A DNA stretch of 64,000 nt. Origin: Desulforamulus putei DSM 12395 (GTDB lineage Bacteria; Bacillota; Desulfotomaculia; Desulfotomaculales; Desulfotomaculaceae). Positions 1 through 64,000 of the stretch are shown here, in pieces. A program made the position numbers and the translations under genes. The notes beneath the pieces are model-generated. The model was not told the DNA's origin. It worked only from the letters and a program-made list of their open reading frames with translations, and made no database searches. The DNA is taken from positions 62,001-126,000 of the forward strand of contig NZ_FQUY01000001.1 of the NCBI RefSeq assembly GCF_900129195.1, given 5' to 3'. Position 1 is the first letter of the stretch, and each line of letters begins with the position of its first letter.

Positions 1-1
1 T

Positions 2-439
2 TTTAATGCCAACCTTTACCACAAGAGCAAGGATATTTATGACACTACAATGGATCGTATTGCCTGGCGTCAACAAATGGGAAACCCTGAGATCAGCCCT
101 GAATTTGAGGCCATTCTGGCCATGCTGCAGCATGGTAACAGGGATTTTGCCAGGTTAAATGTGGAACTGCGAAAGGCCTTGTTTGATGGGGAGCCTGCCA
201 AATGTTACCCTGTGGATGATGCTTTCTGGCAGGAAATGAGCGACTTTGTGGATAAATGGCATGAGAAACTCACCGGCGCTTACTATATGCATGCCCTGTT
301 GTTTCTTGCTGTAGTGGCCAACAACCTCAAGTTTGCCAATCGAACAGCCAAGGAGTACCTGAACATTATTCATGAAAACCAGGGCTTAACCGGTTGTGAA
401 TGGAGGGAAAAATTAGATACAGGACTGTACAATCATTAG
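2..439 (+). CDS. hypothetical protein, 5' end outside window
   Basis: The reading frame is open from base 2 through an internal ATG at base 50 to TAG at 437-439. The gene therefore most likely begins left of the window and only its last 145 or so residues are visible. The visible part is alpha-helical looking, with no signal peptide or membrane segment and many aromatic and acidic residues. I do not recognise a family. The codon use and mixed composition look like real coding sequence, and the antisense frame has no ribosome site. Confidence 0.6.
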   Translation, partial: FNANLYHKSKDIYDTTMDRIAWRQQMGNPEISPEFEAILAMLQHGNRDFARLNVELRKALFDGEPAKCYPVDDAFWQEMSDFVDKWHEKLTGAYYMHALLFLAVVANNLKFANRTAKEYLNIIHENQGLTGCEWREKLDTGLYNH

Positions 440-499
440 AATATATATCCGGTTGCCGTGGTTCTGTGCTATAATGGAAGAATAATCCGGTAGGTTGGA

Positions 500-925
500 G
501 TGAGTTTTACCTTGAACAGTCTGGCCAGGGAGATCAGAAACAAACGATTAACCTTTACGGTTATTTTTATTATTCTTACTTTATTATTTGGCCTGGTTCA
601 GTGGCAGTGGGAACAGGGCAATATATCTGAAGATGAACTAAAATGGATTCTCCTGGCCTGGCGGTTGTCCATAGGGGCTTTATGCCTGTGGTTTGGCTAT
701 GCCATTGGTCTGCACAAACAAACCACCTGGTTCATGACCATGCTGGCGGTACTTCACCAGGTGACCTCGTGGATGGCCCTGTTATATTTCTTATACAAGA
801 GTGGCGTTATGCTGATTAATGCCAAAAAAGGAATAACAGTTCAAGGGGAGTCAAAAAGAAAGGACTCAACTGAAATGGGGTCCGGCAGTAAGTCCAAGAA
901 AGCAAACCGAAAGGCAAAAAAGTAA
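500..925 (+). CDS. small membrane protein of unknown function
   Basis: 141 residues from a GTG start behind a weak purine-rich site (AGGTTGGA). A basic N-terminus is followed by three or four hydrophobic stretches at about residues 16-36, 47-69 and 73-105. The tail, about 30 residues, is hydrophilic and very rich in Lys and Ser. This predicts a polytopic inner-membrane protein with a basic cytoplasmic tail. No family is recognised. It stands alone upstream of the hydrogenase gene at 1104, about 180 bases away. A TTG at 512 is an alternative start. Confidence 0.6.
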   Translation: MSFTLNSLAREIRNKRLTFTVIFIILTLLFGLVQWQWEQGNISEDELKWILLAWRLSIGALCLWFGYAIGLHKQTTWFMTMLAVLHQVTSWMALLYFLYKSGVMLINAKKGITVQGESKRKDSTEMGSGSKSKKANRKAKK

Positions 926-1103
926 CAGTTAAGCGAAGGGTGGCCAAGGCCGCCCTTTCTTTCACACTGGTGGATTCACTCTGCATTTGTTCCACCAGTT
1001 TTGGTCGGAGGTTAAATAATACTTTAAGGGCCTTTGAATGTTTCGTCATAGTCCTTTGCTTTAAGTGGCAAAATAGTTGAAAATAGTTTATTGGGAGGAA
1101 ACA

Positions 1104-2384
1104 GTGGTAAAATTAACGTACGATCAGATTTTTAAAGACCTGGTAAAATCCGCCTATGAAGGTAAGTTGGATGAAGGCATTGAGAAACTGAAAAAACAGG
1201 GAAACGGGGATGTGGAGCAATACATCCATTATGCCACCGGCGGCGGTGATCCGGGGAAGGTTGTTTTTAAAGTTAAGGAATGCAGTTGCGGCTGCGAGGA
1301 GGAGGGCTGCCAGGTTTCCTGCCTGATGGAGGCCATTGAGAGGGATGAAAACGGCAATGTGATTATTAAAGGCAGTCTCTGTTCAGATTGCGGGCAATGC
1401 GTGGGAGTTTGTAAACACGATTGCCTGGTAGACAAAAAGGAATTCATCCCCCTGGTGGAAGTGTTAAAAAACCGCAAAGTGCCCGTGTATGCTATCATAG
1501 CGCCGTCTTTTATCGGGCAGTTTGGGCCGGCAGTGACACCCGGCCAGGTGAGGGCGGCTCTCAAAAGGCTGGGGTTTTATGGCATGGTGGAAGTGGCCCT
1601 GTTTGCGGATATTTTAACCTTTCGGGAAGCCCTGGAGTTTGATGCCCATGTACAGAAGGAAGGGGACTTTGTGCTGACCAGCATGTGCTGTCCCATGTGG
1701 GTGTCTATGGTGAAAAAGGTATATACCAAGCTGGCGCCTCATATCACTCCATCGGTTTCTCCTATGGTTGCTTGCGGCCGCGCTGTAAAAAAATTACATC
1801 CTGATGCCAAGGTGGTCTTTATCGGGCCCTGCATCGCCAAAAAAGCCGAGGCCAAGGAACCGGATGTGCGAGACGCTGTGGACGTGGTGATTACCTTTAA
1901 GGAATTGAAGCAGATATTTGAGGCCGTGGGCATTAACCCGGCGGAGATGGAGGCAGATGAAAAGGAGCATTCCTCCACCGGCGGCCGAATTTATGCCAGG
2001 ACCGGCGGTGTCAGCAAGGCGGTGGCCGATACCTTAAAGAGAATCAGGCCGGACAAAGAGATTCAAATTAAAGCCGTGCAGGCCCACGGGGTAAAAGAAT
2101 GCAAGCAGATGCTGCAGGATGCCCTGGATGGCAAGATTAACGCCAATTTTTACGAAGGTATGGGCTGTGTGGGCGGCTGTGTGGGCGGCCCCCACGTTTT
2201 AATTGATCCCGCACAGGGGACAGAATTTGTAAACCGCTACGGAGAAGAGGCAGCCAGTTTGACTCCTGCGGATAACAGGTATGTATTGGCCTTACTAAAA
2301 AGTTTAGGCTTTGAAGAAATTGAAGATTTGTTTGATGAGGAGAAAGCAAAAATCTTCAGCAGGAACTTCCCAAAAGGGGTCTGA
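1104..2384 (+). CDS. [FeFe]-hydrogenase, soluble, monomeric type
   Basis: 426 residues if started at GTG 1104, which sits five bases after GGGAGG; the upstream ATG at 1077 has no ribosome site. The N-terminal region carries a Cys-rich ferredoxin-like part (a CSCGCEEEGC cluster, then CSDCGQCVGVC). The H-cluster domain follows, with L1 TSMCCPMW, L2 GPCIAKKAE and L3 MGCVGGCVGG. The Met and the PMW ending in L1, and the L3 form, differ from the classical TSCCPGW and resemble what is usually called group B. The protein has no signal peptide, so it is cytoplasmic. It stands alone with its own terminator, so its electron partner is unknown (ferredoxin is likely). Activity is inferred from the conserved cluster ligands. 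Confidence 0.9.
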   Translation: MVKLTYDQIFKDLVKSAYEGKLDEGIEKLKKQGNGDVEQYIHYATGGGDPGKVVFKVKECSCGCEEEGCQVSCLMEAIERDENGNVIIKGSLCSDCGQCVGVCKHDCLVDKKEFIPLVEVLKNRKVPVYAIIAPSFIGQFGPAVTPGQVRAALKRLGFYGMVEVALFADILTFREALEFDAHVQKEGDFVLTSMCCPMWVSMVKKVYTKLAPHITPSVSPMVACGRAVKKLHPDAKVVFIGPCIAKKAEAKEPDVRDAVDVVITFKELKQIFEAVGINPAEMEADEKEHSSTGGRIYARTGGVSKAVADTLKRIRPDKEIQIKAVQAHGVKECKQMLQDALDGKINANFYEGMGCVGGCVGGPHVLIDPAQGTEFVNRYGEEAASLTPADNRYVLALLKSLGFEEIEDLFDEEKAKIFSRNFPKGV

Positions 2385-2402
2385 CCCCTTTTGGGAGTTT
2401 TT
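2369..2402 (+). terminator. intrinsic terminator overlapping hydrogenase stop
   Basis: Perfect 11-bp stem (2369-2379 with 2385-2395) around a 5-base loop that contains the TGA stop, followed by AGTTTTT. The terminator is built into the end of the coding sequence. Confidence 0.85.
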
Positions 2403-2404
2403 GG

Positions 2405-2647
2405 TTAGTGTTTTTGATCTCTAAGATAATTTAAAATCCTGCCAAACTGCATACTGACCAGTTCATTGACCGGCACACCGGTCTCCTGGGAGCGCTTCTC
2501 TATAACATGAATTTGATTGCGCAGGAACTCGTAAATGATGTATTCCGCAACATCTTCCGGCGTTGTGCCCTTTTCTGCAGCATAATCCTCCAGCAGTTTT
2601 AAGGTTTCCTCGGACAGGTTTAGCTCAAATTCTTTATTTTCTTCCAT
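2405..2647 (-). CDS. small helical hypothetical protein
   Basis: 80 residues from ATG at 2647, eight bases after AAAGGGTG; a GTG three codons earlier overlaps that site and is less likely. The protein is acidic and wholly helical. Its SEETLKLLEDYAAEKG segment resembles the second half of ribbon-helix-helix or antitoxin-type small proteins, but no basic N-terminal strand is visible. No partner toxin lies next to it. It converges on the hydrogenase gene. Function unknown. Confidence 0.6.
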   Translation of the reverse strand: MEENKEFELNLSEETLKLLEDYAAEKGTTPEDVAEYIIYEFLRNQIHVIEKRSQETGVPVNELVSMQFGRILNYLRDQKH

Positions 2648-2813
2648 TTGGTACACCCTTTCAAAGTTTTTAAGGATTTGCTTTAAGTAATTCTATATTT
2701 TTTATGATGTCCCTTCAGAAAAGTAAAAAGTATTTTGAGGAACCCTTTTTCAGAGGATTTTATGGAAGTATTTTTTAGCAGTCCCTGAGTGCTTATGAAT
2801 TTATTAATTCATC

Positions 2814-3035
2814 TTAAAGATCAGTGGTATTGGATTTGACGCTTAATATTTTTCTCTGTGCCAGGGCTGGAGAGGCAGCGGAAAAAAAGCCTCCCAAGAA
2901 CTTTCCGGGAGCAGCGAGAAACAGCCAGGAACAACAGCTTACCAGTGCCATTAAAATGCAGGAAGCAGCAATGGGGATCCAGGCTGGGAATGCAATTAAT
3001 TTACACAACTGAATTTTCCATCCTTTGATCATCAT
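2814..3035 (-). CDS. possible small secreted or membrane protein
   Basis: 73 residues with two ATG codons (3035 and 3032) just behind AAGAGGGTGG, a good ribosome site, which is the main reason to believe it. A basic N-terminus is followed by a long hydrophobic segment (residues about 12-45) containing Cys and Trp, then a short polar tail. It could be a signal-anchored peptide. An overlapping plus-strand frame of 62 codons has no ribosome site and is rejected. No family is recognised. Confidence 0.4.
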   Translation of the reverse strand: MMIKGWKIQLCKLIAFPAWIPIAASCILMALVSCCSWLFLAAPGKFLGGFFSAASPALAQRKILSVKSNTTDL

Positions 3036-3047
3036 ACCACCCTCTTG

Positions 3048-3287
3048 TGATTTTGTTCACTAATCTTTTACTGTACTATATCATAAAATTCAATTAGGAA
3101 CAGCGATAACTACGTTAGTTAAACTAGAAAGATTAGTATAACAATTGAGAATATTTTAAAATGACCTGTTAAAAGATTTATTGTTTTCGCTTTATTAACT
3201 TTTTCACAAGGTATTGTTTTTGTCGTGTCGAAATAATAAACCAGGTTTGAATAAGGGCAGTCTAGCTGCAGCGAAGGGAGTTTTACG
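3048..3287. other. intergenic, AT-rich leader before YkgJ-family gene
   Basis: AT-rich stretch between the small divergent ORF and the gene at 3288. It must hold the promoter of that gene, but no -35/-10 pair is convincing by eye, and no structured RNA was recognised. Confidence 0.4.
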
Positions 3288-4115
3288 ATGTCTTATCACT
3301 ATAAACAAGACCTTATGAAAAGGCTGGATGACGGATCGCTGCCGGGTATATCGCTGGATCACCGGTTTGCCTTTGCATGCAAGGCAGCCTGTATGGGTCG
3401 ATGCTGCAACAGCATTACCATACTTTTAGACCCCTGGGATATCGAAATAATGGCCCGGCACCTGGGAATGCCGGGACAGCAGTTTTTGGCGCAGTACTGC
3501 AAAGTTGACCTTAGCCATGAATTGAAGTGGCCCTATGTAATACTGAAACATGCCGAGGACGGTCCCTGTATTTTTATGCTGGAGGACGGGCGGTGTGAGA
3601 TTTATCCTGTGCGTTCCCGCAACTGCAGAACGTATCCCATTGGCCGGGCGGTACGTTTTGAACCGGACGGCACAAAAGTGGAGCGGATTTTCATCGTAGA
3701 AAAGATGGATTTCTGCCTGGGTCATAAAAGTGAAAAAACCTGGACCGTAGAAGAATGGTTCAATGATGCGGATTGTCAAAAATTCTATGAGCTGTCGGAT
3801 TTGTATTTGGAATTAATCAACTACGCCACCACCCGGTTAAACAGTCAGGTTTGGATGAACAAAAACATATCTCAAATCATGATGCCCTTGTTGTACGGGC
3901 CTGACCTGTTAAGAAGAAAATTGGGGATCTCAGAACAAGAGGTGGATCACGAGGAATTTTACCGCAGAAGAATAAAGGCATTAAAGGTAATTTTAACGGA
4001 AGTGGCGGCCGGCTTCGGCTATGGTCCCCTGGCCCACCGGGCCGGAGAAGGCAACGTCTTTGGTGGCAGTATGATGGAAAGGATGAAGCAGGTACTGCTC
4101 ACAGGACAAGAATAA
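3288..4115 (+). CDS. YkgJ-family cysteine cluster protein
   Basis: 275 residues, ATG start behind GAAGGGAG. The N-terminal half has the family's Cys pattern: CKAACMGRCC near residues 30-38, a later CIFMLEDGRC, then CRTYP after a YPVRSRN motif. This matches the YkgJ (Fe/Zn-chelating, CxxCxxxxCC) domain, which is thought to bind a metal or Fe-S centre; the exact role is unknown. The C-terminal 120 residues are helical and not recognised. It is monocistronic and ends in a shared terminator. The family call is firm, the function is not. Confidence 0.85.
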   Translation: MSYHYKQDLMKRLDDGSLPGISLDHRFAFACKAACMGRCCNSITILLDPWDIEIMARHLGMPGQQFLAQYCKVDLSHELKWPYVILKHAEDGPCIFMLEDGRCEIYPVRSRNCRTYPIGRAVRFEPDGTKVERIFIVEKMDFCLGHKSEKTWTVEEWFNDADCQKFYELSDLYLELINYATTRLNSQVWMNKNISQIMMPLLYGPDLLRRKLGISEQEVDHEEFYRRRIKALKVILTEVAAGFGYGPLAHRAGEGNVFGGSMMERMKQVLLTGQE

Positions 4116-4147
4116 AAAAAAGCAGCCCGGGTAGGCTGCTTTTTGTT
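4113..4147. terminator. bidirectional terminator
   Basis: Stem AAAGCAGCC/GGCTGCTTT with a short loop, an A-run on the left and a T-run on the right. It serves the plus gene ending at 4115 and the minus operon ending at 4147. Confidence 0.85.
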
Positions 4148-5271
4148 TAGGCATGATGCTCGTCATGCCCGAGGATTCTAAAGTTCTCCACGATAAAGCA
4201 ATAGGCCAGAACACCGATGGAGACTAGGCCGATGCTGACGGCCCATTCCCAAATGGAGGGGAAGTAAGAGGCGCCGGCAGACCCGGACATACCGGTGAAG
4301 ACAACGTTCATACGGTTGAGAATAACTCCGCCGCTTACCAGCAGGCCGTAGATGAACAGGCCGGAGCGGGAAGCGCTCATGCCGCTGAACACGATGAGAA
4401 TCGGCACAATCACGCCCAGGACCAGTTCCAGCAGGAACAAGTTGGCCTCCAGGTTCCCAGCGAATACCAGGTTCCAGACATTACGGTTGGATAAGTCGAA
4501 AATTTTGAGAATCAGGTAGAGAATCATAAACCAGCCGCCGATTCTGGCCAGGCCCCGCAGAACCTCCACCGGCACCTTGTGGTTGTAAGCATTGCCGGCC
4601 AGGGTAGATTCCACACAGATCATGGCGGGACCTACAAAGAAAGAAGAAATCAGGAAGAAGTAGGGGATCAGCGTTGACCACCACAGGGGATAGAGTTTAT
4701 TAACAGCCACCAGGTACAGTCCGCCCAGGGAAGATTGGTGCAGGGTAGGGAAGATAATACCGATAATCAGCAGGAAGGGCATAGCAGTCTTGAAAGCGTT
4801 ATGCCATTTCTTGCCTACTCTTTCTGTAAAGATTTCACCAAATTCGAGGACTTGCACGGTGGTATAGCAGGATACACACCAGAAAACTTCAAACAGCACT
4901 GAGGTATGACCCCAGGAAACAAAGGGACGCCAGAAATTAAACCATTGACCGATATCCAGGAAAAGCCCGGCCATCACCAGCAGGTAGCCCAGCAGAGAGG
5001 TAAGCATTGCGGCGCGGGCAATGGGAAGATATTTATCTCTGTGCAGTACATGAACGATAATTGCCGTAAAATAACCGCCACCGGCTAAGGCCACACCGGT
5101 CAGTACGTCAAAGCCGATCCACAGGCCCCATGGCCAGTCGTCATTTAAATTGGTAACCGTACCCAGCCCTGTTACTAAACGGAATACGACAACACCGAGG
5201 CAAAGGGCGGCCAGGAGAATTAATAACTTGCGAATGGGAGTCATTCGAAAACTCCAACCTTGAGCCGTCAT
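4147..5271 (-). CDS. HybB/NrfD-type membrane subunit of exported hydrogenase
   Basis: 374 residues with about ten hydrophobic segments across the whole length. It belongs to the NrfD/HybB family of quinone-reactive membrane subunits, typical length 350-400. The ATG lies behind TAGGGGGGAA. It is the last gene of the operon hydA-hybA-hybB and is 45 bases downstream of the Fe-S subunit. By family knowledge it passes electrons between the extracytoplasmic Fe-S protein and menaquinone without haem of its own. Here the catalytic partner is an [FeFe] rather than a NiFe enzyme. Direction (H2 oxidation to quinone) is inferred. Confidence 0.9.
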   Translation of the reverse strand: MTAQGWSFRMTPIRKLLILLAALCLGVVVFRLVTGLGTVTNLNDDWPWGLWIGFDVLTGVALAGGGYFTAIIVHVLHRDKYLPIARAAMLTSLLGYLLVMAGLFLDIGQWFNFWRPFVSWGHTSVLFEVFWCVSCYTTVQVLEFGEIFTERVGKKWHNAFKTAMPFLLIIGIIFPTLHQSSLGGLYLVAVNKLYPLWWSTLIPYFFLISSFFVGPAMICVESTLAGNAYNHKVPVEVLRGLARIGGWFMILYLILKIFDLSNRNVWNLVFAGNLEANLFLLELVLGVIVPILIVFSGMSASRSGLFIYGLLVSGGVILNRMNVVFTGMSGSAGASYFPSIWEWAVSIGLVSIGVLAYCFIVENFRILGHDEHHA

Positions 5272-5316
5272 GTGTTTCCCCCCTAATAATTATTCTTAAT
5301 AAAACAGATCATTCCC

Positions 5317-6099
5317 TTACAATTTAACGTTCTTACCGGAGTCCTTGGAGATTTCATTGCGCCGCTTGGTGTAATGATAAAGTCCGGTTAAAATGATACC
5401 CCAGCTGACAGCCACCACAGGGGTGTACTTCAGGAAGTTATGGGAGTAGGTAGAAACGGGAACACTGCTGATCTTTGTATTAAAGCCAAGCTGCTCAAAG
5501 GGTACGTCAGAAATATACAGCCAGGAAGTGCCGCCGGCTTGTTTCTCGCCATAAACTTCTTGCACGTACTTGCTGTCCCTGGCGATGGTAGCCTTGGCTT
5601 CCTTCAGTATTTCATCCCGCTCACCGTATTTAAATACACCGGCGGGGCAGACGGAAACGCAGGCCGGAGCCTCCCCTTTTGCCACTTTGGTGGAACACAT
5701 CTGGCACTTGGATACCAGCGGGAATGTCTTATCCCATTCGTATTTAGGAACATTAAAGGGACAAGCAATCATGCAATAACGGCAACCAACGCAAAGGTGG
5801 GGGTAATAAATAACCGGGCCGTCTTTGGTTTTTTGTAAAGCCTTGGCAAAGCAGGCCGACGCACAGGCGGCATCCTGACAATGCAGGCATTGGGTTTTGA
5901 CAAAACGCCATACCTTGCCGTTTTCTTTCTTCACTTCATTAAAACGAACCACCGTCCAGTTGTTAGCGGAGAGTTTGGCTTCCGGACCCATGGTGGGTTC
6001 TTTTTCACTGAATTTCATATCGTTCCAAAGTTTGCAGGCCACCGTACAGCTGCCGCAGCCCACACATTTTGTAATATCAACCAACACGCCTTTTGCCAT
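5317..6099 (-). CDS. HybA-like 4Fe-4S electron-transfer subunit
   Basis: 260 residues from ATG 6099, six bases after TAGGAGGTG; the GTG at 6108 overlaps that site. Three or four ferredoxin-type cysteine groups are visible: CVGCGSCTVAC, CLHCQDAACASAC, CVGCRYCMIAC and CQMCSTK followed by CVSVC. A C-terminal membrane segment (about residues 222-243) ends in a basic tail. There is no signal peptide of its own, so it is probably carried out with the Tat-bearing HydA, or inserted by its C-terminal anchor. It relays electrons between HydA and the HybB-like subunit. Confidence 0.9.
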   Translation of the reverse strand: MAKGVLVDITKCVGCGSCTVACKLWNDMKFSEKEPTMGPEAKLSANNWTVVRFNEVKKENGKVWRFVKTQCLHCQDAACASACFAKALQKTKDGPVIYYPHLCVGCRYCMIACPFNVPKYEWDKTFPLVSKCQMCSTKVAKGEAPACVSVCPAGVFKYGERDEILKEAKATIARDSKYVQEVYGEKQAGGTSWLYISDVPFEQLGFNTKISSVPVSTYSHNFLKYTPVVAVSWGIILTGLYHYTKRRNEISKDSGKNVKL

Positions 6100-6126
6100 C
6101 TGTTTCACCTCCTACAATACATTGAC

Positions 6127-7698
6127 TTAACCGTTTTTCTTGGCCGTTAAGGTCTTGCTGCGATCGACATATTCGGTGTGCAGCAGTTCTTCCGCTAAAT
6201 GACTGTTGGGTTTCTCAAGAAACTTTTGATAGAGCATGGCTACTTCCTGGTTTTCATGACTCAGGCGCTTCTTATAAATCTTTGCGTCAATCTGATAAAT
6301 ACTGTTGAGGCGCGCCTGGCGGACCTGATCAGACGGGGGCAGGGAAGTTCTGGGCTGGCCGCCGCCGCTGATGCAACCGCCCGGGCAGCTCATAAATTCA
6401 ATAAAATGATAGCGGGGCGGTTTACCTTGTTTCTTATCTTCGCGCAGTTGGTCTAAAAGCTTACGGGCGTTGCTTAAACCGTGAGAAATGGCCACATTCA
6501 CCTGACCTACACCGGGAATTTCCAAAGATGCTTCTTTAACACCCTGCAAGCCGCGTACAGGTGTTAAGTTCAACAGAGCTTCCGGCGGGTTTTGTTTGGT
6601 GATCAAGAAGTAAGCGGAACGCACGGCCGCTTCCATAACGCCGCCGGTGGCGCCGAAAATAACAGCGGCCCCGGTGCTTTCACCCATGAGGGGATCATAC
6701 TGGGCATCTTCCAGTTTGGTCAAATCAATTCCCTTCATTTTAATTAAGCGGGCCAATTCACGGGTGGTCAGGACTACGTCCACATCACGCAATTTTTCTT
6801 TACCGACATGTTTGCCGGCATCGTTCATTTCAGGACGATTGCACTCGTACTTTTTGGCGGTGCAGGGCATGATGGAGACGGAGAAGATCTTCTCAGGATC
6901 AATGCCCTTTTCTTTGGCGTAGTAGGTCTTTACCAAAGCGCCTAACATTTGCTGGGGTGATTTACAGGAAGACATATGCTCCAGCAGATCAGGATAGAAA
7001 TACTCACAGAACTTCACCCAACCGGGACTGCAGGAGGTAAACTGGGGCAGTGGCTTAACACCCTTTAGATCACCGGCCACACGGCGCACCAGTTCAGTGC
7101 CTTCTTCCATGATGGTAAGGTCCGCGGTAAAGTTGGTATCAAACACAGCGTCAAACCCCAGTTTTTTCAGAGCGGCCACCTGTTTTCCTTCTACAATACT
7201 GCCCGGCGGCAGGCCGAACTCTTCGCCCAGAGCAACCCTGGTGGCCGGGGCGGTTTGTACCACCACGTGCAGATTTTTGTCTTCCAGGGCCCTAACAACC
7301 TTGTCAATCTCATCCCTTTCGGTAATGGCGGCGGTTGGGCACCACAGAGTGCACTGGCCGCAGTTTACACAGGTGATGTCATCTTTGATGGGGGTTTCGT
7401 AATACCCGTAAACCGTTTGAACCCTTTCACAGGCCTCAATGCACTGGCCGCACAAGATGCACTTTTTGTCATCTCGCACGATGGAAGGGTTGTTAGGGTC
7501 AATAGGAATACGACCCTTCACTTGAACGGGCCAGGAACTGGCTACTTGGTACTGTTGGGGTAGCCAACCCTTGCCCCCGGCGGGGTCCTGGCTGCAGCCG
7601 GCAATGGATGCTGCCACACCGGTCAGGCTTACGCCCCCAAGCATTTTGAGGAAGCCCCGCCTTGATACTGTTTTTGGCTTTGCAGTGCGGTTTTCCAT
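6127..7698 (-). CDS. hydA: Tat-exported [FeFe]-hydrogenase catalytic subunit
   Basis: 523 residues, ATG behind GGGAGGAGAG. The N-terminus has a twin-arginine motif SRRGFLK, a hydrophobic segment and SIAGC, which fits a lipobox, so it may be a Tat lipoprotein. Two 4Fe-4S motifs follow (CILCGQCIEAC near residue 81, CVNCGQCTLWC near 110), then the H-cluster domain. L1 reads TSCSPGW, with Ser (codon AGT) at the usual ligand Cys. L2 is MPCTAKKYE. L3 is FMSCPGGCISGGG. The small-subunit region is fused at the C-terminus. It heads the three-gene operon and presumably oxidises or evolves H2 outside the membrane. Confidence 0.92.
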   Translation of the reverse strand: MENRTAKPKTVSRRGFLKMLGGVSLTGVAASIAGCSQDPAGGKGWLPQQYQVASSWPVQVKGRIPIDPNNPSIVRDDKKCILCGQCIEACERVQTVYGYYETPIKDDITCVNCGQCTLWCPTAAITERDEIDKVVRALEDKNLHVVVQTAPATRVALGEEFGLPPGSIVEGKQVAALKKLGFDAVFDTNFTADLTIMEEGTELVRRVAGDLKGVKPLPQFTSCSPGWVKFCEYFYPDLLEHMSSCKSPQQMLGALVKTYYAKEKGIDPEKIFSVSIMPCTAKKYECNRPEMNDAGKHVGKEKLRDVDVVLTTRELARLIKMKGIDLTKLEDAQYDPLMGESTGAAVIFGATGGVMEAAVRSAYFLITKQNPPEALLNLTPVRGLQGVKEASLEIPGVGQVNVAISHGLSNARKLLDQLREDKKQGKPPRYHFIEFMSCPGGCISGGGQPRTSLPPSDQVRQARLNSIYQIDAKIYKKRLSHENQEVAMLYQKFLEKPNSHLAEELLHTEYVDRSKTLTAKKNG

Positions 7699-7790
7699 AT
7701 ACTCTCCTCCCTTAGATTTATATGGGAAAATGTAATGATAAGACTGTTAAAATATTCTCAGTTAATATTATTAAGACAACGAATAAAATA

Positions 7791-7823
7791 GGTCAGGCAA
7801 GTGCGGAAAAAGTATGCCTGACC
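7791..7823. promoter_or_regulatory. inverted repeat upstream of hydA operon
   Basis: Perfect 9-bp inverted repeat GGTCAGGCA ... TGCCTGACC with a 15-base spacer, about 95 bases before the hydA ATG. It could be a regulator binding site or a hairpin in the 5' leader. The rest of 7699-8040 is AT-rich without a credible gene. Confidence 0.4.
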
Positions 7824-8044
7824 CAAGGTGAATTCACTCCGCAAAGAAAAGCATATGAAAGCGGTACAGTCCCCATAACCCCCGTATTGTTTGAGAAAAC
7901 GGGTACATAGCAAACCATTAAATCAACCGCTTTTTACTATTGTTTATTCTTTGTTTATTCTTCGAAATATTGATAATTCCTTCAATTAAGAGAACATTTT
8001 GAAAAATTTTTAAAATGTGTTTGATTTCTTATTGGGTCTTTGTA

Positions 8045-8073
8045 AAGAAAAAGACCAAGAGGGTGCCTTGGCC
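8045..8073 (-). terminator. terminator of LysR gene
   Basis: Read on the minus strand, GGCCAAG pairs with CTTGGTC (one G-U) and is followed by TTTTTCTTT. It lies 44 bases past the stop of the LysR gene. Confidence 0.7.
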
Positions 8074-8116
8074 TTTGGATGAGTGTCTATTTAATAAGAC
8101 ACTTTAGAGGTGTGTA

Positions 8117-9037
8117 TTAATTTTTGAACATTTCCAAAACTTCTTCGGTGGTAATAAAGGAAAGAAATGTTTCACAAATGGGTGACAGGGGCTTATCTTT
8201 ATTTAAAATGAGCGAGAAAAACCGCACAATGTTTACATTGGCAATCCTGCAGGTTTTAACGGTTTTAAGTTGAATTTCCTTGGTCACTGCCAGGCCTGAT
8301 AAAATGGTCGCTCCCAGACCCGCCTCCACCGCGCCGATGACTGCCTGCGTATTTCCCAGCTCCATGACGGTATTTAACTCACCGGGGTCCAAACCTGCTT
8401 TTTTCAAGGCGGTCTCCATAACCACCCTGGTGCCGGATCCCTCTTCTCTTAAAACAAAGGGGAGGGTGGCCAACTCATTGAGGGTCAAATTTTTCTTAAT
8501 GGCCAGGGGGTGATTATAGGGGAGTACAACCAGGAGTTCGTCCTCCATAAAGGGTTTGGCGATAATTTTTTCATGTGTAACAGGGCCTTCAATGAGACCT
8601 AAATCGAGTTTGTTTTCAAGTATATGGTCAACAATATGCTGGGTATTGGTGACCTCCAGGTGGATATCCACCTCGGGGTAGTCATGGTTGAACATCCCCA
8701 TGATTTTTGGCAAAACGTTTTCGGCAATGGTGTGGCTGGCCCCCAGATATAAATTGCCGCTTAATTCCCTCACGAGGTTTTCGATATGTTTTTCGGACTG
8801 CTCCACTAAACTCAGTATTTCTGATACGTATCTTTGCAAGACCTGTCCAAACCTGGTTAACTTAATTTTTTTATTGGAACGATCAAACAATTTAGCGCCG
8901 TAATGCTGCTCAAGCAGGTAAATGTTATGGTTGATGGTGGGTTGAGACAATTCCAATAGTTTGCTGGTTTTCGCCAAACTGCCGGTCTCGGCGAGGGTAT
9001 AAAAAACTTTAAAATGCGATAAATTCACAGGCATCAC
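8117..9037 (-). CDS. LysR-family transcriptional regulator
   Basis: About 306 residues, normal for the family. An N-terminal winged helix-turn-helix (FYTLAETGSLAKTSKLLELS, residues about 12-31, then SQPTINHNI) is followed by the periplasmic-binding-protein-like effector domain (about 90-295). It is similar in outline to the CysL/YwfK-like branch, but the ligand cannot be read from the sequence. The gene is divergent from the methyltransferase gene at 9233 and faces away from the hydrogenase operon, so either could be a target. Start is uncertain: GTG 9037, ATG 9034 and a GTG two codons later all lack ideal spacing. Confidence 0.9.
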   Translation of the reverse strand: MMPVNLSHFKVFYTLAETGSLAKTSKLLELSQPTINHNIYLLEQHYGAKLFDRSNKKIKLTRFGQVLQRYVSEILSLVEQSEKHIENLVRELSGNLYLGASHTIAENVLPKIMGMFNHDYPEVDIHLEVTNTQHIVDHILENKLDLGLIEGPVTHEKIIAKPFMEDELLVVLPYNHPLAIKKNLTLNELATLPFVLREEGSGTRVVMETALKKAGLDPGELNTVMELGNTQAVIGAVEAGLGATILSGLAVTKEIQLKTVKTCRIANVNIVRFFSLILNKDKPLSPICETFLSFITTEEVLEMFKN

Positions 9038-9232
9038 CTACAGTATCATTTTTTGCCTTTAACTTATATATTTTATGGATTTTTTAATAACTTATCTGCC
9101 GTTCCGCCGACAAGTTAAATAATTCCAGGTAGAATTTTTTAATTTGCAAATGAAACAAAATGCCCTGAATTGCCTTTTTTTAGTATATAATAAATATGTT
9201 CACTTTTATGTATACCAATCCGGGAGGTAATG

Positions 9233-9907
9233 GTGACAAACATTGTTCAACCAGAAGTTCAACGGTACATCAGGGGACTTCTGCCGCCGCGGGATGAAAT
9301 TTTTTATGAAATGGAACAGGAAGCCAAGGAAAAGATCATACCCATTGTGGAACCGGAAGTAGGGCACCTTTTATACTGGTTAGCCTTTACCAAAAAGAGT
9401 ACAAAGGTGCTGGAGATCGGGACCGCCATCGGGTATTCCACTCTGTGGATTGCCAGGGCCGTGTTACCCCTGGGAGGAGAGATCACCACCCTGGAAATTA
9501 ACGCCCCGAGGGCGGAAGCTGCCGGCAGGTACTTTAGGAAAGCCGGGGTGGCAGACAAGATAAAATTGGTATTGGGAGACGCCAGGGAAATACTGTTCGA
9601 ACTTACCGGTCCATACGACTTTATTTTCCTTGATGCGGCAAAGGGAAAATATGTGGAGTTTCTGGATAAGTGCATTGACTTATTACAACCCGGGGGCATT
9701 CTTGTGGCAGAGGACGTATTTATGCGGGGAATGGTTATTTCCGGGGAGATTGATAAAAGACGAAACAAGACGGCGGTAGCCCGTTTAAGATCCTATCTTG
9801 AAGAGGTGATGGAGCATAAAAGTATAGAAACCATTATTGTACCGGTGGGAGATGGCATAGCAATCAGCACCAAGAAAGACATTACAAATCGCTGTGAAAA
9901 CAGGTAG
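9233..9907 (+). CDS. class I SAM-dependent O-methyltransferase, TrmR/COMT-like
   Basis: 224 residues if started at GTG 9233, five bases after GGGAGG; the ATG at 9230 is only two bases from that site. The SAM-binding motif VLEIGTAIGYSTLWIA (about residue 60), LEIN, GDARE and FIFLDAAKGKY are those of the caffeoyl-CoA O-methyltransferase-like family. In Bacilli this family includes TrmR (YrrM), which methylates 5-hydroxyuridine in tRNA; that is the most likely role here but is not proved by the sequence. It is monocistronic. A -10 like TATAAT lies at 9186-9191. Confidence 0.85.
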   Translation: MTNIVQPEVQRYIRGLLPPRDEIFYEMEQEAKEKIIPIVEPEVGHLLYWLAFTKKSTKVLEIGTAIGYSTLWIARAVLPLGGEITTLEINAPRAEAAGRYFRKAGVADKIKLVLGDAREILFELTGPYDFIFLDAAKGKYVEFLDKCIDLLQPGGILVAEDVFMRGMVISGEIDKRRNKTAVARLRSYLEEVMEHKSIETIIVPVGDGIAISTKKDITNRCENR

Positions 9908-9943
9908 TGTATTATTCCAAAAGCGGGAGCTTATCTGGTAATT

Positions 9944-10013
9944 GGCTGTTGGCCGTTGACCATTAGCCTTTAGCTTTTCGAACCAAAAGGCCAATGGCTA
10001 ACGGCCAATGGCC
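9944..10013. repeat. long imperfect palindrome, dispersed-repeat type
   Basis: Two 25-base arms (9944-9968 and 9989-10013) match in inverted orientation at 20 of 25 positions around a 20-base centre. Inside the right arm GGCCAATGG occurs twice. This looks like a small repetitive intergenic element; it could also end transcription of the methyltransferase gene. The rest of 9908-10149 holds no gene. Confidence 0.55.
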
Positions 10014-10149
10014 TTTCAAATAATTCTATAGCAAAGTTCATGTAGAAAATTTAACAAAAAACATGTTATAATGTTACTTATGGGCTGTAGGTTATCTGTC
10101 AGGGCTTATGCAGGTGACATAATATGCTATTATGACCGTCTATTTTATA

Positions 10150-10178
10150 TTGATTAGTCAACTATAATTGTCTATAAT
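10150..10178 (+). promoter_or_regulatory. sigma-A type promoter of cytochrome b/HdrD operon
   Basis: TTGATT, a 17-base spacer and a perfect TATAAT (10173-10178). A second, extended -10 (TGTTATAAT) lies at 10064-10072. The inferred start near 10185 leaves a leader of about 260 bases. Confidence 0.6.
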
Positions 10179-10328
10179 TACCTTGTATATTTGTCGAATT
10201 TTATAGAATTTGCATAACAATTTTATGTTGGAAGGAGTGAGGAGGCAGTTGGGCTCCGCCGGGGAGGAGGACAAGCCCTAACAAATTGCTAACAAAATTT
10301 TTTATTTTCCCATTCAGTACGGATTTTT

Positions 10329-10410
10329 GTATCTTCTCCTCAGGCTGCCTTACAGCAAAGGGTGACAAAGACAGGCCAGGGCCCCGGTTGCAGTTCCTCG
10401 GAGAGATACC
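10329..10410 (+). ncRNA. structured 5' leader element, class unknown
   Basis: GTATCTTCTCC (10329-10339) pairs with GGAGAGATAC (10400-10409) with one bulged T. The helix continues as AGG/CCT and CTGC/GCAG across a TT bulge. About 40 purine-rich bases remain in the head, with possible small hairpins. It ends about 18 bases before the AAGGAGGT site of the next gene. Its size and position suit a cis-regulatory RNA. A separate GGGCT/AGCCC hairpin lies upstream at 10251-10279. Confidence 0.45.
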
Positions 10411-10443
10411 CCAAAATTATTTTAATCAAGGAGGTATGTTAAC

Positions 10444-11352
10444 TTGTTGCTGACGGTATTTGTTTATGTTTCCATCCTCGCTTTCATCGGTCTCTCACTT
10501 TATAAGGCCTATCAGTATGCCAAGATGCCCATGCACGGTCGCTGGGAGCTGTACCCGGTTCCCAAAGAGCCCGGCGGCAAGGGACATTACGGTGGCTCTT
10601 ATTACGAGGATTTGGAATGGTGGAACAAGCCCAGAGAAGTCTCTCATGCCGGCGAAATTATTGATATGTTAAAAGAAATGCTGTTCATTAAAAACCTGTT
10701 TATTAACCAAAGACGCCAGTGGTGGCTTTCCTATGCACTGCATTTAGGTATTTATCTGTTAGGTTTATGGACTGTTTTACTGGCCGTTGGCGCTATTACT
10801 GAATTATCCGGATTGACCTTAAGCACCCCTGAGGGAGTCAGCAACAATGCTTGGGCCTCTCTGGTTTACTACGCCACTTTTATTTCCGGTGGTGCAGGAG
10901 CCCTGCTGCTGGGTTTTGGATCCCTCAGCCTGTTTTTAAAGAGATGCTTTAACAATACCTTTGCCAAATACACCACTCCTCAGGAATACTTTAACCTGTT
11001 CTTCCTGTTTGCAGTGGTGGCTTCCGGTATGGTTGTATGGAGCGCTGACCCTGGTTTTAACTATGGTCGGGAAATTATGAAAGCGTTATTTACCTTCTCA
11101 CCCATTCAAGCGGATACCGCTTTAACCATCCATATTTTGTTGTTGGGCGCGGTGATGATTTATATTCCTCAAACCAAAATGAGCCATTATGTAGGCAAGT
11201 ATTTTGCATTCCACAAGGTACTGTGGGATAACGAGCCCAACTTGAGAAACTCCAAGATGGAAAGTATTGTTAAAGAGGCCATCAGCTACAAACCCAAAGC
11301 CTCCTGGTCGGCCCCCCATATCAATCCTGCAGCACAACAGGAAAAGAAGTAG
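10444..11352 (+). CDS. NarI/DsrM-like membrane cytochrome b subunit
   Basis: 302 residues from a TTG start eight bases after AAGGAGGT. An ATG at 10436 is out of frame and stops after five codons, so TTG is the real start. Membrane segments lie at about residues 1-20, 85-115, 135-165, 175-200 and 225-250; a conserved His in the first long pair and further His residues are candidate haem b ligands. It fits the NarI-like membrane subunit that partners HdrD/DsrK/TmcB-type proteins, one of which follows 31 bases later. The pair should move electrons between menaquinol and a cytoplasmic thiol/disulfide or Fe-S acceptor. Confidence 0.82.
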   Translation: MLLTVFVYVSILAFIGLSLYKAYQYAKMPMHGRWELYPVPKEPGGKGHYGGSYYEDLEWWNKPREVSHAGEIIDMLKEMLFIKNLFINQRRQWWLSYALHLGIYLLGLWTVLLAVGAITELSGLTLSTPEGVSNNAWASLVYYATFISGGAGALLLGFGSLSLFLKRCFNNTFAKYTTPQEYFNLFFLFAVVASGMVVWSADPGFNYGREIMKALFTFSPIQADTALTIHILLLGAVMIYIPQTKMSHYVGKYFAFHKVLWDNEPNLRNSKMESIVKEAISYKPKASWSAPHINPAAQQEKK

Positions 11353-11383
11353 ATTAATAATGTAAGATAGGAGGTAACTTTTA

Positions 11384-13012
11384 ATGGGCGATATTAGACC
11401 TCAGGATATAAGTAAACCCTCTGAACAACTGGTGAAGGTTGAAAATCTGATGCCCTTACCGGCGCCTTACGATAAACCGGGCATGGAACCCGATTTTAAA
11501 GAGATTAAGGACTCCTGGAAAGAGGATTATTGCGCCTCTTTGGACGGATTTGTGGGCAATGAGGCACTGGTCAGACCCAAAACCAAAGAAGAAGAAGAGG
11601 CCCTGGTTAAGGGATTTCTACGTGGTTTGGAGAAACTCTTCTCCGATGAAACCAACAGAAACTACCTGCAGCCTTTCCTTCTGAGTTTTGAGTATTGTGC
11701 CAAGTGCAACACCTGTTCCGAAGCCTGTCATGTGTTTAAGGCCAGCGGAGAACAGGAGATCTACAGACCTATCTTCCGTTCGGAAGTGCTCCGTAAAATT
11801 GCCAAGAAACACTTTAACGGCGACAGTTTTTGGAGCAAATTTACTGGTGGCGATATCGACATCAATGCAGAAACCATTCTCCGTCTGGGTGAATTAGCGT
11901 ATCGCTGTAACCTGTGCCGTCGTTGTGCCCAAACCTGTCCGTTAGGTTTGGACAACGGTTTGCTGGCCAGGGAAATCAGAAAGCTGTTCAGTATGGAACT
12001 GGGGATTGCTCCCAAACCCCTGCATGAAAAGGGCACCATGTTGCAATTAAAAACCGGTTCCAGTACAGGTATTACCAAAGATGCCTTCCTGGATATGATT
12101 GAGTTCCTGGAAGAAGACATATACGAAAGAACAGGTAAAAAATATAAGATTCCGGTGGATAAAAAGGGGGCAGACATCCTCTTAACCCACAACGCCGGTG
12201 AATATATGGCCTGGCCCGAAAACCCGGCTGCTTTCGTAATTCTTTTTGAAGAAGCCGGTCTGGACTGGACCCTGAGCAGTGATATGATCGGGTATGATAA
12301 CGTTAATTACGGACTTTTCTATGACGATGCGCAGACCAGAAAAATCGGTCTGGCTCAATTGAAAGCAGCCAAGGAGCTGGGCGTAAGAAGAATTGTAGTT
12401 GGTGAGTGCGGACACGCCCATAAAGCTGCTATGGTCTCTATCGACCGGGCTATGGTAGGGGAAGATAATATCCCCAGGGAAAGCTTCCTGCCCCTGCTGG
12501 CCGACCTGATTAAAAAGGGAGTTTATAAACTGGATCCCAGCAGAAACGACTTCCCGGTTACCATGCACGACCCCTGCAACGTAGCCAGGATGATGGGCGT
12601 AATTCAGCCCCAGCGTGATATTATTAAAGCTGTGGCGCCCCAGTTCAGGGAAATGTATCCGCATGGCGCTAAGAACTTCTGCTGTGGCGGCGGCAGTGGA
12701 TTTGCCATTATGAAGTCCTTTAACTTCCCTGAATTCAGGAATAAGATTTCCAGCCGCATGAAATTCAAACAAATCCTCGAGGCCTTCCAGGGTGTCATGG
12801 AAGAAGATATTCCCAAGTATGTAGCAGCGCCTTGCTCCAACTGTAAAGGCGCCATCAGGGATATTCTTGAATACTACCAAGCCACTGCTAAATTCAACGT
12901 GCATTATGGTGGTTTGGTTGAATTGGTGGTTAACGCCATGGTTCAGTTTGACAGACCCTTCTTGGAGTTCCTTGATGAAGAAGAATTTGTTGCCAAACAT
13001 GTGAAAAAATAA
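11384..13012 (+). CDS. HdrD/DsrK/TmcB-like iron-sulfur protein
   Basis: 542 residues, ATG behind GATAGGAGGT. Two 4Fe-4S motifs (CAKCNTCSEAC near residue 106, CNLCRRCAQTC near 179) precede two CCG-type cysteine-rich regions: HDPCN with NFCCGGGSG (about 390-430) and APCSNCKG (about 487). The CCG motifs are known in HdrB/HdrD and DsrK to bind a noncubane 4Fe-4S cluster at the site of disulfide chemistry. It is translated from the same operon as the cytochrome b subunit. Whether it is DsrK-like or serves another heterodisulfide cannot be decided: no DsrC, DsrAB or QmoAB gene is in the window. Confidence 0.85.
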   Translation: MGDIRPQDISKPSEQLVKVENLMPLPAPYDKPGMEPDFKEIKDSWKEDYCASLDGFVGNEALVRPKTKEEEEALVKGFLRGLEKLFSDETNRNYLQPFLLSFEYCAKCNTCSEACHVFKASGEQEIYRPIFRSEVLRKIAKKHFNGDSFWSKFTGGDIDINAETILRLGELAYRCNLCRRCAQTCPLGLDNGLLAREIRKLFSMELGIAPKPLHEKGTMLQLKTGSSTGITKDAFLDMIEFLEEDIYERTGKKYKIPVDKKGADILLTHNAGEYMAWPENPAAFVILFEEAGLDWTLSSDMIGYDNVNYGLFYDDAQTRKIGLAQLKAAKELGVRRIVVGECGHAHKAAMVSIDRAMVGEDNIPRESFLPLLADLIKKGVYKLDPSRNDFPVTMHDPCNVARMMGVIQPQRDIIKAVAPQFREMYPHGAKNFCCGGGSGFAIMKSFNFPEFRNKISSRMKFKQILEAFQGVMEEDIPKYVAAPCSNCKGAIRDILEYYQATAKFNVHYGGLVELVVNAMVQFDRPFLEFLDEEEFVAKHVKK

Positions 13013-13033
13013 GTACGTTAGTTGGTTTATATC

Positions 13034-13062
13034 AACCCGGTCAATGCTGGCCGGGTTTTTTA
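13034..13062 (+). terminator. intrinsic terminator of cytochrome b/HdrD operon
   Basis: 10-bp stem AACCCGGTCA/TGGCCGGGTT (one G-U), loop ATGC, then TTTTTTATT. It touches the end of the convergent minus gene. Confidence 0.85.
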
Positions 13063-14295
13063 TTGTATAACATGGTCCGGAGATTCCACCAGGGACGCCA
13101 TTTTATGGGCCAGCAAAAGCAGGGATTGGGCAAAATCCATCAAAGGAGCGGATATTTCCTGACCAAAGGTTCTTATTAGGTAAGGAGTGGCAAACAAATA
13201 GGTGTCTGCCAGTCGAATGGTCAGCACACTGGCGGCAATTAACTCTCCTTCTTCAAGGGCCCTGTTGATGATATCCGTCAGTTCTTCTATGGCTTTAAAA
13301 TAGCGGCGGTAGTCATCGGTATGGGTCAAATGAACCATGGCCTGGGTGCCCATGGAGTCAAAGGCTTTTAAAAAGTGAAGCAGGTAATCATAGAAGACCA
13401 TTTCTCCTTGGGCGGTATAGCGTACACCGGCCGAAGCCCTGTCTCCAAAAATGTCCAGGGCATGGCTGATACAGTAATAGGCCGTTCTGTTCTCTTTGGG
13501 GTCCAATACTTTCATGTTTTGAGCTTTTTCCAAACTGGCCTGAATTTTAAGATCGGACTGAAGGGTAAAGTGATTAAAATTATCAGTTTCCCGGCAGGAA
13601 CTACAGGAATGACCGGAGGTGGATGAGCAACTGCATTTGTCCTTAGTGGTAAGCAATTGTTTGGCGTAGTGACGGGATGATTCTACCTTCATTGCCAGTT
13701 CCATTTCTTCCGGGGAATTAAAGAATTGGTTGATTCGGGAACTGAATTTTTGATAAAAACGGTAAAAATGATTCATATATAAAAGTTCCAAACCATAACA
13801 CACGGCCTTTTTTAACTGTTCCAACGAGGTGGTCAGTTCCTGGTTTAGAGGTATATGTAATGATACGGTTTTTTGTTCCCGCCAACCGGGTGTTTTCTTT
13901 GCCAGGACGCCGTGAATATATTCCTGGATCAACAGCCAAAAGGCTGATTCTTTAGCGGTATCAACGACAACCAGAATCACCGGCTTGCTGGCTCTGTCCG
14001 TATAATATTTTAGCTTATCACAGTCCATAGCAAGACAAATGGCATCACTGTCAATACGAAGGGAAGTAGGGCATACAATGTAAACGGCAAAAGCAATCCC
14101 TCTAGGGGTACCGCTGTCCAGGATTTCAACGTCATAATGGAGAAAGGCTTCATTGGTTGGCCGTGGCGTCCACGACCAGGGTAAAGCATTAAGAAAAACA
14201 TGGTGACCTTTAAGAACAGTTGGCTTCGAAATCCCGGAGGAGACATGACACATTCGATTCGCTTTATTGTCCAAAGAATCGATTGAATCGATCAC
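13060..14295 (-). CDS. degenerate DUF4365-like protein with Cys-rich insert
   Basis: 411 residues from GTG 14295, six bases after AAGGAGGTC. The N-terminal third resembles DUF4365: a DVEILDSGTPRG strand, then CDKLKYYTDRASKPVILVVVD and a following AFW. The active-site strand expected to hold Q-x-K reads VYIVCPTS, so nuclease chemistry looks lost. The middle carries CSCSSTSGHSCSSC (about residues 223-236), a possible metal knuckle. The C-terminal half is helical and unrecognised. The family assignment rests on pattern only. It is monocistronic and converges on the HdrD-like gene. Confidence 0.65.
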   Translation of the reverse strand: MIDSIDSLDNKANRMCHVSSGISKPTVLKGHHVFLNALPWSWTPRPTNEAFLHYDVEILDSGTPRGIAFAVYIVCPTSLRIDSDAICLAMDCDKLKYYTDRASKPVILVVVDTAKESAFWLLIQEYIHGVLAKKTPGWREQKTVSLHIPLNQELTTSLEQLKKAVCYGLELLYMNHFYRFYQKFSSRINQFFNSPEEMELAMKVESSRHYAKQLLTTKDKCSCSSTSGHSCSSCRETDNFNHFTLQSDLKIQASLEKAQNMKVLDPKENRTAYYCISHALDIFGDRASAGVRYTAQGEMVFYDYLLHFLKAFDSMGTQAMVHLTHTDDYRRYFKAIEELTDIINRALEEGELIAASVLTIRLADTYLFATPYLIRTFGQEISAPLMDFAQSLLLLAHKMASLVESPDHVIQ

Positions 14296-14623
14296 GTTAA
14301 TGACCTCCTTATCAATACACCGTTTTTGGAAGCATCAACAGTCTTAAAGGCTGCCGGAACGTGACAAATTTGTTTGGGGTGCATTTAATATGCAAGAAAA
14401 TAAATTGTGCCGGTTTAGAATATTCTTAACATATCGGAGGTAATACACCCATTCCTTTAGTCAGTTAACGTATGACAACTTAAAGGGACAACTGCCCAGG
14501 GTGTTTGCAAAACCTATGCAACCGTTACGCTATAATTATTAAGGATATGGTAGCATGTCCCAGGTAAAATTTCAATAACATTATGAAAATAATTAAGCCA
14601 ATAATTTAGATGGCATAATGATA
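14296..14623. other. intergenic region, no gene seen
   Basis: 328 bases between two minus-strand genes. It should carry the promoter of the DUF4365-like gene and the end of the cis-prenyltransferase transcript. The only notable local symmetry, ATCGATT-CA-ATCGATT type, lies just inside the gene start at 14276-14292. Confidence 0.3.
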
Positions 14624-15283
14624 TTAGCCTCCCAGTGTAATATCCTGTTTCTCATACCACCTGAGGGCTTCAAAGAAATGATCCGGGTGAAAATCCGGCC
14701 AGTATGCATCCACCACGTAAAAATCCGCATAGATTGATTGCACCGGTAAAAAACCGCTGAGTCTTCTTCTGCCGCCCCAGCGGATAATTAAGTCAATTCG
14801 GGAGATATCCCGGGAGGCAATCCTTTCATGAAGTTGTCCTTCATAGGGGTCCCAGGAGTTCAGGGCAAAGCTTAAATCCCATTTCCAGCCGTAATTGACC
14901 AAAAAGTTTATCTTAATCCGGTCGCGGCCAAAGGTTTGCCTGGTGGTATAAGGAAGCAATTCTTTGGGAAAGAGGGGGGATTCTTTGTTACCTATCACCA
15001 GCAGGGACGCGTCACGGTTGGCCAGCGCCTTCACCGCATCTACACAGGCCTTTTGAAAAGCTTGTTTTTGGGCAGCCGGGCGTTTGGTATTGTCCTGGGT
15101 AAAACCATAAAAGGTGACTTCGGGGATCCCCAATGCGAGACATAATTCGTAAAGGGTAAATCCGGGTTCAATGCCATGCTGGTAACCGTCTTCTTTGGGC
15201 AAACCTTGTTGTTGAGCCCATCGCCTGTTGCCGTCCGGGATAATTCCAATATGTTTGGGAAGACGCTTAAATTTTGGGATCAT
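14624..15283 (-). CDS. divergent cis-prenyltransferase (UppS paralogue)
   Basis: 219 residues, ATG behind TTGAGGTGTAAAA. It keeps the family frame: IIPDGNRRWA at residue 14 (normally IMDGNGRWA), FYGFTQDNTKRP (normally YAFSSENWxRP), then DLIIRWGGRRRLSGF and WPDF. The catalytic Asp is kept. The Glu of the usual GGExR motif is Arg, the LLWQ Trp is replaced, and the distal YAE is YAD. These changes touch Mg2+ and isopentenyl diphosphate binding, so it may make a different prenyl chain or be regulatory. It is probably not the housekeeping undecaprenyl diphosphate synthase. Confidence 0.8.
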   Translation of the reverse strand: MIPKFKRLPKHIGIIPDGNRRWAQQQGLPKEDGYQHGIEPGFTLYELCLALGIPEVTFYGFTQDNTKRPAAQKQAFQKACVDAVKALANRDASLLVIGNKESPLFPKELLPYTTRQTFGRDRIKINFLVNYGWKWDLSFALNSWDPYEGQLHERIASRDISRIDLIIRWGGRRRLSGFLPVQSIYADFYVVDAYWPDFHPDHFFEALRWYEKQDITLGG

Positions 15284-15464
15284 TTTTACACCTCAAGAGA
15301 ATTTACTCTTAAGGTAATATTTGCATAATCTTCAATTTATATTCATTTATGACAAGTCAACCCTCCCATAGCCTGTCATAAATCTGGGTAAAGATATCAT
15401 AAAAATTATTTATGGGAAGTGTTTAAAGGTTTAGATAAAAACACAACCATGTACCAAAGGATCC

Positions 15465-15484
15465 ATGGAATCAAATGGAATCAA
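15465..15484 (+). repeat. tandem 10-bp direct repeat before a promoter
   Basis: ATGGAATCAA occurs twice back to back and ends three bases before the -35 hexamer of the exporter promoter. The spacing of one helical turn suggests an activator or repressor binding site. Confidence 0.45.
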
Positions 15485-15487
15485 GGC

Positions 15488-15516
15488 TTGACATCTATTG
15501 CCAAAAGGTTTATTAA
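15488..15516 (+). promoter_or_regulatory. sigma-A promoter of YeiH-type exporter gene
   Basis: TTGACA, 17-base spacer, TATTAA. The predicted start near 15523 gives a leader of about 95 bases before the ATG at 15620. Confidence 0.75.
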
Positions 15517-15619
15517 TTAGTTAAAAGACTGAAAATTTATAAAATTTGGCGAAAGGGGGGATGCCATAACAAATAGGCCTTAACTGCGTTGTCATAAACT
15601 AGGGTTAAGGAGGGATCGT

Positions 15620-17110
15620 ATGATTCATCAAGACACCAATGCTTCTGTCAGCGGCAAAGTACCAATGTTGAAGAACGAAGACTGGTGGGCAGTGTGGCTG
15701 GGGTTGTTTATCTTTTTGCTGGGCCTGGGCCCCATCTTTGGTTCCGACCTGCTGGGGTGGGTGGTCAAAGTTAACACCTGGACAGACATTTCCAAGTCCT
15801 TCGGGCCGCTCTCCAAGACTTTCAAAGACATGTCCGGATTTACATCGTTATTCTTAACTTATCTTTTCCTGCTGGTGCTGACAACCATTGGAGCCAGAGC
15901 AATGGGCGCCAATATCAAAAGGTTTGTCATTGGCTTTACTGTTATTTTTGCCATCACCGTTCTCTGCTTGATCATCGGCGATAACGCATATATTGCTGCA
16001 AGTCCCGACAAACAGGTCAAGCTGGGCATTAGTTGGTCACTGGGGTTGGGTGAAATGGGCTTTATTATTGCGATGATCGTGGGCCTCATCATCGGAAACT
16101 TTTTCCCCGGGGTTGCCAAATATCTTGAAGAAGCAGCCAAACCGGAGTGGTTCATTAAGACCGGTATCGTCATTTTAGGTGCGGCCGTGGGGATTAAAAC
16201 CCTGGGAGCCGTGGGCCTGGCCACCACCGTTATTGTACGGGGGCTGTGCGCAGTGGTGGAAGCCTATTTAATATACTGGCCTGTTGTTTATTTTATAGCC
16301 CGTAAATACTTTAAATTTACCCCCGAATGGGCTGCGCCCCTGGCCTCCGGTATCTCCATCTGTGGTGTTTCGGCGGCCATTGCCACCGGGGGTGCCATCC
16401 GTTCCCGTCCCATTGTGCCGGTGATCCTGTCAGCGGTGATTATTGTTTTTGTGGCGGTTGAAATGCTGATTCTCCCCTGGTTTGCTTCTGCGTTCCTTCA
16501 TGAAGAGCCCATGGTGGCCGGGGCCTGGATGGGTCTGGCGGTAAAAAGCGACGGCGGCGCGGTGGCCAGCGGCGCCATTACCGATTCCATGATCAGAGCC
16601 AAGGTTCTGAAAGAAACAGGTGTACAATATGAAGAGGGCTGGATGCTAATGACAGCCACCACCACCAAAGTGTTCATCGATATTTTCATTGGTGTGTGGG
16701 CCTTTATCCTGGCCATCATCTGGTGTATGTTTAATCTGAATAAAAAGGGCGGAGGAACTTCAACCGACACGAAGGTTTCAGCCGGGGAGATTTGGGACAG
16801 ATTTCCCAAATTTGTCATTGGTTTTGCACTGACCTTCCTGGTACTGCTCCTATGGGGTCTCGGCGATGCCAGTATCATCAAAGCTGCCAAGGTCGGTATC
16901 GATGAAGCCAATGGCTTTAGAACAATTCTGTTTGCCCTGTGTTTCTTCTCCATCGGTCTTATCACCAATGTGCGCAAGCTCTGGGACGCCGGCATGGGAC
17001 GCATCGTGGCGGTTTATGCCGTATGCCTGTTTGGTTTTATCCTCTGGGTCGGCCTGTTTATTTCCTGGATCTTTTATCACGGTATCCTGCCGCCCATTGT
17101 CAGCAGTTAG
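15620..17110 (+). CDS. YeiH-family putative sulfate/anion exporter
   Basis: 496 residues, ATG behind TAAGGAGGGATC. About eleven to thirteen membrane segments. Family hallmarks include WFIKTGIVILGAAVG, ASGISICGVSAAIATGG and SDGGAVASGAITDSM. This is the UPF0324/YeiH family, annotated as putative sulfate exporters and often found in sulfur-compound users. It is longer than the usual 330-430 residues, with an extended N-terminus and a loop near residues 373-390. The operon partner is the small membrane protein 29 bases downstream. The substrate is not proven for the family. Confidence 0.85.
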   Translation: MIHQDTNASVSGKVPMLKNEDWWAVWLGLFIFLLGLGPIFGSDLLGWVVKVNTWTDISKSFGPLSKTFKDMSGFTSLFLTYLFLLVLTTIGARAMGANIKRFVIGFTVIFAITVLCLIIGDNAYIAASPDKQVKLGISWSLGLGEMGFIIAMIVGLIIGNFFPGVAKYLEEAAKPEWFIKTGIVILGAAVGIKTLGAVGLATTVIVRGLCAVVEAYLIYWPVVYFIARKYFKFTPEWAAPLASGISICGVSAAIATGGAIRSRPIVPVILSAVIIVFVAVEMLILPWFASAFLHEEPMVAGAWMGLAVKSDGGAVASGAITDSMIRAKVLKETGVQYEEGWMLMTATTTKVFIDIFIGVWAFILAIIWCMFNLNKKGGGTSTDTKVSAGEIWDRFPKFVIGFALTFLVLLLWGLGDASIIKAAKVGIDEANGFRTILFALCFFSIGLITNVRKLWDAGMGRIVAVYAVCLFGFILWVGLFISWIFYHGILPPIVSS

Positions 17111-17139
17111 ATAATAATGGAATAAGGGAGGTCTGAAGC

Positions 17140-17316
17140 ATGGCGGAAGTGAAAATTCGGGATGCAGATCAAACATTGGTCAGGGCCCGGCAGGAAGTGG
17201 ATTACCAGGACGAGTGGTTTGAGTTACAGCCCATTGAGAAAAAACTGATCTCCTATTCATTGGCACTGGGAATCGGATTGCTGATTATCTTTATTTTAGT
17301 ATTTAAACCCTTTTAG
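17140..17316 (+). CDS. 58-residue single-pass membrane protein
   Basis: ATG ten bases after AAGGGAGG, 58 codons. The first 35 residues are hydrophilic and charged; residues about 38-56 form one membrane helix ending in FKPF. It is co-transcribed with the YeiH-type exporter and followed by a strong terminator, so it is probably an accessory subunit of that transporter. No family is recognised. Confidence 0.75.
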   Translation: MAEVKIRDADQTLVRARQEVDYQDEWFELQPIEKKLISYSLALGIGLLIIFILVFKPF

Positions 17317-17330
17317 TTGGGGAACCTGCA

Positions 17331-17360
17331 CCCGTTGTCCGTTTGGGCAGCGGGCTTTTT
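17331..17360 (+). terminator. intrinsic terminator
   Basis: 10-bp stem CCCGTTGTCC with GGGCAGCGGG (two G-U), loop GTTT, then CTTTTTG. Confidence 0.85.
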
Positions 17361-17524
17361 GTTTCTTAAAAATGAGGTGGAACAGTTTAATTTTTCATTA
17401 AAGATATTGCATAAATTGGTAATCAATGGTACGTAAAGAGTAAGGAATAATTTTCTTTGTCAGTTCATTTACAAAATGTTTTAGTTGGAAAAAAAAGGAA
17501 TTCGATTATTGGGAAGCGTATATA

Positions 17525-19477
17525 ATGAAAAGTGTTCCAGTAAAAGGAAAACATTTAAATACAGAAAGAGTGGTGAATGTAATGAATACGGGCCTGAGTG
17601 ACCAAGATTTGTATTTGTTTCATGAAGGATCCCTATATAAAAGCTACCAAATGCTGGGCGCCCATTTGACAGAACAAAACGGGATGCAGGGGGTCAGGTT
17701 TTCCCTGTGGGCCCCCAATGCCAGGGAGGTCCGTGTGGTGGGTGACTTTAATCAATGGCAGGGCCACCGGCATGTCATGGAAAGGGTGAAACAGTCCGGC
17801 ATTTGGTCTCTTTTTGTCCCCGGACTAAAACCGATGGACTTATACAAATATGAAATTCATACACACCAGGGGGAAGTGTTGTTAAAGGCGGATCCCTATG
17901 CTTTTTATTCCGAAATCAGGCCCGGCACCGCTTCCAGAGTTTATTCACTGGCCGGCTACCGATGGCAGGACCTGGCCTACCTGGAACGACAGAAAACAAC
18001 CCCTGTCTATGAAAGCCCGGTCTTCATCTATGAAGTACACCCGGGTTCCTGGAGGAGAAGGGACGGTGGGTTTCTGACCTACCGGGAGCTGGCTGACCAA
18101 TTGGTTGATTATGTAGCAGACATGGGTTTTACCCATGTGGAACTTCTCCCGGTGATGGAACACCCCTATGATCCGTCATGGGGATACCAGGTTACCGGTT
18201 ATTACTCTGTCAACAGCCGTTACGGCACTCCCCACGATTTCATGTATTTCGTCGATTGCTGCCATCAACGGGGGATTGGGGTCATTTTGGATTGGGTACC
18301 GGCTCATTTTTGTAAAGACAGTCACGGGCTTGGTCGGTTTGACGGAACAGCCCTTTACGAATCGGCCAACCCGTTAAGGGCGGAAAATTGGCAGTGGGGC
18401 ACGCTGAATTTTGATTTTGCCAAACCGGAAGTGGTCAGCTTCTTAATTTCCAACGCCCTTTTCTGGCTGGATGTCTATCATATTGACGGCCTGCGGGTGG
18501 ATGCAGTGGCCTTTATGCTTTATTTGGATTATGGCCGGCAAGAGGGACAGTGGGTTCCCAATCAATACGGCGGCAAAGAAAACCTGGAAGCGGTGGCCTT
18601 TATGAAAAAGCTCAATGAGGTGGTCTTTCAGTATTTTCCGGATGCCCTGATGATTGCCGAAGAGTCCACAGCCTGGCCCGCCGTCACCAAACCCACCTAT
18701 TTAGGGGGACTGGGGTATAACTACAAATGGAACATGGGGTGGATGAACGATTTGCTTCGTTACATGCAGATGGACCCTGTGCACCGGAAATGGCATCACC
18801 ACCTGCTGACCTTTTCCTTTATGTATGCCTTCTCGGAAAACTATATTTTACCCCTGTCCCACGATGAGGTGGTACATGGAAAAAAGTCATTGCTAAATAA
18901 AATGCCCGGGGATTACTGGCAAAAATTTGCCAATCTGAGAGCGTTATACGGCTATATGACAGCCCACCCGGGTAAAAAGCTCCTTTTTATGGGCGGCGAG
19001 TTCGGCCAGTTTATCGAATGGAATGAAAATCAAAGTCTGGACTGGCACCTGTTGCAATACGATATGCACCAAAAACTGAACCGGTATGTGAAGGAACTGA
19101 ACCATTTTTACAGATCTGAAAAAAGTTTGTGGGAACTGGATCACGAGGAAAAAGGTTTTCAATGGATTGATCCCCATGATTACAGTCAAAGCATTATTAC
19201 CTTCCTGAGACAATCCCGGGACCCGGATGATTTTTTAATCATTGTTTGCAATTTCACCCCGGTGGTACGGGAAGGATACCGGATCGGCGTGCCGTGCCCG
19301 GGGGAATACCTTGAGGTTTTTAACAGTGATTTACACATCTACGGCGGGTCCGGACAGGTCAACAGCTTGGTGGTGGCGGAAAACCGGCCCTGGCATAACC
19401 AACCCTATTCGGTGGAGATTAAGGTACCGCCGCTGGCGGTGGTTTTCTTCAAGGCCCTTAACAAGAGATGGCAGTAA
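17525..19477 (+). CDS. glgB: 1,4-alpha-glucan branching enzyme (GH13)
   Basis: 650 residues from ATG 17525; ATG 17582 is the alternative start, and neither has a perfect ribosome site. An N-terminal CBM48 domain (VRFSLWAPNAREVRVVGDFN, about residues 60-80) precedes the catalytic barrel. The barrel shows VELLPVMEHPYDPSWGYQ, the nucleophile Asp in GLRVDAV, the acid Glu in MIAEEST and the transition-state Asp in LSHDEVVHGK. It makes alpha-1,6 branches in glycogen. It is the first gene of a six-gene glycogen operon with short spacers. Confidence 0.95.
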   Translation: MKSVPVKGKHLNTERVVNVMNTGLSDQDLYLFHEGSLYKSYQMLGAHLTEQNGMQGVRFSLWAPNAREVRVVGDFNQWQGHRHVMERVKQSGIWSLFVPGLKPMDLYKYEIHTHQGEVLLKADPYAFYSEIRPGTASRVYSLAGYRWQDLAYLERQKTTPVYESPVFIYEVHPGSWRRRDGGFLTYRELADQLVDYVADMGFTHVELLPVMEHPYDPSWGYQVTGYYSVNSRYGTPHDFMYFVDCCHQRGIGVILDWVPAHFCKDSHGLGRFDGTALYESANPLRAENWQWGTLNFDFAKPEVVSFLISNALFWLDVYHIDGLRVDAVAFMLYLDYGRQEGQWVPNQYGGKENLEAVAFMKKLNEVVFQYFPDALMIAEESTAWPAVTKPTYLGGLGYNYKWNMGWMNDLLRYMQMDPVHRKWHHHLLTFSFMYAFSENYILPLSHDEVVHGKKSLLNKMPGDYWQKFANLRALYGYMTAHPGKKLLFMGGEFGQFIEWNENQSLDWHLLQYDMHQKLNRYVKELNHFYRSEKSLWELDHEEKGFQWIDPHDYSQSIITFLRQSRDPDDFLIIVCNFTPVVREGYRIGVPCPGEYLEVFNSDLHIYGGSGQVNSLVVAENRPWHNQPYSVEIKVPPLAVVFFKALNKRWQ

Positions 19478-19528
19478 CAGAAATCATCACCGGTTTGCCG
19501 GTTATTCCAGGTAATAGGGGGGAGGAAC

Positions 19529-20749
19529 ATGCAGAGTAAAGAATGTGTTGCCATGCTCCTGGCCGGCGGGCAGGGAAGCCGGTTGGGAGTCTTAACCAAA
19601 AAGCTGGCCAAACCTGCCGTTCCCTTTGGTGGGAAATACCGCATCATAGATTTTACCCTCAGCAACTGCAACAATTCCGGATTTGATACGGTGGGGGTCC
19701 TGACCCAGTATCAACCCCTGGCCTTAAACACCTATATCGGTATCGGCAGTCACTGGGATTTGGACCGTAAAAACGGCGGCGTCACCGTATTGCCGCCCTT
19801 TGTCAAAGAAATGGGGGGGGAATGGTACAAGGGTACCGCCAATGCCATCTATCAGAATATTGAGTTTGTGGATCAGTATCGTCCCAAGTACCTGCTGGTG
19901 CTCTCAGGGGATCATATTTATAAAATGGATTATTCTTTGATGCTGGACTTTCATAAGGAAAAACAGGCCGATGCCACCATTGCCGTCATTGAAGTTCCCT
20001 GGGAGGAAGCAAGCAGTTTCGGCATTATAAATATAGCCCGGGATGCCCGGATCATTGATTTTGAAGAAAAACCCGCCGTACCTAAAAGCAACCTTGCCTC
20101 CATGGGTGTGTATATTTTCAACTGGGAGCTGTTAAAAAAATATTTGGAAGAGGATGAACAAAATCCCCGTTCCAGCAATGACTTCGGCAAAAACATCATA
20201 CCCATGATGCTGAAGGTGGGACAAAGAATGTATGCCTACCCCTTTAAGGGCTACTGGCGGGATGTGGGTACCATTGAGAGTCTCTGGCAGGCCAATATGG
20301 ACTTGTTGTCCGATAAGCCCAAATTAAACCTCAACGATCCCAAATGGACCATTTACTCGGTAAATCCCAACCACCCGCCACAGTATATCGCCCCCACCGC
20401 CAGGGTTACCGGTTCTTTGGTGAATGAAGGGTGTATGGTCTACGGGGAGGTTAATCATTCTATTTTATTTCCCGGCGTTTATATCGGTGAAGGGGCCAAA
20501 ATCAATGATGCCGTAATTATGCCCAATGCCAAAATCGGAGCCAACACAGTCATTGAGAGGGCCATCATTGGTGTGGAGGCGGTCATCGAAGACCGCTGTC
20601 AAGTCGGTTGTCTGGACGAGGCATGCGGCCGGTGTTCCGAACCCTGTTCCAGAATAACGGTGGTGGAAGGCAATATCGTTGTAGCCGGCGGTTCGGTGTT
20701 AAAAAGCTGCAGCCTGGCGAAAAATGAATTAACTGTCCGGTCTTCATAA
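19529..20749 (+). CDS. glgC: glucose-1-phosphate adenylyltransferase
   Basis: 406 residues, ATG behind GGGGGGAGGAAC. The nucleotidyltransferase domain has [29 protein letters not shown] and [11 protein letters not shown], followed by a left-handed beta-helix C-terminus. It makes ADP-glucose from glucose-1-phosphate and ATP, the committed step. Near the C-terminus a run [14 protein letters not shown] puts four Cys within about 13 residues inside the beta-helix, which I do not associate with ordinary GlgC. It is 51 bases downstream of glgB. Confidence 0.95.
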
Positions 20750-20761
20750 AGGGGTGATCGC

Positions 20762-21877
20762 ATGAAGAATGTCATGGGGATTATCAATCTTATGGAAGAT
20801 GAGGAATTTTTAAAGGAAATCAGTCACCATCGCCCAGCGGCTGCGGTACCCTTTGGGGGCCGCTACCGGATGATTGATTTTGTCCTGTCCAATATGGTAA
20901 ATTCAGGGATCCGCAATGTAGGCATCATTGTGCAGCATAAATACCGGGCCCTCATGGATCACCTGGGCAACGGTAAAGAATGGGATTTGGACCGGAAGAG
21001 GGACGGGTTGTTTTACCTCCCCCCGGGCCAGGGCTGCCAACAGGGAAGTTACAGGTGGGATTTGCGGCATTTTCACACTCACCTGGATTATCTCCAATAC
21101 AGCCGGCAAAAATATATTCTCATTTCCGGCAGCAATATGATTTGTAACATAGACTACCGGGATGCCTTTCAATTTCATCAGGCCATGAATGCGGACATTA
21201 CCATTCTATATAAGGATATGGAAAACACAGGTGAGGATTTATCCCGGTGTCACATGGTGGAAACGGCGGAGGACGGGCGCATTATTGATCTGGAAATAAA
21301 CCCGAACAAAATGAGGGGTTCAAAAATGTCTATGGAAATGTGCATCATGGAAAAATCGCTGCTGGTTGAGTTGATTCACCGGTGTTACTCCCGGGGGGAA
21401 TGCGACCTGGTGAGGGACGGGTTTATTCGCAATCTTAATCGTTTGAGGATTTATGGTTTCCCCTACCAGGGTTATCTGGCCCATATTGATTCCATTCAAA
21501 GTTATTACAACCATAGCATGGAGTTACTGAGGCCGGAAATTTGGCAGCAATTGTTCTTTGATAAAGGACTTATTATAACCAAAGTGAAAGACGGGGCCCC
21601 TACCAAATACAGCAAGGGCTCCCGGGTTCACAACGCTCTCATTGCCAACGGTTGCATTATTGAAGGTACGGTGGAAAACAGCATCATTTTCAGAGGGGTT
21701 AAAATAGGGCAGGGCGCCCACATAAAGGACAGCATCATCATGCAGAAATGTAAGATTGAAGAAGGGGCATTGGTGGAGAACGTCATTGCGGACAAAGAGG
21801 TAACCATTACCAAGGGAAAACATTTGAAGGGAGAGAAAAATTACCCCATGGTCATTATGAAAAAAACCGTCATTTAA
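20762..21877 (+). CDS. glgD: glycogen biosynthesis protein GlgD
   Basis: 371 residues, ATG behind AAAGGGGTGATC, 12 bases after glgC. It is a GlgC paralogue: AAAVPFGGRYRMIDF is kept, but the N-terminal nucleotide-binding loop (GGxGxRL) is missing and DY in SGSNMICNIDY replaces the usual GDH. In Firmicutes GlgD is known as a weak or non-catalytic partner that activates GlgC in a heterotetramer, and the sequence fits that. The C-terminal beta-helix hexapeptides are present. Confidence 0.93.
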   Translation: MKNVMGIINLMEDEEFLKEISHHRPAAAVPFGGRYRMIDFVLSNMVNSGIRNVGIIVQHKYRALMDHLGNGKEWDLDRKRDGLFYLPPGQGCQQGSYRWDLRHFHTHLDYLQYSRQKYILISGSNMICNIDYRDAFQFHQAMNADITILYKDMENTGEDLSRCHMVETAEDGRIIDLEINPNKMRGSKMSMEMCIMEKSLLVELIHRCYSRGECDLVRDGFIRNLNRLRIYGFPYQGYLAHIDSIQSYYNHSMELLRPEIWQQLFFDKGLIITKVKDGAPTKYSKGSRVHNALIANGCIIEGTVENSIIFRGVKIGQGAHIKDSIIMQKCKIEEGALVENVIADKEVTITKGKHLKGEKNYPMVIMKKTVI

Positions 21878-21896
21878 GTGGGAGGTGAAGAGGACG

Positions 21897-23366
21897 ATGA
21901 AAGTGCTGTTTGTGGCCTCCGAAGGGGTTCCCTTTGCGAAAACCGGGGGTTTGGCAGATGTCATCGGTTCCCTGCCGAGGGCCTTGATCAACCAGGGGCT
22001 GGATGTGCGGGTGGTTTTGCCCAAATATGGCGTTATTCCGTTACATTATCGGAACAGTATGGTTTGTAAAAAAACCTTCACAGTGCCCCTGGGGTGGCGA
22101 AATGTCTATTGCGGCCTGGAACAACTGGAACATGAAGGGATTACCTATTACTTTATCGATAACGAGTATTATTTTAAAAGACAGGGCCTTTACGGCTTCC
22201 GGGATGATGCAGAGCGGTATGCCTTTTTCTGCCGAGCGGTGCTGGAGTCCTTGCCCCACCTGGGTTTTGTTCCCCGGATTCTCCACTGTCATGATTGGCA
22301 CACCGGTATGATCAGTGTTTTTTTGCAGGCCCATTACGGGAATCATCCCTTTTATAAAGACATCCGTACGGTTTTCACCGTTCACAATTTGCAATACCAG
22401 GGGGTATTTCCTAAAGACATTTTAGGAGACATTCTGGATTTAGGCGAAGAATATTTTACCCTGGACGGGGTGGAATTTTACGGCCAGGTCAGTTTTATCA
22501 AGGGCGGTTTAAATTATTCCCATATACTGACCACCGTCAGTGAGACCTACGCCCGGGAAATTCAGACCCCCTATTATGGCGAGCAATTGGACGGGTTGCT
22601 CAGGCATCGCCGTGACCGTTTGCATGGGATTGTGAACGGCATCGATACGGATTACTATAATCCTGCCACCGACCCGCATATTTTTGTCCATTATTCATGG
22701 GAAACCCCGGAAAAAAAGCAGGATAATAAAAAATATTTACAGGAAATCCTGTGCCTGCCGACACGGCATGACATTCCGCTGCTGGGACTGGTTTCAAGGC
22801 TGGTCAGCCAGAAGGGTCTGGACTTAATTGCCTGTGTATTGGAAGAAATCCTGTCCATGGATGTACAGCTGGTGGTGCTGGGTACGGGAGAAAAACGATA
22901 CGAGGAATTATTTCAACATGCCGCCGGAAGATATCCGGAGAAAGTGTCTGCCAACATCATGTTTGGCAACACTCTGGCCCATCGTATCTATGCCGGTTCG
23001 GATCTCTTCCTCATGCCGTCTCTCTTTGAACCCTGCGGCATCGGGCAACTGATTGCCTTGCGCTATGGTTCCATACCGGTGGTCAGGGAAACCGGGGGCT
23101 TAAAGGATACGGTACAACCCTATAATGAATACACCGGGGAAGGAAACGGTTTTAGTTTTACCAATTATAATGCCCATGACTTCCTTTATACCCTGAAAAG
23201 GGCAGTTCATTTTTATCACCAAGGGCCGGTTTGGTCAAAAATCCTGGTAAATGCTATGAAAAGTGACTACAGCTGGTATAAATCAGCCCAAAAATATCAA
23301 GACTTGTATAAGAAACTGGTCATGGATGCCGAGGAGTCCAAAACCCAAGATAGGCAGATGATATGA
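21897..23366 (+). CDS. glgA: glycogen synthase (ADP-glucose), GT5
   Basis: 489 residues from ATG 21897, behind GGGAGGTGAAG; an in-frame GTG at 21885 lies inside that site. The N-terminal KTGGLADV loop (KVLFVASEGVPFAKTGGLADV at residue 2) is the ADP-glucose binding signature. The C-terminal GT-B domain has the PSLFEPCGIGQL motif and the ETGGL turn. It extends alpha-1,4 chains from ADP-glucose. The stop is directly followed by the ATG of the GH13 gene. Confidence 0.95.
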   Translation: MKVLFVASEGVPFAKTGGLADVIGSLPRALINQGLDVRVVLPKYGVIPLHYRNSMVCKKTFTVPLGWRNVYCGLEQLEHEGITYYFIDNEYYFKRQGLYGFRDDAERYAFFCRAVLESLPHLGFVPRILHCHDWHTGMISVFLQAHYGNHPFYKDIRTVFTVHNLQYQGVFPKDILGDILDLGEEYFTLDGVEFYGQVSFIKGGLNYSHILTTVSETYAREIQTPYYGEQLDGLLRHRRDRLHGIVNGIDTDYYNPATDPHIFVHYSWETPEKKQDNKKYLQEILCLPTRHDIPLLGLVSRLVSQKGLDLIACVLEEILSMDVQLVVLGTGEKRYEELFQHAAGRYPEKVSANIMFGNTLAHRIYAGSDLFLMPSLFEPCGIGQLIALRYGSIPVVRETGGLKDTVQPYNEYTGEGNGFSFTNYNAHDFLYTLKRAVHFYHQGPVWSKILVNAMKSDYSWYKSAQKYQDLYKKLVMDAEESKTQDRQMI

Positions 23367-25334
23367 ATGAATCATCAGTGGATTTTTCACGATTCCCATC
23401 AATCATTGTTTCGCAGCCCCTTTGGGGCTGTTCCTTGTCATGCAAAAATCAGGCTGGCCGTTGCAATAAATTCCAGAGATCCGTTGGACAGTGTCATTTT
23501 GCGCTTGTGGAAGTATGGCCGTGAGGAAGAGAAGATTCCTATGCAGCCGGTGGAAGATGTCGGGGAGAAAAAGCTTTACCGGGCGGAAATAATGGCCCCA
23601 CCCAGGCAGGGGCTGTTGTGGTACTACTTTATCATTGTTCAAAGGGGTAGGACCTTTTACTATGGCAACAACCCCCGCAACCTGGGAGGGGTAGGCCGGA
23701 TTTATGATCATGAACCGCCCTCCTATCAGGTTACGGTGTATAAGGAAGATAACGCCACCCCGCACTGGTTCAAGGAAGCTGTCATGTACCAGATCTTTGT
23801 AGATCGTTTTTGCAACGGTCATGAAGAAGGAAAAATTTTAAACCCTAAGAAACACTGTATGATTTATCCCAGTTGGGACGCCGTGCCGCAATACGGCCGG
23901 GACCCGCTCACCGGCAAGACAATATGTTTCGACATCTTCGGAGGGAATTTACTGGGCGTCTTGAAAAAGCTCCCGTATTTAAAGGAACTGGGCATCAGTG
24001 TTATTTATCTCAATCCCATCTTTGAGGCTGCCAGCAGTCATAAATATGACACCGGGGACTATAAAAAAATTGATCCTATGTTCGGCGACAACCGGTTGTT
24101 CCAAGAACTGTGCGCCAAAGCCCGGGACATGGGGATTTCCATTATCCTGGACGGGGTTTTCAGCCATACCGGCAGTGACAGTGTTTATTTTAACCGGGAA
24201 GGCAATTATCCATCTGTAGGGGCCTACCAGTCCAAGGATTCTCCCTATTACCCCTGGTATCGCTTTATCGAGCACCCCCACAAATACGAGTGCTGGTGGG
24301 GTATCGAAACCTTGCCCAATGTCAATGAACTGGACCCTTCCTACCAGGAATTTATCATCACAGGAGAAGACAGTGTTATTAAATACTGGATGAAAATGGG
24401 GGCCAAAGGTTGGCGGCTGGATGTGGTGGATGAGTTGCCCGATGAATTTGTGAAAAAGATCCGTGCCACCATGAAACAATTGGACCCCGAGTCGGTGCTG
24501 ATCGGCGAAGTGTGGGAAGACGCTTCCAATAAGGTGAGTTACGGGGAAATGCGGCAGTACCTGCTGGGAGAGGAATTGGATTCCGTCATGAATTATCCTT
24601 TCCGCAGCGCCTGGTTGGACTTTATGACCGGCAGAAGTAATGCCCAGGAGCTTCATCTTCGTTTGATGAGCCTGTATGAAAATTACCCGCTGGAGCAATT
24701 TTACTCCGCCATGAACTTAATTGGCAGTCATGATGTGGAGCGGGTTCTCACCCTTTTAAGCGGGGCACCGGCGGAAGAAACGCTGTCCAAAGAGGAACAG
24801 GCCCGGTTTACGTTAAGCAATGAGCAAAAGAGGCTGGGCATTGCCCGGTTAAAACTGCTTTCTCTGGTTCAAATGACTTTTCCGGGGGTGCCCTGTATTT
24901 ATTACGGGGACGAGGCAGGCATGCACGGGTACAGGGACCCCTTAAACCGCGCCACCTATCCCTGGGGCAAAGAAAACCAGGAACTGCTGGCCTGGTACAA
25001 AAAAGTGATCGGCTATAGAAACCGGTATGACGTGCTGAAAACAGGTCGCTGGCTGCCGGTCTATTCCCAGGGGCAGGTTTACGGCTATCTAAGAATTATC
25101 AGCCAGGGGAAAGACGTATTCAACCGTCCCAAAAAAGACAACGTTGCCCTGGTTATGGTAAATGCCGGTACGGAAAGGGAGGTCAACCTCTCTGTCAACC
25201 TGGGCTGCCGGTGCAGCGGCAGTCTGTTTGATTTGCTGCAGGAGGGCCGGCAATATCCCGTCAAAGACGGGTACCTGCATCTTACACTGGGACCTCTGGA
25301 GGGGAAATTATTCATGGACGGGGGATTGAAATGA
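23367..25334 (+). CDS. GH13 alpha-glycosidase (neopullulanase/maltogenic type)
   Basis: 655 residues; ATG abuts the glgA stop. An N-terminal beta-sandwich (residues about 1-125) precedes the barrel, which begins at WFKEAVMYQIFVDRF. Region II GWRLDVVDELP has the nucleophile Asp, VLIGEVWEDA the acid Glu, and NLIGSHDVERV the His-Asp pair. The layout matches neopullulanase or cyclomaltodextrinase-like enzymes that cut short glucans. No signal peptide, so it is cytosolic: it probably trims glycogen or feeds MalQ. It overlaps malQ by four bases (ATGA), which suggests translational coupling. Confidence 0.88.
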   Translation: MNHQWIFHDSHQSLFRSPFGAVPCHAKIRLAVAINSRDPLDSVILRLWKYGREEEKIPMQPVEDVGEKKLYRAEIMAPPRQGLLWYYFIIVQRGRTFYYGNNPRNLGGVGRIYDHEPPSYQVTVYKEDNATPHWFKEAVMYQIFVDRFCNGHEEGKILNPKKHCMIYPSWDAVPQYGRDPLTGKTICFDIFGGNLLGVLKKLPYLKELGISVIYLNPIFEAASSHKYDTGDYKKIDPMFGDNRLFQELCAKARDMGISIILDGVFSHTGSDSVYFNREGNYPSVGAYQSKDSPYYPWYRFIEHPHKYECWWGIETLPNVNELDPSYQEFIITGEDSVIKYWMKMGAKGWRLDVVDELPDEFVKKIRATMKQLDPESVLIGEVWEDASNKVSYGEMRQYLLGEELDSVMNYPFRSAWLDFMTGRSNAQELHLRLMSLYENYPLEQFYSAMNLIGSHDVERVLTLLSGAPAEETLSKEEQARFTLSNEQKRLGIARLKLLSLVQMTFPGVPCIYYGDEAGMHGYRDPLNRATYPWGKENQELLAWYKKVIGYRNRYDVLKTGRWLPVYSQGQVYGYLRIISQGKDVFNRPKKDNVALVMVNAGTEREVNLSVNLGCRCSGSLFDLLQEGRQYPVKDGYLHLTLGPLEGKLFMDGGLK

Positions 25335-26818
25335 CGTTTAAAAGGCAAAGTGGCATTCTGCTCCATCCAACCTCATTACCGTCCCCCTACGGAATCGGGG
25401 ATTTAGGAAAGGAAGCCTGTGCATTTGTGGATTTCCTTAGCCGCAGCAGGCAGAAGCTCTGGCAGGTGCTTCCTTTGCATCCCCCAGGGTACGGTGAATC
25501 TCCCTTTCAGAGTTTTTCCGCCTTTGCGGGAAATCCCCTGTTGATCAGTATTGACCGGCTAAGGGAAGAGGGGTTGCTAACACAGCAGGATATCGACCCG
25601 CTGCCTGGCTTTTCTGACAACAGGGTAGAATTTGCCCGGGTAAGGGAATATAAAGACGGTTTGCTGAGAAAGGCCTTCGCTGTTTTTCATAGTGGCCTAA
25701 AACCTTACGAATACCATGAGTTTATCGCCGGAGCGCACTGGCTTGCGGACTATGCCCTATTTATGGCTCTTAAACAGTATTTCGGCGGGCTCCCCTGGAA
25801 CCGCTGGGACCCGTCCATTGCACTGCGGCAAAGGGAGGCCATGGAACATTTCCGCCAACTGCTGCAGGAAGAGATTGCCTACCAGTGTTTTTTGCAGTTT
25901 ACCTTCTTTACCCAGTGGATGGAGTTAAAGAAGTATGCCAATGACCGTGGCATAAAAATAATCGGCGATTTGCCCATATTTATTTCTTACGACAGCAGTG
26001 ATGCCTGGGCCAATCCCCGGTTGTTTGAACTGGACGAACTGGGGAACCCGGCCAAAGTGGCCGGTGTGCCGCCAGACTATTTCAGTGCAACCGGTCAGCT
26101 GTGGGGGAATCCTCATTACCGGTGGACGGAAATGGAAAAGGATGACTACCTCTGGTGGAGACAAAGGTTTAAACTATTGTTAGAAACGGTGGATATCATC
26201 CGTATCGACCACTTTCGGGGTTTTGAGGCCTACTGGGAAATCCCCGCCGGGGAGGAAACGGCCATCAACGGTAGGTGGGTAAAGGGCCCAGGCAAAAAAT
26301 TTTTCTCCACCATCATCCGGTACCTGGGGGAAATTCCTGTCATTGCGGAGGACCTGGGGATTATCACGCCGGAGGTGGTGAAATTAAAGAACCACTTCAA
26401 CTTCCCCGGCATGAAGATCTTGCAATTTAACCTGAACCAAAATGAAAAAGAAGAGTTTCTGCCCCATTATTATGAGCCCAACTCGGTGGTCTACACGGGC
26501 ACCCACGACAATGATACCACCGTCGGCTGGTACAAGAAACTGCTGCCGGGGGACGTTGAATTTCTGACAGAGTACCTGGGCCTGGAGCCGGCCATGAGGG
26601 CAGAGGAAATTTGCTGGCGGCTAATTGAAGTAGCTTTCCGAAGTCAATCAAACATGGCCATCATCCCGCTGCAGGATGTCCTTTGCCTGGACAGTGAGGC
26701 CCGCATGAATTATCCCGGCACCGTGGGCGGCAACTGGCAGTGGCGGTTTAAGCAAGGGGACATCACTCCGGACATAGAAGAGAAATTGGCTGCCCTGACC
26801 ATGGCCAGCGGCAGGTAA
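25331..26818 (+). CDS. malQ: 4-alpha-glucanotransferase
   Basis: 495 residues of GH77, amylomaltase length. Signatures: SGILLHPTSLPSPYGIGDLG, GDLPIFISYDSSDAWA, the nucleophile in DIIRIDHFRGF, the acid in IAEDLG and THDND. It moves maltosyl and longer alpha-1,4 segments between glucans, coupling glycogen breakdown and synthesis. It is the last gene of the glycogen operon, with its start inside the stop of the previous gene. Confidence 0.95.
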   Translation: MTFKRQSGILLHPTSLPSPYGIGDLGKEACAFVDFLSRSRQKLWQVLPLHPPGYGESPFQSFSAFAGNPLLISIDRLREEGLLTQQDIDPLPGFSDNRVEFARVREYKDGLLRKAFAVFHSGLKPYEYHEFIAGAHWLADYALFMALKQYFGGLPWNRWDPSIALRQREAMEHFRQLLQEEIAYQCFLQFTFFTQWMELKKYANDRGIKIIGDLPIFISYDSSDAWANPRLFELDELGNPAKVAGVPPDYFSATGQLWGNPHYRWTEMEKDDYLWWRQRFKLLLETVDIIRIDHFRGFEAYWEIPAGEETAINGRWVKGPGKKFFSTIIRYLGEIPVIAEDLGIITPEVVKLKNHFNFPGMKILQFNLNQNEKEEFLPHYYEPNSVVYTGTHDNDTTVGWYKKLLPGDVEFLTEYLGLEPAMRAEEICWRLIEVAFRSQSNMAIIPLQDVLCLDSEARMNYPGTVGGNWQWRFKQGDITPDIEEKLAALTMASGR

Positions 26819-26823
26819 AAGAA

Positions 26824-26857
26824 GGGTGCCGGTAGTTTAATTCAACAACCGGCGCCC
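26824..26857. terminator. bidirectional terminator between malQ and nadE
   Basis: 10-bp stem GGGTGCCGGT/ACCGGCGCCC (one G-U) with a 14-base loop. The T-run is better on the minus strand (TTCTTTT). Confidence 0.65.
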
Positions 26858-26860
26858 TGG

Positions 26861-28777
26861 TTAATTCTCACCTAACAATTTCTTCTTTAATTCCCGGTAT
26901 CGCCTGGTATAATAGGCTCCGTTTTGGGCTTCCCTGTGGTCGAAGCCGAAGGCTCTGCGGCTGACGGCCAGGATGGGCGGGGCCTGGATTCTTTTGGCCA
27001 CTCCAATGCCGTTATAGAGATTCCACCAGCGTTCCAAATCGGCGATAAATTCTCCGGGGGTGGGGAACAGTTCCTTCACCAGTCCCGGCCTGCAGCCCAG
27101 TTTTTCTTCCAGCACGCCCTCGTCATACCAGTGGAGGATGTCTTCCGGGGTGGCCCTGTCCCACCACTGGACGAAGGAGCGGAACAGGTAATCATGGTAC
27201 GGGTAGGCGATGGGGTCCCCCTTGCCTTCATCAACTGCCTGTTCAAAACTAAGTTCCGCACTGGGTACAATATCCATAATGCCCCGGGGGATGACTTCCC
27301 GCCGGTACACTTCATCGTTCAGGTAGCGGGCCAGAGCATAGACCTGGTGCTTCCAGAGGTCGGCAATGGCTGCCAGAAATCCTGACTGGTCGCCATACAG
27401 GGTGGAATACCCTACGGTGGTTTCCGCTTTGTTGGCGTTGCAGGTGAACCCCCCGCCAAAGGCGGCGGCCACTGCCGCCAGGATCCTTGCGGAGCGGTCC
27501 CTGGCCTGAATGTTTTCCGACATGAAGGGAGTTATCTTCAGGTAAAACTCCTCCCCGGTCACGGGGTTGATCACCGGAGTGCTTTCGATTTGTTTGATGG
27601 TATAATCCACCGAATCCTGAATCGGTAATTCAGTATAAGAGCAATTTAAATTTTGCGCCAGCTGCCGGGCCAGGTTGCGGGTGGTTTGGGAGTTGTACCG
27701 GCTGGGCATGTTGACCAGCAACAGGTTTTCCGGCCCTATGGCCTTTGCGTACATGGCGGCGGATACGGCAGAGTCAATGCCGCCGGAAATGCCGATGACA
27801 ACCTTTTTCATGCCAATGGCGGCGGTAAACTTTTTAATGCCGTAGTGCAGGGCCCGGTAGATAAAACCAATATCGTTGTCCTCCGGCACTTCCAGAGGGG
27901 GCGAGGCTGTGCCGCCGGAGGCCAGATCCAGTTCAACCATGCCCAAACTTTGTCTAAAGGCTGGCTGACTGTAATAAATAACTTCCCCGTTTTTGTTGTA
28001 GACGGTGCTGGAGCCGTCAAAGGTATAAACGGTCTTGCCGTTATTTTGAATTCCAACGTTATTAACATAGATCAAGGGGACGCCTGTTTCCCGGGCCTGT
28101 TTGGAAAAGACCCGGTTCCGTTTGCTGTTTTTGCCCAAGGTAAAGGGAGAGCTGGAGATGTTGACAAACAGGTTGACGCCGCCCCTTTTCTGAATGGCGG
28201 CCATGGGCTTGGTAAAGTAGTCCTCAGCCCAACCGTCTTCACATAAAACGCAGCCTAAACCCACCTGTTTGCCATGTACAGGCAGATAAACAGGGGTTAA
28301 CAGATCCTCCGGCGTTTTTCCCAGCTCCTGGGCCAGTTTCCGCAGGCTGTAGAAGTGGCGGTCATCATCAAATTCCCGGTAGTTGGGCTGCAGGGTTTTA
28401 ATTCTGAGAGGGTAGGGGAAGTTTTCGCCGCCCCATAATTTGCCGTCCCGGGCGATAAAAAAGGCATTGTATTTGCGAACCCTGCCGTCGTCTCCTTTTT
28501 TCTCCCAGTCAACCCCCACGTTGCCGAAAAGGACGGTAAGGTGGGCCGAAGCATCGATGATTTCTTTGCCGTATTCCTCACAGTCCCTGAGAAAGGACCT
28601 TTGTTCCCAGGTATCTCCCAGCAAGTAGCCGGGGATGGACATTTCGGGAAAGATGATCATGTGGGCCCCTGCGTCCCGGGCTTGTCCAATCATTTCCAAC
28701 ATAGTCCGGGTATTCAAATCCGGGCGGCCGGGGACGATCTCCATTTGGCCCAGCGCTATTTTAAGTTTCAAAACCAT
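26861..28777 (-). CDS. nadE: glutamine-dependent NAD+ synthetase
   Basis: 638 residues, the normal length of the two-domain enzyme. The N-terminal nitrilase-like amidase has the Glu in FPEMSIPGY, a Lys near residue 110 and the nucleophile Cys in VLCEDGW. The C-terminal synthetase has the P-loop-like SGGIDSAV. It makes NAD+ from deamido-NAD+ with glutamine-derived ammonia channelled between domains. The ATG is close to AGAGG; a TTG two codons later has better spacing. It is monocistronic. Confidence 0.95.
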   Translation of the reverse strand: MVLKLKIALGQMEIVPGRPDLNTRTMLEMIGQARDAGAHMIIFPEMSIPGYLLGDTWEQRSFLRDCEEYGKEIIDASAHLTVLFGNVGVDWEKKGDDGRVRKYNAFFIARDGKLWGGENFPYPLRIKTLQPNYREFDDDRHFYSLRKLAQELGKTPEDLLTPVYLPVHGKQVGLGCVLCEDGWAEDYFTKPMAAIQKRGGVNLFVNISSSPFTLGKNSKRNRVFSKQARETGVPLIYVNNVGIQNNGKTVYTFDGSSTVYNKNGEVIYYSQPAFRQSLGMVELDLASGGTASPPLEVPEDNDIGFIYRALHYGIKKFTAAIGMKKVVIGISGGIDSAVSAAMYAKAIGPENLLLVNMPSRYNSQTTRNLARQLAQNLNCSYTELPIQDSVDYTIKQIESTPVINPVTGEEFYLKITPFMSENIQARDRSARILAAVAAAFGGGFTCNANKAETTVGYSTLYGDQSGFLAAIADLWKHQVYALARYLNDEVYRREVIPRGIMDIVPSAELSFEQAVDEGKGDPIAYPYHDYLFRSFVQWWDRATPEDILHWYDEGVLEEKLGCRPGLVKELFPTPGEFIADLERWWNLYNGIGVAKRIQAPPILAVSRRAFGFDHREAQNGAYYTRRYRELKKKLLGEN

Positions 28778-28835
28778 CGCCTCTTTTTGTTATTAAAGTC
28801 TGGTTATAGCTTGCCCTTATGGCAAGGATTAAATT

Positions 28836-28871
28836 AAAGAATGCCCGGTCCGGGCGGCACGGGCATTCTTT
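28836..28871. terminator. bidirectional terminator
   Basis: Perfect 12-bp stem AAAGAATGCCCG/CGGGCATTCTTT around a 12-base GC-rich loop, with T-rich bases following on the minus strand. Confidence 0.75.
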
Positions 28872-28887
28872 GAAGTTCTCTTGACGG

Positions 28888-29394
28888 CTACGCCACGTCA
28901 ATTCCCACTAAATAAATAGGCAGCCGGAAGTCGGTTTTAAAATGCCGCAGGTAGCGATCCGCTTTTTCAAAATTCATGGCGCCGGCCCAGTTATGGTGAT
29001 AGATGTTGTACATTTGTTTTTGGAATTTCTTTGTTGTAACGATAAAAATGCCTACATCAATTCTATCTGAATGATGGGAGGAAGACAACTGGAACTTAAG
29101 GAGGTTATGTCCCATGAGGGAGGCGTGGCGAAAACCGATTTCCAATCCTATATTGTGTTTTGTTAATTCTATTGCAGCAAAGGGATTAACGGGTTCATGA
29201 AAAGGTGAAGGGGAATGCTGCCAGCCGTAGGTTTTAAACAATTCTCTCAGAATATGGTTATAGTGAGAACGTGACAGAGAGGACAGATCAATGTCAGAGC
29301 TTAATAAAATCTCCTCAATTTCCTTTAAAAGGGGGCTGTTTGTTAAAATTTCATTGGCCGACCGGTAGGAATTTTTTTGTAATTGTAATCTCAT
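28888..29394 (-). CDS. BglII/BstYI-fold restriction-endonuclease-like protein
   Basis: 168 residues from ATG 29394, behind GGGTGAGGGTC; the ATG at 29439 has no ribosome site. Its order of motifs parallels R.BglII as I remember it: SANEIL with KEIEEILL, then IELTKHNIGLEIGF against IDFGKRDTLVEVQF, then PIYLVGI against PIRLVGL. In that alignment the metal-binding Asp is Glu, the Glu is kept and the Gln is Gly. No methyltransferase gene is adjacent. It may be a relic or a repurposed nuclease. Confidence 0.65.
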   Translation of the reverse strand: MRLQLQKNSYRSANEILTNSPLLKEIEEILLSSDIDLSSLSRSHYNHILRELFKTYGWQHSPSPFHEPVNPFAAIELTKHNIGLEIGFRHASLMGHNLLKFQLSSSHHSDRIDVGIFIVTTKKFQKQMYNIYHHNWAGAMNFEKADRYLRHFKTDFRLPIYLVGIDVA

Positions 29395-29526
29395 GACCCT
29401 CACCCGACCCTTCGATATATTTTTTATAATAATTTCCATAGAATTTTAAATTTTCCTTCTATTATAGCGAAAAATAATAATAGTTTAATAAAAATATTTT
29501 TGGCATGTTCCCCCTAGAACCGAAAT

Positions 29527-29546
29527 AGGAAGGCACGGGCCTTCCT
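29527..29546 (-). terminator. terminator of spore operon
   Basis: 8-bp stem AGGAAGGC/GCCTTCCT with a 4-base loop, followed on the minus strand by ATTTCGGTT. It directly follows the YhcN-like gene. Confidence 0.55.
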
Positions 29547-29986
29547 TAACCTTTCATGGCTTTATTGATCTTTTCTACCTTTTGTTGCAGTTCCGTTCCG
29601 GACTTGACCTTATGTTCCTTGATTTGTTTTTCTATTTGCTGCAGTTGAGAAAATAACTTCTTGTCTGAAGTGACATAAACTTCATATTCGTCGCTGCTTA
29701 AAAGAATCTTCTTGTGTACTTCTTCCTTAATGGACTGCAATTTTAAACGGTTAAAACCGCTTACTTTAATGGCGGTAGAAATGTTTTTGTCAATGACCAC
29801 GGCGACGGCATCCTCCACACCCTTTACGGACATGGCGGCCTGTTTGGCTTTCTCAGCCAGTTCCGGGTTGATTTCCACCTGCTTTGCACTTTGTTTGCCC
29901 TCAGGTTTTTTCTGAGGCTGTGTTTGGCAGCCGGTCATTGACAGGATGAATATAATCATCAAAATGACCTTTAAGATATTTTTCAT
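29546..29986 (-). CDS. yhcN: YhcN/YlaJ-family sporulation lipoprotein
   Basis: 146 residues, ATG behind AAAAGGTGATC. A hydrophobic leader ends in the lipobox SMTGC (Cys20), followed by a Lys/Gln-rich linker and a compact domain (VKGVEDAVAVVIDKNISTAIKV). YhcN/YlaJ lipoproteins sit in the spore inner membrane. This is the last gene of a unit whose content matches the spoVA2mob operon (DUF1657, 2Duf, spoVAC, spoVAD, spoVAEb, yhcN). Confidence 0.85.
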   Translation of the reverse strand: MKNILKVILMIIFILSMTGCQTQPQKKPEGKQSAKQVEINPELAEKAKQAAMSVKGVEDAVAVVIDKNISTAIKVSGFNRLKLQSIKEEVHKKILLSSDEYEVYVTSDKKLFSQLQQIEKQIKEHKVKSGTELQQKVEKINKAMKG

Positions 29987-30005
29987 ATGATCACCTTTTT
30001 CTCTT

Positions 30006-30359
30006 TTACCCCCTGGGTCGGACCAACAGGGAGGCCAGAAATCCGAAAATAATGGCAGCGGAGATACCTGCGCTGGTTACTTCAAAGATGCCGGTCAGGA
30101 TACCCACCAGTCCGGTGCTTTCGGCTTCTGCCAAGGCCCCGTGCACCAGGGAATTGCCAAAGCTGGTGATGGGGACTGTGGCGCCGGCGCCGGCAAAATC
30201 GATCAGGGGCTCGTAGAGTCCCAACCCCCCCAGTACAGCCCCCACCACCACCAGCAGACTCATGGTGTGAGCAGGGGTCAGTTTACCAACATCCATTAAC
30301 AGCTGTCCTATGACACAAATGAGCCCGCCCACCACAAAGGCCCAGAGATAAACTTCCAA
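30006..30359 (-). CDS. spoVAE: stage V sporulation protein AE
   Basis: 117 residues from TTG 30359, behind AGGGGTGA with a five-base gap; this gives the typical N-terminus with WAFVVGGLICVIGQ. The GTG at 30368 overlaps the site. Four membrane helices, with GAGATVPITSFGNSLVHGA as the family signature. With SpoVAC and SpoVAD it forms the channel that moves dipicolinic acid into the forespore and out on germination. Length and sequence are of the SpoVAEb type. Confidence 0.92.
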   Translation of the reverse strand: MEVYLWAFVVGGLICVIGQLLMDVGKLTPAHTMSLLVVVGAVLGGLGLYEPLIDFAGAGATVPITSFGNSLVHGALAEAESTGLVGILTGIFEVTSAGISAAIIFGFLASLLVRPRG

Positions 30360-30370
30360 AGAAATCACCC

Positions 30371-31378
30371 CTACCCGTTATACTCGATGGCCACAGCGTG
30401 CGCGATACAGGGAATACTTTCCTTCTGCTGGTAAGATAAAGGAGACAGCAGAGCGCCGGTTGCTACAATAAGGACCTTTTTAAGTTCCCCCTTTTTCATT
30501 CTGTTCAAGATGTGCCCGTAAGCCACGACGGCTGCACAGCCGCAACCGCTGCCGCCTGCCATGACCGGCTGGTCCTCGCCGTAGATCAAGATGCCGCAGT
30601 CCGTAAAAATTTCCTCCGGAATCTCAAGTCCGTGTTTGATTAACAGGTCTCTGGCAATTTGATGTCCCACCCGGGCCAGGTCGCCGGTGGCAATGAGATC
30701 GTATTCTTCCGGGGAAATGCCGAGGTCCCTGAAATGGGCCGTCAGCGTGTCCACCGCTGCCGGCGCCATGGCTGCACCCATGTTAAAGGGATCGCTCAAC
30801 CCCATATCCACAACCCTGCCGATGGTGGCCGAAGTTACCTTTGGCCCGTCTCCTGCAGGGCCCAACAGGGCTGCGCCCGCCGCGGTGGCTGTCCATTGGG
30901 CTGTGGGGGGCTTTTGGGCGCCATACTCCGTGGGATATCTGAATTGTTTTTCCACCGCCGGATTGTGACTGGCGGTGCCGCATAACACATAATCGGCGGA
31001 TTTGCTGTCAACCAGGAGCGCTCCCATGGACAGGCTCTGCATGGAAGTTGAACAAGCGCCGAACAGTCCTATGTAGGGGACGGCCAGGCTTCGCGCGGCA
31101 AAGCTGCTGGAAATGATTTGGTTTAACAAATCACCGCCTAGGAAAAATTGGATATCCTGTTTTTGCAGGCCGGCCTTGCGGATAGCAATTTCAAAGGCTT
31201 CTTCCATCATCTTTTTTTCCGCCTTTTCATAACTGTCCTGGCCCAGCCATAAATCACCGTGGACAACGTCGTAGTCATCGGCCAGAGGACCCTTACCCTC
31301 AAAGGGTCCCACCACGGTACCGGTGGACAAAATGGTAGGCTTGCTAGGGAAGACCCAGGTTTGATGTCCTTTCAGCAT
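30371..31378 (-). CDS. spoVAD: stage V sporulation protein AD
   Basis: 335 residues, ATG behind TTAGGGGGAGCC. Thiolase-like fold: PTILSTGTVVGPFEGKGPL at the N-terminus, LFGACSTSMQSL holding a Cys at the place of the thiolase nucleophile, and GSGCGCAA near the C-terminus. SpoVAD binds dipicolinic acid directly in spores. It lies one base before spoVAC and eleven bases before spoVAE. Confidence 0.95.
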   Translation of the reverse strand: MLKGHQTWVFPSKPTILSTGTVVGPFEGKGPLADDYDVVHGDLWLGQDSYEKAEKKMMEEAFEIAIRKAGLQKQDIQFFLGGDLLNQIISSSFAARSLAVPYIGLFGACSTSMQSLSMGALLVDSKSADYVLCGTASHNPAVEKQFRYPTEYGAQKPPTAQWTATAAGAALLGPAGDGPKVTSATIGRVVDMGLSDPFNMGAAMAPAAVDTLTAHFRDLGISPEEYDLIATGDLARVGHQIARDLLIKHGLEIPEEIFTDCGILIYGEDQPVMAGGSGCGCAAVVAYGHILNRMKKGELKKVLIVATGALLSPLSYQQKESIPCIAHAVAIEYNG

Positions 31379-31379
31379 A

Positions 31380-31859
31380 CTAGGCTCCCCCTAACATGGT
31401 GAATAATGTTTTGATTAATGCCACCACAAAGGCGGCAAAAACACCGAAGGCAATCACTGAGCCGGCCAGCTTAAACATATTGCCGCCCACACCCAGTACA
31501 TAGCCCTCCGTACGGTGTTCAATGGCAGCGGAGGCAATGGTATTGGCGAAGCCTGTCACAGGAACCGCTGTGCCGGCGCCTGCCCACTGGGCAATATGGT
31601 CATAGACCCCTAGGGAGGTTAAGACAACGGAAATTAGGATCAACACGGCTACCGTGGGGTTTCCTGCTGTTTTCTCCGTAAAGTCAAAGTTCCAAATGAA
31701 AAAGTCCGCTATCCCCTGGCCCAGCAAACTGATAAATCCCCCGACAATAAAAGCCTTGAACACATTGGCCAGGACAGGACGTTGCGGTTCCCTGGCCTTG
31801 GCAAAGGCCTGGTACTCCTGCTGTACCGGGGTCAGTTTTTTCTTTTTCTTGTTTGACAT
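31380..31859 (-). CDS. spoVAC: stage V sporulation protein AC
   Basis: 159 residues, ATG behind GGTAGGGGTGACC. A basic, cytosolic N-terminus (residues 1-30) is followed by four membrane helices with GAGTAVPVTGFANTIASAA. Known as the mechanosensitive pore of the dipicolinate channel. Tight operon spacing on both sides. Confidence 0.95.
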   Translation of the reverse strand: MSNKKKKKLTPVQQEYQAFAKAREPQRPVLANVFKAFIVGGFISLLGQGIADFFIWNFDFTEKTAGNPTVAVLILISVVLTSLGVYDHIAQWAGAGTAVPVTGFANTIASAAIEHRTEGYVLGVGGNMFKLAGSVIAFGVFAAFVVALIKTLFTMLGGA

Positions 31860-31869
31860 TTGGTCACCC

Positions 31870-32730
31870 CTACCTTTTAAGCAAAGGTTTCAGTTCTGCG
31901 ATTACCGTATCCAATTGTTCGGCACATTCACTGTATATTTCCTTAGCCTTTGGTTGTTTGGTGCCAAGGGCGTACATTTCACAGTCAGCCTGGCATTTTT
32001 TCAGCGTGGCATAGGCCAGTTCCTTTGTTTTAGGCTGTGGGACTTGTATGGCATCGTTGAACAGATCCAGATAAAGCTGCCCTACTGAATCAACCTGGGC
32101 AATAAATACGTTCTCAGGAGCCACACCGGCTTTCTCCAGTTCAGTATGCAGCCAGTTCCTGTTTAACCCCATGGCCGTCAAAGGTTCATCCATGATGACC
32201 CCGTCCAACATTACGGTTTGGGGCACGCTTTCATGGTTTACCTGCAGGCCCAGGGAAGCGGGAGTAACCGGTTGATTTTGTTTTTTGAGAAGGACGCTGA
32301 CCTCGCCATTGGGTTCCAACATGGCAAACTCCACATCTGCCACCTTAAAGGCATTTTTTTGACGTAATCGACTTAACAGGTCTTCGGGGGTAAAACGGGC
32401 ATCCAATAACTTATCCTCTAAAACTTTACCGTGGTTAATGAGGACCGTTTCCTTTCCCTGGATAATATCTCGGACCGTCTTGTATTTCAGGGCCATCAGG
32501 TATATGCCGATGGGAAGCAGGGTCCAAACCGCCAGGGCTGCCAGTCCGTTGAACGGATTCTCAATGAGGTTTAAGGATATGGCGGCGGCCACCACGCCAA
32601 TGACGATAACGGTGACCAAATCAAAGAGGGTAAGTTGTGAGGTTTGTCTTTTCCCCATCAGACGGACAAGCAGCAGGACCAGGGCAAATAAACCCAGGGA
32701 ACGAATAACTACGACTAACCATTCTGGCAT
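31870..32730 (-). CDS. 2Duf: DUF421 membrane protein fused to DUF1657
   Basis: 287 residues from ATG 32730, seven bases after AAGGGGGC (a TTG one codon earlier is possible). Three membrane helices (about 6-25, 33-55, 60-80) and the YetF-like soluble DUF421 domain reach about residue 225. The last 55 residues match the two neighbouring DUF1657 proteins: TLKKCQADCEMYALGTKQ, AKEIY, then VIAEL and PLLK. DUF421-DUF1657 proteins named 2Duf in spoVA2mob operons raise spore wet-heat resistance in Bacillus, by making the inner membrane more rigid. The same role is inferred here. Confidence 0.85.
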   Translation of the reverse strand: MPEWLVVVIRSLGLFALVLLLVRLMGKRQTSQLTLFDLVTVIVIGVVAAAISLNLIENPFNGLAALAVWTLLPIGIYLMALKYKTVRDIIQGKETVLINHGKVLEDKLLDARFTPEDLLSRLRQKNAFKVADVEFAMLEPNGEVSVLLKKQNQPVTPASLGLQVNHESVPQTVMLDGVIMDEPLTAMGLNRNWLHTELEKAGVAPENVFIAQVDSVGQLYLDLFNDAIQVPQPKTKELAYATLKKCQADCEMYALGTKQPKAKEIYSECAEQLDTVIAELKPLLKR

Positions 32731-32755
32731 CAAGACGCCCCCTTACAAAGATTGC

Positions 32756-32962
32756 CTAAAGGCCCTTATATTGTGGTTCTTCATATTCCAAGGCCCTGAC
32801 CCTTTTTTCCAAATTATCAATGACTTGACTTATTCGCCGGGAATTTTTTTCTAACAACTGCCTGTTTTCTTCATTTTGCTCGATTTGATAAAAGGTATCC
32901 AGGGTTGCTTTGGTTCCTTTCAGACTGGCTATGGTTTGCTTTACCTGGGAAGCAACGGTCAA
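32756..32962 (-). CDS. DUF1657 small protein
   Basis: 68 residues from a TTG start behind AGAGGTGA. The N-terminus (MTVASQVKQTIASLKG) is nearly identical to that of the second copy at 33047, but the middle (TFYQIEQNEENRQLL) has diverged. It has a helical-hairpin pattern and ends in EEPQYKGL. It is the second gene of the spore operon, just before 2Duf, which carries a third copy of the domain. Confidence 0.85.
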   Translation of the reverse strand: MTVASQVKQTIASLKGTKATLDTFYQIEQNEENRQLLEKNSRRISQVIDNLEKRVRALEYEEPQYKGL

Positions 32963-33012
32963 ACCGGATCACCTCTCGTGGCTTATTTTGCTTAGTTATA
33001 GGCGCTTATATA

Positions 33013-33043
33013 CAAGAACCGGGATCAGATGACCCGGTTCTTG
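33013..33043. terminator. strong stem between the two DUF1657 genes
   Basis: Perfect 11-bp stem CAAGAACCGGG/CCCGGTTCTTG, 9-base loop. The T-run follows on the plus strand only; on the minus strand, the coding direction, it is followed by TATATAAG. It may reduce read-through or stabilise the first cistron rather than end the transcript. Confidence 0.55.
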
Positions 33044-33046
33044 TTT

Positions 33047-33253
33047 TTAGAAACCTTGATATTGGGGTTCTTCTTTTTCCATTTGTTTAATTCTGGGTTC
33101 CAGGCTGTCAATGATGGCTTGGGTCTGCTGAGCGGCCTGAGTATACAGATCTTTAGCTTGCTGGTTTTGGGTCTGCAGGGCAAAGGTTTCAAAGCTGGAT
33201 TGGGCGGCCTTTAGTCCTGCCAGGGTTTGTTTAACTTGGGAAGCAACAGTCAT
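33047..33253 (-). CDS. DUF1657 small protein, first gene of spore operon
   Basis: 68 residues, ATG behind GGAGGAGGTAAAAAC. Helical, with QSSFETFALQTQNQQAKDLY as the central repeat unit and EEPQYQGF at the end. Its strong ribosome site and its place ahead of a partial terminator suggest it is made in excess over the downstream membrane proteins. Function unknown, but it is a constant member of 2Duf/spoVA2mob operons. Confidence 0.87.
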   Translation of the reverse strand: MTVASQVKQTLAGLKAAQSSFETFALQTQNQQAKDLYTQAAQQTQAIIDSLEPRIKQMEKEEPQYQGF

Positions 33254-33384
33254 TTGTTTTTACCTCCTCCGGGTATTTAACAATCAATTTCAAAACTATC
33301 ATGTCCTCCAAGTACCTTTTTTACTCATACTTAAAAAGAGAATTTAACTAAAAGCCGGAGCCGGTATTCGCTTGAAATGTTATG

Positions 33385-33393
33385 CATAATATG
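33385..33393. promoter_or_regulatory. overlapping divergent sigma-G/F-like -10 elements
   Basis: CATAATATG reads as CATAATA on plus and CATATTA on minus, both fitting the forespore -10 pattern CATWHTA. It lies between the divergent DUF1657 and DUF421 genes. No matching -35 was found at the right distance on either strand, so this is weak. Confidence 0.3.
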
Positions 33394-33445
33394 GATTTAT
33401 CGTGAAATAATTGAAGTCATACTGTGGTATGGGGTGAGTTTATAA

Positions 33446-34126
33446 ATGATCCTAACATTAATAAGAACATTAATTTTATTTACCCTGGTGGTGGTTGCCT
33501 TACGGTTGATGGGGAAGCGGCAGATCGGCAAGCTTCAGCCCTACGAGTTGGTCATTATCGTTATGATTGCGGACCTGGCTGCCGTTCCCATGGAAGACAT
33601 CGGAATTCCCCTGATCAGCGGAATTATTCCCATTCTTACGCTGCTCTTTGTTGAAGTGACCATTTCTTTTCTTTCTTTGAAAAGCGAGCGGCTGCGGGGC
33701 GTGGTTTGCGGGACTCCCAGCGTACTGGTGGAAAACGGTAAAATAGTGGAGCCAGAACTTAAAAGGTTAAGATACAACATTAATGACCTGCTGGAACAGC
33801 TCCGGGCCAAAAATTTTCCCAACATTGCCGATGTAGAGTTTGCCATCCTGGAAACCAGCGGGGAAATCAGTGTTGTACCTAAATCCCAGAAAAGGCCGGT
33901 GAACCCGGCAGACCTTAATATTCCGACCAAATATGAAGGGATTCCCATGACACTGATTATTGACGGGTATGTATTTGATAATAATTTAAACAAAATTAAC
34001 CTTACCAGGGAATGGTTGAAAAAGGAGTTGCATAAATTTGGCGTTTCTGACTTCAAGCAGGTTTTGTTGGCTAGCCTGGATACCGAGGGCAATCTTTTTT
34101 ACCAGCTAAAAACCCGGACAGTTTAA
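33446..34126 (+). CDS. DUF421 (YetF-like) membrane protein
   Basis: 226 residues, ATG behind GGGGTGAG. Three membrane helices (about 3-22, 32-50, 55-72), then the soluble domain with RLRGVVCGTPSVLVENGKI and FAILETSGEISV. Same family as the N-terminal part of 2Duf but without DUF1657. It is divergent from the spore operon and followed by a DUF4363 gene, a frequent pairing. The exact role is not established. Confidence 0.88.
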   Translation: MILTLIRTLILFTLVVVALRLMGKRQIGKLQPYELVIIVMIADLAAVPMEDIGIPLISGIIPILTLLFVEVTISFLSLKSERLRGVVCGTPSVLVENGKIVEPELKRLRYNINDLLEQLRAKNFPNIADVEFAILETSGEISVVPKSQKRPVNPADLNIPTKYEGIPMTLIIDGYVFDNNLNKINLTREWLKKELHKFGVSDFKQVLLASLDTEGNLFYQLKTRTV

Positions 34127-34158
34127 ACAGCTAAAATATTTTTTAAAGAGGGGGTCCT

Positions 34159-34539
34159 ATGAGGTTATTTTCGGCTTTGTTCATCATGATCGTCCTGGTG
34201 GTGGCGCTGGGGCTATGGATAAATCATTCTTTGGAAACCGCCGCCCAAGAGTTATCCGCTAATGTCCGGCAGGTCAGCGAGGAGATAAAACGGTCCCACT
34301 GGCAGCAGGCCAACCGGCATATTGAGGTCCTGGAGAAAAACTGGCAGCGAACCGGCAAATGGTGGCCTGTGGTTTTGGATCATCAGGAGATAGACAATAT
34401 TGAATTTTCCCTGGCCAAGGTGAAAGAATATATTGCATCAAAGGATAAAGTGCAGTCCTTGGCGCAACTGTCTGAATTAAATTTAATGATTTTGCACCTG
34501 CCGGAAAAGGAAGCCCTGACCCTTAAAAACATTCTGTAA
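34159..34539 (+). CDS. DUF4363-family protein
   Basis: 126 residues, ATG behind GAGGGGGTCC, 32 bases after the DUF421 gene. One N-terminal membrane anchor (residues 4-22) and an extracytoplasmic helical domain with a WWPVVLDHQEID motif. Small DUF4363 proteins are regularly encoded next to DUF421 in spore formers, so it probably acts with that protein. Function unknown. Confidence 0.8.
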   Translation: MRLFSALFIMIVLVVALGLWINHSLETAAQELSANVRQVSEEIKRSHWQQANRHIEVLEKNWQRTGKWWPVVLDHQEIDNIEFSLAKVKEYIASKDKVQSLAQLSELNLMILHLPEKEALTLKNIL

Positions 34540-34627
34540 TGGTTACCACAGTCAGCTTACTTTGACTAATTTAGCAAATGGTGATCTTTTTTCAATGACT
34601 TGAGCAAGAAAGTCAAGGTAACACAAA

Positions 34628-34649
34628 GAGCCGGGGGCAGCCCCGACTC
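34628..34649 (-). terminator. terminator of permease gene
   Basis: 9-bp stem GAGTCGGGG/CCCCGGCTC (one G-U) with a 4-base loop, followed on the minus strand by TTTGTGTT. Confidence 0.75.
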
Positions 34650-34657
34650 CTTGTATG

Positions 34658-35935
34658 TTATCTCAAATAAAACAGCAGCAGGTAGACCGTACTTATGACA
34701 ATGGACAAAATCATTAAGGGGAAAGCCACTTTCATAAAGCCAAGAAAGCTTAAGGGTGTTCCCCTTTTTTCAGCCATCCCGGCCACAATGACATTGGCGG
34801 CAGCCCCCACCAGAGAACCGTTGCCACCCAGGCAGGCCCCCAGGGCCAGAGACCACCAGAGGGGATCCAGGTTGCTGATGCCGCCCATCTGGCCCATTTG
34901 CTGCAGCAAAGGAATCATGGTGGCCACAAAGGGGATGTTATCCACAAAGGCGGAGGCAAGGGCGGAAAGCCATAGAATCAGTAAACCGGTGGAAAGAATT
35001 TCCCCGCCTGTTATATGCAATGCGGATTCGGCAATCCAGTGAATGACACCGGACTCTTCCAGCCCGCCCACAACGATAAACAAACCGACAAAGAAGAAAA
35101 TGGTGGGCCACTCCACAGTCTCTAAAACGTGCTCAGGCTCCTCCCTGGTCATGAGTAGCAGCAAAACTGCGCCGCCCAGGGCGATGGTAGCCGTTGGCAT
35201 GTGAATGACGCTGTGCAGGGCAAAACCGGCGATGGTTAAAGACAGCGCTATAAGAGACTTCTTTAGAAGCTTCGCATCTTTAATTTCTTCTTCCGGGTTA
35301 AGGGCGGTGATTTCAGCCATCCGCTTGGGGTCCGCCTGCAGATCTTTACGATAAATGAAGCGCAAAATGGCAATGGTGACAATGAAAATGACAATTGCCA
35401 CGGGGGTCAGATTATAAATAAAATCCATGAAGGACAAACCGGCCGGGCCGCTGATCATGATGTTCGGCGGGTCACCGATCAATGTGGCCGTTCCCCCGAT
35501 GTTACTGGCCATGATTTCAGTGATTAAAAAGGGAACGACATTTACCTGCAGCTGGCGGCAAATGGAAAAGGTAACCGGAACAATCAGCAGCACAGCTGTC
35601 ACATTATCCAGCAAGGCAGAGGCCGCTGCTGTGATGGTTGCCAGCAAAACCAGCAGTTTTAAGGGGTCTCCCTTTGCGGCCACTGCAGACTTCACTGCCA
35701 GGTATTCAAAGACGCCGGTTCTTCTGGTAATGGACACGATAATCATCATGCCCACCAGCAGGCCAATGGTATTCCAGTCAATATAGTGAATGGCCTTTTC
35801 CTGCGTTACGATGCCGGTGAAGAGCACCAGCACTGCCCCGGCCAGGGCCACCACGGTGCGCGGCAGTTTTTCCGATACAATGAAGGCATAGGTTATAACA
35901 AAAATGATTGAGGCCAGAATAAATTGATTATCCAT
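34658..35935 (-). CDS. ArsB/NhaD-type ion permease
   Basis: 425 residues from ATG 35935, six bases after AAAGGAGTG; the TTG at 35953 precedes the site. Eleven or so membrane segments over the whole length. Motifs ALLDNVTAVLLIVPVT, GGTATLIGDPPNIMI and AFVDNIPFVATMIPL are the paired signatures of the ion transporter superfamily that holds ArsB, NhaD and citrate permeases. The substrate cannot be told. Expression seems controlled by a terminator in its leader. Confidence 0.88.
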   Translation of the reverse strand: MDNQFILASIIFVITYAFIVSEKLPRTVVALAGAVLVLFTGIVTQEKAIHYIDWNTIGLLVGMMIIVSITRRTGVFEYLAVKSAVAAKGDPLKLLVLLATITAAASALLDNVTAVLLIVPVTFSICRQLQVNVVPFLITEIMASNIGGTATLIGDPPNIMISGPAGLSFMDFIYNLTPVAIVIFIVTIAILRFIYRKDLQADPKRMAEITALNPEEEIKDAKLLKKSLIALSLTIAGFALHSVIHMPTATIALGGAVLLLLMTREEPEHVLETVEWPTIFFFVGLFIVVGGLEESGVIHWIAESALHITGGEILSTGLLILWLSALASAFVDNIPFVATMIPLLQQMGQMGGISNLDPLWWSLALGACLGGNGSLVGAAANVIVAGMAEKRGTPLSFLGFMKVAFPLMILSIVISTVYLLLFYLR

Positions 35936-36014
35936 ATTGTACACTCCTTTCAAAAATACTGCATAAATTGGCTGGGAACTATGATTACAAGGTGCTTCAC
36001 CTCCTGTTTTTGGG

Positions 36015-36053
36015 CAAAAAAGAAAGGAGGGTAGCCCAAAAAAAAGCTACCCC
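36015..36053 (-). promoter_or_regulatory. leader attenuator of permease gene
   Basis: On the minus strand GGGTAGC, nine T, GG, GCTACCC, then TCCTTTCTTTTTT: a Rho-independent terminator 80 bases before the start codon and downstream of a good promoter. Upstream in the same leader TGTGCCAA and TTGGCACA (36074-36106) form another hairpin. This layout is that of a riboswitch or attenuation leader; no known class was recognised. Confidence 0.55.
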
Positions 36054-36137
36054 CCCCGTTAGCTTAAAATCCTTGTGCCAAAAAGAAACAAAAATATCTT
36101 GGCACAACACGTCGAGGACATTATTTAGTTCAATAAA

Positions 36138-36166
36138 ATTATAACAAAAGGGAAAAAGGTTGTCTA
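36138..36166 (-). promoter_or_regulatory. sigma-A promoter of permease leader
   Basis: Minus strand TAGACA, 17-base spacer, perfect TATAAT. The start is about 195 bases before the permease ATG. Confidence 0.7.
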
Positions 36167-36318
36167 TGAAAAAGACTGGAATATCTATATTTTATTTAAA
36201 AAAATCCATATAATTAACTGTACCAGTTCGTTTGGACCGATACCTACGAGAAACTTAACAGTGCCGAATGAGGGGGATGGGAGACCGTCCCTTTTGTTGT
36301 GGCAGGAAGGTAGCAAAG

Positions 36319-36347
36319 TTGACAAGGAAAATTCACACATCTATATT
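36319..36347 (+). promoter_or_regulatory. sigma-A promoter of htpG
   Basis: TTGACA, 17-base spacer, TATATT. The predicted start near 36354 falls on an upstream in-frame ATG, which excludes that ATG as the initiator. No CIRCE repeat was seen. Confidence 0.8.
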
Positions 36348-36397
36348 ATTTAATGGGAACATTTCACCACTTATCAGTGCAGGAGGTAGGTAAAGAA

Positions 36398-38245
36398 ATG
36401 ACAGGGCAAGTGAAGGATGAAAGGTTCGAATTTCAAGCCGAAGTGAAGCAGTTGCTGGATATTGTCATTCATTCCCTTTATACTGATCGGGAAATTTTCC
36501 TGCGGGAGTTAATTTCAAACGCCGCCGACGCACTGGAAAAACTCCGCTACCAAAAATTAACCAGCCAAGAAATTGTGGATGGGGATCTTCCCCTGGAAAT
36601 ATCCATTGAGTTGGATGAGAAAAATCATACCTTGAAGATCTCGGATACCGGTATCGGTATGACCCGGGACGAGTTGGTGACAAACCTGGGCACCATTGCC
36701 CACTCCGGCTCCAGGGCCTTTCTCAAATACTTGGCCGAGGGAGACAAGAAAGATGTTAACCTGATTGGCCGGTTCGGTGTAGGGTTTTATTCTGCCTTTA
36801 TGGTCGCAGACAAGGTGACAGTGGAAACCCGTTCCTATCAGCCGGGGGCCGCCGGCTGCCTCTGGTCTTCGGAAGGGACCGGCAGTTATACCATTGCTGA
36901 AGCAGAGGGGCTGCGCCGGGGAACCAAAATAACGCTGTATTTGAAAGAAGATGCTCGGGAGTTTGCTCGGGAAGCTACGGTTAAAAGAATCATTAAACAG
37001 TACTCCGGTTTTGTGCCGTTTCCCATCTTATTAAACGGCGACAAGGTGAATACCGTTCAGGCCATTTGGACCAAAAACAAAAATGAAGTTACAGAAGAAG
37101 AGTATAACGAGTTCTACAAATACCTGGCCAATGCCTATGACGAGCCGCTGCTCCGGCTGCATTTTTCCGCAGATGCGCCCCTGACCATTAATGCCCTGCT
37201 GTTTGTGCCCAAAGACAACTTTGAGCGCTTTGGTTTTGGCAGGCTGGAACCCGGTGTTAACTTGTACTGCAGAAAGGTGTTAATCCAGCAGCAGTCCAAA
37301 GACATCCTGCCCGAATGGCTGCGTTTTGTCAAGGGTGTGGTGGACAGCGAAGAACTGCCGCTGAACATTTCCCGGGAAACCATGCAGGACAGCGCTCTCA
37401 TGGCCAAGCTGCGTAAAGTGATTACCTCACGTTTCCTTAAATTCCTGCAGGAGCAGGCCAAATCCGAGCCTGAAAAATACAAGGAATTCTGGAAAAATTT
37501 CGGGATGTTTATCAAGGAAGGGGCGGCAACTGACTTTACCCACCGCAAAGAATTGGTAGGCCTGTTGAGATTTTCCTCCTCCCGATCCGGCGAGGGGGAA
37601 CTGGTCTCCCTGAAGGACTATGTCGAAAGAATGAAGGAAGGGCAAAAGGATATTTACTTTATTAACGGGCCCACCAAAGAAGTCATTGAATCCAGCCCTT
37701 ACCTGGAAGTATTCCAGGATCAGGATATAGAAGTGTTGTTTACCCACGAACCGGTGGAGGACTATATCCTGAGCCAGTTAGGAGAGTTTGAAGGGAAAAA
37801 ATTGGTATCCATCGACCAGGCCGCACTGGAATTGCCGGGGACCCGGAAGCCTGACGGTGATGCCCTGAACCCGGAGCAGGTGGAAGAACTGACCCGGTGG
37901 TTGAAGGAAGTGCTTGGTGATAAGGTCACTGAAGTAAGAGAGTCCAGGCGTCTTTCCACCAGCCCGGCCATCGTACTGAATCCCGATCACCTGACCGGCA
38001 GCTTACAGAGAATGATGCAGGTGATGAATAAGGACATCAATGCCATCGGCCCGAAGGTGTTGGAGATCAATACCTCTCACCCGGTTATCAAGCGCTTATG
38101 CGAGTTAAGCCGGAAGGACGATTCCTTCGCCAGGTTGGCGGCTGAACAATTATTTGACAATGCCTTAATTTCCGCAGGTTTAATTGTCGACCCCAGGGCA
38201 ATGGTCCACCGCATGAACCAGATTTTAGAGAAAGCATTGCAATAG
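36398..38245 (+). CDS. htpG: molecular chaperone HtpG (Hsp90)
   Basis: 615 residues from ATG 36398, behind CAGGAGG. The N-terminal GHKL ATPase domain has LISNAADALEKLR, ISDTGIGMT and GRFGVGFYSAF. The middle domain has NISRETMQ. The C-terminal dimerisation domain ends at the last residue, without a eukaryotic MEEVD tail. Cytosolic ATP-dependent chaperone. Single gene with its own promoter. Confidence 0.96.
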   Translation: MTGQVKDERFEFQAEVKQLLDIVIHSLYTDREIFLRELISNAADALEKLRYQKLTSQEIVDGDLPLEISIELDEKNHTLKISDTGIGMTRDELVTNLGTIAHSGSRAFLKYLAEGDKKDVNLIGRFGVGFYSAFMVADKVTVETRSYQPGAAGCLWSSEGTGSYTIAEAEGLRRGTKITLYLKEDAREFAREATVKRIIKQYSGFVPFPILLNGDKVNTVQAIWTKNKNEVTEEEYNEFYKYLANAYDEPLLRLHFSADAPLTINALLFVPKDNFERFGFGRLEPGVNLYCRKVLIQQQSKDILPEWLRFVKGVVDSEELPLNISRETMQDSALMAKLRKVITSRFLKFLQEQAKSEPEKYKEFWKNFGMFIKEGAATDFTHRKELVGLLRFSSSRSGEGELVSLKDYVERMKEGQKDIYFINGPTKEVIESSPYLEVFQDQDIEVLFTHEPVEDYILSQLGEFEGKKLVSIDQAALELPGTRKPDGDALNPEQVEELTRWLKEVLGDKVTEVRESRRLSTSPAIVLNPDHLTGSLQRMMQVMNKDINAIGPKVLEINTSHPVIKRLCELSRKDDSFARLAAEQLFDNALISAGLIVDPRAMVHRMNQILEKALQ

Positions 38246-38253
38246 ACTTACCC

Positions 38254-38289
38254 AACCCCCCTGTACAGTGAAGTGCGCAGGGGGTTTGG
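38254..38289 (+). terminator. possible terminator of htpG
   Basis: A run of C (CCAACCCCCCTG) pairs imperfectly with CAGGGGGTTTGG across a 14-base loop. There is no good T-run after it. Confidence 0.4.
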
Positions 38290-38421
38290 TATGATCTGCT
38301 ATGATTTTACAAATATATCAATTATTTTTTAAATATCTTCCAAGGCATAGGAGAAGGGTTATCCAAAAGAATGAAGAAGTACCGTATATTATATAATATA
38401 AGCTGTTGAGGTGACCGGCGG

Positions 38422-38829
38422 ATGATTTTCCTCAAAGAGTTAAGAGTAAAAACCAATAACCGGCTGGCGTTCATTGATATTTCCGGTCCTGTTTCTCAAG
38501 CGGTGGCTGAAACGGGCGTCAGGGAAGGCTCCGTGCTAATATTTATCCCCCATACCACAGCTGCAGTAACCCTTAACGAGAATGCAGATCCGGATGTGAT
38601 AGAGGATATTAAGGAAATTATTCGGCAACTGGTCCCCCGGGAAGGCCCTTACAGACACCGGGAAGGGAATACAGCCGCTCACATGATGGCCAGTCTCATG
38701 GGAAGTTCGCAAAGGATTATCATTCACCAGGGAAAATTACTGCTGGGCACATGGCAGGGCATCTACCTGGCGGAATTTGACGGTCCTAGGGAGCGGCGTG
38801 TCATCCTGCAGGTGCAAGGAGATGGTTGA
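38422..38829 (+). CDS. YjbQ/UPF0047 family protein
   Basis: 135 residues, ATG behind TTGAGGTGACC. Family motifs: IPHTTAAVTLNENADP, HREGNTAAHMMASLMGSS and GTWQGIYLAEFDGPRERR. UPF0047 proteins are trimeric and have thiamine-phosphate-synthase side activity; the true role is unsettled. The stop lies just ahead of the macro-domain gene, and the two form a likely operon. Confidence 0.9.
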   Translation: MIFLKELRVKTNNRLAFIDISGPVSQAVAETGVREGSVLIFIPHTTAAVTLNENADPDVIEDIKEIIRQLVPREGPYRHREGNTAAHMMASLMGSSQRIIIHQGKLLLGTWQGIYLAEFDGPRERRVILQVQGDG

Positions 38830-38867
38830 CCATCAAGTATAAAAAGTTTCGGGAGGGGTTAATCAAA

Positions 38868-39398
38868 TTGAAAAAGACATTGTCCGGTATTACCGTGGAC
38901 TGTGTAAAGGGGGACATTGCCGCCCAGAAGGGGTATGATGCGGTGGTTAATGCCGCCAATGCCTGGTTGAGACCGGGAGGAGGGGTGGCCGGTTTTATTC
39001 ATGCGGCGGCCGGGCCGGGACTGGTGGAAGAGTGCCGGCCGCTGGCGCCCATTAAGCCCGGACAGGCTGTCATAACCAGCGGCTGCAACCTCCCCAACCG
39101 CTATGTGATCCATTGTCTCGGGCCGGTATATGGCAAAGACGAACCGGCCGATCAATTGCTGGCTGATTGTTACCGGAATGCCCTCAAGCTGGCAGAACAG
39201 CACAAGGTGGTATCCATAGCCTTTCCGGTTATATCCACGGGGGCTTTTGGTTACCCCTTTAAAGAAGCCGTTCAGGTAATTTTAACAACCCTTAAAGAAA
39301 TGATGCCTCATTTAAAGTCCGTTAAAAGAATTACCTTTGTGACGAGAAACGATGAGAAATACAATATTTTAAAGAAAGAGCTGGCCAATTTTTACTAA
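38868..39398 (+). CDS. macro-domain ADP-ribose-binding protein
   Basis: 176 residues from TTG 38868, nine bases after GGGAGGGG; an upstream TTG at 38826 overlaps the yjbQ stop and lacks a site. Macro-domain signatures: VKGDIAAQKGYDAVVNAANAW, GGGVAGFIHAAAG and STGAFGYP. These enzymes remove ADP-ribose or O-acetyl groups from ADP-ribosylated proteins or nucleic acid. Cytosolic, second gene after yjbQ. Confidence 0.9.
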   Translation: MKKTLSGITVDCVKGDIAAQKGYDAVVNAANAWLRPGGGVAGFIHAAAGPGLVEECRPLAPIKPGQAVITSGCNLPNRYVIHCLGPVYGKDEPADQLLADCYRNALKLAEQHKVVSIAFPVISTGAFGYPFKEAVQVILTTLKEMMPHLKSVKRITFVTRNDEKYNILKKELANFY

Positions 39399-39423
39399 TA
39401 CGAAGGGGGTTGGGGCGAACAAA

Positions 39424-39451
39424 AGGAACCGGCTCCGGGGAGCCGGTTCCT
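39424..39451 (-). terminator. terminator of sugar-binding lipoprotein gene
   Basis: Perfect 11-bp stem AGGAACCGGCT/AGCCGGTTCCT with a 6-base loop, followed on the minus strand by TTTTGTT. It may also stop the plus-strand macro-domain transcript. Confidence 0.8.
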
Positions 39452-39473
39452 ATCAAATCTGCTGTGGGCACAG

Positions 39474-40907
39474 TTACTGACCGCCGCCCTGCTGGCCCTG
39501 TTGACCGCCCTGTTTTTCACTGTCGTCGGCCTGTTCAATCTTTTGAATTTCACCCTCCACTTCCACTTCCATGACCTTACCTTCCTGGGTGACGATTCTT
39601 AACTTGGTTTTCTTCCCTTGCTGCCCCTGGCCACCCTGGCCGGAGCCTTCCTGGGATTGACCTTCCGCAGATTGTTCTCCCGCAGAACCTTGCTGCTGGT
39701 TGTCCTGCTGTCCCTGCTGTTGTTTCTGCTGTTCCTCTTCTTTCAGTTTACCCCAGCGAGCTTCCAATAAGTGGACCTGACTCTTGTCAATCAAACGCAC
39801 CGGAATAATTTTGGCAGGGATATCGAAATTGCCGTTTTGTACGCGGGTATCATTGTTCCAGGTGCCTTTGTTGGCCAGGTCCAGGGCTGCCTCCAAGGCG
39901 AAATTCGCCAGCAGTTCGGGCATGATATCTACTTCTGCATCGTGCTGACCGGCCGCAAGGGACTGGGAATTTTTGTGATCCGCTCCTACCCCCACCGTGA
40001 TAACGCGTTTCTCCAACCCTTCACTTCTGAGAACCGAAACTGCTGCGTTTGCCATCGGGCCGTCTGTGGCCAGGATGGCGTCCACAGCACCGCTTTTAAG
40101 AGTGTTCATAACTGTCATTCGAGCCATTTCCGGGTCCCCTTTGGGATGCTCAATGACTTTAATCTCTGCAATGTTTTTACTTTGCTGCAGCACGTCCTTG
40201 GCGGCGGTGGCAATTAATTGGGATACCGTATCATGGGGATCACCCTTAAGGATTAAAACTTTTACGTTATTTTTAGCCGCTGGACTTTGTTGCTGGTTCT
40301 GTTGTCCACCTTGCTGGCCTTGACCGCTCTGCTGCTGACCACTGCCCTGACTGCCCTGCCCTTGACCGCCTTGCTGCTGCCCGCCCTGGCCACCCTGTTG
40401 CTGGCCGCCACCCTGGTTGCCCTGGCCCTGACCGTTCATTTGGTTCAAAACAAACCGTCCTTCTAATTCACCGGCCCTGACATGATCGGCGGCCACATAA
40501 CCGTCCAGAGGCGCGTTAAAAGGAAGCGTTTCTAACCCCACCACTTTAATTTTGGCTTGCATAATTTTGTCCACCAGCTTTGCCCCTTCCCGGGGGTCAA
40601 CGGTCTGCAAGATAATAGCCTTTACCTTTTGTTTTATTAACTTGTCAACATCCTTTTCCTGTTGGCCGGGATCCATTTTGGCATCGGTAAAGACGAGTTG
40701 AACTTTATCCTTTTTACTCCTCTCTTGCATGAATTTTTTGATGCTCTGGTTGCCGTCAAATTCCATGGAGGCCAGACTGACTCCGATTTTTACTTTATTA
40801 CCGGTTTCGGGTTTTTGCTGAGCTTCTTGTCCGGGACAGCCGGTTATGAAAGTAAAGGAAAACAATAAAAGGGACAACAATACTACCATCCGGGTTGGTT
40901 GCTCCAT
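39474..40907 (-). CDS. RbsB-like sugar-binding lipoprotein with Q/G-rich tracts
   Basis: 477 residues from ATG 40907, behind GAGGTGACAATC; earlier in-frame ATGs lack a site. Leader with lipobox ITGC. Two-lobed periplasmic-binding fold of the ribose/galactose class (KIGVSLASMEFDG, IILQTVDPREGAKLVDKI, VVGLETLPFNAPLDGYVAADH, DAILATDGPMANAA). Unusually, about 60 residues of Gln/Gly repeat interrupt the fold near residue 160, and another Q/G/E-rich tract lies near the C-terminus. No permease or ATPase gene is nearby, so it may act as a sensor. It probably binds a sugar or similar ligand. Confidence 0.8.
   Translation of the reverse strand: MEQPTRMVVLLSLLLFSFTFITGCPGQEAQQKPETGNKVKIGVSLASMEFDGNQSIKKFMQERSKKDKVQLVFTDAKMDPGQQEKDVDKLIKQKVKAIILQTVDPREGAKLVDKIMQAKIKVVGLETLPFNAPLDGYVAADHVRAGELEGRFVLNQMNGQGQGNQGGGQQQGGQGGQQQGGQGQGSQGSGQQQSGQGQQGGQQNQQQSPAAKNNVKVLILKGDPHDTVSQLIATAAKDVLQQSKNIAEIKVIEHPKGDPEMARMTVMNTLKSGAVDAILATDGPMANAAVSVLRSEGLEKRVITVGVGADHKNSQSLAAGQHDAEVDIMPELLANFALEAALDLANKGTWNNDTRVQNGNFDIPAKIIPVRLIDKSQVHLLEARWGKLKEEEQQKQQQGQQDNQQQGSAGEQSAEGQSQEGSGQGGQGQQGKKTKLRIVTQEGKVMEVEVEGEIQKIEQADDSEKQGGQQGQQGGGQ
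40275..40435 (-). repeat. low-complexity coding repeat (Gln/Gly)
   Basis: Degenerate CAG/GGN-rich tandem repeats (units such as GGCCAGGGTGGCCAGCAG on the coding strand) inside the lipoprotein gene. Units vary in length and codon, so this is an expanding low-complexity tract, not a CRISPR array. Confidence 0.7.
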
Positions 40908-41039
40908 GATTGTCACCTCTTTAAATCGTCTTACATCTATTATTGCTGAAAAGAAAAGAAATATTAGGTTTTTAAAAAAGGTAAAAGGAAAAATGACCAG
41001 GATCACAATACATCAGGGCTTTTGTACACCGAACATAAA

Positions 41040-41075
41040 AAGACCAGGTCGCTTATCTGCGTGCGATCTGGTCTT
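41040..41075. terminator. bidirectional terminator after DUF5317/HD-GYP operon
   Basis: 13-bp stem AAGACCAGGTCGC/GCGATCTGGTCTT (one G-T), 10-base loop, with T-runs on both sides. Confidence 0.8.
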
Positions 41076-41151
41076 TTTCCGTTAATCCTCTTTTTTTTTC
41101 TCGTGTAAAACCTGGCCCAATCACCGTCGGATATGTTAACCTGTGTTCCAT

Positions 41152-41745
41152 TTAGCGGGTAATTGTATATCTTGTAATCTTATGATTCGGAAAATGGGTG
41201 GATTTTAGGTAATGCCAGACAAATATACAGCCGCCAACGGTTAATATGATATCACCGATGCTGAAAACTCTGGTCACCAGAACCCAGTCGGGCATGCGGA
41301 ATATATCACACAGGTAATAAAATTTTGTGTCAGGTCCGGTAAGGACATAGTTAAAGGCAGGTAAACCCTGGTTAATTTTTTCCAGATCTTCCGCCGTGGC
41401 AACAATATGCAGATATTCACGCTTGACCGGCATATACCCGCCGTTAAAGCCAATTGCTAGGGCATTACAAATGAATCCTGTGGCAACCAGGCCAAAACCG
41501 CGCAGGCGAAAGTTCAGTAATAAAAAAAGGGCAATTAAAACCAGTGAGATAATATAAAGATAAAAAGCCAGGTTATCAGAGATGCCAAACGTATACCGGA
41601 GAGGGGTATGAGTTACTAATTTTATTGTTACTGCAACCACAGGAAGCCATGAATGGCGAATATTTATTTGTTTAAGGTTTTGCAAGGTTCCGCCGGTCAT
41701 TAATGCAAGAATGATGGTAATAAATACGATTAACACAAAAATCAT
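41152..41745 (-). CDS. DUF5317 membrane protein
   Basis: 197 residues, ATG behind GGAGGTAAGCC. Five or six membrane helices with the family's NALAIGFNGGYMPV motif and a C-terminal helix holding SIGDIILTVGG. It is three bases downstream of the HD-GYP gene. DUF5317 genes often sit beside HD-GYP genes in Clostridia. Function unknown; it may be a membrane sensor for the phosphodiesterase. Confidence 0.82.
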   Translation of the reverse strand: MIFVLIVFITIILALMTGGTLQNLKQINIRHSWLPVVAVTIKLVTHTPLRYTFGISDNLAFYLYIISLVLIALFLLLNFRLRGFGLVATGFICNALAIGFNGGYMPVKREYLHIVATAEDLEKINQGLPAFNYVLTGPDTKFYYLCDIFRMPDWVLVTRVFSIGDIILTVGGCIFVWHYLKSTHFPNHKITRYTITR

Positions 41746-41748
41746 GGC

Positions 41749-43008
41749 TTACCTCCCGGAGATTAACTCTTTCTCCTTTTCCCGTTTTAGGATATTGATA
41801 AAGGCTTGTACAACCACAGGGTCAAACTGGGCCCCTGCATGATTGATTAATTCGTTGATGGCTTGATCAGTGGTCATTGCTTTTCTGTACGGACGATTTG
41901 ATGTCATTGCGTCATAGGAGTCCGCAACGGCCAATATTCTTGCTCCAAGTGGGATGTTCTCTCCCTTTAAACCCTGTGGGTAACCTCTGCCATCGTACCT
42001 TTCATGATGAAACAGAACCAGTTTTGCACCGGATTTATAAAAACGCAGGTTATTGACGATATTGTAACCCACCTGTGAATGGCTCTTTATTACCTCTCTT
42101 TCCTCTGAGGTTAAGGGCCCGTTTTTTAATAATATTGAATCCGGTATAGAGATTTTTCCAAGATCATGAACCCTGGCGGCAGTAACGAGGGTTTCAATTT
42201 TATCGGGAGGAAGTTGTAATTCTTCTGCTATTAGTTCGCAATATTTTGCTACCCTGTAAGAATGTTCGGCAGTATAGGAATCCCTTTTATCAATGATATC
42301 AGCAAGGACTTCAATGGTAGTTTTGATAGCCATCCTTAATTTGATGTAGTTCTCAAAATTGAAGTGAGCCATAGACAGCGGTAAAATAACAAATACTATG
42401 GACAGCGGTTCCACTGTATAACAGACAATAATAAGCAAACTAACTGTAACCAGGGTTACAATATGTAAAGCTTCCAGTTTAATGTCACTGGTTAATACTT
42501 TGTAGAATTTCTTTCCCTGGGCTAAAGAAATAATTCCAGAGACCAGTATGGAATTAACAATGACATATGTCAGGCAGCTAAGAAGCATGGCAGGAAAATA
42601 TTCTTTGCGAAAGTTTAAGTGACCTGCCACTGGTACCAATAGTTCGTAAACAAGCCAGGAGACGTAAATGGTTATTGCAATTTGACTTATATTAAAAATT
42701 ATTTTTTGTAAACCACGCTTTATATCTACTATCATGTTGGCAACTGTAGCGATCAAAACTGCCACAGGCCAACCAAAGAGAATTAGGGATGAGATGTGTA
42801 CGGCACAGGATACTGATAACTGAATGTTGGATGGCATTGTTATTGGTTTAAGCTCAGCAGCAGTACAAAAAAGAATCCAAAAGAAATAAACCCATATAAA
42901 TTCCAATCTCCAATGCGGTGCGGCGTTAAGAATTAAGCATAAACCCAGTAAAGCAATAACAATTTGGTATAAAATAAACGGCGTCAAGACTTTTTTTATT
43001 ACAGTCAT
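41749..43008 (-). CDS. membrane HD-GYP cyclic di-GMP phosphodiesterase
   Basis: 419 residues. Residues 1-215 form about eight membrane helices, a MASE-type sensory region. The HD-GYP domain follows: KRDSYTAEHSYRVAKY, VHDLGKISIPDSILLK, HHERYDGRGYP and AVADSYDAMTSNRPYR. All metal ligands and the GYP signature are kept, so hydrolysis of cyclic di-GMP is expected. Weak ribosome site before the ATG. First gene of a two-gene unit with DUF5317. Confidence 0.9.
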   Translation of the reverse strand: MTVIKKVLTPFILYQIVIALLGLCLILNAAPHWRLEFIWVYFFWILFCTAAELKPITMPSNIQLSVSCAVHISSLILFGWPVAVLIATVANMIVDIKRGLQKIIFNISQIAITIYVSWLVYELLVPVAGHLNFRKEYFPAMLLSCLTYVIVNSILVSGIISLAQGKKFYKVLTSDIKLEALHIVTLVTVSLLIIVCYTVEPLSIVFVILPLSMAHFNFENYIKLRMAIKTTIEVLADIIDKRDSYTAEHSYRVAKYCELIAEELQLPPDKIETLVTAARVHDLGKISIPDSILLKNGPLTSEEREVIKSHSQVGYNIVNNLRFYKSGAKLVLFHHERYDGRGYPQGLKGENIPLGARILAVADSYDAMTSNRPYRKAMTTDQAINELINHAGAQFDPVVVQAFINILKREKEKELISGR

Positions 43009-43149
43009 GTTCTGACTCTGACCTACATTTCCTTTCGTGTTTTAAGAAATAATTCTTAGTAAAATGCTAAAACCCTTCAAGCATGACAAATTTTTCTATA
43101 ATATGTAGAATAAATAGAAGTTATGTCATAAATTCTTATTGTTTTTTTA

Positions 43150-43177
43150 TGGACAAGTCTTTAGTTATTGATATAAT
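43150..43177 (+). promoter_or_regulatory. promoter of tiny-ORF transcript
   Basis: TGGACA, 16-base spacer, TATAAT. The predicted start near 43184 gives a transcript of about 190 bases ending at the terminator at 43324-43379. Confidence 0.6.
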
Positions 43178-43227
43178 AACTAGTAGGGAGAGTAACCATA
43201 TTATGCCAAATAAGGGGGTATTGTTTT

Positions 43228-43314
43228 ATGATGCGTTGGTTTGCTTATATTCCTTATTCTGTGCTTGTTCTTCTTTCATTAATTTATGCTTCAGGCGCTC
43301 CGAAGAGATGGTAA
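43228..43314 (+). CDS. 28-residue membrane peptide (candidate small ORF)
   Basis: ATG ten bases after AAGGGGG, then a second ATG. It encodes a 28-residue peptide: a short aromatic start, one hydrophobic segment (YIPYSVLVLLSLIYA) and a basic end. An overlapping 40-codon frame (43203-43325) starts behind GGGAGAG and is the alternative; it also reads partly hydrophobic and Cys-rich. One of the two is likely made, since promoter, start sites and terminator enclose just this stretch. It could also be a small RNA. Confidence 0.45.
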   Translation: MMRWFAYIPYSVLVLLSLIYASGAPKRW

Positions 43315-43323
43315 TTCATTTTT

Positions 43324-43379
43324 AAAAAGCGTCTTCCTGCTAGATAGCATAATAGCAGTAAGACGCTTTTTATTTTTAT
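43324..43379 (+). terminator. strong terminator of tiny-ORF transcript
   Basis: Stem AAAAAGCGTCTT/AAGACGCTTTTT extended inside by CTGCTA/TAGCAG, then TATTTTTATTTTT. Confidence 0.9.
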
Positions 43380-43482
43380 TTTTCCATAACATTATGGATC
43401 ATTGTACCCATTTCTGTAAAATTATTGTATAATTACTGTTAAAATATTGAAATATAACTACAAACCAACAGGGGGCGTAAGT

Positions 43483-45093
43483 TTGTCTACCGGGAGAAGG
43501 ATTTGTGTTTTAGTATCTTTATTCTTACTTTTTTCCTTTATCAGTGGTTGTGGTGAAAAAAATCAACCCTCAGCCTTACGGGCCAAAGAGCAAGTAATAA
43601 GATACAACATTTGTGCCGAACCCAAAACCCTGGACCCCGCCAAAGCCAACGGAGTTCCGGAGGCCACTGTCATGTTGCAGTTGTTTGACGGGTTGACACG
43701 TTATGATGCCAATCAGCAAATTCAACCCGCCATGGCAGAGAGCTGGCAAATTTCGCAGGACGGGTTAACTTATACCTTTAAACTCAGGGATGCTAAATGG
43801 AGCAACGGGGAACCCGTAACAGCCCGGGATTTTGTTTATAGCTGGCTGAGGGCGCTGGCCCCGGAGACGGCTTCTGAATATGCCTATCAACTCTTTTATA
43901 TTAAAGGAGCCGAAGAATATAACAGCGGCAAGGGTAAGAAAGAAGATGTGGGGGTGAAGGCCCTGGATGACAAGACGCTGCAGGTGGTTCTGAGGGCGCC
44001 GGCGCCCCAGTTTCTGGGCTTAACATCCTACATGACCTATTACCCGGTCTACCGAAAAAATGTAGAGAATAATGACAAGTGGTTTACCGATCCAAAACAG
44101 TATGTCTGTAACGGTCCTTTCAAGATGGTCAGTTGGGAACATAACCAGAAAATCACCCTGGAAAAGAACCCCTATTACTGGGATGAGAAAAATGTTAAGT
44201 TAAATAGACTGGAAATATACCTGATTGAATCCCTGCAAACCGGTTTTACCATGTTCCGGAGCAATCAACTGGAAATGCAAAACGAAGTGGCGGTACAGGA
44301 ACTGAAATCTTTGCAGGGAAGCAAAGAGCTGCTGATTGTGCCGGATGCTTCCATCGATTACTACCAGTTTAATTTATCCCGTAAGCCCTTTAATGACGCG
44401 AGGGTAAGAAAAGCCTTGGCCATGGCCATCGACCGTAACCAGATTGTCAAATATATCTTACAGGCGGGACAGAAACCTGCCTATGCCTTTGTACCCTATG
44501 GCATGGCCGGTGTGGAAGAAAAGGATTACCGGCAAGAGGGCGGCGATCTTTTTAAGGAAGACATTGAGACAGCTAAAAAACTTCTGGCAGAAGCCGGTTA
44601 TCCAGATGGGAAGGGGTTCCCCAAAGTAACCCTGCTGTATAATAATAACGAAAACATCCACAAAGTGGCCCAGGCCGTTCAACAGATGTGGAAGAAAAAC
44701 CTCGGCATCGAAGTGGCTTTACAGAATGTAGAGTGGCAGGTCTATTTGGACCGTCAAGCACAACAGGACTTTGACATTACCCGGACAGCCTGGAGTCCGG
44801 ACTACCTTGACCCCATGACATTTATCGATTTATTTGTCAGCAACGGTGGCAACAATAATACCGGCTGGAGTCACCCAGCGTACGATAGACTGGTGAGCGA
44901 GGCCAATTCCACCGGCGACCAGAAGACTAGAATGGAAGCCATGCACAAGGCCGAAAAAATCTTGATGGACCATATGCCGGTGATGCCGATCTTCTTCTAT
45001 ACCCACCCCGTATTGATAAAAGAAAACATTAAAGGGGTTATTACGCCTTCCTTTGGAACCTATGCTGATTTTAAATATGCTTATGTGGAATAA
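43483..45093 (+). CDS. OppA-like peptide-binding lipoprotein
   Basis: 536 residues from TTG 43483, behind AGGGGGCG; the more distant TTG at 43447 has no site. Lipobox SFISGC. SBP_bac_5 fold: EPKTLDPAKANGVPEATV, FKLRDAKWSNGEPVTARDFVYSWLRAL, the FNLSRKPFNDARVRKALAMA region and RTAWSPDYLDPMTF. It binds oligopeptides for an ABC importer; the permease and ATPase genes are not adjacent, so it is an orphan binding protein in this window. Confidence 0.92.
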   Translation: MSTGRRICVLVSLFLLFSFISGCGEKNQPSALRAKEQVIRYNICAEPKTLDPAKANGVPEATVMLQLFDGLTRYDANQQIQPAMAESWQISQDGLTYTFKLRDAKWSNGEPVTARDFVYSWLRALAPETASEYAYQLFYIKGAEEYNSGKGKKEDVGVKALDDKTLQVVLRAPAPQFLGLTSYMTYYPVYRKNVENNDKWFTDPKQYVCNGPFKMVSWEHNQKITLEKNPYYWDEKNVKLNRLEIYLIESLQTGFTMFRSNQLEMQNEVAVQELKSLQGSKELLIVPDASIDYYQFNLSRKPFNDARVRKALAMAIDRNQIVKYILQAGQKPAYAFVPYGMAGVEEKDYRQEGGDLFKEDIETAKKLLAEAGYPDGKGFPKVTLLYNNNENIHKVAQAVQQMWKKNLGIEVALQNVEWQVYLDRQAQQDFDITRTAWSPDYLDPMTFIDLFVSNGGNNNTGWSHPAYDRLVSEANSTGDQKTRMEAMHKAEKILMDHMPVMPIFFYTHPVLIKENIKGVITPSFGTYADFKYAYVE

Positions 45094-45101
45094 CGGCATG
45101 A

Positions 45102-45140
45102 AAAAAACCTTACCCAATTTTACAAAGGGTAAGGTTTTTT
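45102..45140. terminator. bidirectional terminator
   Basis: Perfect 14-bp stem AAAAAACCTTACCC/GGGTAAGGTTTTTT with an 11-base loop. It serves the OppA-like gene and the convergent small gene. Confidence 0.9.
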
Positions 45141-45143
45141 ACT

Positions 45144-45428
45144 TTATACTTCAATATCAACATATTCCGTATGGCTATAACCTTCCCCGTCACATTGGAA
45201 CGCATAACACAAAAAATCTTCTACATTGTCAAAGAGTTTTTGGTCTCTGTTTCTCACTACAACCTTCTCATGGCCGCTATAATGGAACTCTTCCGGCCTG
45301 CCGAAGATGGGAATGGCACGAAAGTCCAGCTCTCCATCGCCTATGTTTTCCAGGTACTGGGCAAACTCCTCTAATGTTGTGAAGCGAATGCGTTCCCTTT
45401 TTAACGTTGCAGCACTTCGTTCTTTCAA
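45144..45428 (-). CDS. 94-residue hypothetical protein
   Basis: Starts at TTG 45428, seven bases after GGGGGAGGTC. The longer frame back to 45563 reads through an AT-rich leader without a site and is not used. Mixed alpha/beta, acidic, with FCLC-like DFLCYAFQC near the C-terminus. No family recognised. It converges on the OppA-like gene. Confidence 0.65.
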   Translation of the reverse strand: MKERSAATLKRERIRFTTLEEFAQYLENIGDGELDFRAIPIFGRPEEFHYSGHEKVVVRNRDQKLFDNVEDFLCYAFQCDGEGYSHTEYVDIEV

Positions 45429-45676
45429 AGTGTAGGACCTCCCCCGGGGGTTCAGTGTTTCAAATTTTAGCTTTATAAAATAATTTAGCCATAAGGATAA
45501 TAAATCATTCAACCGGGTTATGAAAACAAAAATGGCATTAAAGCATATGGTCAGAGACAGCAAATACCGGCACCTATTATAAAGGATGAGCGCGCAGGAC
45601 TCGGGAGTATTCCCGGGGTTTTTTATTTTGAAATTTAAATAAATTTAAATAAAAATTTTCTAAAACAGCATAACGT

Positions 45677-45692
45677 TAAACTGTACAGTTTA
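45677..45692. promoter_or_regulatory. perfect 16-bp palindrome, probable MerR operator
   Basis: TAAACTGTACAGTTTA overlaps the presumed -35 (TGTACA, 45682-45687) of the regulator gene, whose -10 TATAAT is at 45705-45710 with a 17-base spacer. This suggests autoregulation. Confidence 0.6.
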
Positions 45693-45727
45693 CTGGTAAT
45701 AATGTATAATAATGGGGAGGTGATTAA

Positions 45728-46180
45728 ATTGGGGAGGTAAAGAAATACAGGATTGGGGAGATTGCGGAATTGGCCGGGGTTAGCAGAAGAACCATCGATT
45801 ATTATACAAATCTTGGTCTCCTGAAGCCCCTGAGGTCAGAGAGTCACTACCGTTATTATACCGAAGAGTCCCTCTGGCGCCTTAAACTAATTGAGGGGAT
45901 GAAGAAGCAGAGATATACGCTGGAGGAGATAAAACAAAGACTCGACCTTCTGGAAAGCGGGAACCAGCCCAAAGAAACAAAACATCAAGGAACCCTCGAC
46001 ATTAATTTTTTAAAGGAACAGTTTAAAATGCTGGAAGGGCAGCTGGCACAGCTGCAGCCGCTGGTAAACAGCACGGATGTCAACCAGGCTGCTCTTATAA
46101 CCAAGCAAGTAGTAATGCAAAGCATGGCGGTTATTCAATCGTTAATTTTATATATTAACGAAGCAGTGCCTTTTATTTAG
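45728..46180 (+). CDS. MerR-family regulator, probable ATT start
   Basis: 150 residues if initiated at ATT 45728, five bases after GGGGAGGTG. The first normal start codon in frame (TTG 45770) would remove helix 1 of the DNA-binding domain. A stop codon lies directly upstream (45725). The domain reads YRIGEIAELAGVSRRTIDYY, then LGLLKP and YRYYTEESLWRL. The C-terminal part is a coiled-coil linker (LEGQLAQLQPLV) with no Cys metal loop, so the effector is not a metal of the classical type. It is upstream of spo0M, possibly co-transcribed. Confidence 0.8.
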   Translation: MGEVKKYRIGEIAELAGVSRRTIDYYTNLGLLKPLRSESHYRYYTEESLWRLKLIEGMKKQRYTLEEIKQRLDLLESGNQPKETKHQGTLDINFLKEQFKMLEGQLAQLQPLVNSTDVNQAALITKQVVMQSMAVIQSLILYINEAVPFI

Positions 46181-46213
46181 AAAATTTTTTCTAAGAAGGA
46201 GTGTTCGTGTCCC

Positions 46214-47182
46214 ATGTTTAAAAAACTGATGGCCAGCCTTGGTGTGGGAGCCGCAAGGGTCAATCTGGTACTGGACAATGAACAATGCCGGATCGGCGAG
46301 AAGTTGACAGGAAAGGTCTTGATCGAGGGCGGAAATGTAGACCAGGGGATCCATGCCCTGGATGTTGACATTGTCATGAAATTTACCGTCAGGGGTAAAG
46401 AGTTTACCCGGACGGTGGATACCGTAAGGGTAGCCCGGGATTTTCGCATCAAAGCCAGGGAAACCAGGGAAATCCCCTTTGAGCATGCCATACCCATTTT
46501 CTACCCGGTTTCTAAAGGATCTGTGTCCTATTCCCTGGCAACCAGGATGGATATTGCCCAGGCTGTGGATACCGGCGACACAGACAGGCTGGTTGTGCTG
46601 CCGAGCCGGGAAATGACAATGGTATTTAATGCCTTGGAAGCCCTGGGATTCAAAGAAAAAATCGGCTCGGGGAAAATCGGGAAACTGGGGCAGCAATTTG
46701 AGTTTTATCCCTCAACCCTGTTTGCCGAACAGCTACAGGAGCTGGAACTTAATTTTTATTTGGAAAACAACAGTATGAAGCTGTTTATGGAATTGGAATT
46801 GACCGGCGGCTATATGAGAAACGGTCTTGAACACCATGCCGAACTGGATTTGCCTGCCGAGTTGTTGTCCGGCGGTTCCGTACAGGGGATTGCTGATTTC
46901 ATAAGGGAGTTCCTGGAAAATGAATTAAACCGGGTCTCCATCCAGGGCCCCCGGATGGCGCCCAGTTATCATAACGTTCAACCGCATACCCATGGCCCCG
47001 GCTTTGGCGGCTTTATGGGCGGCATGGTGGCCGGTATGCTCGGCGGGGCGATGCTGGGAAGCCTCTTCGACGGCGACGAAAACGAGGAAGCCGGTGACAA
47101 TGGCGCTGGCGAAGAAGGTTCGGAAGATGGGTTTGACTTCGGCTTGGGGGATTTCATGGACTTTGGAGACGATGAATTTTAG
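46214..47182 (+). CDS. spo0M: sporulation-control protein Spo0M
   Basis: 322 residues, ATG behind AAGGAGTG. Arrestin-like beta-sandwich: FKKLMASLGVGAARVNLVLD at the N-terminus, GEKLTGKVLIEGGNVDQ and EIPFEHAIPIFYPVSKGSVSY. A His/Pro linker, a Gly/Met-rich stretch and a highly acidic tail (DGDENEEAGD to the end) follow. Spo0M acts as a scaffold in stress and early sporulation in Bacilli. It lies between a MerR gene and htpX. Confidence 0.92.
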   Translation: MFKKLMASLGVGAARVNLVLDNEQCRIGEKLTGKVLIEGGNVDQGIHALDVDIVMKFTVRGKEFTRTVDTVRVARDFRIKARETREIPFEHAIPIFYPVSKGSVSYSLATRMDIAQAVDTGDTDRLVVLPSREMTMVFNALEALGFKEKIGSGKIGKLGQQFEFYPSTLFAEQLQELELNFYLENNSMKLFMELELTGGYMRNGLEHHAELDLPAELLSGGSVQGIADFIREFLENELNRVSIQGPRMAPSYHNVQPHTHGPGFGGFMGGMVAGMLGGAMLGSLFDGDENEEAGDNGAGEEGSEDGFDFGLGDFMDFGDDEF

Positions 47183-47213
47183 AGAATATATTCATCTTTA
47201 GGGGGGAGTGGAG

Positions 47214-48059
47214 ATGAACACCTTAAAAGTATGGCTCTTAATGGGCACCCTTTCAATTTTGCTTGTTTTGATGGGCAATGCCATTGGCGGTAAAAGCGGC
47301 GCCATTATGTTCTTTCTGATCGCCATGGCCATGAACTTCTTTGGTTACTTTTACAGTGACACACTGGCCATAAAAATGACCGGTTCTTACCCGGTGTCCG
47401 AAGCGGAAGCCCCGCAGCTTTATGCCATGGTTAGGAAGCTGTCCCAGCGGGCCGGCTTGCCCATGCCGAAGATATATATACAACCGTCCCATCAACCCAA
47501 CGCCTTTGCCACCGGGCGCAATCCGTCCCATTCGGCGGTGGCGGTCACCGAAGGTCTTTTACAGCTCTTAAGCCCCTCGGAACTGGAAGGTGTTTTGGCC
47601 CACGAACTGGCGCATATCAAGAACCGGGACGTGCTGGTGGGAACCATCGCAGCCGCTCTGGCCGGGGCCATCAGCATGATAGCCAATGTCCTGCAGTGGG
47701 GTGCTATCTTCGGGATGGGAAGAAATAATGATGAGGAAGAAGGGGGCGGCATGGTCGGAGGGCTGATTATGGCCATGGTGGCTCCCATTATCGCCATGAT
47801 CATTCAAATGGCCATCTCCCGCTCGAGAGAATACATGGCCGATGCCACCGGCGCACAGATTGCCGGCTCAACGGAAGGATTATCCAATGCCCTGTTAAAA
47901 TTAGAATCAGCGGCACACCGGATACCGATGGCCGTTAATCCGGCAACTTCCCACCTCTTTATCATCAATCCTCTTGCCGGGGCGTCTATAGCCAGGCTTT
48001 TCAGCACGCACCCGCCCATTCAGGAAAGGGTAGAAAAGCTCCGGAGATTAAGGGTATAG
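47214..48059 (+). CDS. htpX: HtpX-family membrane zinc metalloprotease
   Basis: 281 residues from ATG 47214, six bases after GGGGGAG. Two N-terminal membrane helices (about 7-25, 30-48) precede the active site [10 protein letters not shown], with the third zinc ligand Glu in [11 protein letters not shown] and two more hydrophobic segments between. Peptidase M48 that degrades misfolded membrane proteins. 31 bases after spo0M. Confidence 0.95.
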
Positions 48060-48070
48060 AATAAGAATGA

Positions 48071-48104
48071 TAATCCCCTGGCTGGATACCCGGCCAGGGG
48101 ATTA
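48071..48104 (+). terminator. terminator of spo0M-htpX unit
   Basis: Perfect 12-bp stem TAATCCCCTGGC/GCCAGGGGATTA, 10-base loop; only short T-runs after it. Confidence 0.7.
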
Positions 48105-48275
48105 AATTCTCTCTAACGTTTTACTATCCACAGCAAGGTAAAACTAATCGTAGAGTAATAAACATTGAGCCGCCGGGAGCTTTGCTTTTATAGGAAAAGA
48201 GATAGTACCTGTTAAAAAACAGTAAGCGTCAAACTGTACCCACCTGGTTTTATGTTTCTTTCATCGGCAGTATCG

Positions 48276-49574
48276 TTACCGGGGCGGAGGCTGCTTTCCT
48301 TTGTAGTACCGAATGGTTTGCAGTCCCAGGATGCACCCCACCAACCAAAAGCCTCCGGCGGCAAAACCCGCCAGCACATCGCTGGGGTAATGGACCCCCA
48401 GGTAAATCCGGCTTATACCGATGGCCACTACCAGTAAGGCAAAGGCAAGGGTTGAAACCGTTCTAAGGCAGCCGGACGTTAAATTAATCCAAATGAGGTA
48501 GGCCAGCATACCATACAAAGCAAAGGATACCATCGCGTGACCGCTGGGAAAACTGTACCCGGTTACCTCCACTAAACGAGCCGCGTCAGGACGAGTGCGT
48601 TGAAAAAGCCCTTTTAACAATTCGTTCATGAGCCAGCTACCTGCTAGAGCCGTCCCCACCATCGTGGCGTCCCAGATATGTTTTTTCACCAACAACAGCA
48701 CAACCGCCACGAGTGCAAAGCCGATCATCACCGGCGGGGAACCTATGTTGGTAATGACCTTCATCACCGTAGTCATGACGGGGCCCTGGAGGGTATGCAC
48801 AATCCCAATGACGATCTGATCAAAAAGTTTTAATTCATTGTCCAGCAAATCCTCTGCCAGCTTGGCAAAGAGCAGCATAAAGCCAACACCCAGCGCCAAA
48901 CCTACGACTAAAAAGTTCCCAAAGGCCCCCAGGGGCGAGATTTTCTTTTTATAAAATTCTTCCACTTTCTTCCTCAAGGAAAGCCACAGCGTTTGAAAAT
49001 AGTTTACCGTTTTAGTATGCCGAAAAACCAGGTACAAAAGGAGAATGAGGACAGTGACGGAGATGGTGATGATTTCCAAATAGGAGCTAAGCAGGGTATT
49101 GGCCGCAGACCCCAGGAAATAGATAAGAAAACCCTCCAAAAAGAAGCGGGCACCCCGGCTAAGGAGGGAAGCCAGGAGGAACACCCCTTTGTTAATACGG
49201 AACAGCCCGGCACCAATGGTAAACACCTTGTAGGGAATGGGAGTAAAACCGGCGATGGCCACTGCCCAGCCGCCGTAGCGGTGGAACAGTTTCTCCATTT
49301 TCCGTATCCTTTCGTGGGCCACCCAGCGGTCCAAGAGGGGTCGGCCAGCCTTGGTGCCAATGAAATAGCCAAAGACTCCTCCCAGGACCGAGCCAACGGT
49401 GGTCACCAGGGCATACCACGGAGCCAGTCTTGGCTCCTGTAGGGACATGGCGATCAGCAAGACATCCGGCGGCACCGGAAAAAAGGAGGATTCTGCAAAG
49501 GCCAACAAAAATAACCCGAAGGGTCCGTAAACCAGGAAGGTCTCCGCCGCGTAATGCAGCCACTGGCTAAGCAT
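48276..49574 (-). CDS. DedA transporter fused to PAP2 phosphatase
   Basis: 432 residues from ATG 49574, behind GGAAGGGGGATC; the open frame upstream has no site and lies in the previous gene. The N-terminal half (1-200) is DedA: AESSFFPVPPDVLLI, GGVFGYFIGTKAG and GFTPIPYKVFTIGAG. The C-terminal half (240-432) is PAP2: KGLFQRTRP, SFPSGHAM and SRIYLGVHYPSDV, all three catalytic motifs intact. DedA proteins recycle undecaprenyl phosphate and PAP2 enzymes dephosphorylate its diphosphate, so the fusion could couple both. Last gene of the ECF operon. Confidence 0.9.
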   Translation of the reverse strand: MLSQWLHYAAETFLVYGPFGLFLLAFAESSFFPVPPDVLLIAMSLQEPRLAPWYALVTTVGSVLGGVFGYFIGTKAGRPLLDRWVAHERIRKMEKLFHRYGGWAVAIAGFTPIPYKVFTIGAGLFRINKGVFLLASLLSRGARFFLEGFLIYFLGSAANTLLSSYLEIITISVTVLILLLYLVFRHTKTVNYFQTLWLSLRKKVEEFYKKKISPLGAFGNFLVVGLALGVGFMLLFAKLAEDLLDNELKLFDQIVIGIVHTLQGPVMTTVMKVITNIGSPPVMIGFALVAVVLLLVKKHIWDATMVGTALAGSWLMNELLKGLFQRTRPDAARLVEVTGYSFPSGHAMVSFALYGMLAYLIWINLTSGCLRTVSTLAFALLVVAIGISRIYLGVHYPSDVLAGFAAGGFWLVGCILGLQTIRYYKGKQPPPR

Positions 49575-50394
49575 GATGATCCCCCTTCCCAGGCAGCAGA
49601 CTGGCGGCCACCGCGCCCAGGGCAAAGACCAGGACCAGGATGCCCCAGAGGACACCCAGGACCGGGAAATTAAAAAGGGCCACCAAGAACAAAGACCCGA
49701 TGAGAACTTGGTAAAGGGGCTTCTGGCCCCAGGCAAAATTTTTTAACAGCAGCTCTCCGGTGAGAAGGCTTAAAGCCGAGAGCCCCACCGGCAGCAGGGC
49801 CAAAAGCAAAAGCCCCAGCAAAAGAGCCAACGGGATGCCCCAGACGGTTACCACCAGGGCCAGGAAAACCAGCCCCAGACCAAGAGCACCAAAGAAGCCC
49901 AGGAGGCCCACTTTGACGGTGCCGCTCTGTAGAGCGCCTTTGGCCCGGTTCATTCGGTTTTTTAGGACAAAGAGAGAAATCAGACTGGCCAGGAAAACAT
50001 ACAGGGCCAGGGCCAGCTTCGCCAGTTCCAGCAGCACAAAGGCCCCGGCCCCCAGCAGCAGACTGTTGAGATTTTCATTGGCCAGGTTAATGTGAAAGAT
50101 GCCCTTGCCGACAGCGGCCCCCGGCTCCTGGTTCAACTGCCCTCCGATAAGAAAAATCCGATCCTGGATGCGGGCGGTTTTGGTCAGGGTCAGGTTGCCG
50201 TTAATGACAACCACTTCATCCTCCACCACCCCGGCGATAATACCGTCTTCCCCATAAAGAAAAACATTTTCCACCCGCTGCCCTTCCTGCACAACTCGGT
50301 TCAGGTGATAAAAGGGCTCATCGGCCCGGGCAGGGGCAGCGTGGGTTCCCGATAAAAATAATAGCGTTACTAAAACCATCAAGACTTGCTTCAT
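49567..50394 (-). CDS. membrane protein with exported bactofilin-like domain
   Basis: 275 residues, ATG overlapping the anti-sigma stop by four bases, behind AGGAGGAGTTG. A signal peptide ends near ADEPF. Residues 30-100 show a short repetitive beta pattern (EDEVVVINGNLTLTKTARIQDRIFLIGGQL) like polymer-forming bactofilin-type domains, and four or five membrane helices follow. It is placed between the anti-sigma factor and DedA-PAP2, so it is probably a regulon member acting in the envelope. No firm family. Confidence 0.7.
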   Translation of the reverse strand: MKQVLMVLVTLLFLSGTHAAPARADEPFYHLNRVVQEGQRVENVFLYGEDGIIAGVVEDEVVVINGNLTLTKTARIQDRIFLIGGQLNQEPGAAVGKGIFHINLANENLNSLLLGAGAFVLLELAKLALALYVFLASLISLFVLKNRMNRAKGALQSGTVKVGLLGFFGALGLGLVFLALVVTVWGIPLALLLGLLLLALLPVGLSALSLLTGELLLKNFAWGQKPLYQVLIGSLFLVALFNFPVLGVLWGILVLVFALGAVAASLLPGKGDHHA

Positions 50395-50906
50395 GAAATC
50401 AACTCCTCCTGGGACAAAGTGGCATAAATACGTCCAAAACCATAAAACGCAACCAACGCTCCTGCCAGCAGCGCCAAACCCGTCACGCCGTTAACGGCCC
50501 CCGGAGGCACCTGGCGGCTGATTTTTACCACCAGGGAGGCAAGGAGGAAGAAATCCTTTACCACCACCGAGAAAAAACCCAGTATGACAGGGCCAAAGAG
50601 AACAAACAACGCTCCAAAGGCCAGAAGGCTCAAGAGCCCCCAGGAGCGGAGCAGCCGGGTTAAGGGCAGGTCGCTGACGGTTTGACTTGCCTGCAGGCGG
50701 TCCATAATTTGCGCCGTAAGCCAAGGGTTCACCGACGGGCGGGGGAGTGCCTGAACAGCCCCGGACAGAGCTTGTAGTTGGTTTAGGGACTCCCGGCAGC
50801 GGGCACAGGAGCGGAGATGTTGTTCAAAGGCCAGGGCTTCCTCCGGGGGCAGTTCCCCGTCCAGGTAGGCCGATACATTTTCTTCGCAGCACATGACATC
50901 GACCAT
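50391..50906 (-). CDS. anti-sigma factor with zinc-binding ZAS domain
   Basis: 171 residues, ATG behind GAAGGAGG. The N-terminal anti-sigma domain has CCEENVSAYLDGELPPEEA and HLRSCARCRESL, the H-x3-C-x2-C zinc site. Two membrane segments follow (about 90-125 and 140-165). One base after the sigma gene, so it should hold that sigma factor at the membrane until an envelope signal. Confidence 0.88.
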   Translation of the reverse strand: MVDVMCCEENVSAYLDGELPPEEALAFEQHLRSCARCRESLNQLQALSGAVQALPRPSVNPWLTAQIMDRLQASQTVSDLPLTRLLRSWGLLSLLAFGALFVLFGPVILGFFSVVVKDFFLLASLVVKISRQVPPGAVNGVTGLALLAGALVAFYGFGRIYATLSQEELIS

Positions 50907-50907
50907 T

Positions 50908-51450
50908 TTAGCAGCCTCCTTCGATTAATTTCTTCGACAACAGTTTGCGGGCACAGTAAATCCGGGACTTTACCGTTCCCAGTGGGATGTCCAATACCTC
51001 GCTAATTTCCTGGTAGGAATAATCCTCCCATTCCCGGAGGATCAGGGCCGCCCGGTACTCGTCCGGGAGAGTTTTCAGGGTTTGGGCCACGTGTACCTGC
51101 TTCTCCTTTTTTAAGAGGAAGTATTCCGGACCCTCGGTTATGCTGCACCCTGCCGCAGGCAAGTCTTCCAAAGGGATGGTTTTAAACCGCCCCTTTTCTT
51201 TGGCACGCCGCAAGGCCAGGTGGGTGACAATTTTGCCAAACCAGCTTCGAAAGGTTTCCGGTGCCTTCAGTTGCCCGATATGATGATAAACCTGTAAGTA
51301 AGCCTCCTGCAGAATCTCCTCAGCATCCTGCGGGTCCTGCAAAATACCGTAGGCAATATTCAACCCCCGCTGCCGGGTGCTCTCTACCAGCTTTTCAAAG
51401 GCTTTTATATCGCCCCGTTGTAGCTGCTCGATAAGTGAAACTTCGACCAA
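50908..51450 (-). CDS. ECF RNA polymerase sigma factor
   Basis: 180 residues from a TTG start behind GGGAGG. Region 2 (AYGILQDPQDAEEILQEAYLQ) and region 4 (LPDEYRAALILREWEDYSYQEISEVLDIPLGTVKSRIYCARK) are complete. It directs polymerase to GAAC-N16-GTCT type promoters, one of which precedes its own operon. Order of the operon: PAP2, sigma, anti-sigma, bactofilin-like membrane protein, DedA-PAP2. Confidence 0.92.
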   Translation of the reverse strand: MVEVSLIEQLQRGDIKAFEKLVESTRQRGLNIAYGILQDPQDAEEILQEAYLQVYHHIGQLKAPETFRSWFGKIVTHLALRRAKEKGRFKTIPLEDLPAAGCSITEGPEYFLLKKEKQVHVAQTLKTLPDEYRAALILREWEDYSYQEISEVLDIPLGTVKSRIYCARKLLSKKLIEGGC

Positions 51451-51464
51451 CGGGTAAACCTCCC

Positions 51465-52049
51465 TTAGACCCCGGCAGACCTACGGGTGAAACCTTCCAC
51501 TAGGGCAATCACTTTATCGGCTGTGCCGTCCATATAGGGCCAAAGTTTGTTGGCCAGATGACTTCCTAAAAGACCGGTGGCAACTCCTCCCACAACGTCA
51601 AGGGGGTAATGGGTCCCGCAATAGACCCTGGAAAAGATTATAATTAGGGATAGGGGTGTCAATAGTATGCCCCAACCTTTATGGACCCTCATGATGCTGG
51701 CGTTCACCGAAGATGCCCCGGTGGCATGGTCACTGGGAAAAGAGGGATCCGGGGACCGATCCAGCAGCAGAGTCACCTCATGGGTGGCAAAGGGTCTGGG
51801 CCGAAAGTAAAGCAGGCCAATGAGTTGGTTCAGCCCCAGGGCGATGGCGGCGCTAAAGCATACTTTCAGCACCCCTTTGCGGCGGAGGCCCCTTTGCTCG
51901 GGCCGGGTCCTCTGGAACCACAGGGCTGCCAGGGCCAGACCATAGAGGAGAAATCCCCACCTGGTAAATGCCAGCATGAAAACGTCCAGTAGGTGGACAT
52001 GACCCGCCAGGCTGTTGATTTGGACAAAGAGATGGTAATCGAAACTCAT
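51465..52049 (-). CDS. PAP2-family undecaprenyl-diphosphatase-like enzyme
   Basis: 194 residues, ATG behind AGGAGGTTGATC. Five or six membrane helices. Catalytic motifs: FRPRP, SFPSDHATG (the PSDH form seen in BcrC) and SRVYCGTHYPLDV. Expected to remove phosphate from undecaprenyl diphosphate on the outer face of the membrane. First gene of the ECF operon, as bcrC is an ECF target in Bacillus. Confidence 0.85.
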   Translation of the reverse strand: MSFDYHLFVQINSLAGHVHLLDVFMLAFTRWGFLLYGLALAALWFQRTRPEQRGLRRKGVLKVCFSAAIALGLNQLIGLLYFRPRPFATHEVTLLLDRSPDPSFPSDHATGASSVNASIMRVHKGWGILLTPLSLIIIFSRVYCGTHYPLDVVGGVATGLLGSHLANKLWPYMDGTADKVIALVEGFTRRSAGV

Positions 52050-52085
52050 TTGATCAACCTCCTTTCATTTATTCCACTTATAAAG

Positions 52086-52109
52086 AGACAAATCAAGCTC
52101 CAAAAGTTC
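52086..52109 (-). promoter_or_regulatory. ECF-type promoter, probable autoregulation
   Basis: Minus strand GAAC (52106-52109), 16-base spacer, GTCT (52086-52089), about 37 bases before the first gene of the operon. Confidence 0.55.
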
Positions 52110-52263
52110 GCGGAGATATAAAAAAATTAAGGGTCTATTTATGAACAATCTTTCTCTCCTGTAACCGCTGAAGTGAAAAGCCCGAAAGCTGATGGGATTG
52201 CCTGTCCAGAAGTTGAGGGATATAATGACCATATTGACATATGACCCAGGGAGGCGGAAGACC

Positions 52264-52550
52264 GTGTTTGAGTCATTCTATGGATTGTGTGCCATACGCC
52301 GTTCTCCCGGGATATTCCCACAGACCAATTATATCCCTCGGTCATGCTGGAGGAAACACTGGGAAGACTGGAATATGCTGCACAGTGTCAGTTATTTGCC
52401 GTTGTAACCGGCGACTGCGGAACAGGGAAAACGACGACCATTCGCCGATTTGCGGAGAAACTGGATCCTGCGAAGTTTAAGGTGCTGTACCTGTCGGGTT
52501 CCAAGCTGACGCCACGGCACTTTTAGGGCCTGTTGAAGCAACCGGGGTGC
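52264..52550 (+). pseudogene. broken ExeA/TniB-like transposition ATPase
   Basis: The start GTG-TTTGAGTCATTC reads MFESFYGL, then needs a frameshift near 52288 to continue as HTPFSRDIPTDQLYPSVMLE with the P-loop VVTGDCGTGKTT. A TAG at 52524 interrupts LTPRHF*GLL. The frame then joins other sequence after GCEA. This is the N-terminus of the AAA ATPase carried by many transposons as a transposase partner. No transposase or terminal repeat is nearby, so it is a relic. Confidence 0.75.
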
Positions 52551-52841
52551 GAGGCCATTCAGGAAACTTTGCTGGCCGGCTATGTATGCAAAAAGCCCAA
52601 TAGCCGTTTCCCGGTCTTTGCCTTCCGGCTTCATGCCTTTATCAGCCGCGGCGATACCGTTTATGCCTCATTGGAACCGGCGGACAAGCGCTATATCACC
52701 CTGGATGGCCAGCAATTTGTGCCGAATGACCGGGAGAAGATCTTGCTGCCGCTGGCCTTTTGCCGGGCATGCGGTCAGGAATATTACATGGTCAAGGTCG
52801 CGAAGGATAAAAAGTCCGGCGAAACCGTCTCCACCATATAG
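52551..52841 (+). pseudogene. fragment of DrmA/YprA-like helicase
   Basis: The frame runs directly on from the ATPase relic and reads ETLLAGYVCKKPNSRFPVFAFRL, then FISRGDTVYASLEP and LPLAFCRACGQEYYMV. This resembles the middle of large Lhr/YprA-type superfamily 2 helicases with DUF1998 partners, such as DrmA of DISARM. About 95 residues remain, with neither helicase motor present. It ends at a TAG where RloB sequence begins in another frame. Confidence 0.6.
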
Positions 52842-53079
52842 ATACCTGATTGTTTGCGAAGGGAAGGAATCAGAACCGAATTATTTTGAAGGCATTAAAA
52901 GAAAAATCAATGCAAAGTACACCCAACGTATTATAAGGGGTGATCTTGAGCAAGCAATCAAATGGAGCGAAAAACTCCTCGAAATGCATGAAGAAATGGG
53001 GAACACATATTCAAAAGCAAAGATGAAGCCAGCAACTACTGTGTTTGAATTGGTAAGAGAATTAAGCCAGTATTTTTGA
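52840..53079 (+). pseudogene. internally deleted RloB
   Basis: RYLIVCEGKESEPNYFEG is the N-terminal signature of RloB. After about 15 more residues the frame jumps to an ending typical of the RloB C-terminus (AIKWSEKLLEMHEEMG, then PATTVFELVRELS). The middle, about 120 residues, is missing and no start codon is left. RloB partners the RloA/AbiLi ATPase in abortive-infection type defence; no rloA gene is present. Confidence 0.65.
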
Positions 53080-53118
53080 GGGAGATTTGTTTACTTATAA
53101 GCAAAATCTCCCTTTTTT
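53080..53118 (+). terminator. terminator retained after rloB remnant
   Basis: Perfect 9-bp stem GGGAGATTT/AAATCTCCC, 15-base loop, then TTTTTTA. It starts on the last base of the rloB stop. Confidence 0.85.
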
Positions 53119-53467
53119 ACCAATAATACTTTTAATTTCAAAAAACCGATGCTATAATGGACTTCTGAAATGGATGCGCTCAGCTTAACGGGAACCAGAA
53201 GAAGGGATGGACCAAACCTATTATGCTCAGTAAAAATATACCACACTGAGCATTAGAGATATCTGGGCCGGAGAATGAGGTGGTTTAGGGAAGGCTGTGA
53301 ACAATATTTTCCTCTATCTAATTCATTGTAAAAAGTGGTAAATTACCGGGGTGATTACTAATGCGGCCAGCCGGAAAATATTCCCGGAATTAAAATACCG
53401 ATGCGGGAGAACGGTTAATTCATTCTCTTCCAGCATCGGTGTTTGTATAGATGGGATTATGCAAAGC
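53119..53467. other. intergenic debris with two hairpins
   Basis: No coding sequence recognised. Contains a perfect 9-bp inverted repeat ATGCTCAGT/ACTGAGCAT (53223-53253) and a terminator-like stem ACCGATGC/GCATCGGT (53397-53440) followed by GTTTGTA. Confidence 0.5.
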
Positions 53468-53584
53468 TTAGCCTAATCCTCCCTGCGGTGTGCCTTCATC
53501 TGTAGCAAATTCCACCCCTTTTTCCATGTAGCCAGCCTTTAATATTTTTCTGATTAGGCGGTGTATGGACAGTCCAAGCAGTTA
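53468..53584 (-). pseudogene. scrap of group II intron reverse transcriptase
   Basis: Minus strand, no start codon: SIHRLIRKILKAG, then YMEKGVEFATDEGTPQGG and a stop. This matches the reverse-transcriptase segment with the GTPQGG motif that precedes the YADD block in group II intron proteins. About 38 codons remain; the catalytic block, maturase and intron RNA domains are not seen. Confidence 0.6.
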
Positions 53585-53735
53585 TGGTATGTTGTATTTT
53601 CTAAATAAACATTCAGCATCTTTTTTCCCTTCCGACAACTGGACGCAAACTTTGCTGATTTTCTCACCTCCTTGTCTCTAAATAACTAATTATAAACACA
53701 GTAATATTACAGACAATAATATTTTTGCGACACAA

Positions 53736-54143
53736 TCATTCTCCTTTTCTATTTTTTCGCCTTGCGACAATTAATTTGATTGCCTCGATTTCTTTTTCTG
53801 TCAGGCCTTCATCGTACAATGTTTTCGCTAGTTCCAGGTAAGGCACTGCCTTATCTAATACAAGGAAGTTTTTTATTTCTTCTGGCAGGTGAGTTGTTGT
53901 GATTTTATCTGGCGCCACTACGTTGTCTTTAGCGAAGAAATATGATTCATCAACGCCCAGCGCTTTGCTTATTACTCTTACAGCCTTTAGGCTGGGCATG
54001 ATGAAGCCGCCTTCCAGCCTGGAGATGTAAGACTGGCTGTGACCCGTCCTATCTGCCAATTCTTCCTGCCTTATTCCTCTCTTTATTCTCAATTCTTTGA
54101 TTTTTTCTCCTATTTTCTCAACCATTAAAATGCTTCTTCCCAT
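53736..54143 (-). CDS. XRE-family transcriptional regulator
   Basis: 135 residues from ATG 54143, behind AGAGGAGGTG. Helix-turn-helix: IKELRIKRGIRQEELADRTG, then SQSYISRLEGG. The C-terminal part holds a leucine-rich dimerisation helix and the end EKEIEAIKLIVARRK. SinR-like in layout. It is intact among gene fragments, with an AT-rich upstream region, so it may belong to a former mobile element. Confidence 0.85.
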   Translation of the reverse strand: MGRSILMVEKIGEKIKELRIKRGIRQEELADRTGHSQSYISRLEGGFIMPSLKAVRVISKALGVDESYFFAKDNVVAPDKITTTHLPEEIKNFLVLDKAVPYLELAKTLYDEGLTEKEIEAIKLIVARRKNRKGE

Positions 54144-54364
54144 TTTTACACCTCCTCTCTTTAAAACTTTAATGATTATTACTGTAATGTGCAAGCGTTG
54201 TAATTTTAAAAAAAGGAATAAAACCTGTTGACTATTAGACACTTTTTTGAAGTTGGGATTGTTCCAACGGCAGAGGTATTGTGTACAGCCAGGCTATGAG
54301 TGTTTAAGTCGGGACGTGGGCGAAATCAAATAGGAGCTTAAAAAACAGGTAAGGGGGCTATTTT

Positions 54365-54544
54365 ATGCGGGAGAAGCCTGTTATTGTGTTGGATCCCGGC
54401 CACGGTGGGAAAGACCCCCGGGCGGTTGCAAGAGAACCACGGCAGGGTGCGGCCAGGACCCAGAGGAGAGGCCGATCCCGGAGGATGATTCGCAAGCAGC
54501 AAGCTGCCGAAAGTTATCGACAGGTACAGGAGTATTACAAATAA
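54365..54544 (+). pseudogene. N-terminal scrap of N-acetylmuramoyl-L-alanine amidase
   Basis: ATG behind AAGGGGGC. The first 18 residues (REKPVIVLDPGHGGKDP) carry the zinc-binding His motif of Amidase_3 enzymes. The next 40 residues are Arg/Gln-rich and unlike the family, so the gene was cut or frameshifted there. Confidence 0.6.
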
Positions 54545-54642
54545 TAAAATTATCTTCTTAATCGAGCAGTTCCGACAAATTATCCAAAGGAATTAACGGC
54601 TGGACAAAGAAAAAATGAACAGCAAAAACTTAGGAGGATGTC

Positions 54643-55713
54643 ATGGTTGCCCGTTTAGTACATCAGGATGATGGAATAAGAGAAGAATTCCTGAAGCGAA
54701 TAAAGGCGAAGGTACAGGCTGAAAGAGAAGCAATGAAAGGAAGGCTTGAGGAGGCAGTTCCTTCTCTCCTGGCAACTGTTTTAAAGCCGGTTTTCGGTGT
54801 AGCCTTTGATATTTCCAGGGGGATAGATAAATTCAAAGGCAATAGTGGAGAGGTTAACGTATCTGTTAAATTAAGGCTGGGCCTGTCCGACGAATGGGTA
54901 CTGATGAATGATGTTATTGTGGGACCGGAACCCGAGGTCTTTGCCCAGACTGATCATGTTTTGATTGGACCGCCGGGGCTTTTCATTATTGAGACCAAAG
55001 CCTGGCAGGGCGCCTTTTCTGGCTATAAAGATTACTGGAAGCGAAAAGAAGGCAATCAGTGGGTGAAGTGTGAAAGCCCAACCAAGCAAAACCAGCGGCA
55101 TGTACGCCTTATCAGAAAATGGCTGGAAGGGACCGGATTGTTGAAAATTAATGAACTGCCGGAAGGATGGATTCAACCGGCGGTAGTTTTTACTAACGCA
55201 TCATGGCTCAAGGTAACTGAATGTTCCATGCCGGTTTTTGACGGGCCGCTTCAGTTGCTGGGTTATCTCCGGCAACAGAAAACAAGAATTCTAACCCCGG
55301 AGCAAATTGATAAAATAGCTGGGCTGCTGGCATACCCCGCCGTGGCCAAAGCCTTTACCAACAAGGAAATACAATTGTTATATGATGAACAGGCAGTGAC
55401 CGAACTGCAAAAAGGTCAGCAGTCAATAGCAAATCTCTCAGCGGAGCAGCCAGTGGTTGAGGAAGGAAAGAATAAAGATGGTCGCAAATTTGTGAGGATT
55501 ACCGGCACAGTGGAGCAGGCCAAAGAAATTAGGCAAAAGTATCTCCAGGAGGGTCAAAACCCCGGAAAGTTAAGCAAAGATAGATACAAACAGGGGATTT
55601 TTTATTTTATATTGAGGCGTAGAAAGCAAGTAGGGATACAATGTTTCAGTCCTATAGTCGCTGAAAACCCAAGTTGCAATTCGCATTTTCACAGCAAATT
55701 ATTAAAGTACTGA
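54643..55713 (+). CDS. NERD-domain nuclease-related protein, altered C-terminus
   Basis: 356 residues, ATG behind TTAGGAGG. The NERD domain (about 65-200) shows GEVNVSVKL, then QTDHVLIGPPGLFIIETKAWQG: Asp and Glu-x-Lys as in PD-(D/E)xK nucleases. A helical part follows and KDGRKFVRITGTVEQAKEIRQ looks native. The last 30 residues, ending SHFHSKLLKY, look random, so the C-terminus was probably replaced by rearrangement. NERD proteins are common in defence islands. Confidence 0.75.
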   Translation: MVARLVHQDDGIREEFLKRIKAKVQAEREAMKGRLEEAVPSLLATVLKPVFGVAFDISRGIDKFKGNSGEVNVSVKLRLGLSDEWVLMNDVIVGPEPEVFAQTDHVLIGPPGLFIIETKAWQGAFSGYKDYWKRKEGNQWVKCESPTKQNQRHVRLIRKWLEGTGLLKINELPEGWIQPAVVFTNASWLKVTECSMPVFDGPLQLLGYLRQQKTRILTPEQIDKIAGLLAYPAVAKAFTNKEIQLLYDEQAVTELQKGQQSIANLSAEQPVVEEGKNKDGRKFVRITGTVEQAKEIRQKYLQEGQNPGKLSKDRYKQGIFYFILRRRKQVGIQCFSPIVAENPSCNSHFHSKLLKY

Positions 55714-55744
55714 GCAGCTTTTTAGCTATTTAGTTTTCGCAAAT

Positions 55745-55891
55745 ATGTCTGTTGTAAAAAATACAATAGGTAAGGTTAACGGTGCCTTCATTGAAGTGAA
55801 TTTATCAGCCGAAAGTATTGAAAGCTTTTGTTATCAGGTGTTGCAGGCTGTGGAGTTATCGACCGAAGATTGGAAAGTGGAGGTTGCCTGA
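55745..55891 (+). CDS. 48-residue ORF or fragment
   Basis: ATG at 55745, no good ribosome site. The peptide (MSVVKNTIGKVNGAFIEVNL start, EDWKVEVA end) is acidic and not recognised. It overlaps the start of the broken helicase by spacing only (two bases before its ATG), which is the pattern of a small gene coupled to a helicase gene, so it may be a real partner left intact or a remnant. Confidence 0.35.
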   Translation: MSVVKNTIGKVNGAFIEVNLSAESIESFCYQVLQAVELSTEDWKVEVA

Positions 55892-55892
55892 C

Positions 55893-56161
55893 ATGACAAC
55901 CTGTTACCACGCCAAATACCTTGTCCACGCCTAAACCTGTGAGCCTCCTCCGATTACCTTGACGAACTGCCCCATACAAATGCCAACACTCGGGTGGATT
56001 TAAATTCCCACCAGGTGGATGCCGCTATTCGCCCTGCGCTCCCCTTTATTCCAGGGGGTTATACTAGCGGATGAAGTTGGTTTTGGTAAGACCATCGAAG
56101 CGGGGCTGGTTCTTTCCCGGCGCTGGGCTGAGCGAAAACGCAAAATCTTATTGATTTTAAC
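55893..56161 (+). pseudogene. broken SNF2-family helicase, N-terminus only
   Basis: MTTCYHAKYLVHA then a stop; then a scrap in another frame (VDLNSHQVDAA); then a third frame FALRSPLFQGVILADEVGFGKTIEAG with RRWAERKRKILLIL. This is the start of a HepA/SNF2-type helicase with its Walker A. Several frameshifts are needed, and the gene is cut after the first motor motif, where it joins a peptidase tail. Confidence 0.75.
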
Positions 56162-56371
56162 GGCTACCGCTGCCCGGCCCACAACCGGGCGGTGGGCGGT
56201 GCCGCTAATTCTTACCATTTAAAAGGCATGGCGGCGGACATCCGGGTGCTTGGTTTGGCGGCTGAAGAAGCAGCCAGCCTGGCGGAGCAGGCGGGCTTTG
56301 ACGGCATCGGCTTTACCAGCAGCAGGGTCCATGTGGACGTGCGGAGCTGGCGGGCCAAGTGGCAGGGGTAA
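56162..56371 (+). pseudogene. C-terminal fragment of M15-family peptidase
   Basis: No start codon. GYRCPAHNRAVGGA, then SYHLKGMAADIRV and AGFDGIGFTSSRVHVDVR, ending in a stop. These are the zinc and substrate motifs of M15A D-alanyl-D-alanine carboxypeptidase-like enzymes, common in phage lysins. It is fused in another frame to the helicase scrap at TTAACGGCTACC. Confidence 0.7.
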
Positions 56372-56586
56372 AATAAAAATCATTTCAAACCAACTTTCAC
56401 GTCAGTGGGTTGTTTTTTTTGTTACCGACAAACTGAATTAAATCAAAAACCTGCAAAGAAATGATGCTTAAAACATTTTAACGCTCATACAGGTATCACA
56501 AACAACATGCAGAATAATAAAAACATCAACAAGTGTCAATTGTCCAGTCAAATCAATTGGCAATAATTGGTAACAGGAGTGGTCAA

Positions 56587-59500
56587 ATGGAAACGGTTTT
56601 TCAAACTTGCCAACCCCGCCAGGAGGTACTGGAAGGGCGGGTGGAGGCAGACATTTTTGCTGCCAAACTATCCGACGTGATGCATAACAAAGCTCCGGAT
56701 GTTTACGGAAACCCGGAAAAATTCTTTGCCCAAACCTTTCCCACCGGTGGCCTTACCACGTTAATAGAAGAAGTATTTGGCCGCCTCAGCGGAGTTCGTT
56801 CCAGCAATAACCCTATCATTCGGCTGGAAACATCTTTTGGTGGTGGTAAAACCCATAGCCTGATTGCTTTGTACCATTTGGCCAGGCAAGGGCGGAACAT
56901 ACAAGGCATAGAACAACTGGCTGATCCGGGGGTTATACCCAACAACGCAACCGATGTAGCCGCTGTGGTGGGCAGCGACCTGGATCCCCAGAATGGTATA
57001 GAGCATGCTGACGGCATCGTTACCTACACCATGTGGGGGGAGATTGCCTACCAACTGGCAGGACCCACCGGTTATAAAATTATGGAAGAAAACGATCGCT
57101 CAGGTATCGCTCCCGGTACCCAGCGGTTAGATAAATTAATCGGCAACCGGCCCACCTTAATTATGATTGATGAAATTGCCCGCTATTACCGGGCCGCCAA
57201 TGGAAAAATGGTGGGTCAGGATACCCTGGCGGGGCAGACTGTGGCCTTTATGCACACCCTTCTGGAGTTTGCTGCCAGCAAGGAAAGGGTAGTGGTGGTT
57301 TATACACTGGCGGAAACCAGTGATGCCTATGCCTCCGAAACCGAGGATTTGAAGACTGCTTTACGGGAAACCTCCCGGGTTTCCGCCCGCTTGGAAAAGG
57401 TACTGCGGCCCACTGCGGAGACCGAGATTGCCGCTATTGTTAAACGTCGCCTCTTTACCCGGGTGGATGAAAGTGCCGGTGCAGCAGTGGCGCAGGAGTT
57501 TTTTGACTATTATCGTAAGGCCCATGAACAAGGAGTGGCACTGCCACAAAAGGCTATGCGGGTAGAATATAAAGACGAGTTATGCCGCAGTTACCCCTTC
57601 CACCCTGAACTGCTGGATACCCTGAACCGAAAGACAGCTACTATCCAAAATTTTCAAAAAACCAGGGGTGCCCTGCGTCTCCTGGCCAGCGTAATTCTAA
57701 ACCTCTGGCAACAAAAGGAAGCGGATACATATCTGATCCACCCCCATCATGTGGAACTGGCAGTGCCCATCATTCGGGACGATCTGACCAGCCGTTTGGG
57801 GCGGGATGCCTTTACTTCCGTCATTGAAGCAGATATATTTAGTGAAAAGCAAGATACCCACGTCCAGGAAATCGACCAGGACTGGCTGTCCAAAGACAAG
57901 CCTCCCTTGGGTAAACGGGTGGCCCAAACGGTTTTTCTGCATAGCATCACCCAGGGCGTTGCCTCCGGTGTAGAACCGGCTTTATTAAATTTGGCGGTTG
58001 GGCAGCCGGGGCTGGATTACCAATTTATCAGCAAAGCCCTAACAGACCTGGAAAAAACCTGCTGGTATATGGAGTTTGACGGGGCCCGCTACCGGTTTAA
58101 AACCGAACCGTCCATCAACAAAATAGTCGCCGACGAAACCGACAACTACACCAAGGCAGTGGCTAAACAGGAACTGGCTGCCCGCATTAAAAACTATTAC
58201 GCTGAAAAGCATTTCAAACCGGTTTTCTTTCCTGAAGGGCCGGAAAGTGTGGACGATGATACCGGCAAGCCTAAACTGGTGATTATACATTTTGACAGTG
58301 AAACGGTCAATGCCAGCCAGAGCCAGGCTTATGATGATCCGCCGGTGCTGGTGGACCGCATTTACCAGAAGGCCGGTGCACAGCAGGCCTTCCGCATAAA
58401 CCAAAATAACTTGATTTTTCTGGTGGCCAACGCCAACGAAGTAGCCCCGATGATCGAACAAGCCCGCAAGTACAAAGCCCTGGCGGCCTTAACCGATAAA
58501 GAAAGGCTCAAGGACTTTACCAAAGAGCAGCGAGAGGAATTGAAAAACCGGGCGGCGGCCGCCGAGCTGGACCTGAAAGTCCGTGTGGCTTCGGCCTACC
58601 GGCACCTGTTCTATCCCAGCGGAGAGGCCGGTGCGGTGGCCGGCCTGGCCCAGCATGTGCTGCCACCCCAGGATGTGGGTCAAATCAATAATACCAACCA
58701 GCAGGACTTGCTGCTGCAGGTATTATCGGAACTGGGCAAGACCCTGACCTCCCAGGACAAACCCCTGGCGGCAGCCTACGCCCAGAGCAAGATTTGGACC
58801 GGCACCAAAGAAGAAATGACCACCGAGGAATTCCGGCAGGCTTTCTGCCAGAAGCGGGTATTGCCCATCCTGTTTGATCCGGAACAGGTGAAAGAAACTA
58901 TTAAAGAGGGCGTGCAAAAGGGCCTGTGGGTTTATTATAACGGCCAGAAGGCCTTTACCCGGGATAATGCCGCTGGCTTAATGGTACAATTAACCCCCGG
59001 CCATAAGCTCTATACCAGAGAAAAGGCGTTACGAGACGGCATCCTGGAAAGGCCAAAACCAGCCCAACCGGCGACCGGAGGCGGCGGTACGACGGGCCCC
59101 AAACCTCCCAAACAGGTGTGTCCTCTCTGCGGCCAAAACCCCTGTGTTTGTCTTAATTCCGGTGGGGGTGAGGGGTACTTCCATGAGAAAAAGCCTCTGG
59201 TGGCTGCCGGGGTTCCCAACAAAGCCTTTGCAGATTTAAGGGACCTCTGCGAAAAGGAAAAGGTTGAGGCATTGGCCAGCCTCACCATTAAATTAAAGGA
59301 TATCAAGTCCGTCCAGGCGGTAGCCTTGATGCTGCCCCAATACCAGAAGCAAAATCCGGTTATCGAGCAGGACTTTACAGTGGAACTACCCGATGGCAGC
59401 CTGGAGTTGAAATTTAGCGGTGGCTGGCAAAATTACCGGGAAGTAAAGAACTTTACCGAGCGGCTGGCCAAATCAGCCAGGGAAACTTATGTGGAAACCA

Positions 59501-59628
59501 GGCTGACCTTTGAGTATCCCGAACCGGTTTCTCCGCATGGGGAAGAGCTGGCCAAGATGAATGAATCGCTCAATACCTTTAAAGTGGAAAAAATAGAAAT
59601 TGAGGCTAAAGAGACAAAGGATGAATAG
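56587..59628 (+). CDS. DUF499-family AAA ATPase, predicted defence protein
   Basis: 1013 residues from ATG 56587, eight bases after CAGGAG; the ATG at 56533 has no site. Walker A SFGGGKTHSL (about residue 83) and Walker B LIMIDEIARYY (about 195) mark the DUF499 ATPase. A middle region of winged-helix and helical parts follows. Near residue 845 a Pro/Gly linker leads to CPLCGQNPCVC, a zinc knuckle, and then a C-terminal beta/alpha domain. Known as a regular neighbour of DUF1156 methyltransferases and helicases in defence islands. First gene of the four-gene operon; the role (DNA translocation or sensing) is inferred. Confidence 0.85.
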   Translation: METVFQTCQPRQEVLEGRVEADIFAAKLSDVMHNKAPDVYGNPEKFFAQTFPTGGLTTLIEEVFGRLSGVRSSNNPIIRLETSFGGGKTHSLIALYHLARQGRNIQGIEQLADPGVIPNNATDVAAVVGSDLDPQNGIEHADGIVTYTMWGEIAYQLAGPTGYKIMEENDRSGIAPGTQRLDKLIGNRPTLIMIDEIARYYRAANGKMVGQDTLAGQTVAFMHTLLEFAASKERVVVVYTLAETSDAYASETEDLKTALRETSRVSARLEKVLRPTAETEIAAIVKRRLFTRVDESAGAAVAQEFFDYYRKAHEQGVALPQKAMRVEYKDELCRSYPFHPELLDTLNRKTATIQNFQKTRGALRLLASVILNLWQQKEADTYLIHPHHVELAVPIIRDDLTSRLGRDAFTSVIEADIFSEKQDTHVQEIDQDWLSKDKPPLGKRVAQTVFLHSITQGVASGVEPALLNLAVGQPGLDYQFISKALTDLEKTCWYMEFDGARYRFKTEPSINKIVADETDNYTKAVAKQELAARIKNYYAEKHFKPVFFPEGPESVDDDTGKPKLVIIHFDSETVNASQSQAYDDPPVLVDRIYQKAGAQQAFRINQNNLIFLVANANEVAPMIEQARKYKALAALTDKERLKDFTKEQREELKNRAAAAELDLKVRVASAYRHLFYPSGEAGAVAGLAQHVLPPQDVGQINNTNQQDLLLQVLSELGKTLTSQDKPLAAAYAQSKIWTGTKEEMTTEEFRQAFCQKRVLPILFDPEQVKETIKEGVQKGLWVYYNGQKAFTRDNAAGLMVQLTPGHKLYTREKALRDGILERPKPAQPATGGGGTTGPKPPKQVCPLCGQNPCVCLNSGGGEGYFHEKKPLVAAGVPNKAFADLRDLCEKEKVEALASLTIKLKDIKSVQAVALMLPQYQKQNPVIEQDFTVELPDGSLELKFSGGWQNYREVKNFTERLAKSARETYVETRLTFEYPEPVSPHGEELAKMNESLNTFKVEKIEIEAKETKDE

Positions 59629-59631
59629 TCA

Positions 59632-60066
59632 ATGCAGGTTTTCACACTACAGGTGGAGCAGTTACCGGATAACGACTACCAGGTGACCTTATACCAGGTA
59701 CCCTATCACCTCAAGGGCCAAATGCCCCAGCTGCCGATGAAAATTGAGACTCTCGCCGGCTGGCGGCTGCAGGCTGTGCGGCCGGTGCTGCTGGAGGAAC
59801 TAAGGAAAAACGGCTACGACCCGTCTACTTTGAAGGCCGGACGCCGGGCCCCTTACAATATAAAAGAAATCAGCGGCATAAAAATCGGATTAATTTTCCT
59901 GGCGGTGAAACCGCTGCAAAAAATCCAGCGGGTGGAGGAAATATACCTGGGCATCAGCCGCATGAGTGATGAGGAGGCCTATTACTGGTTTGCCAAGTGC
60001 CGCAACGGTGAACGACAGCGGGCCTTACGAGCCCTCAGGATTTTACTTTCCGAGGAGGAGAATTAA
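59632..60066 (+). CDS. small conserved defence-operon protein (DUF7680-like)
   Basis: 144 residues, ATG three bases after the DUF499 stop and directly abutting the DUF1156 start. Beta-rich N-terminus (FTLQVEQLPDNDYQVTLYQV) then helices with EEAYYWFAKCRNGERQRALRALRILL. Small proteins of this size and place accompany DUF499/DUF1156 pairs; the domain name is my best guess. It may bridge the ATPase and methyltransferase. Confidence 0.7.
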   Translation: MQVFTLQVEQLPDNDYQVTLYQVPYHLKGQMPQLPMKIETLAGWRLQAVRPVLLEELRKNGYDPSTLKAGRRAPYNIKEISGIKIGLIFLAVKPLQKIQRVEEIYLGISRMSDEEAYYWFAKCRNGERQRALRALRILLSEEEN

Positions 60067-62829
60067 GTGACCAAGGAGAAGCGACCGGCGGTTTTAATAG
60101 AGAAGTGGTTTCCGGTGCAGGAGTTGGGCATTGAGTGTCAAAGGGAGAATAGTAGCGGAAATCACCCACCGCCAAATAGATTACATGTTTGGTGGGCCAG
60201 GAGACCCCTGGTTGTCAGTAGTGCAGCCATTCTAGGCAGTATCTTAGGTTGTAATACAAACCCCGACTGGTTTAAAAAATTCATTGGCATTTTAGGGGAT
60301 CCCATCGCAGCTCAAAAAAAAATTGAGGAAGCTAAACAAACCAATACCAGAGTATCTAACCCTTTCGGATATGATAGAGCGTTTAAGTACGTCCCAACCG
60401 ATGAACAACTGGAAGAATTTAAAGCTAAACTTATAGAAATGTGGGGTGAAATACCTGTCGTTCTCGATCCTATGGCCGGTGGGGGAAGTATTCCTTTAGA
60501 AGCAGTAAAATACGGTTTACCAACCTACGCCAATGACCTTAACCCGGTAGCCTTTGTAATAGAAAAGGCTACCTTTGAATACCCGGCTAAGTATAAGGAT
60601 TCCCTAGCTGATGACATTGTCAGGTGGTCTAATGAGATTTATCAACGGGCTAAAAAGGAGTTAGAACCTTATTTTCCTAGTCAGGAAGGGGAACAGGTAT
60701 TTTGTTATATTTGGGCCAGAACAGTGGTATGTCCGGAATGCGGTTTGCAAGTGCCACTTAGCCCTAATTGGTGGTTGCAAAAGAAAGACAATAGTAAAAT
60801 TGCTGTAAAAATACATTACACAACGCAGTCCAATCAATGCACCTTTGAATTAGTGGAAAACGTAAAGATGAATGAATATGATCCGGATGAAGGAACTGTG
60901 GCCAGAGGTGTCGGTAAATGCCCGAGGTGTATGGGTACTATTCATGGTGATTACATAAAAGAGATGGCTCAGACTGGAAGAATGGGCCAACAGTTATATG
61001 CACTTGGTGTGCAGAGATTAGTAGGGAGGAGAACTAAAAAGTCATTTCGTATACCTAACGAAGCAGACTTGGCTGCTGTAAATAATGCATCCAAGATAGT
61101 TGAGAACAAGTTACCTGATTGGCAAATAAATAATTTATTTGCAGATGAGTTAATCCCGGATGGGGAGAAAACTAAAGAGCCACGAAGATATGGTTATGAT
61201 GCTTGGAACAAACTCTTTAGCCCCAGACAAAAATTATCTAACCTAACACTACTTAAACACTTTAATGATATAAAACAAGAAATATTGGATAAAGAAGAGC
61301 CGGAAAGGGCAAAAGCAATCATAACTTACCTGGCATTTATTTTAGACAAGTGTTTTGATTATAACTCTTACCTGGTTAGGTGGGACGGTACAAGAAATAA
61401 GATCGCTAATACCTTTGATAGACATGATTTTAGTTTTAAGTGGTCCTTTGGGGAGATGAACCTGATTAGCCCCGGGCTTGGTTTCCAATGGGCAACGGAA
61501 ACTGTATTAGATGCTTACAAAGGATTGGCTGAAATAATCCACCCAACTGAGACTCCGTTATTTAAGCAAGCTAAAAGATTAAATACAGAACAAATACACA
61601 TAACCCAGGGCTCCGCAGCCAACCTGCACCACATCCCAGACAACACCATTCACGCCATTGTCGTGGACCCGCCCTATTATGACAACGTCATGTATGCCGA
61701 ACTAAGCGACTTTTTCTACGTCTGGATGAAACGCACCCTGGGAGATATTTATCCCGAGGCCTTCTCTGACGAGTTAACCAACAAAGACGACGAAGCAGTG
61801 GCCAACCCGGCCCGTTTCCGGGGCTTCGATGTCTCACCGGCGGAACTGGCCAGGCAGGATTATCAGCAAAAGATGCAACTCTGCTTCCAGGAAATGTACC
61901 GGGTACTGCGCCCAGATGGTGTACTTACCATCATGTTCACCCACAAAAAGGTGGATGCCTGGGACACCCTGGCCACCGCCCTCATCAGCGCCGGTTTTGA
62001 AATCACGGCTTCCTGGCCGGTGCATACCGAAAGCGAGCACAGCCTGCACCAGGCCCGGAAAAATGCCGCTGCCAGCACCATCCTGCTGGTTTGCCGCAAG
62101 CGGGAAACCGACGGTTCCGGCGGCTGGTGGGAGGATATCCTGCCGGAAGTACGCCGGACCGCACTGCAAAAGGTGCAGGAATTTATGGCAGCGGATATCA
62201 CCGGTGTGGACCTTTACCTGGCCACCTTCGGTCCGGTGCTGGGAGTTCTTTCCCGCCACTGGCCGGTACAGGACCGCAGCGGCGAAGCCATCAGCCCGGA
62301 CAAAGCCCTGGACGAAGCCCGCCGGGTGGTCACCGATTACCGTGTGCAGAGCCTGCTGCAGGGGCGGCGGGGCCGGTTTGACCCGGTGACCCGCTGGTAC
62401 ATCCTGGCCTGGGATATCTACCAAGCACCCCAGTTCCCCTTTGACGAGGGGCACAAGCTGGCACTGAGTGTGGGAGTGGATATCGATGCCCTGCGCACCC
62501 AGAAACAAATTTATAAAAAGGACGGCAACTTTATTGTTCTTACCAGCCCCAGGGAACGCTCCCGCCGAGGACAGGTAGACGTCAATGCCCAGTCCTTTAC
62601 CAGTTATATTGACGCCATCCACACCGCTCTTTTGATTTATGAAGAGGACGGGGCGGCAGCCGTTCGCCGCTTTGTCCAGCAGGCCAATCTGTTACAGAGC
62701 GATGATTTTCTCTCAGCTTATGCGGCCTTGGTGCGGGCCATTCCGGCAGGGCAGCCCGAGCACCTGCAGTTGAAGGATATGGCCCTTGCTGCAATGGATG
62801 AGAAGCTGGATCAATTGTCTTTATGGTAG
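60067..62829 (+). CDS. DUF1156 amino-DNA methyltransferase
   Basis: 920 residues from GTG behind GAGGAGGAG. N-terminal DUF1156 (VLIEKWFPVQELGIE, PPPNRLHVWWARRP). SAM-binding motif DPMAGGGSIPLEA at about residue 134. Two Cys pairs (CPECG at about 222 and CPRCMG at about 288) suggest a zinc finger. Catalytic motif DPPYYDN at about 534 marks an N6-adenine or N4-cytosine methyltransferase. It probably marks host DNA as self. Bases from about 60135 to 61610 are much more AT-rich than the rest of the gene, pointing to a recombined middle section. Confidence 0.88.
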   Translation: MTKEKRPAVLIEKWFPVQELGIECQRENSSGNHPPPNRLHVWWARRPLVVSSAAILGSILGCNTNPDWFKKFIGILGDPIAAQKKIEEAKQTNTRVSNPFGYDRAFKYVPTDEQLEEFKAKLIEMWGEIPVVLDPMAGGGSIPLEAVKYGLPTYANDLNPVAFVIEKATFEYPAKYKDSLADDIVRWSNEIYQRAKKELEPYFPSQEGEQVFCYIWARTVVCPECGLQVPLSPNWWLQKKDNSKIAVKIHYTTQSNQCTFELVENVKMNEYDPDEGTVARGVGKCPRCMGTIHGDYIKEMAQTGRMGQQLYALGVQRLVGRRTKKSFRIPNEADLAAVNNASKIVENKLPDWQINNLFADELIPDGEKTKEPRRYGYDAWNKLFSPRQKLSNLTLLKHFNDIKQEILDKEEPERAKAIITYLAFILDKCFDYNSYLVRWDGTRNKIANTFDRHDFSFKWSFGEMNLISPGLGFQWATETVLDAYKGLAEIIHPTETPLFKQAKRLNTEQIHITQGSAANLHHIPDNTIHAIVVDPPYYDNVMYAELSDFFYVWMKRTLGDIYPEAFSDELTNKDDEAVANPARFRGFDVSPAELARQDYQQKMQLCFQEMYRVLRPDGVLTIMFTHKKVDAWDTLATALISAGFEITASWPVHTESEHSLHQARKNAAASTILLVCRKRETDGSGGWWEDILPEVRRTALQKVQEFMAADITGVDLYLATFGPVLGVLSRHWPVQDRSGEAISPDKALDEARRVVTDYRVQSLLQGRRGRFDPVTRWYILAWDIYQAPQFPFDEGHKLALSVGVDIDALRTQKQIYKKDGNFIVLTSPRERSRRGQVDVNAQSFTSYIDAIHTALLIYEEDGAAAVRRFVQQANLLQSDDFLSAYAALVRAIPAGQPEHLQLKDMALAAMDEKLDQLSLW

Positions 62830-62840
62830 GTGAGTAAACC

Positions 62841-64000
62841 ATGACCCACCTGAACTTACGGGAATATCCCTGGCGTCACCGCTATAGCTGGGAAGTGAGT
62901 AATCCGGTAAAAGATTTCTATGTGCCGGCTCTCTCCCGCAGTGTACTGTACCAGCGCAAGGCCGGTTATTTCAGCAGTACTGCGCTGGCGGTGGCTGCCC
63001 AGGGGGTGGCCCGGCTCATTGCCAACGGCGGACGCATGCAGCTTTTAGTTGGCTGCCAACTGTCACCAGAGGATGTTCAAGCCATTCAGGAAGGATATGA
63101 TCTGAAAGAAAAGGTGGCCCAGAACTTACTGGACAAGTTCAACCAGCCGGTGGATCAGATTATGCAAGACCGGTTGGCCGCCCTGGCCTACATGGTGGCG
63201 AAAGGCACGTTGGAAATCAAAGTGGCCTTACCCACCGATGGCAACGGCCAGGTGGTAGCCAGTGACGGCGACGAAGGTATTTTCCATGAAAAGGTAGGCA
63301 TCTTTACCGATGCCCTGGGTCAAAAGCTGGCTTTTAGCGGCAGTATCAATGAAACCAAACAGGGTTGGTTGAAAAACCGGGAGAGTTTTCACGTGTTTAA
63401 ATCCTGGTCACAGGATGCAGCACACCTGGCAGAGGAAGAAGAGGAATTTCGTCTGCTCTGGCAGGGGGCCGGGCGGTATACCCTGGTGGTGGATTTTCCC
63501 CAGGCGGTAGAGAAGGAACTGCTGAAATACAAGCCGGAGGAGGAACCCCGCCAGGACCCGCTGGAAGTTAGCGAACCGGAAGAAGTGAAAACCGGTAACC
63601 CCGGTCTCCTCTGGCAGTTTATTAAAGATGCACCTTACCTGAAAAACGGGCATGCCCTGGCGGAGGCTTTCAGTACGGTGGACCCCTGGCCCCACCAGCG
63701 GCAGGTGGTCAACAAAGTGGTTGCCAATTATACCGGGCGGTTCCTGTTGTCCGATGAGGTAGGTTTGGGGAAAACCATCGAAGCTGGTTTGGTGCTCAAG
63801 AAGCTACTGCTTACCGGGCTGGTACGGCGGTGTCTCATTTTAACCCCCAAGTCGGTAATACGCCAGTGGCAGGAGGAATTGCGGGAGAAATTTAACCTGC
63901 ATATTCCCCGTTACGAGCAAAATGCCTTTTGGGATGCGCAGGGACGGCAAATACCGGTGCCGGGGGGCAATCCCTGGGACAGCACGGATGTGGCATTGGC
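62841..64000 (+). CDS. PLD-domain SNF2 helicase, 3' end outside window
   Basis: At least 386 residues, ATG behind TAGGTGAG, 11 bases after the methyltransferase stop; open to the right edge. Residues about 20-225 form a phospholipase-D-like domain: FHEKVGIF (HxK, about 147) and FSGSINET with NRESFHVF. Then the SNF2 motor starts: WPHQRQVV, LLSDEVGLGKTIEAG (Walker A, about 303) and LTPKSVIRQW. It should be the nuclease/translocase of the DUF499-DUF1156 operon. The remaining motor motifs lie beyond the window. Confidence 0.88.
   Translation, partial: MTHLNLREYPWRHRYSWEVSNPVKDFYVPALSRSVLYQRKAGYFSSTALAVAAQGVARLIANGGRMQLLVGCQLSPEDVQAIQEGYDLKEKVAQNLLDKFNQPVDQIMQDRLAALAYMVAKGTLEIKVALPTDGNGQVVASDGDEGIFHEKVGIFTDALGQKLAFSGSINETKQGWLKNRESFHVFKSWSQDAAHLAEEEEEFRLLWQGAGRYTLVVDFPQAVEKELLKYKPEEEPRQDPLEVSEPEEVKTGNPGLLWQFIKDAPYLKNGHALAEAFSTVDPWPHQRQVVNKVVANYTGRFLLSDEVGLGKTIEAGLVLKKLLLTGLVRRCLILTPKSVIRQWQEELREKFNLHIPRYEQNAFWDAQGRQIPVPGGNPWDSTDVAL

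Follow-up and report, generated by a model that had tools for sequence, protein, structure and literature searches.

The 64,000-nucleotide stretch of Desulforamulus putei DNA analysed here (the window) contains a five-gene cluster that, on balance, we interpret as an ECF sigma operon that regulates itself and serves envelope-lipid homeostasis, its probable task being to restore the lipid carrier of the cell wall under stress. This operon type is conserved across several families of anaerobic Bacillota. It is built around a conserved triad of sigma factor, anti-sigma factor and membrane protein, and PAP2 and/or VTT genes occur within 3 kb of 31 of 45 triad loci, as compared with 0 of 40 other ECF loci (Fisher p 1.4e-12), in a survey where a single class is over-represented (18 of the 29 linked sigmas); the other 14 triad loci have neither gene type in their vicinity. 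The coupling of sigma factor, phosphatase and transporter proposed in the preliminary description is thus conserved, together with a recurrent promoter motif.

Understanding of how the undecaprenyl carrier is sensed and replenished is only at its start. An operon bundling sensor, sigma factor, phosphatases and a DedA-type protein offers a small, portable system for the joint study of sensing, dephosphorylation and translocation.

Organization and regulatory elements of the operon

All five genes lie on the minus strand, in the order PAP2, sigma, anti-sigma, membrane protein and VTT-PAP2 fusion (Table 1). The gene content and coordinates first proposed were right, and Pfam confirmed PAP2, Sigma70_r2/r4_2, zf-HC2 and VTT_dom plus PAP2. 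Neighbouring genes are 14 or 1 nt apart or share 4 and 8 nt, and they therefore look like a single transcription unit. A strong stem-loop in the gap towards the convergent htpX is likely a two-way terminator for both.

Table 1. Coordinates of the operon and its flanking elements in the window
Feature	Position	Strand	Description
PAP2a, BcrC/YbjG-like phosphatase	51465..52049	-	194 aa, first gene; Pfam PAP2
ECF sigma factor	50908..51450	-	180 aa, TTG start; Pfam Sigma70_r2/r4_2
zf-HC2 anti-sigma factor with membrane segments	50391..50906	-	PF13490, 46 bits
Third triad gene, membrane protein	49567..50394	-	signal peptide, short beta-helix, 4-5 membrane helices (structure model); unnamed family
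VTT (DedA superfamily, YqaA/COG1238-like)-PAP2 (YodM/PgpB-like) fusion	48276..49574	-	432 aa; VTT_dom + PAP2, one ORF (Pfam)
ECF-type promoter GAACTTTTGGAGCTTGATTTGTCT	52086..52109	-	60 nt 5' of first ATG
Strong stem-loop, convergent htpX/operon gap	48071..48104	.	15 pairs; likely two-way terminator

The sigma factor belongs to the ECF group (sigma-70 group IV), having regions 2 and 4 only and an adjoining anti-sigma gene; PF04542 and PF08281 score above cut-off, as does TIGR02937 (81.8 bits versus 42.9). Its scores against the NCBIfam equivalogs of SigW (114 bits versus 209) and SigM (94 bits versus 190) do not support orthology to either. It belongs to the one ECF clade (node 99/96) in which all 29 PAP2/VTT-linked sigmas of the tree are found. 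The anti-sigma factor is a zf-HC2 protein, with PF13490 well above its cut-off of 22.2 bits, membrane segments following the domain, and the sequence HLRSCARC, which fits the pattern H-x3-C-x2-C.

The third triad protein, likely a co-regulator or sensor, had been called a bactofilin-like membrane protein. The beta-helix (about 33-102) and the membrane helices of its structure model bear out part of this name, whereas membership of the bactofilins was rejected: the window protein has no Pfam match, PF04519 included, and no NCBIfam family, and its fold matches are only weak. Bactofilins are soluble, polymer-forming beta-helix proteins, from which it differs by its signal peptide and membrane helices, although a short beta-helix is common to both and a distant member of the triad family (L085) reaches PF04519.

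The GAAC-N16-GTCT promoter reported ahead of PAP2a is present. The bare GAAC-N15-17-GTCT pattern is common, with 4 occurrences in the 64-kb window versus 3 expected, and the promoter owes its credibility instead to conservation of the motif in relatives: of 58 upstream regions, with that of the window among them, 28 contain GAACTTT-N11-14-[CT]GTC, versus 0.03 expected from first-order shuffles. In several relatives a divergent BcrC-like PAP2 gene has its own copy of the promoter, separate from that of the sigma operon. The motif also occurs 5' of 6 of the 40 other ECF genes, so it is a general ECF-type promoter not restricted to the PAP2/VTT-linked group. Four sites in the whole genome match GAACTTTTN10-13TGTC, the window's being the only intergenic one ahead of a gene; the remaining three are all intragenic, and a wider regulon was not found in this genome.

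The two phosphatases and the fused VTT domain

In PAP2a the motifs FRPRPF, PSDH and SRxxxxxHxxxD are all intact, as they are in nearly all full-length copies examined; in the alignment, L119 has no PF following motif 1. Its best NCBIfam model is PRK11837, undecaprenyl-diphosphate phosphatase (85.9 bits, under the cut-off of 229), and family resemblance suggests a BcrC/YbjG-like undecaprenyl-diphosphatase. The PAP2 half of the fusion is also catalytically intact (K-x6-RP, PSGH and SR-x5-H-x3-D), and so are the copies in G005, BRH_c4b, Pelotomaculum, Desulfotomaculum copahuensis and M1_7_4_bin.22. By sequence and fold, however, it is of the YodM/PgpB type, and a BcrC type for both PAP2 domains was rejected on this ground. 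Its closest solved relative, with 28% identity, is B. subtilis YodM/PgpB (5jki), titled as a phosphatidylglycerolphosphate phosphatase. The fused half falls below the PgpB equivalog cut-off, and none of the NCBIfam equivalog cut-offs was reached. YodM itself has a single domain, which sets it apart from the window fusion, and is barely transcribed (PMC5723303).

The linker of the fusion (183-218) holds 8 K/R versus 2 D/E, which by the positive-inside rule predicts an inside N-terminus and an outward-facing active site for the PAP2 half; the structure model of the fusion is of low confidence (pLDDT 67).

At the second re-entrant tip, where flippases have two conserved arginines, the VTT half reads GFTPIPYKVFTI: both arginines are absent, and one lysine adjoins the second position. 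The first re-entrant tip retains its acidic residues (the E and D of AESSFFPVPPD). The domain lies outside the E. coli DedA/YqjA/YghB/YabI group, the tree split being supported by 91/99 and 84/64, and the COG1238 residue pattern (acidic tip 1, tip 2 without arginines) fits it; E. coli YqaA itself sits on a long branch and is weakly placed. These features identify a putative YqaA/COG1238-like domain rather than one of the COG0586 flippase type. To our knowledge, no substrate has been assigned to YqaA-like domains, and the fusion of one to a phosphatase, with its presumed control by envelope stress, offers a hint at the function of this DedA subfamily. In an analysis of three subfamilies (PMC10127716), COG1238 proteins were judged unlikely UndP flippases, and lipids that are uncharged or carry a positive charge were suggested as what they move. 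The VTT half is also found alone, without ECF genes, in some other genomes of the genus.

A scan of genome contigs with the fusion as sole query gave no match, and ten named loci were recovered when the alignment of the membrane protein served as query. Fusion and operon recur in Peptococcaceae M1_7_4_bin.22 (70% identity), and in Peptococcaceae BRH_c4b the two halves are separate but still in the same operon. Linkage thus persists in this relative although the fusion is split, and the loss of linkage that would have spoken against the preliminary description was not what was seen. A Sporomusa-like class (L078, L081, L110-L127) has fusions at the same operon position, after the triad, and sigma factors of the same clade; they differ from the window fusion in having a DedA half of flippase family COG0586, with one arginine lost, and a PAP2 half whose catalytic motifs are gone. 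A common origin of the two fusion types was rejected (AU test, p 6e-86); transporter-PAP2 fusions arose at this operon position at least twice. That the dead-PAP2 fusions are conserved is a further clue, in this case to PAP2 folds having a non-enzymatic role. Elsewhere in the broader family, triads adjoin Amidase_3, LPG_synthase_TM and GT4, DUF4097 or LiaF-like genes, all with envelope functions.

Precedents, alternatives and proposed mechanism

The closest precedent of the window operon is the B. subtilis SigM system. SigM-YhdL-YhdK likewise comprises an ECF sigma, an anti-sigma and a second membrane protein; it controls bcrC and uptA, that is, a BcrC-type PAP2 and a DedA protein, and its anti-sigma complex has been proposed to sense UndP (PMC11081497). 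In the window, by contrast, the sigma operon includes the target genes, a beta-helix forms the outer part of the third protein, and the transporter, of YqaA-like type, is joined to a second PAP2; the sigma is also under the equivalog cut-offs of both SigM and SigW. Several ECF sigmas control bcrC in B. subtilis, where YodM, when expressed, acts as a UPP phosphatase (PMC5723303). P. aeruginosa PA4011 and the COG0586 fusions share the order of VTT N-terminal and PAP2 C-terminal (PMC10127716, PMC12893004); the window fusion differs in its YqaA/COG1238-like VTT without arginines and its place in an ECF operon, and COG1238 proteins are described as 99% single-domain. A keyword literature search returned no paper joining ECF sigma, PAP2 and DedA. 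DedA-PAP2 fusions have already been described, and the window operon would be a compact ECF module that serves the homeostasis of the lipid carrier or of lipid phosphates.

That the genes are chance neighbours without functional coupling, with a random promoter match, is extremely improbable. The bare promoter pattern is indeed expected about three times per 64 kb, but the linkage (31/45 versus 0/40) in practice rules out chance clustering, and the single ECF clade, the excess of the longer motif (28/58 versus 0.03) and the overlapping genes argue in the same direction. The preliminary description had the single polypeptide dephosphorylate undecaprenyl diphosphate outside and then flip undecaprenyl phosphate inward, which we now consider unlikely: both phosphate-binding arginines are missing, the domain stands apart from the COG0586 references and resembles COG1238 proteins, judged unlikely to flip UndP (PMC10127716), and the fusion PA4011 failed to replace the C55-P flippase PA4029 (PMC12893004). 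In its favour are the fused order and predicted topology, which permit it, the intact PAP2 half, the acidic first tip, the lysine beside the second arginine position, and the suggestion that COG0586-PAP2 fusions possibly serve the undecaprenyl-phosphate pathway (PMC10127716).

The PgpB/YodM-like character of the PAP2 half, a further point against that reading, agrees with phospholipid homeostasis, in which the fusion would dephosphorylate phosphatidylglycerol phosphate or phosphatidate, the VTT half would scramble or flip phospholipid, and the sigma would answer membrane-lipid stress. The absence of UndP-binding arginines, the lipids proposed for COG1238, and an LPG_synthase_TM protein and glycosyltransferase adjoining another part of the sigma clade are consistent with this explanation. 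We regard it as equally doubtful, however, since PAP2a is BcrC-like and under the same promoter, the VTT partner is COG0586-like in other lineages, and UPP phosphatase activity extends to YodM.

Under the favoured reading of envelope-lipid homeostasis, the sigma would at rest be retained at the membrane by the zf-HC2 anti-sigma, with the beta-helix/membrane protein probably taking part. A signal of stress on the envelope or its lipid carrier, perhaps a low level of free undecaprenyl phosphate as with SigM, would release the sigma to transcribe the operon from its own promoter, whose motif is conserved and whose sigma dependence we infer. Outward-facing PAP2 activity would then rise, from a BcrC-like undecaprenyl-diphosphatase and a second, YodM/PgpB-type phosphatase (substrates suggested by family resemblance), as would VTT-mediated movement of lipid between leaflets. 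Since a single window protein contains both the VTT domain and the second phosphatase, transporter and phosphatase would be made 1:1 and placed side by side. Inward carriage of the phosphatase product by the VTT half is the least certain step, because the flippase arginines are absent, and another lipid may be moved.

A broader proposal, which we offer only tentatively, is that the condition of the envelope lipid carrier is sensed by a so far unnamed ECF/anti-sigma/beta-helix-membrane-protein module that bears its own recycling enzymes, with at least two independent fusions; the PAP2 half kept catalytically dead in the Sporomusa-like lineage could bind or hand over lipid, and the arginine-free YqaA-type VTT recruited in the window lineage would point to a new transported lipid or carrier handling.

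The genome has no member of DUF368, the other family of UndP flippases. Housekeeping enzymes are encoded elsewhere in the genome, namely BacA/UppP and a COG0586-type DedA with both arginines, and the operon is therefore probably an inducible reserve.

Operon layout and linkage to PAP2 and VTT genes

The minus-strand gene cluster proposed in the preliminary description was borne out, with corrections only to details of naming. Successive genes are separated by gaps of 14 or 1 nt or share overlaps of 4 and 8 nt. An HtpX protease gene (window 47208-48059) adjoins the gene for the VTT (DedA-superfamily) domain in convergent orientation, and in the relative's locus L058 (7522-8967) it is adjacent on the same strand. 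Just upstream of the operon, a 79-aa AAA ATPase fragment (window 52287-52523) resembles a transposon remnant; the window also holds a NERD-domain protein (54643-55713) and a DUF499 ATPase and DUF1156 methyltransferase pair (56533-62829) matching PADLOC HmaC and HmaB (Hma-type defence genes).

Features of the ECF sigma operon (window coordinates)
Feature	Position	Strand	Remark
Promoter GAACTTTTGGAGCTTGATTTGTCT	52109-52086	minus	
PAP2a (separate, BcrC-like)	51465-52049	minus	
ECF sigma	50908-51450	minus	
zf-HC2 anti-sigma	50391-50906	minus	
Membrane protein	49567-50394	minus	275 aa
VTT–PAP2 fusion	48276-49574	minus	432 aa
Strong stem-loop	48071-48104		between operon and convergent htpX gene

No Pfam or NCBIfam family was found for the membrane protein, which we used as the anchor for relatives' loci. 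Of 113 genomes from the class, 12 had homologues, as did 37/398 genomes of a sample across the phylum; most homologues lay directly after genes for an ECF sigma and an anti-sigma of zf-HC2 type. We compared 45 such triads from relatives with 40 other ECF loci of the same genome set, finding PAP2 and/or VTT genes within 3 kb of 31/45 triads versus 0/40 control loci (Fisher p 1.4e-12), a count in which one class is over-represented (18 of the 29 linked sigmas). In the sigma tree, all 29 linked sigmas, from several families, fell into one clade (node support 99/96), whose other members are a single control and two triad sigmas without linkage. Linkage extended to Peptococcaceae BRH_c4b, Pelotomaculum, Desulfotomaculum copahuensis, Desulfotruncus arcticus and Sporomusa sp. 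KB1. Near the linked clade, triads L074-L077 carry the promoter motif without PAP2 or VTT genes, and are flanked upstream by Amidase_3 and downstream by LPG_synthase_TM plus a GT4 glycosyltransferase, which makes a further pairing with lipid transport.

In 64 kb the bare promoter pattern turns up often, so its weight must rest on conservation. Among 58 regions upstream of triad operons and of PAP2/VTT genes that stand apart from them, GAACTTT-N11-14-[CT]GTC occurred in 28, against 0.03 expected from first-order shuffles, and a looser form in 35 against 1.4. In several loci (e.g. L078, L081, L110, L112) the sigma operon and a divergent BcrC-like PAP2 gene each have their own copy, as sigma control of that phosphatase would predict. 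The GAACTTT-N11-14-[CT]GTC motif also precedes 6/40 control ECF genes and is hence the promoter type of ECF sigmas in general, not a clade signature. GAACTTTTN10-13TGTC has four matches in the window genome, of which only the operon's copy is intergenic and ahead of a gene; the regulon there may thus comprise little more than the operon itself.

Phosphatase and transporter domains

The motifs of PAP2a are intact, and among NCBIfam models it fits undecaprenyl-diphosphate phosphatase best, with a score under the equivalog cut-off. The fused PAP2 half (PAP2b) contains all three PAP2 motifs, its nearest solved relative by sequence and fold being B. subtilis YodM/PgpB (5jki). YodM is reported to have undecaprenyl diphosphate (UndPP) phosphatase activity when expressed (PMC5723303), and the 5jki title is phosphatidylglycerolphosphate phosphatase; UndPP and phosphatidylglycerolphosphate are both candidate substrates. 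The linker ahead of this half (residues 183-218) holds 8 K/R versus 2 acidic residues, so that, by the positive-inside rule, the active site is predicted outside, the location that UndPP dephosphorylation needs. Elsewhere, a single 419-aa ORF (L055 7499-8758) joins a PAP2 domain to a thiamine monophosphate synthase domain (TMP-TENI).

Bacterial DedA proteins split into COG0586, COG0398 and COG1238: the first are undecaprenyl phosphate (UndP) flippases with an acidic first re-entrant tip and two arginines at the second, and COG1238 proteins, 99% single-domain, have an acidic tip and scarcely any positively charged residue at tip 2, and were judged unlikely UndP flippases (PMC10127716). The window VTT domain retains the acidic residues (AESSFFPVPPD) and has a tip 2 (GFTPIPYKVFTI) without arginine. 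In trees it clusters with VTT proteins from the same genus and order that consist of a single domain, apart from the reference proteins of COG0586 and COG0398 (split support 91/99 and 84/64); E. coli YqaA falls with the window domain in this split, but its branch is very long, and we therefore call the domain only YqaA/COG1238-like. The absent tip-2 arginines and the distance from COG0586 weaken the earlier proposal that one fused polypeptide dephosphorylates UndPP outside and then flips UndP inward, although it is kept alive by a lysine next to where the second arginine would stand and by the possibility of unusual substrates. Elsewhere, the window genome encodes BacA/UppP and a COG0586 DedA in which both arginines are present; DUF368 was not found in this genome.

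The membrane protein and the history of the fusion

The membrane-protein model (mean pLDDT 79) combines 4-5 membrane helices with a signal peptide and a short β-helix (~33-102), and a search of solved folds gave no significant match. More distant triads adjoin amidase, LPG_synthase_TM, glycosyltransferase, DUF4097 or LiaF-like genes, all envelope functions. The protein is third in its triad, as YhdK is in sigM-yhdL-yhdK (PMC11081497), and from this resemblance our guess is that it could be a co-anti-sigma or a sensor.

The same VTT–PAP2 fusion occurs in the same operon of Peptococcaceae M1_7_4_bin.22 (70% identity), where PAP2a is a decayed remnant between promoter and sigma (L183 about 3297-3511). 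Pelotomaculum has PAP2b after the membrane protein, no VTT gene, and PAP2a shortened to 98 aa (L182 1981-2277). In both, the promoter, sigma, anti-sigma and membrane protein are all retained. In the BRH_c4b operon, PAP2b is a gene of its own and there are two DedA genes of COG0586 type. Most of these operons keep at least one intact PAP2 (PAP2a or PAP2b); that of D. arcticus has a VTT gene only.

One class (L078, L081, L110-L127) is filled by another kind of fusion, which takes the same place in the operon. Its DedA half is of the COG0586 type, one arginine and one acidic residue being replaced. In 15/15 aligned copies the PAP2 half is without the catalytic motifs (RP, PSGH, SR) and retains conserved residues of its own (FQAPSxGF, SPxYLRxHxPS), making it a candidate non-catalytic lipid-binding domain in the fusion genes that follow the triad in L078, L081, L110-L121 and L125-L127. 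A single origin of the two kinds was rejected (AU p 6e-86).

That an ECF sigma controls both a BcrC-type phosphatase and a DedA protein is known from B. subtilis SigM (PMC11081497, PMC5723303), and DedA–PAP2 fusions have been described (PMC10127716, PMC12893004). As far as the literature searched shows, the new features are the self-contained operon, its third triad component of an unnamed family, a YqaA-like domain drawn into fusion with PAP2, and fusions that arose repeatedly at a single operon position, among them a form with dead PAP2.

In G005, a genome of the window's genus, the fusion lies without ECF genes directly after an OmpR-type response regulator and a histidine kinase, with an 8-nt overlap (L031 3625-7001), and is therefore paired there with another stress regulator. 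Three G005 contigs carry identical copies of the fusion, which may be assembly repeats.
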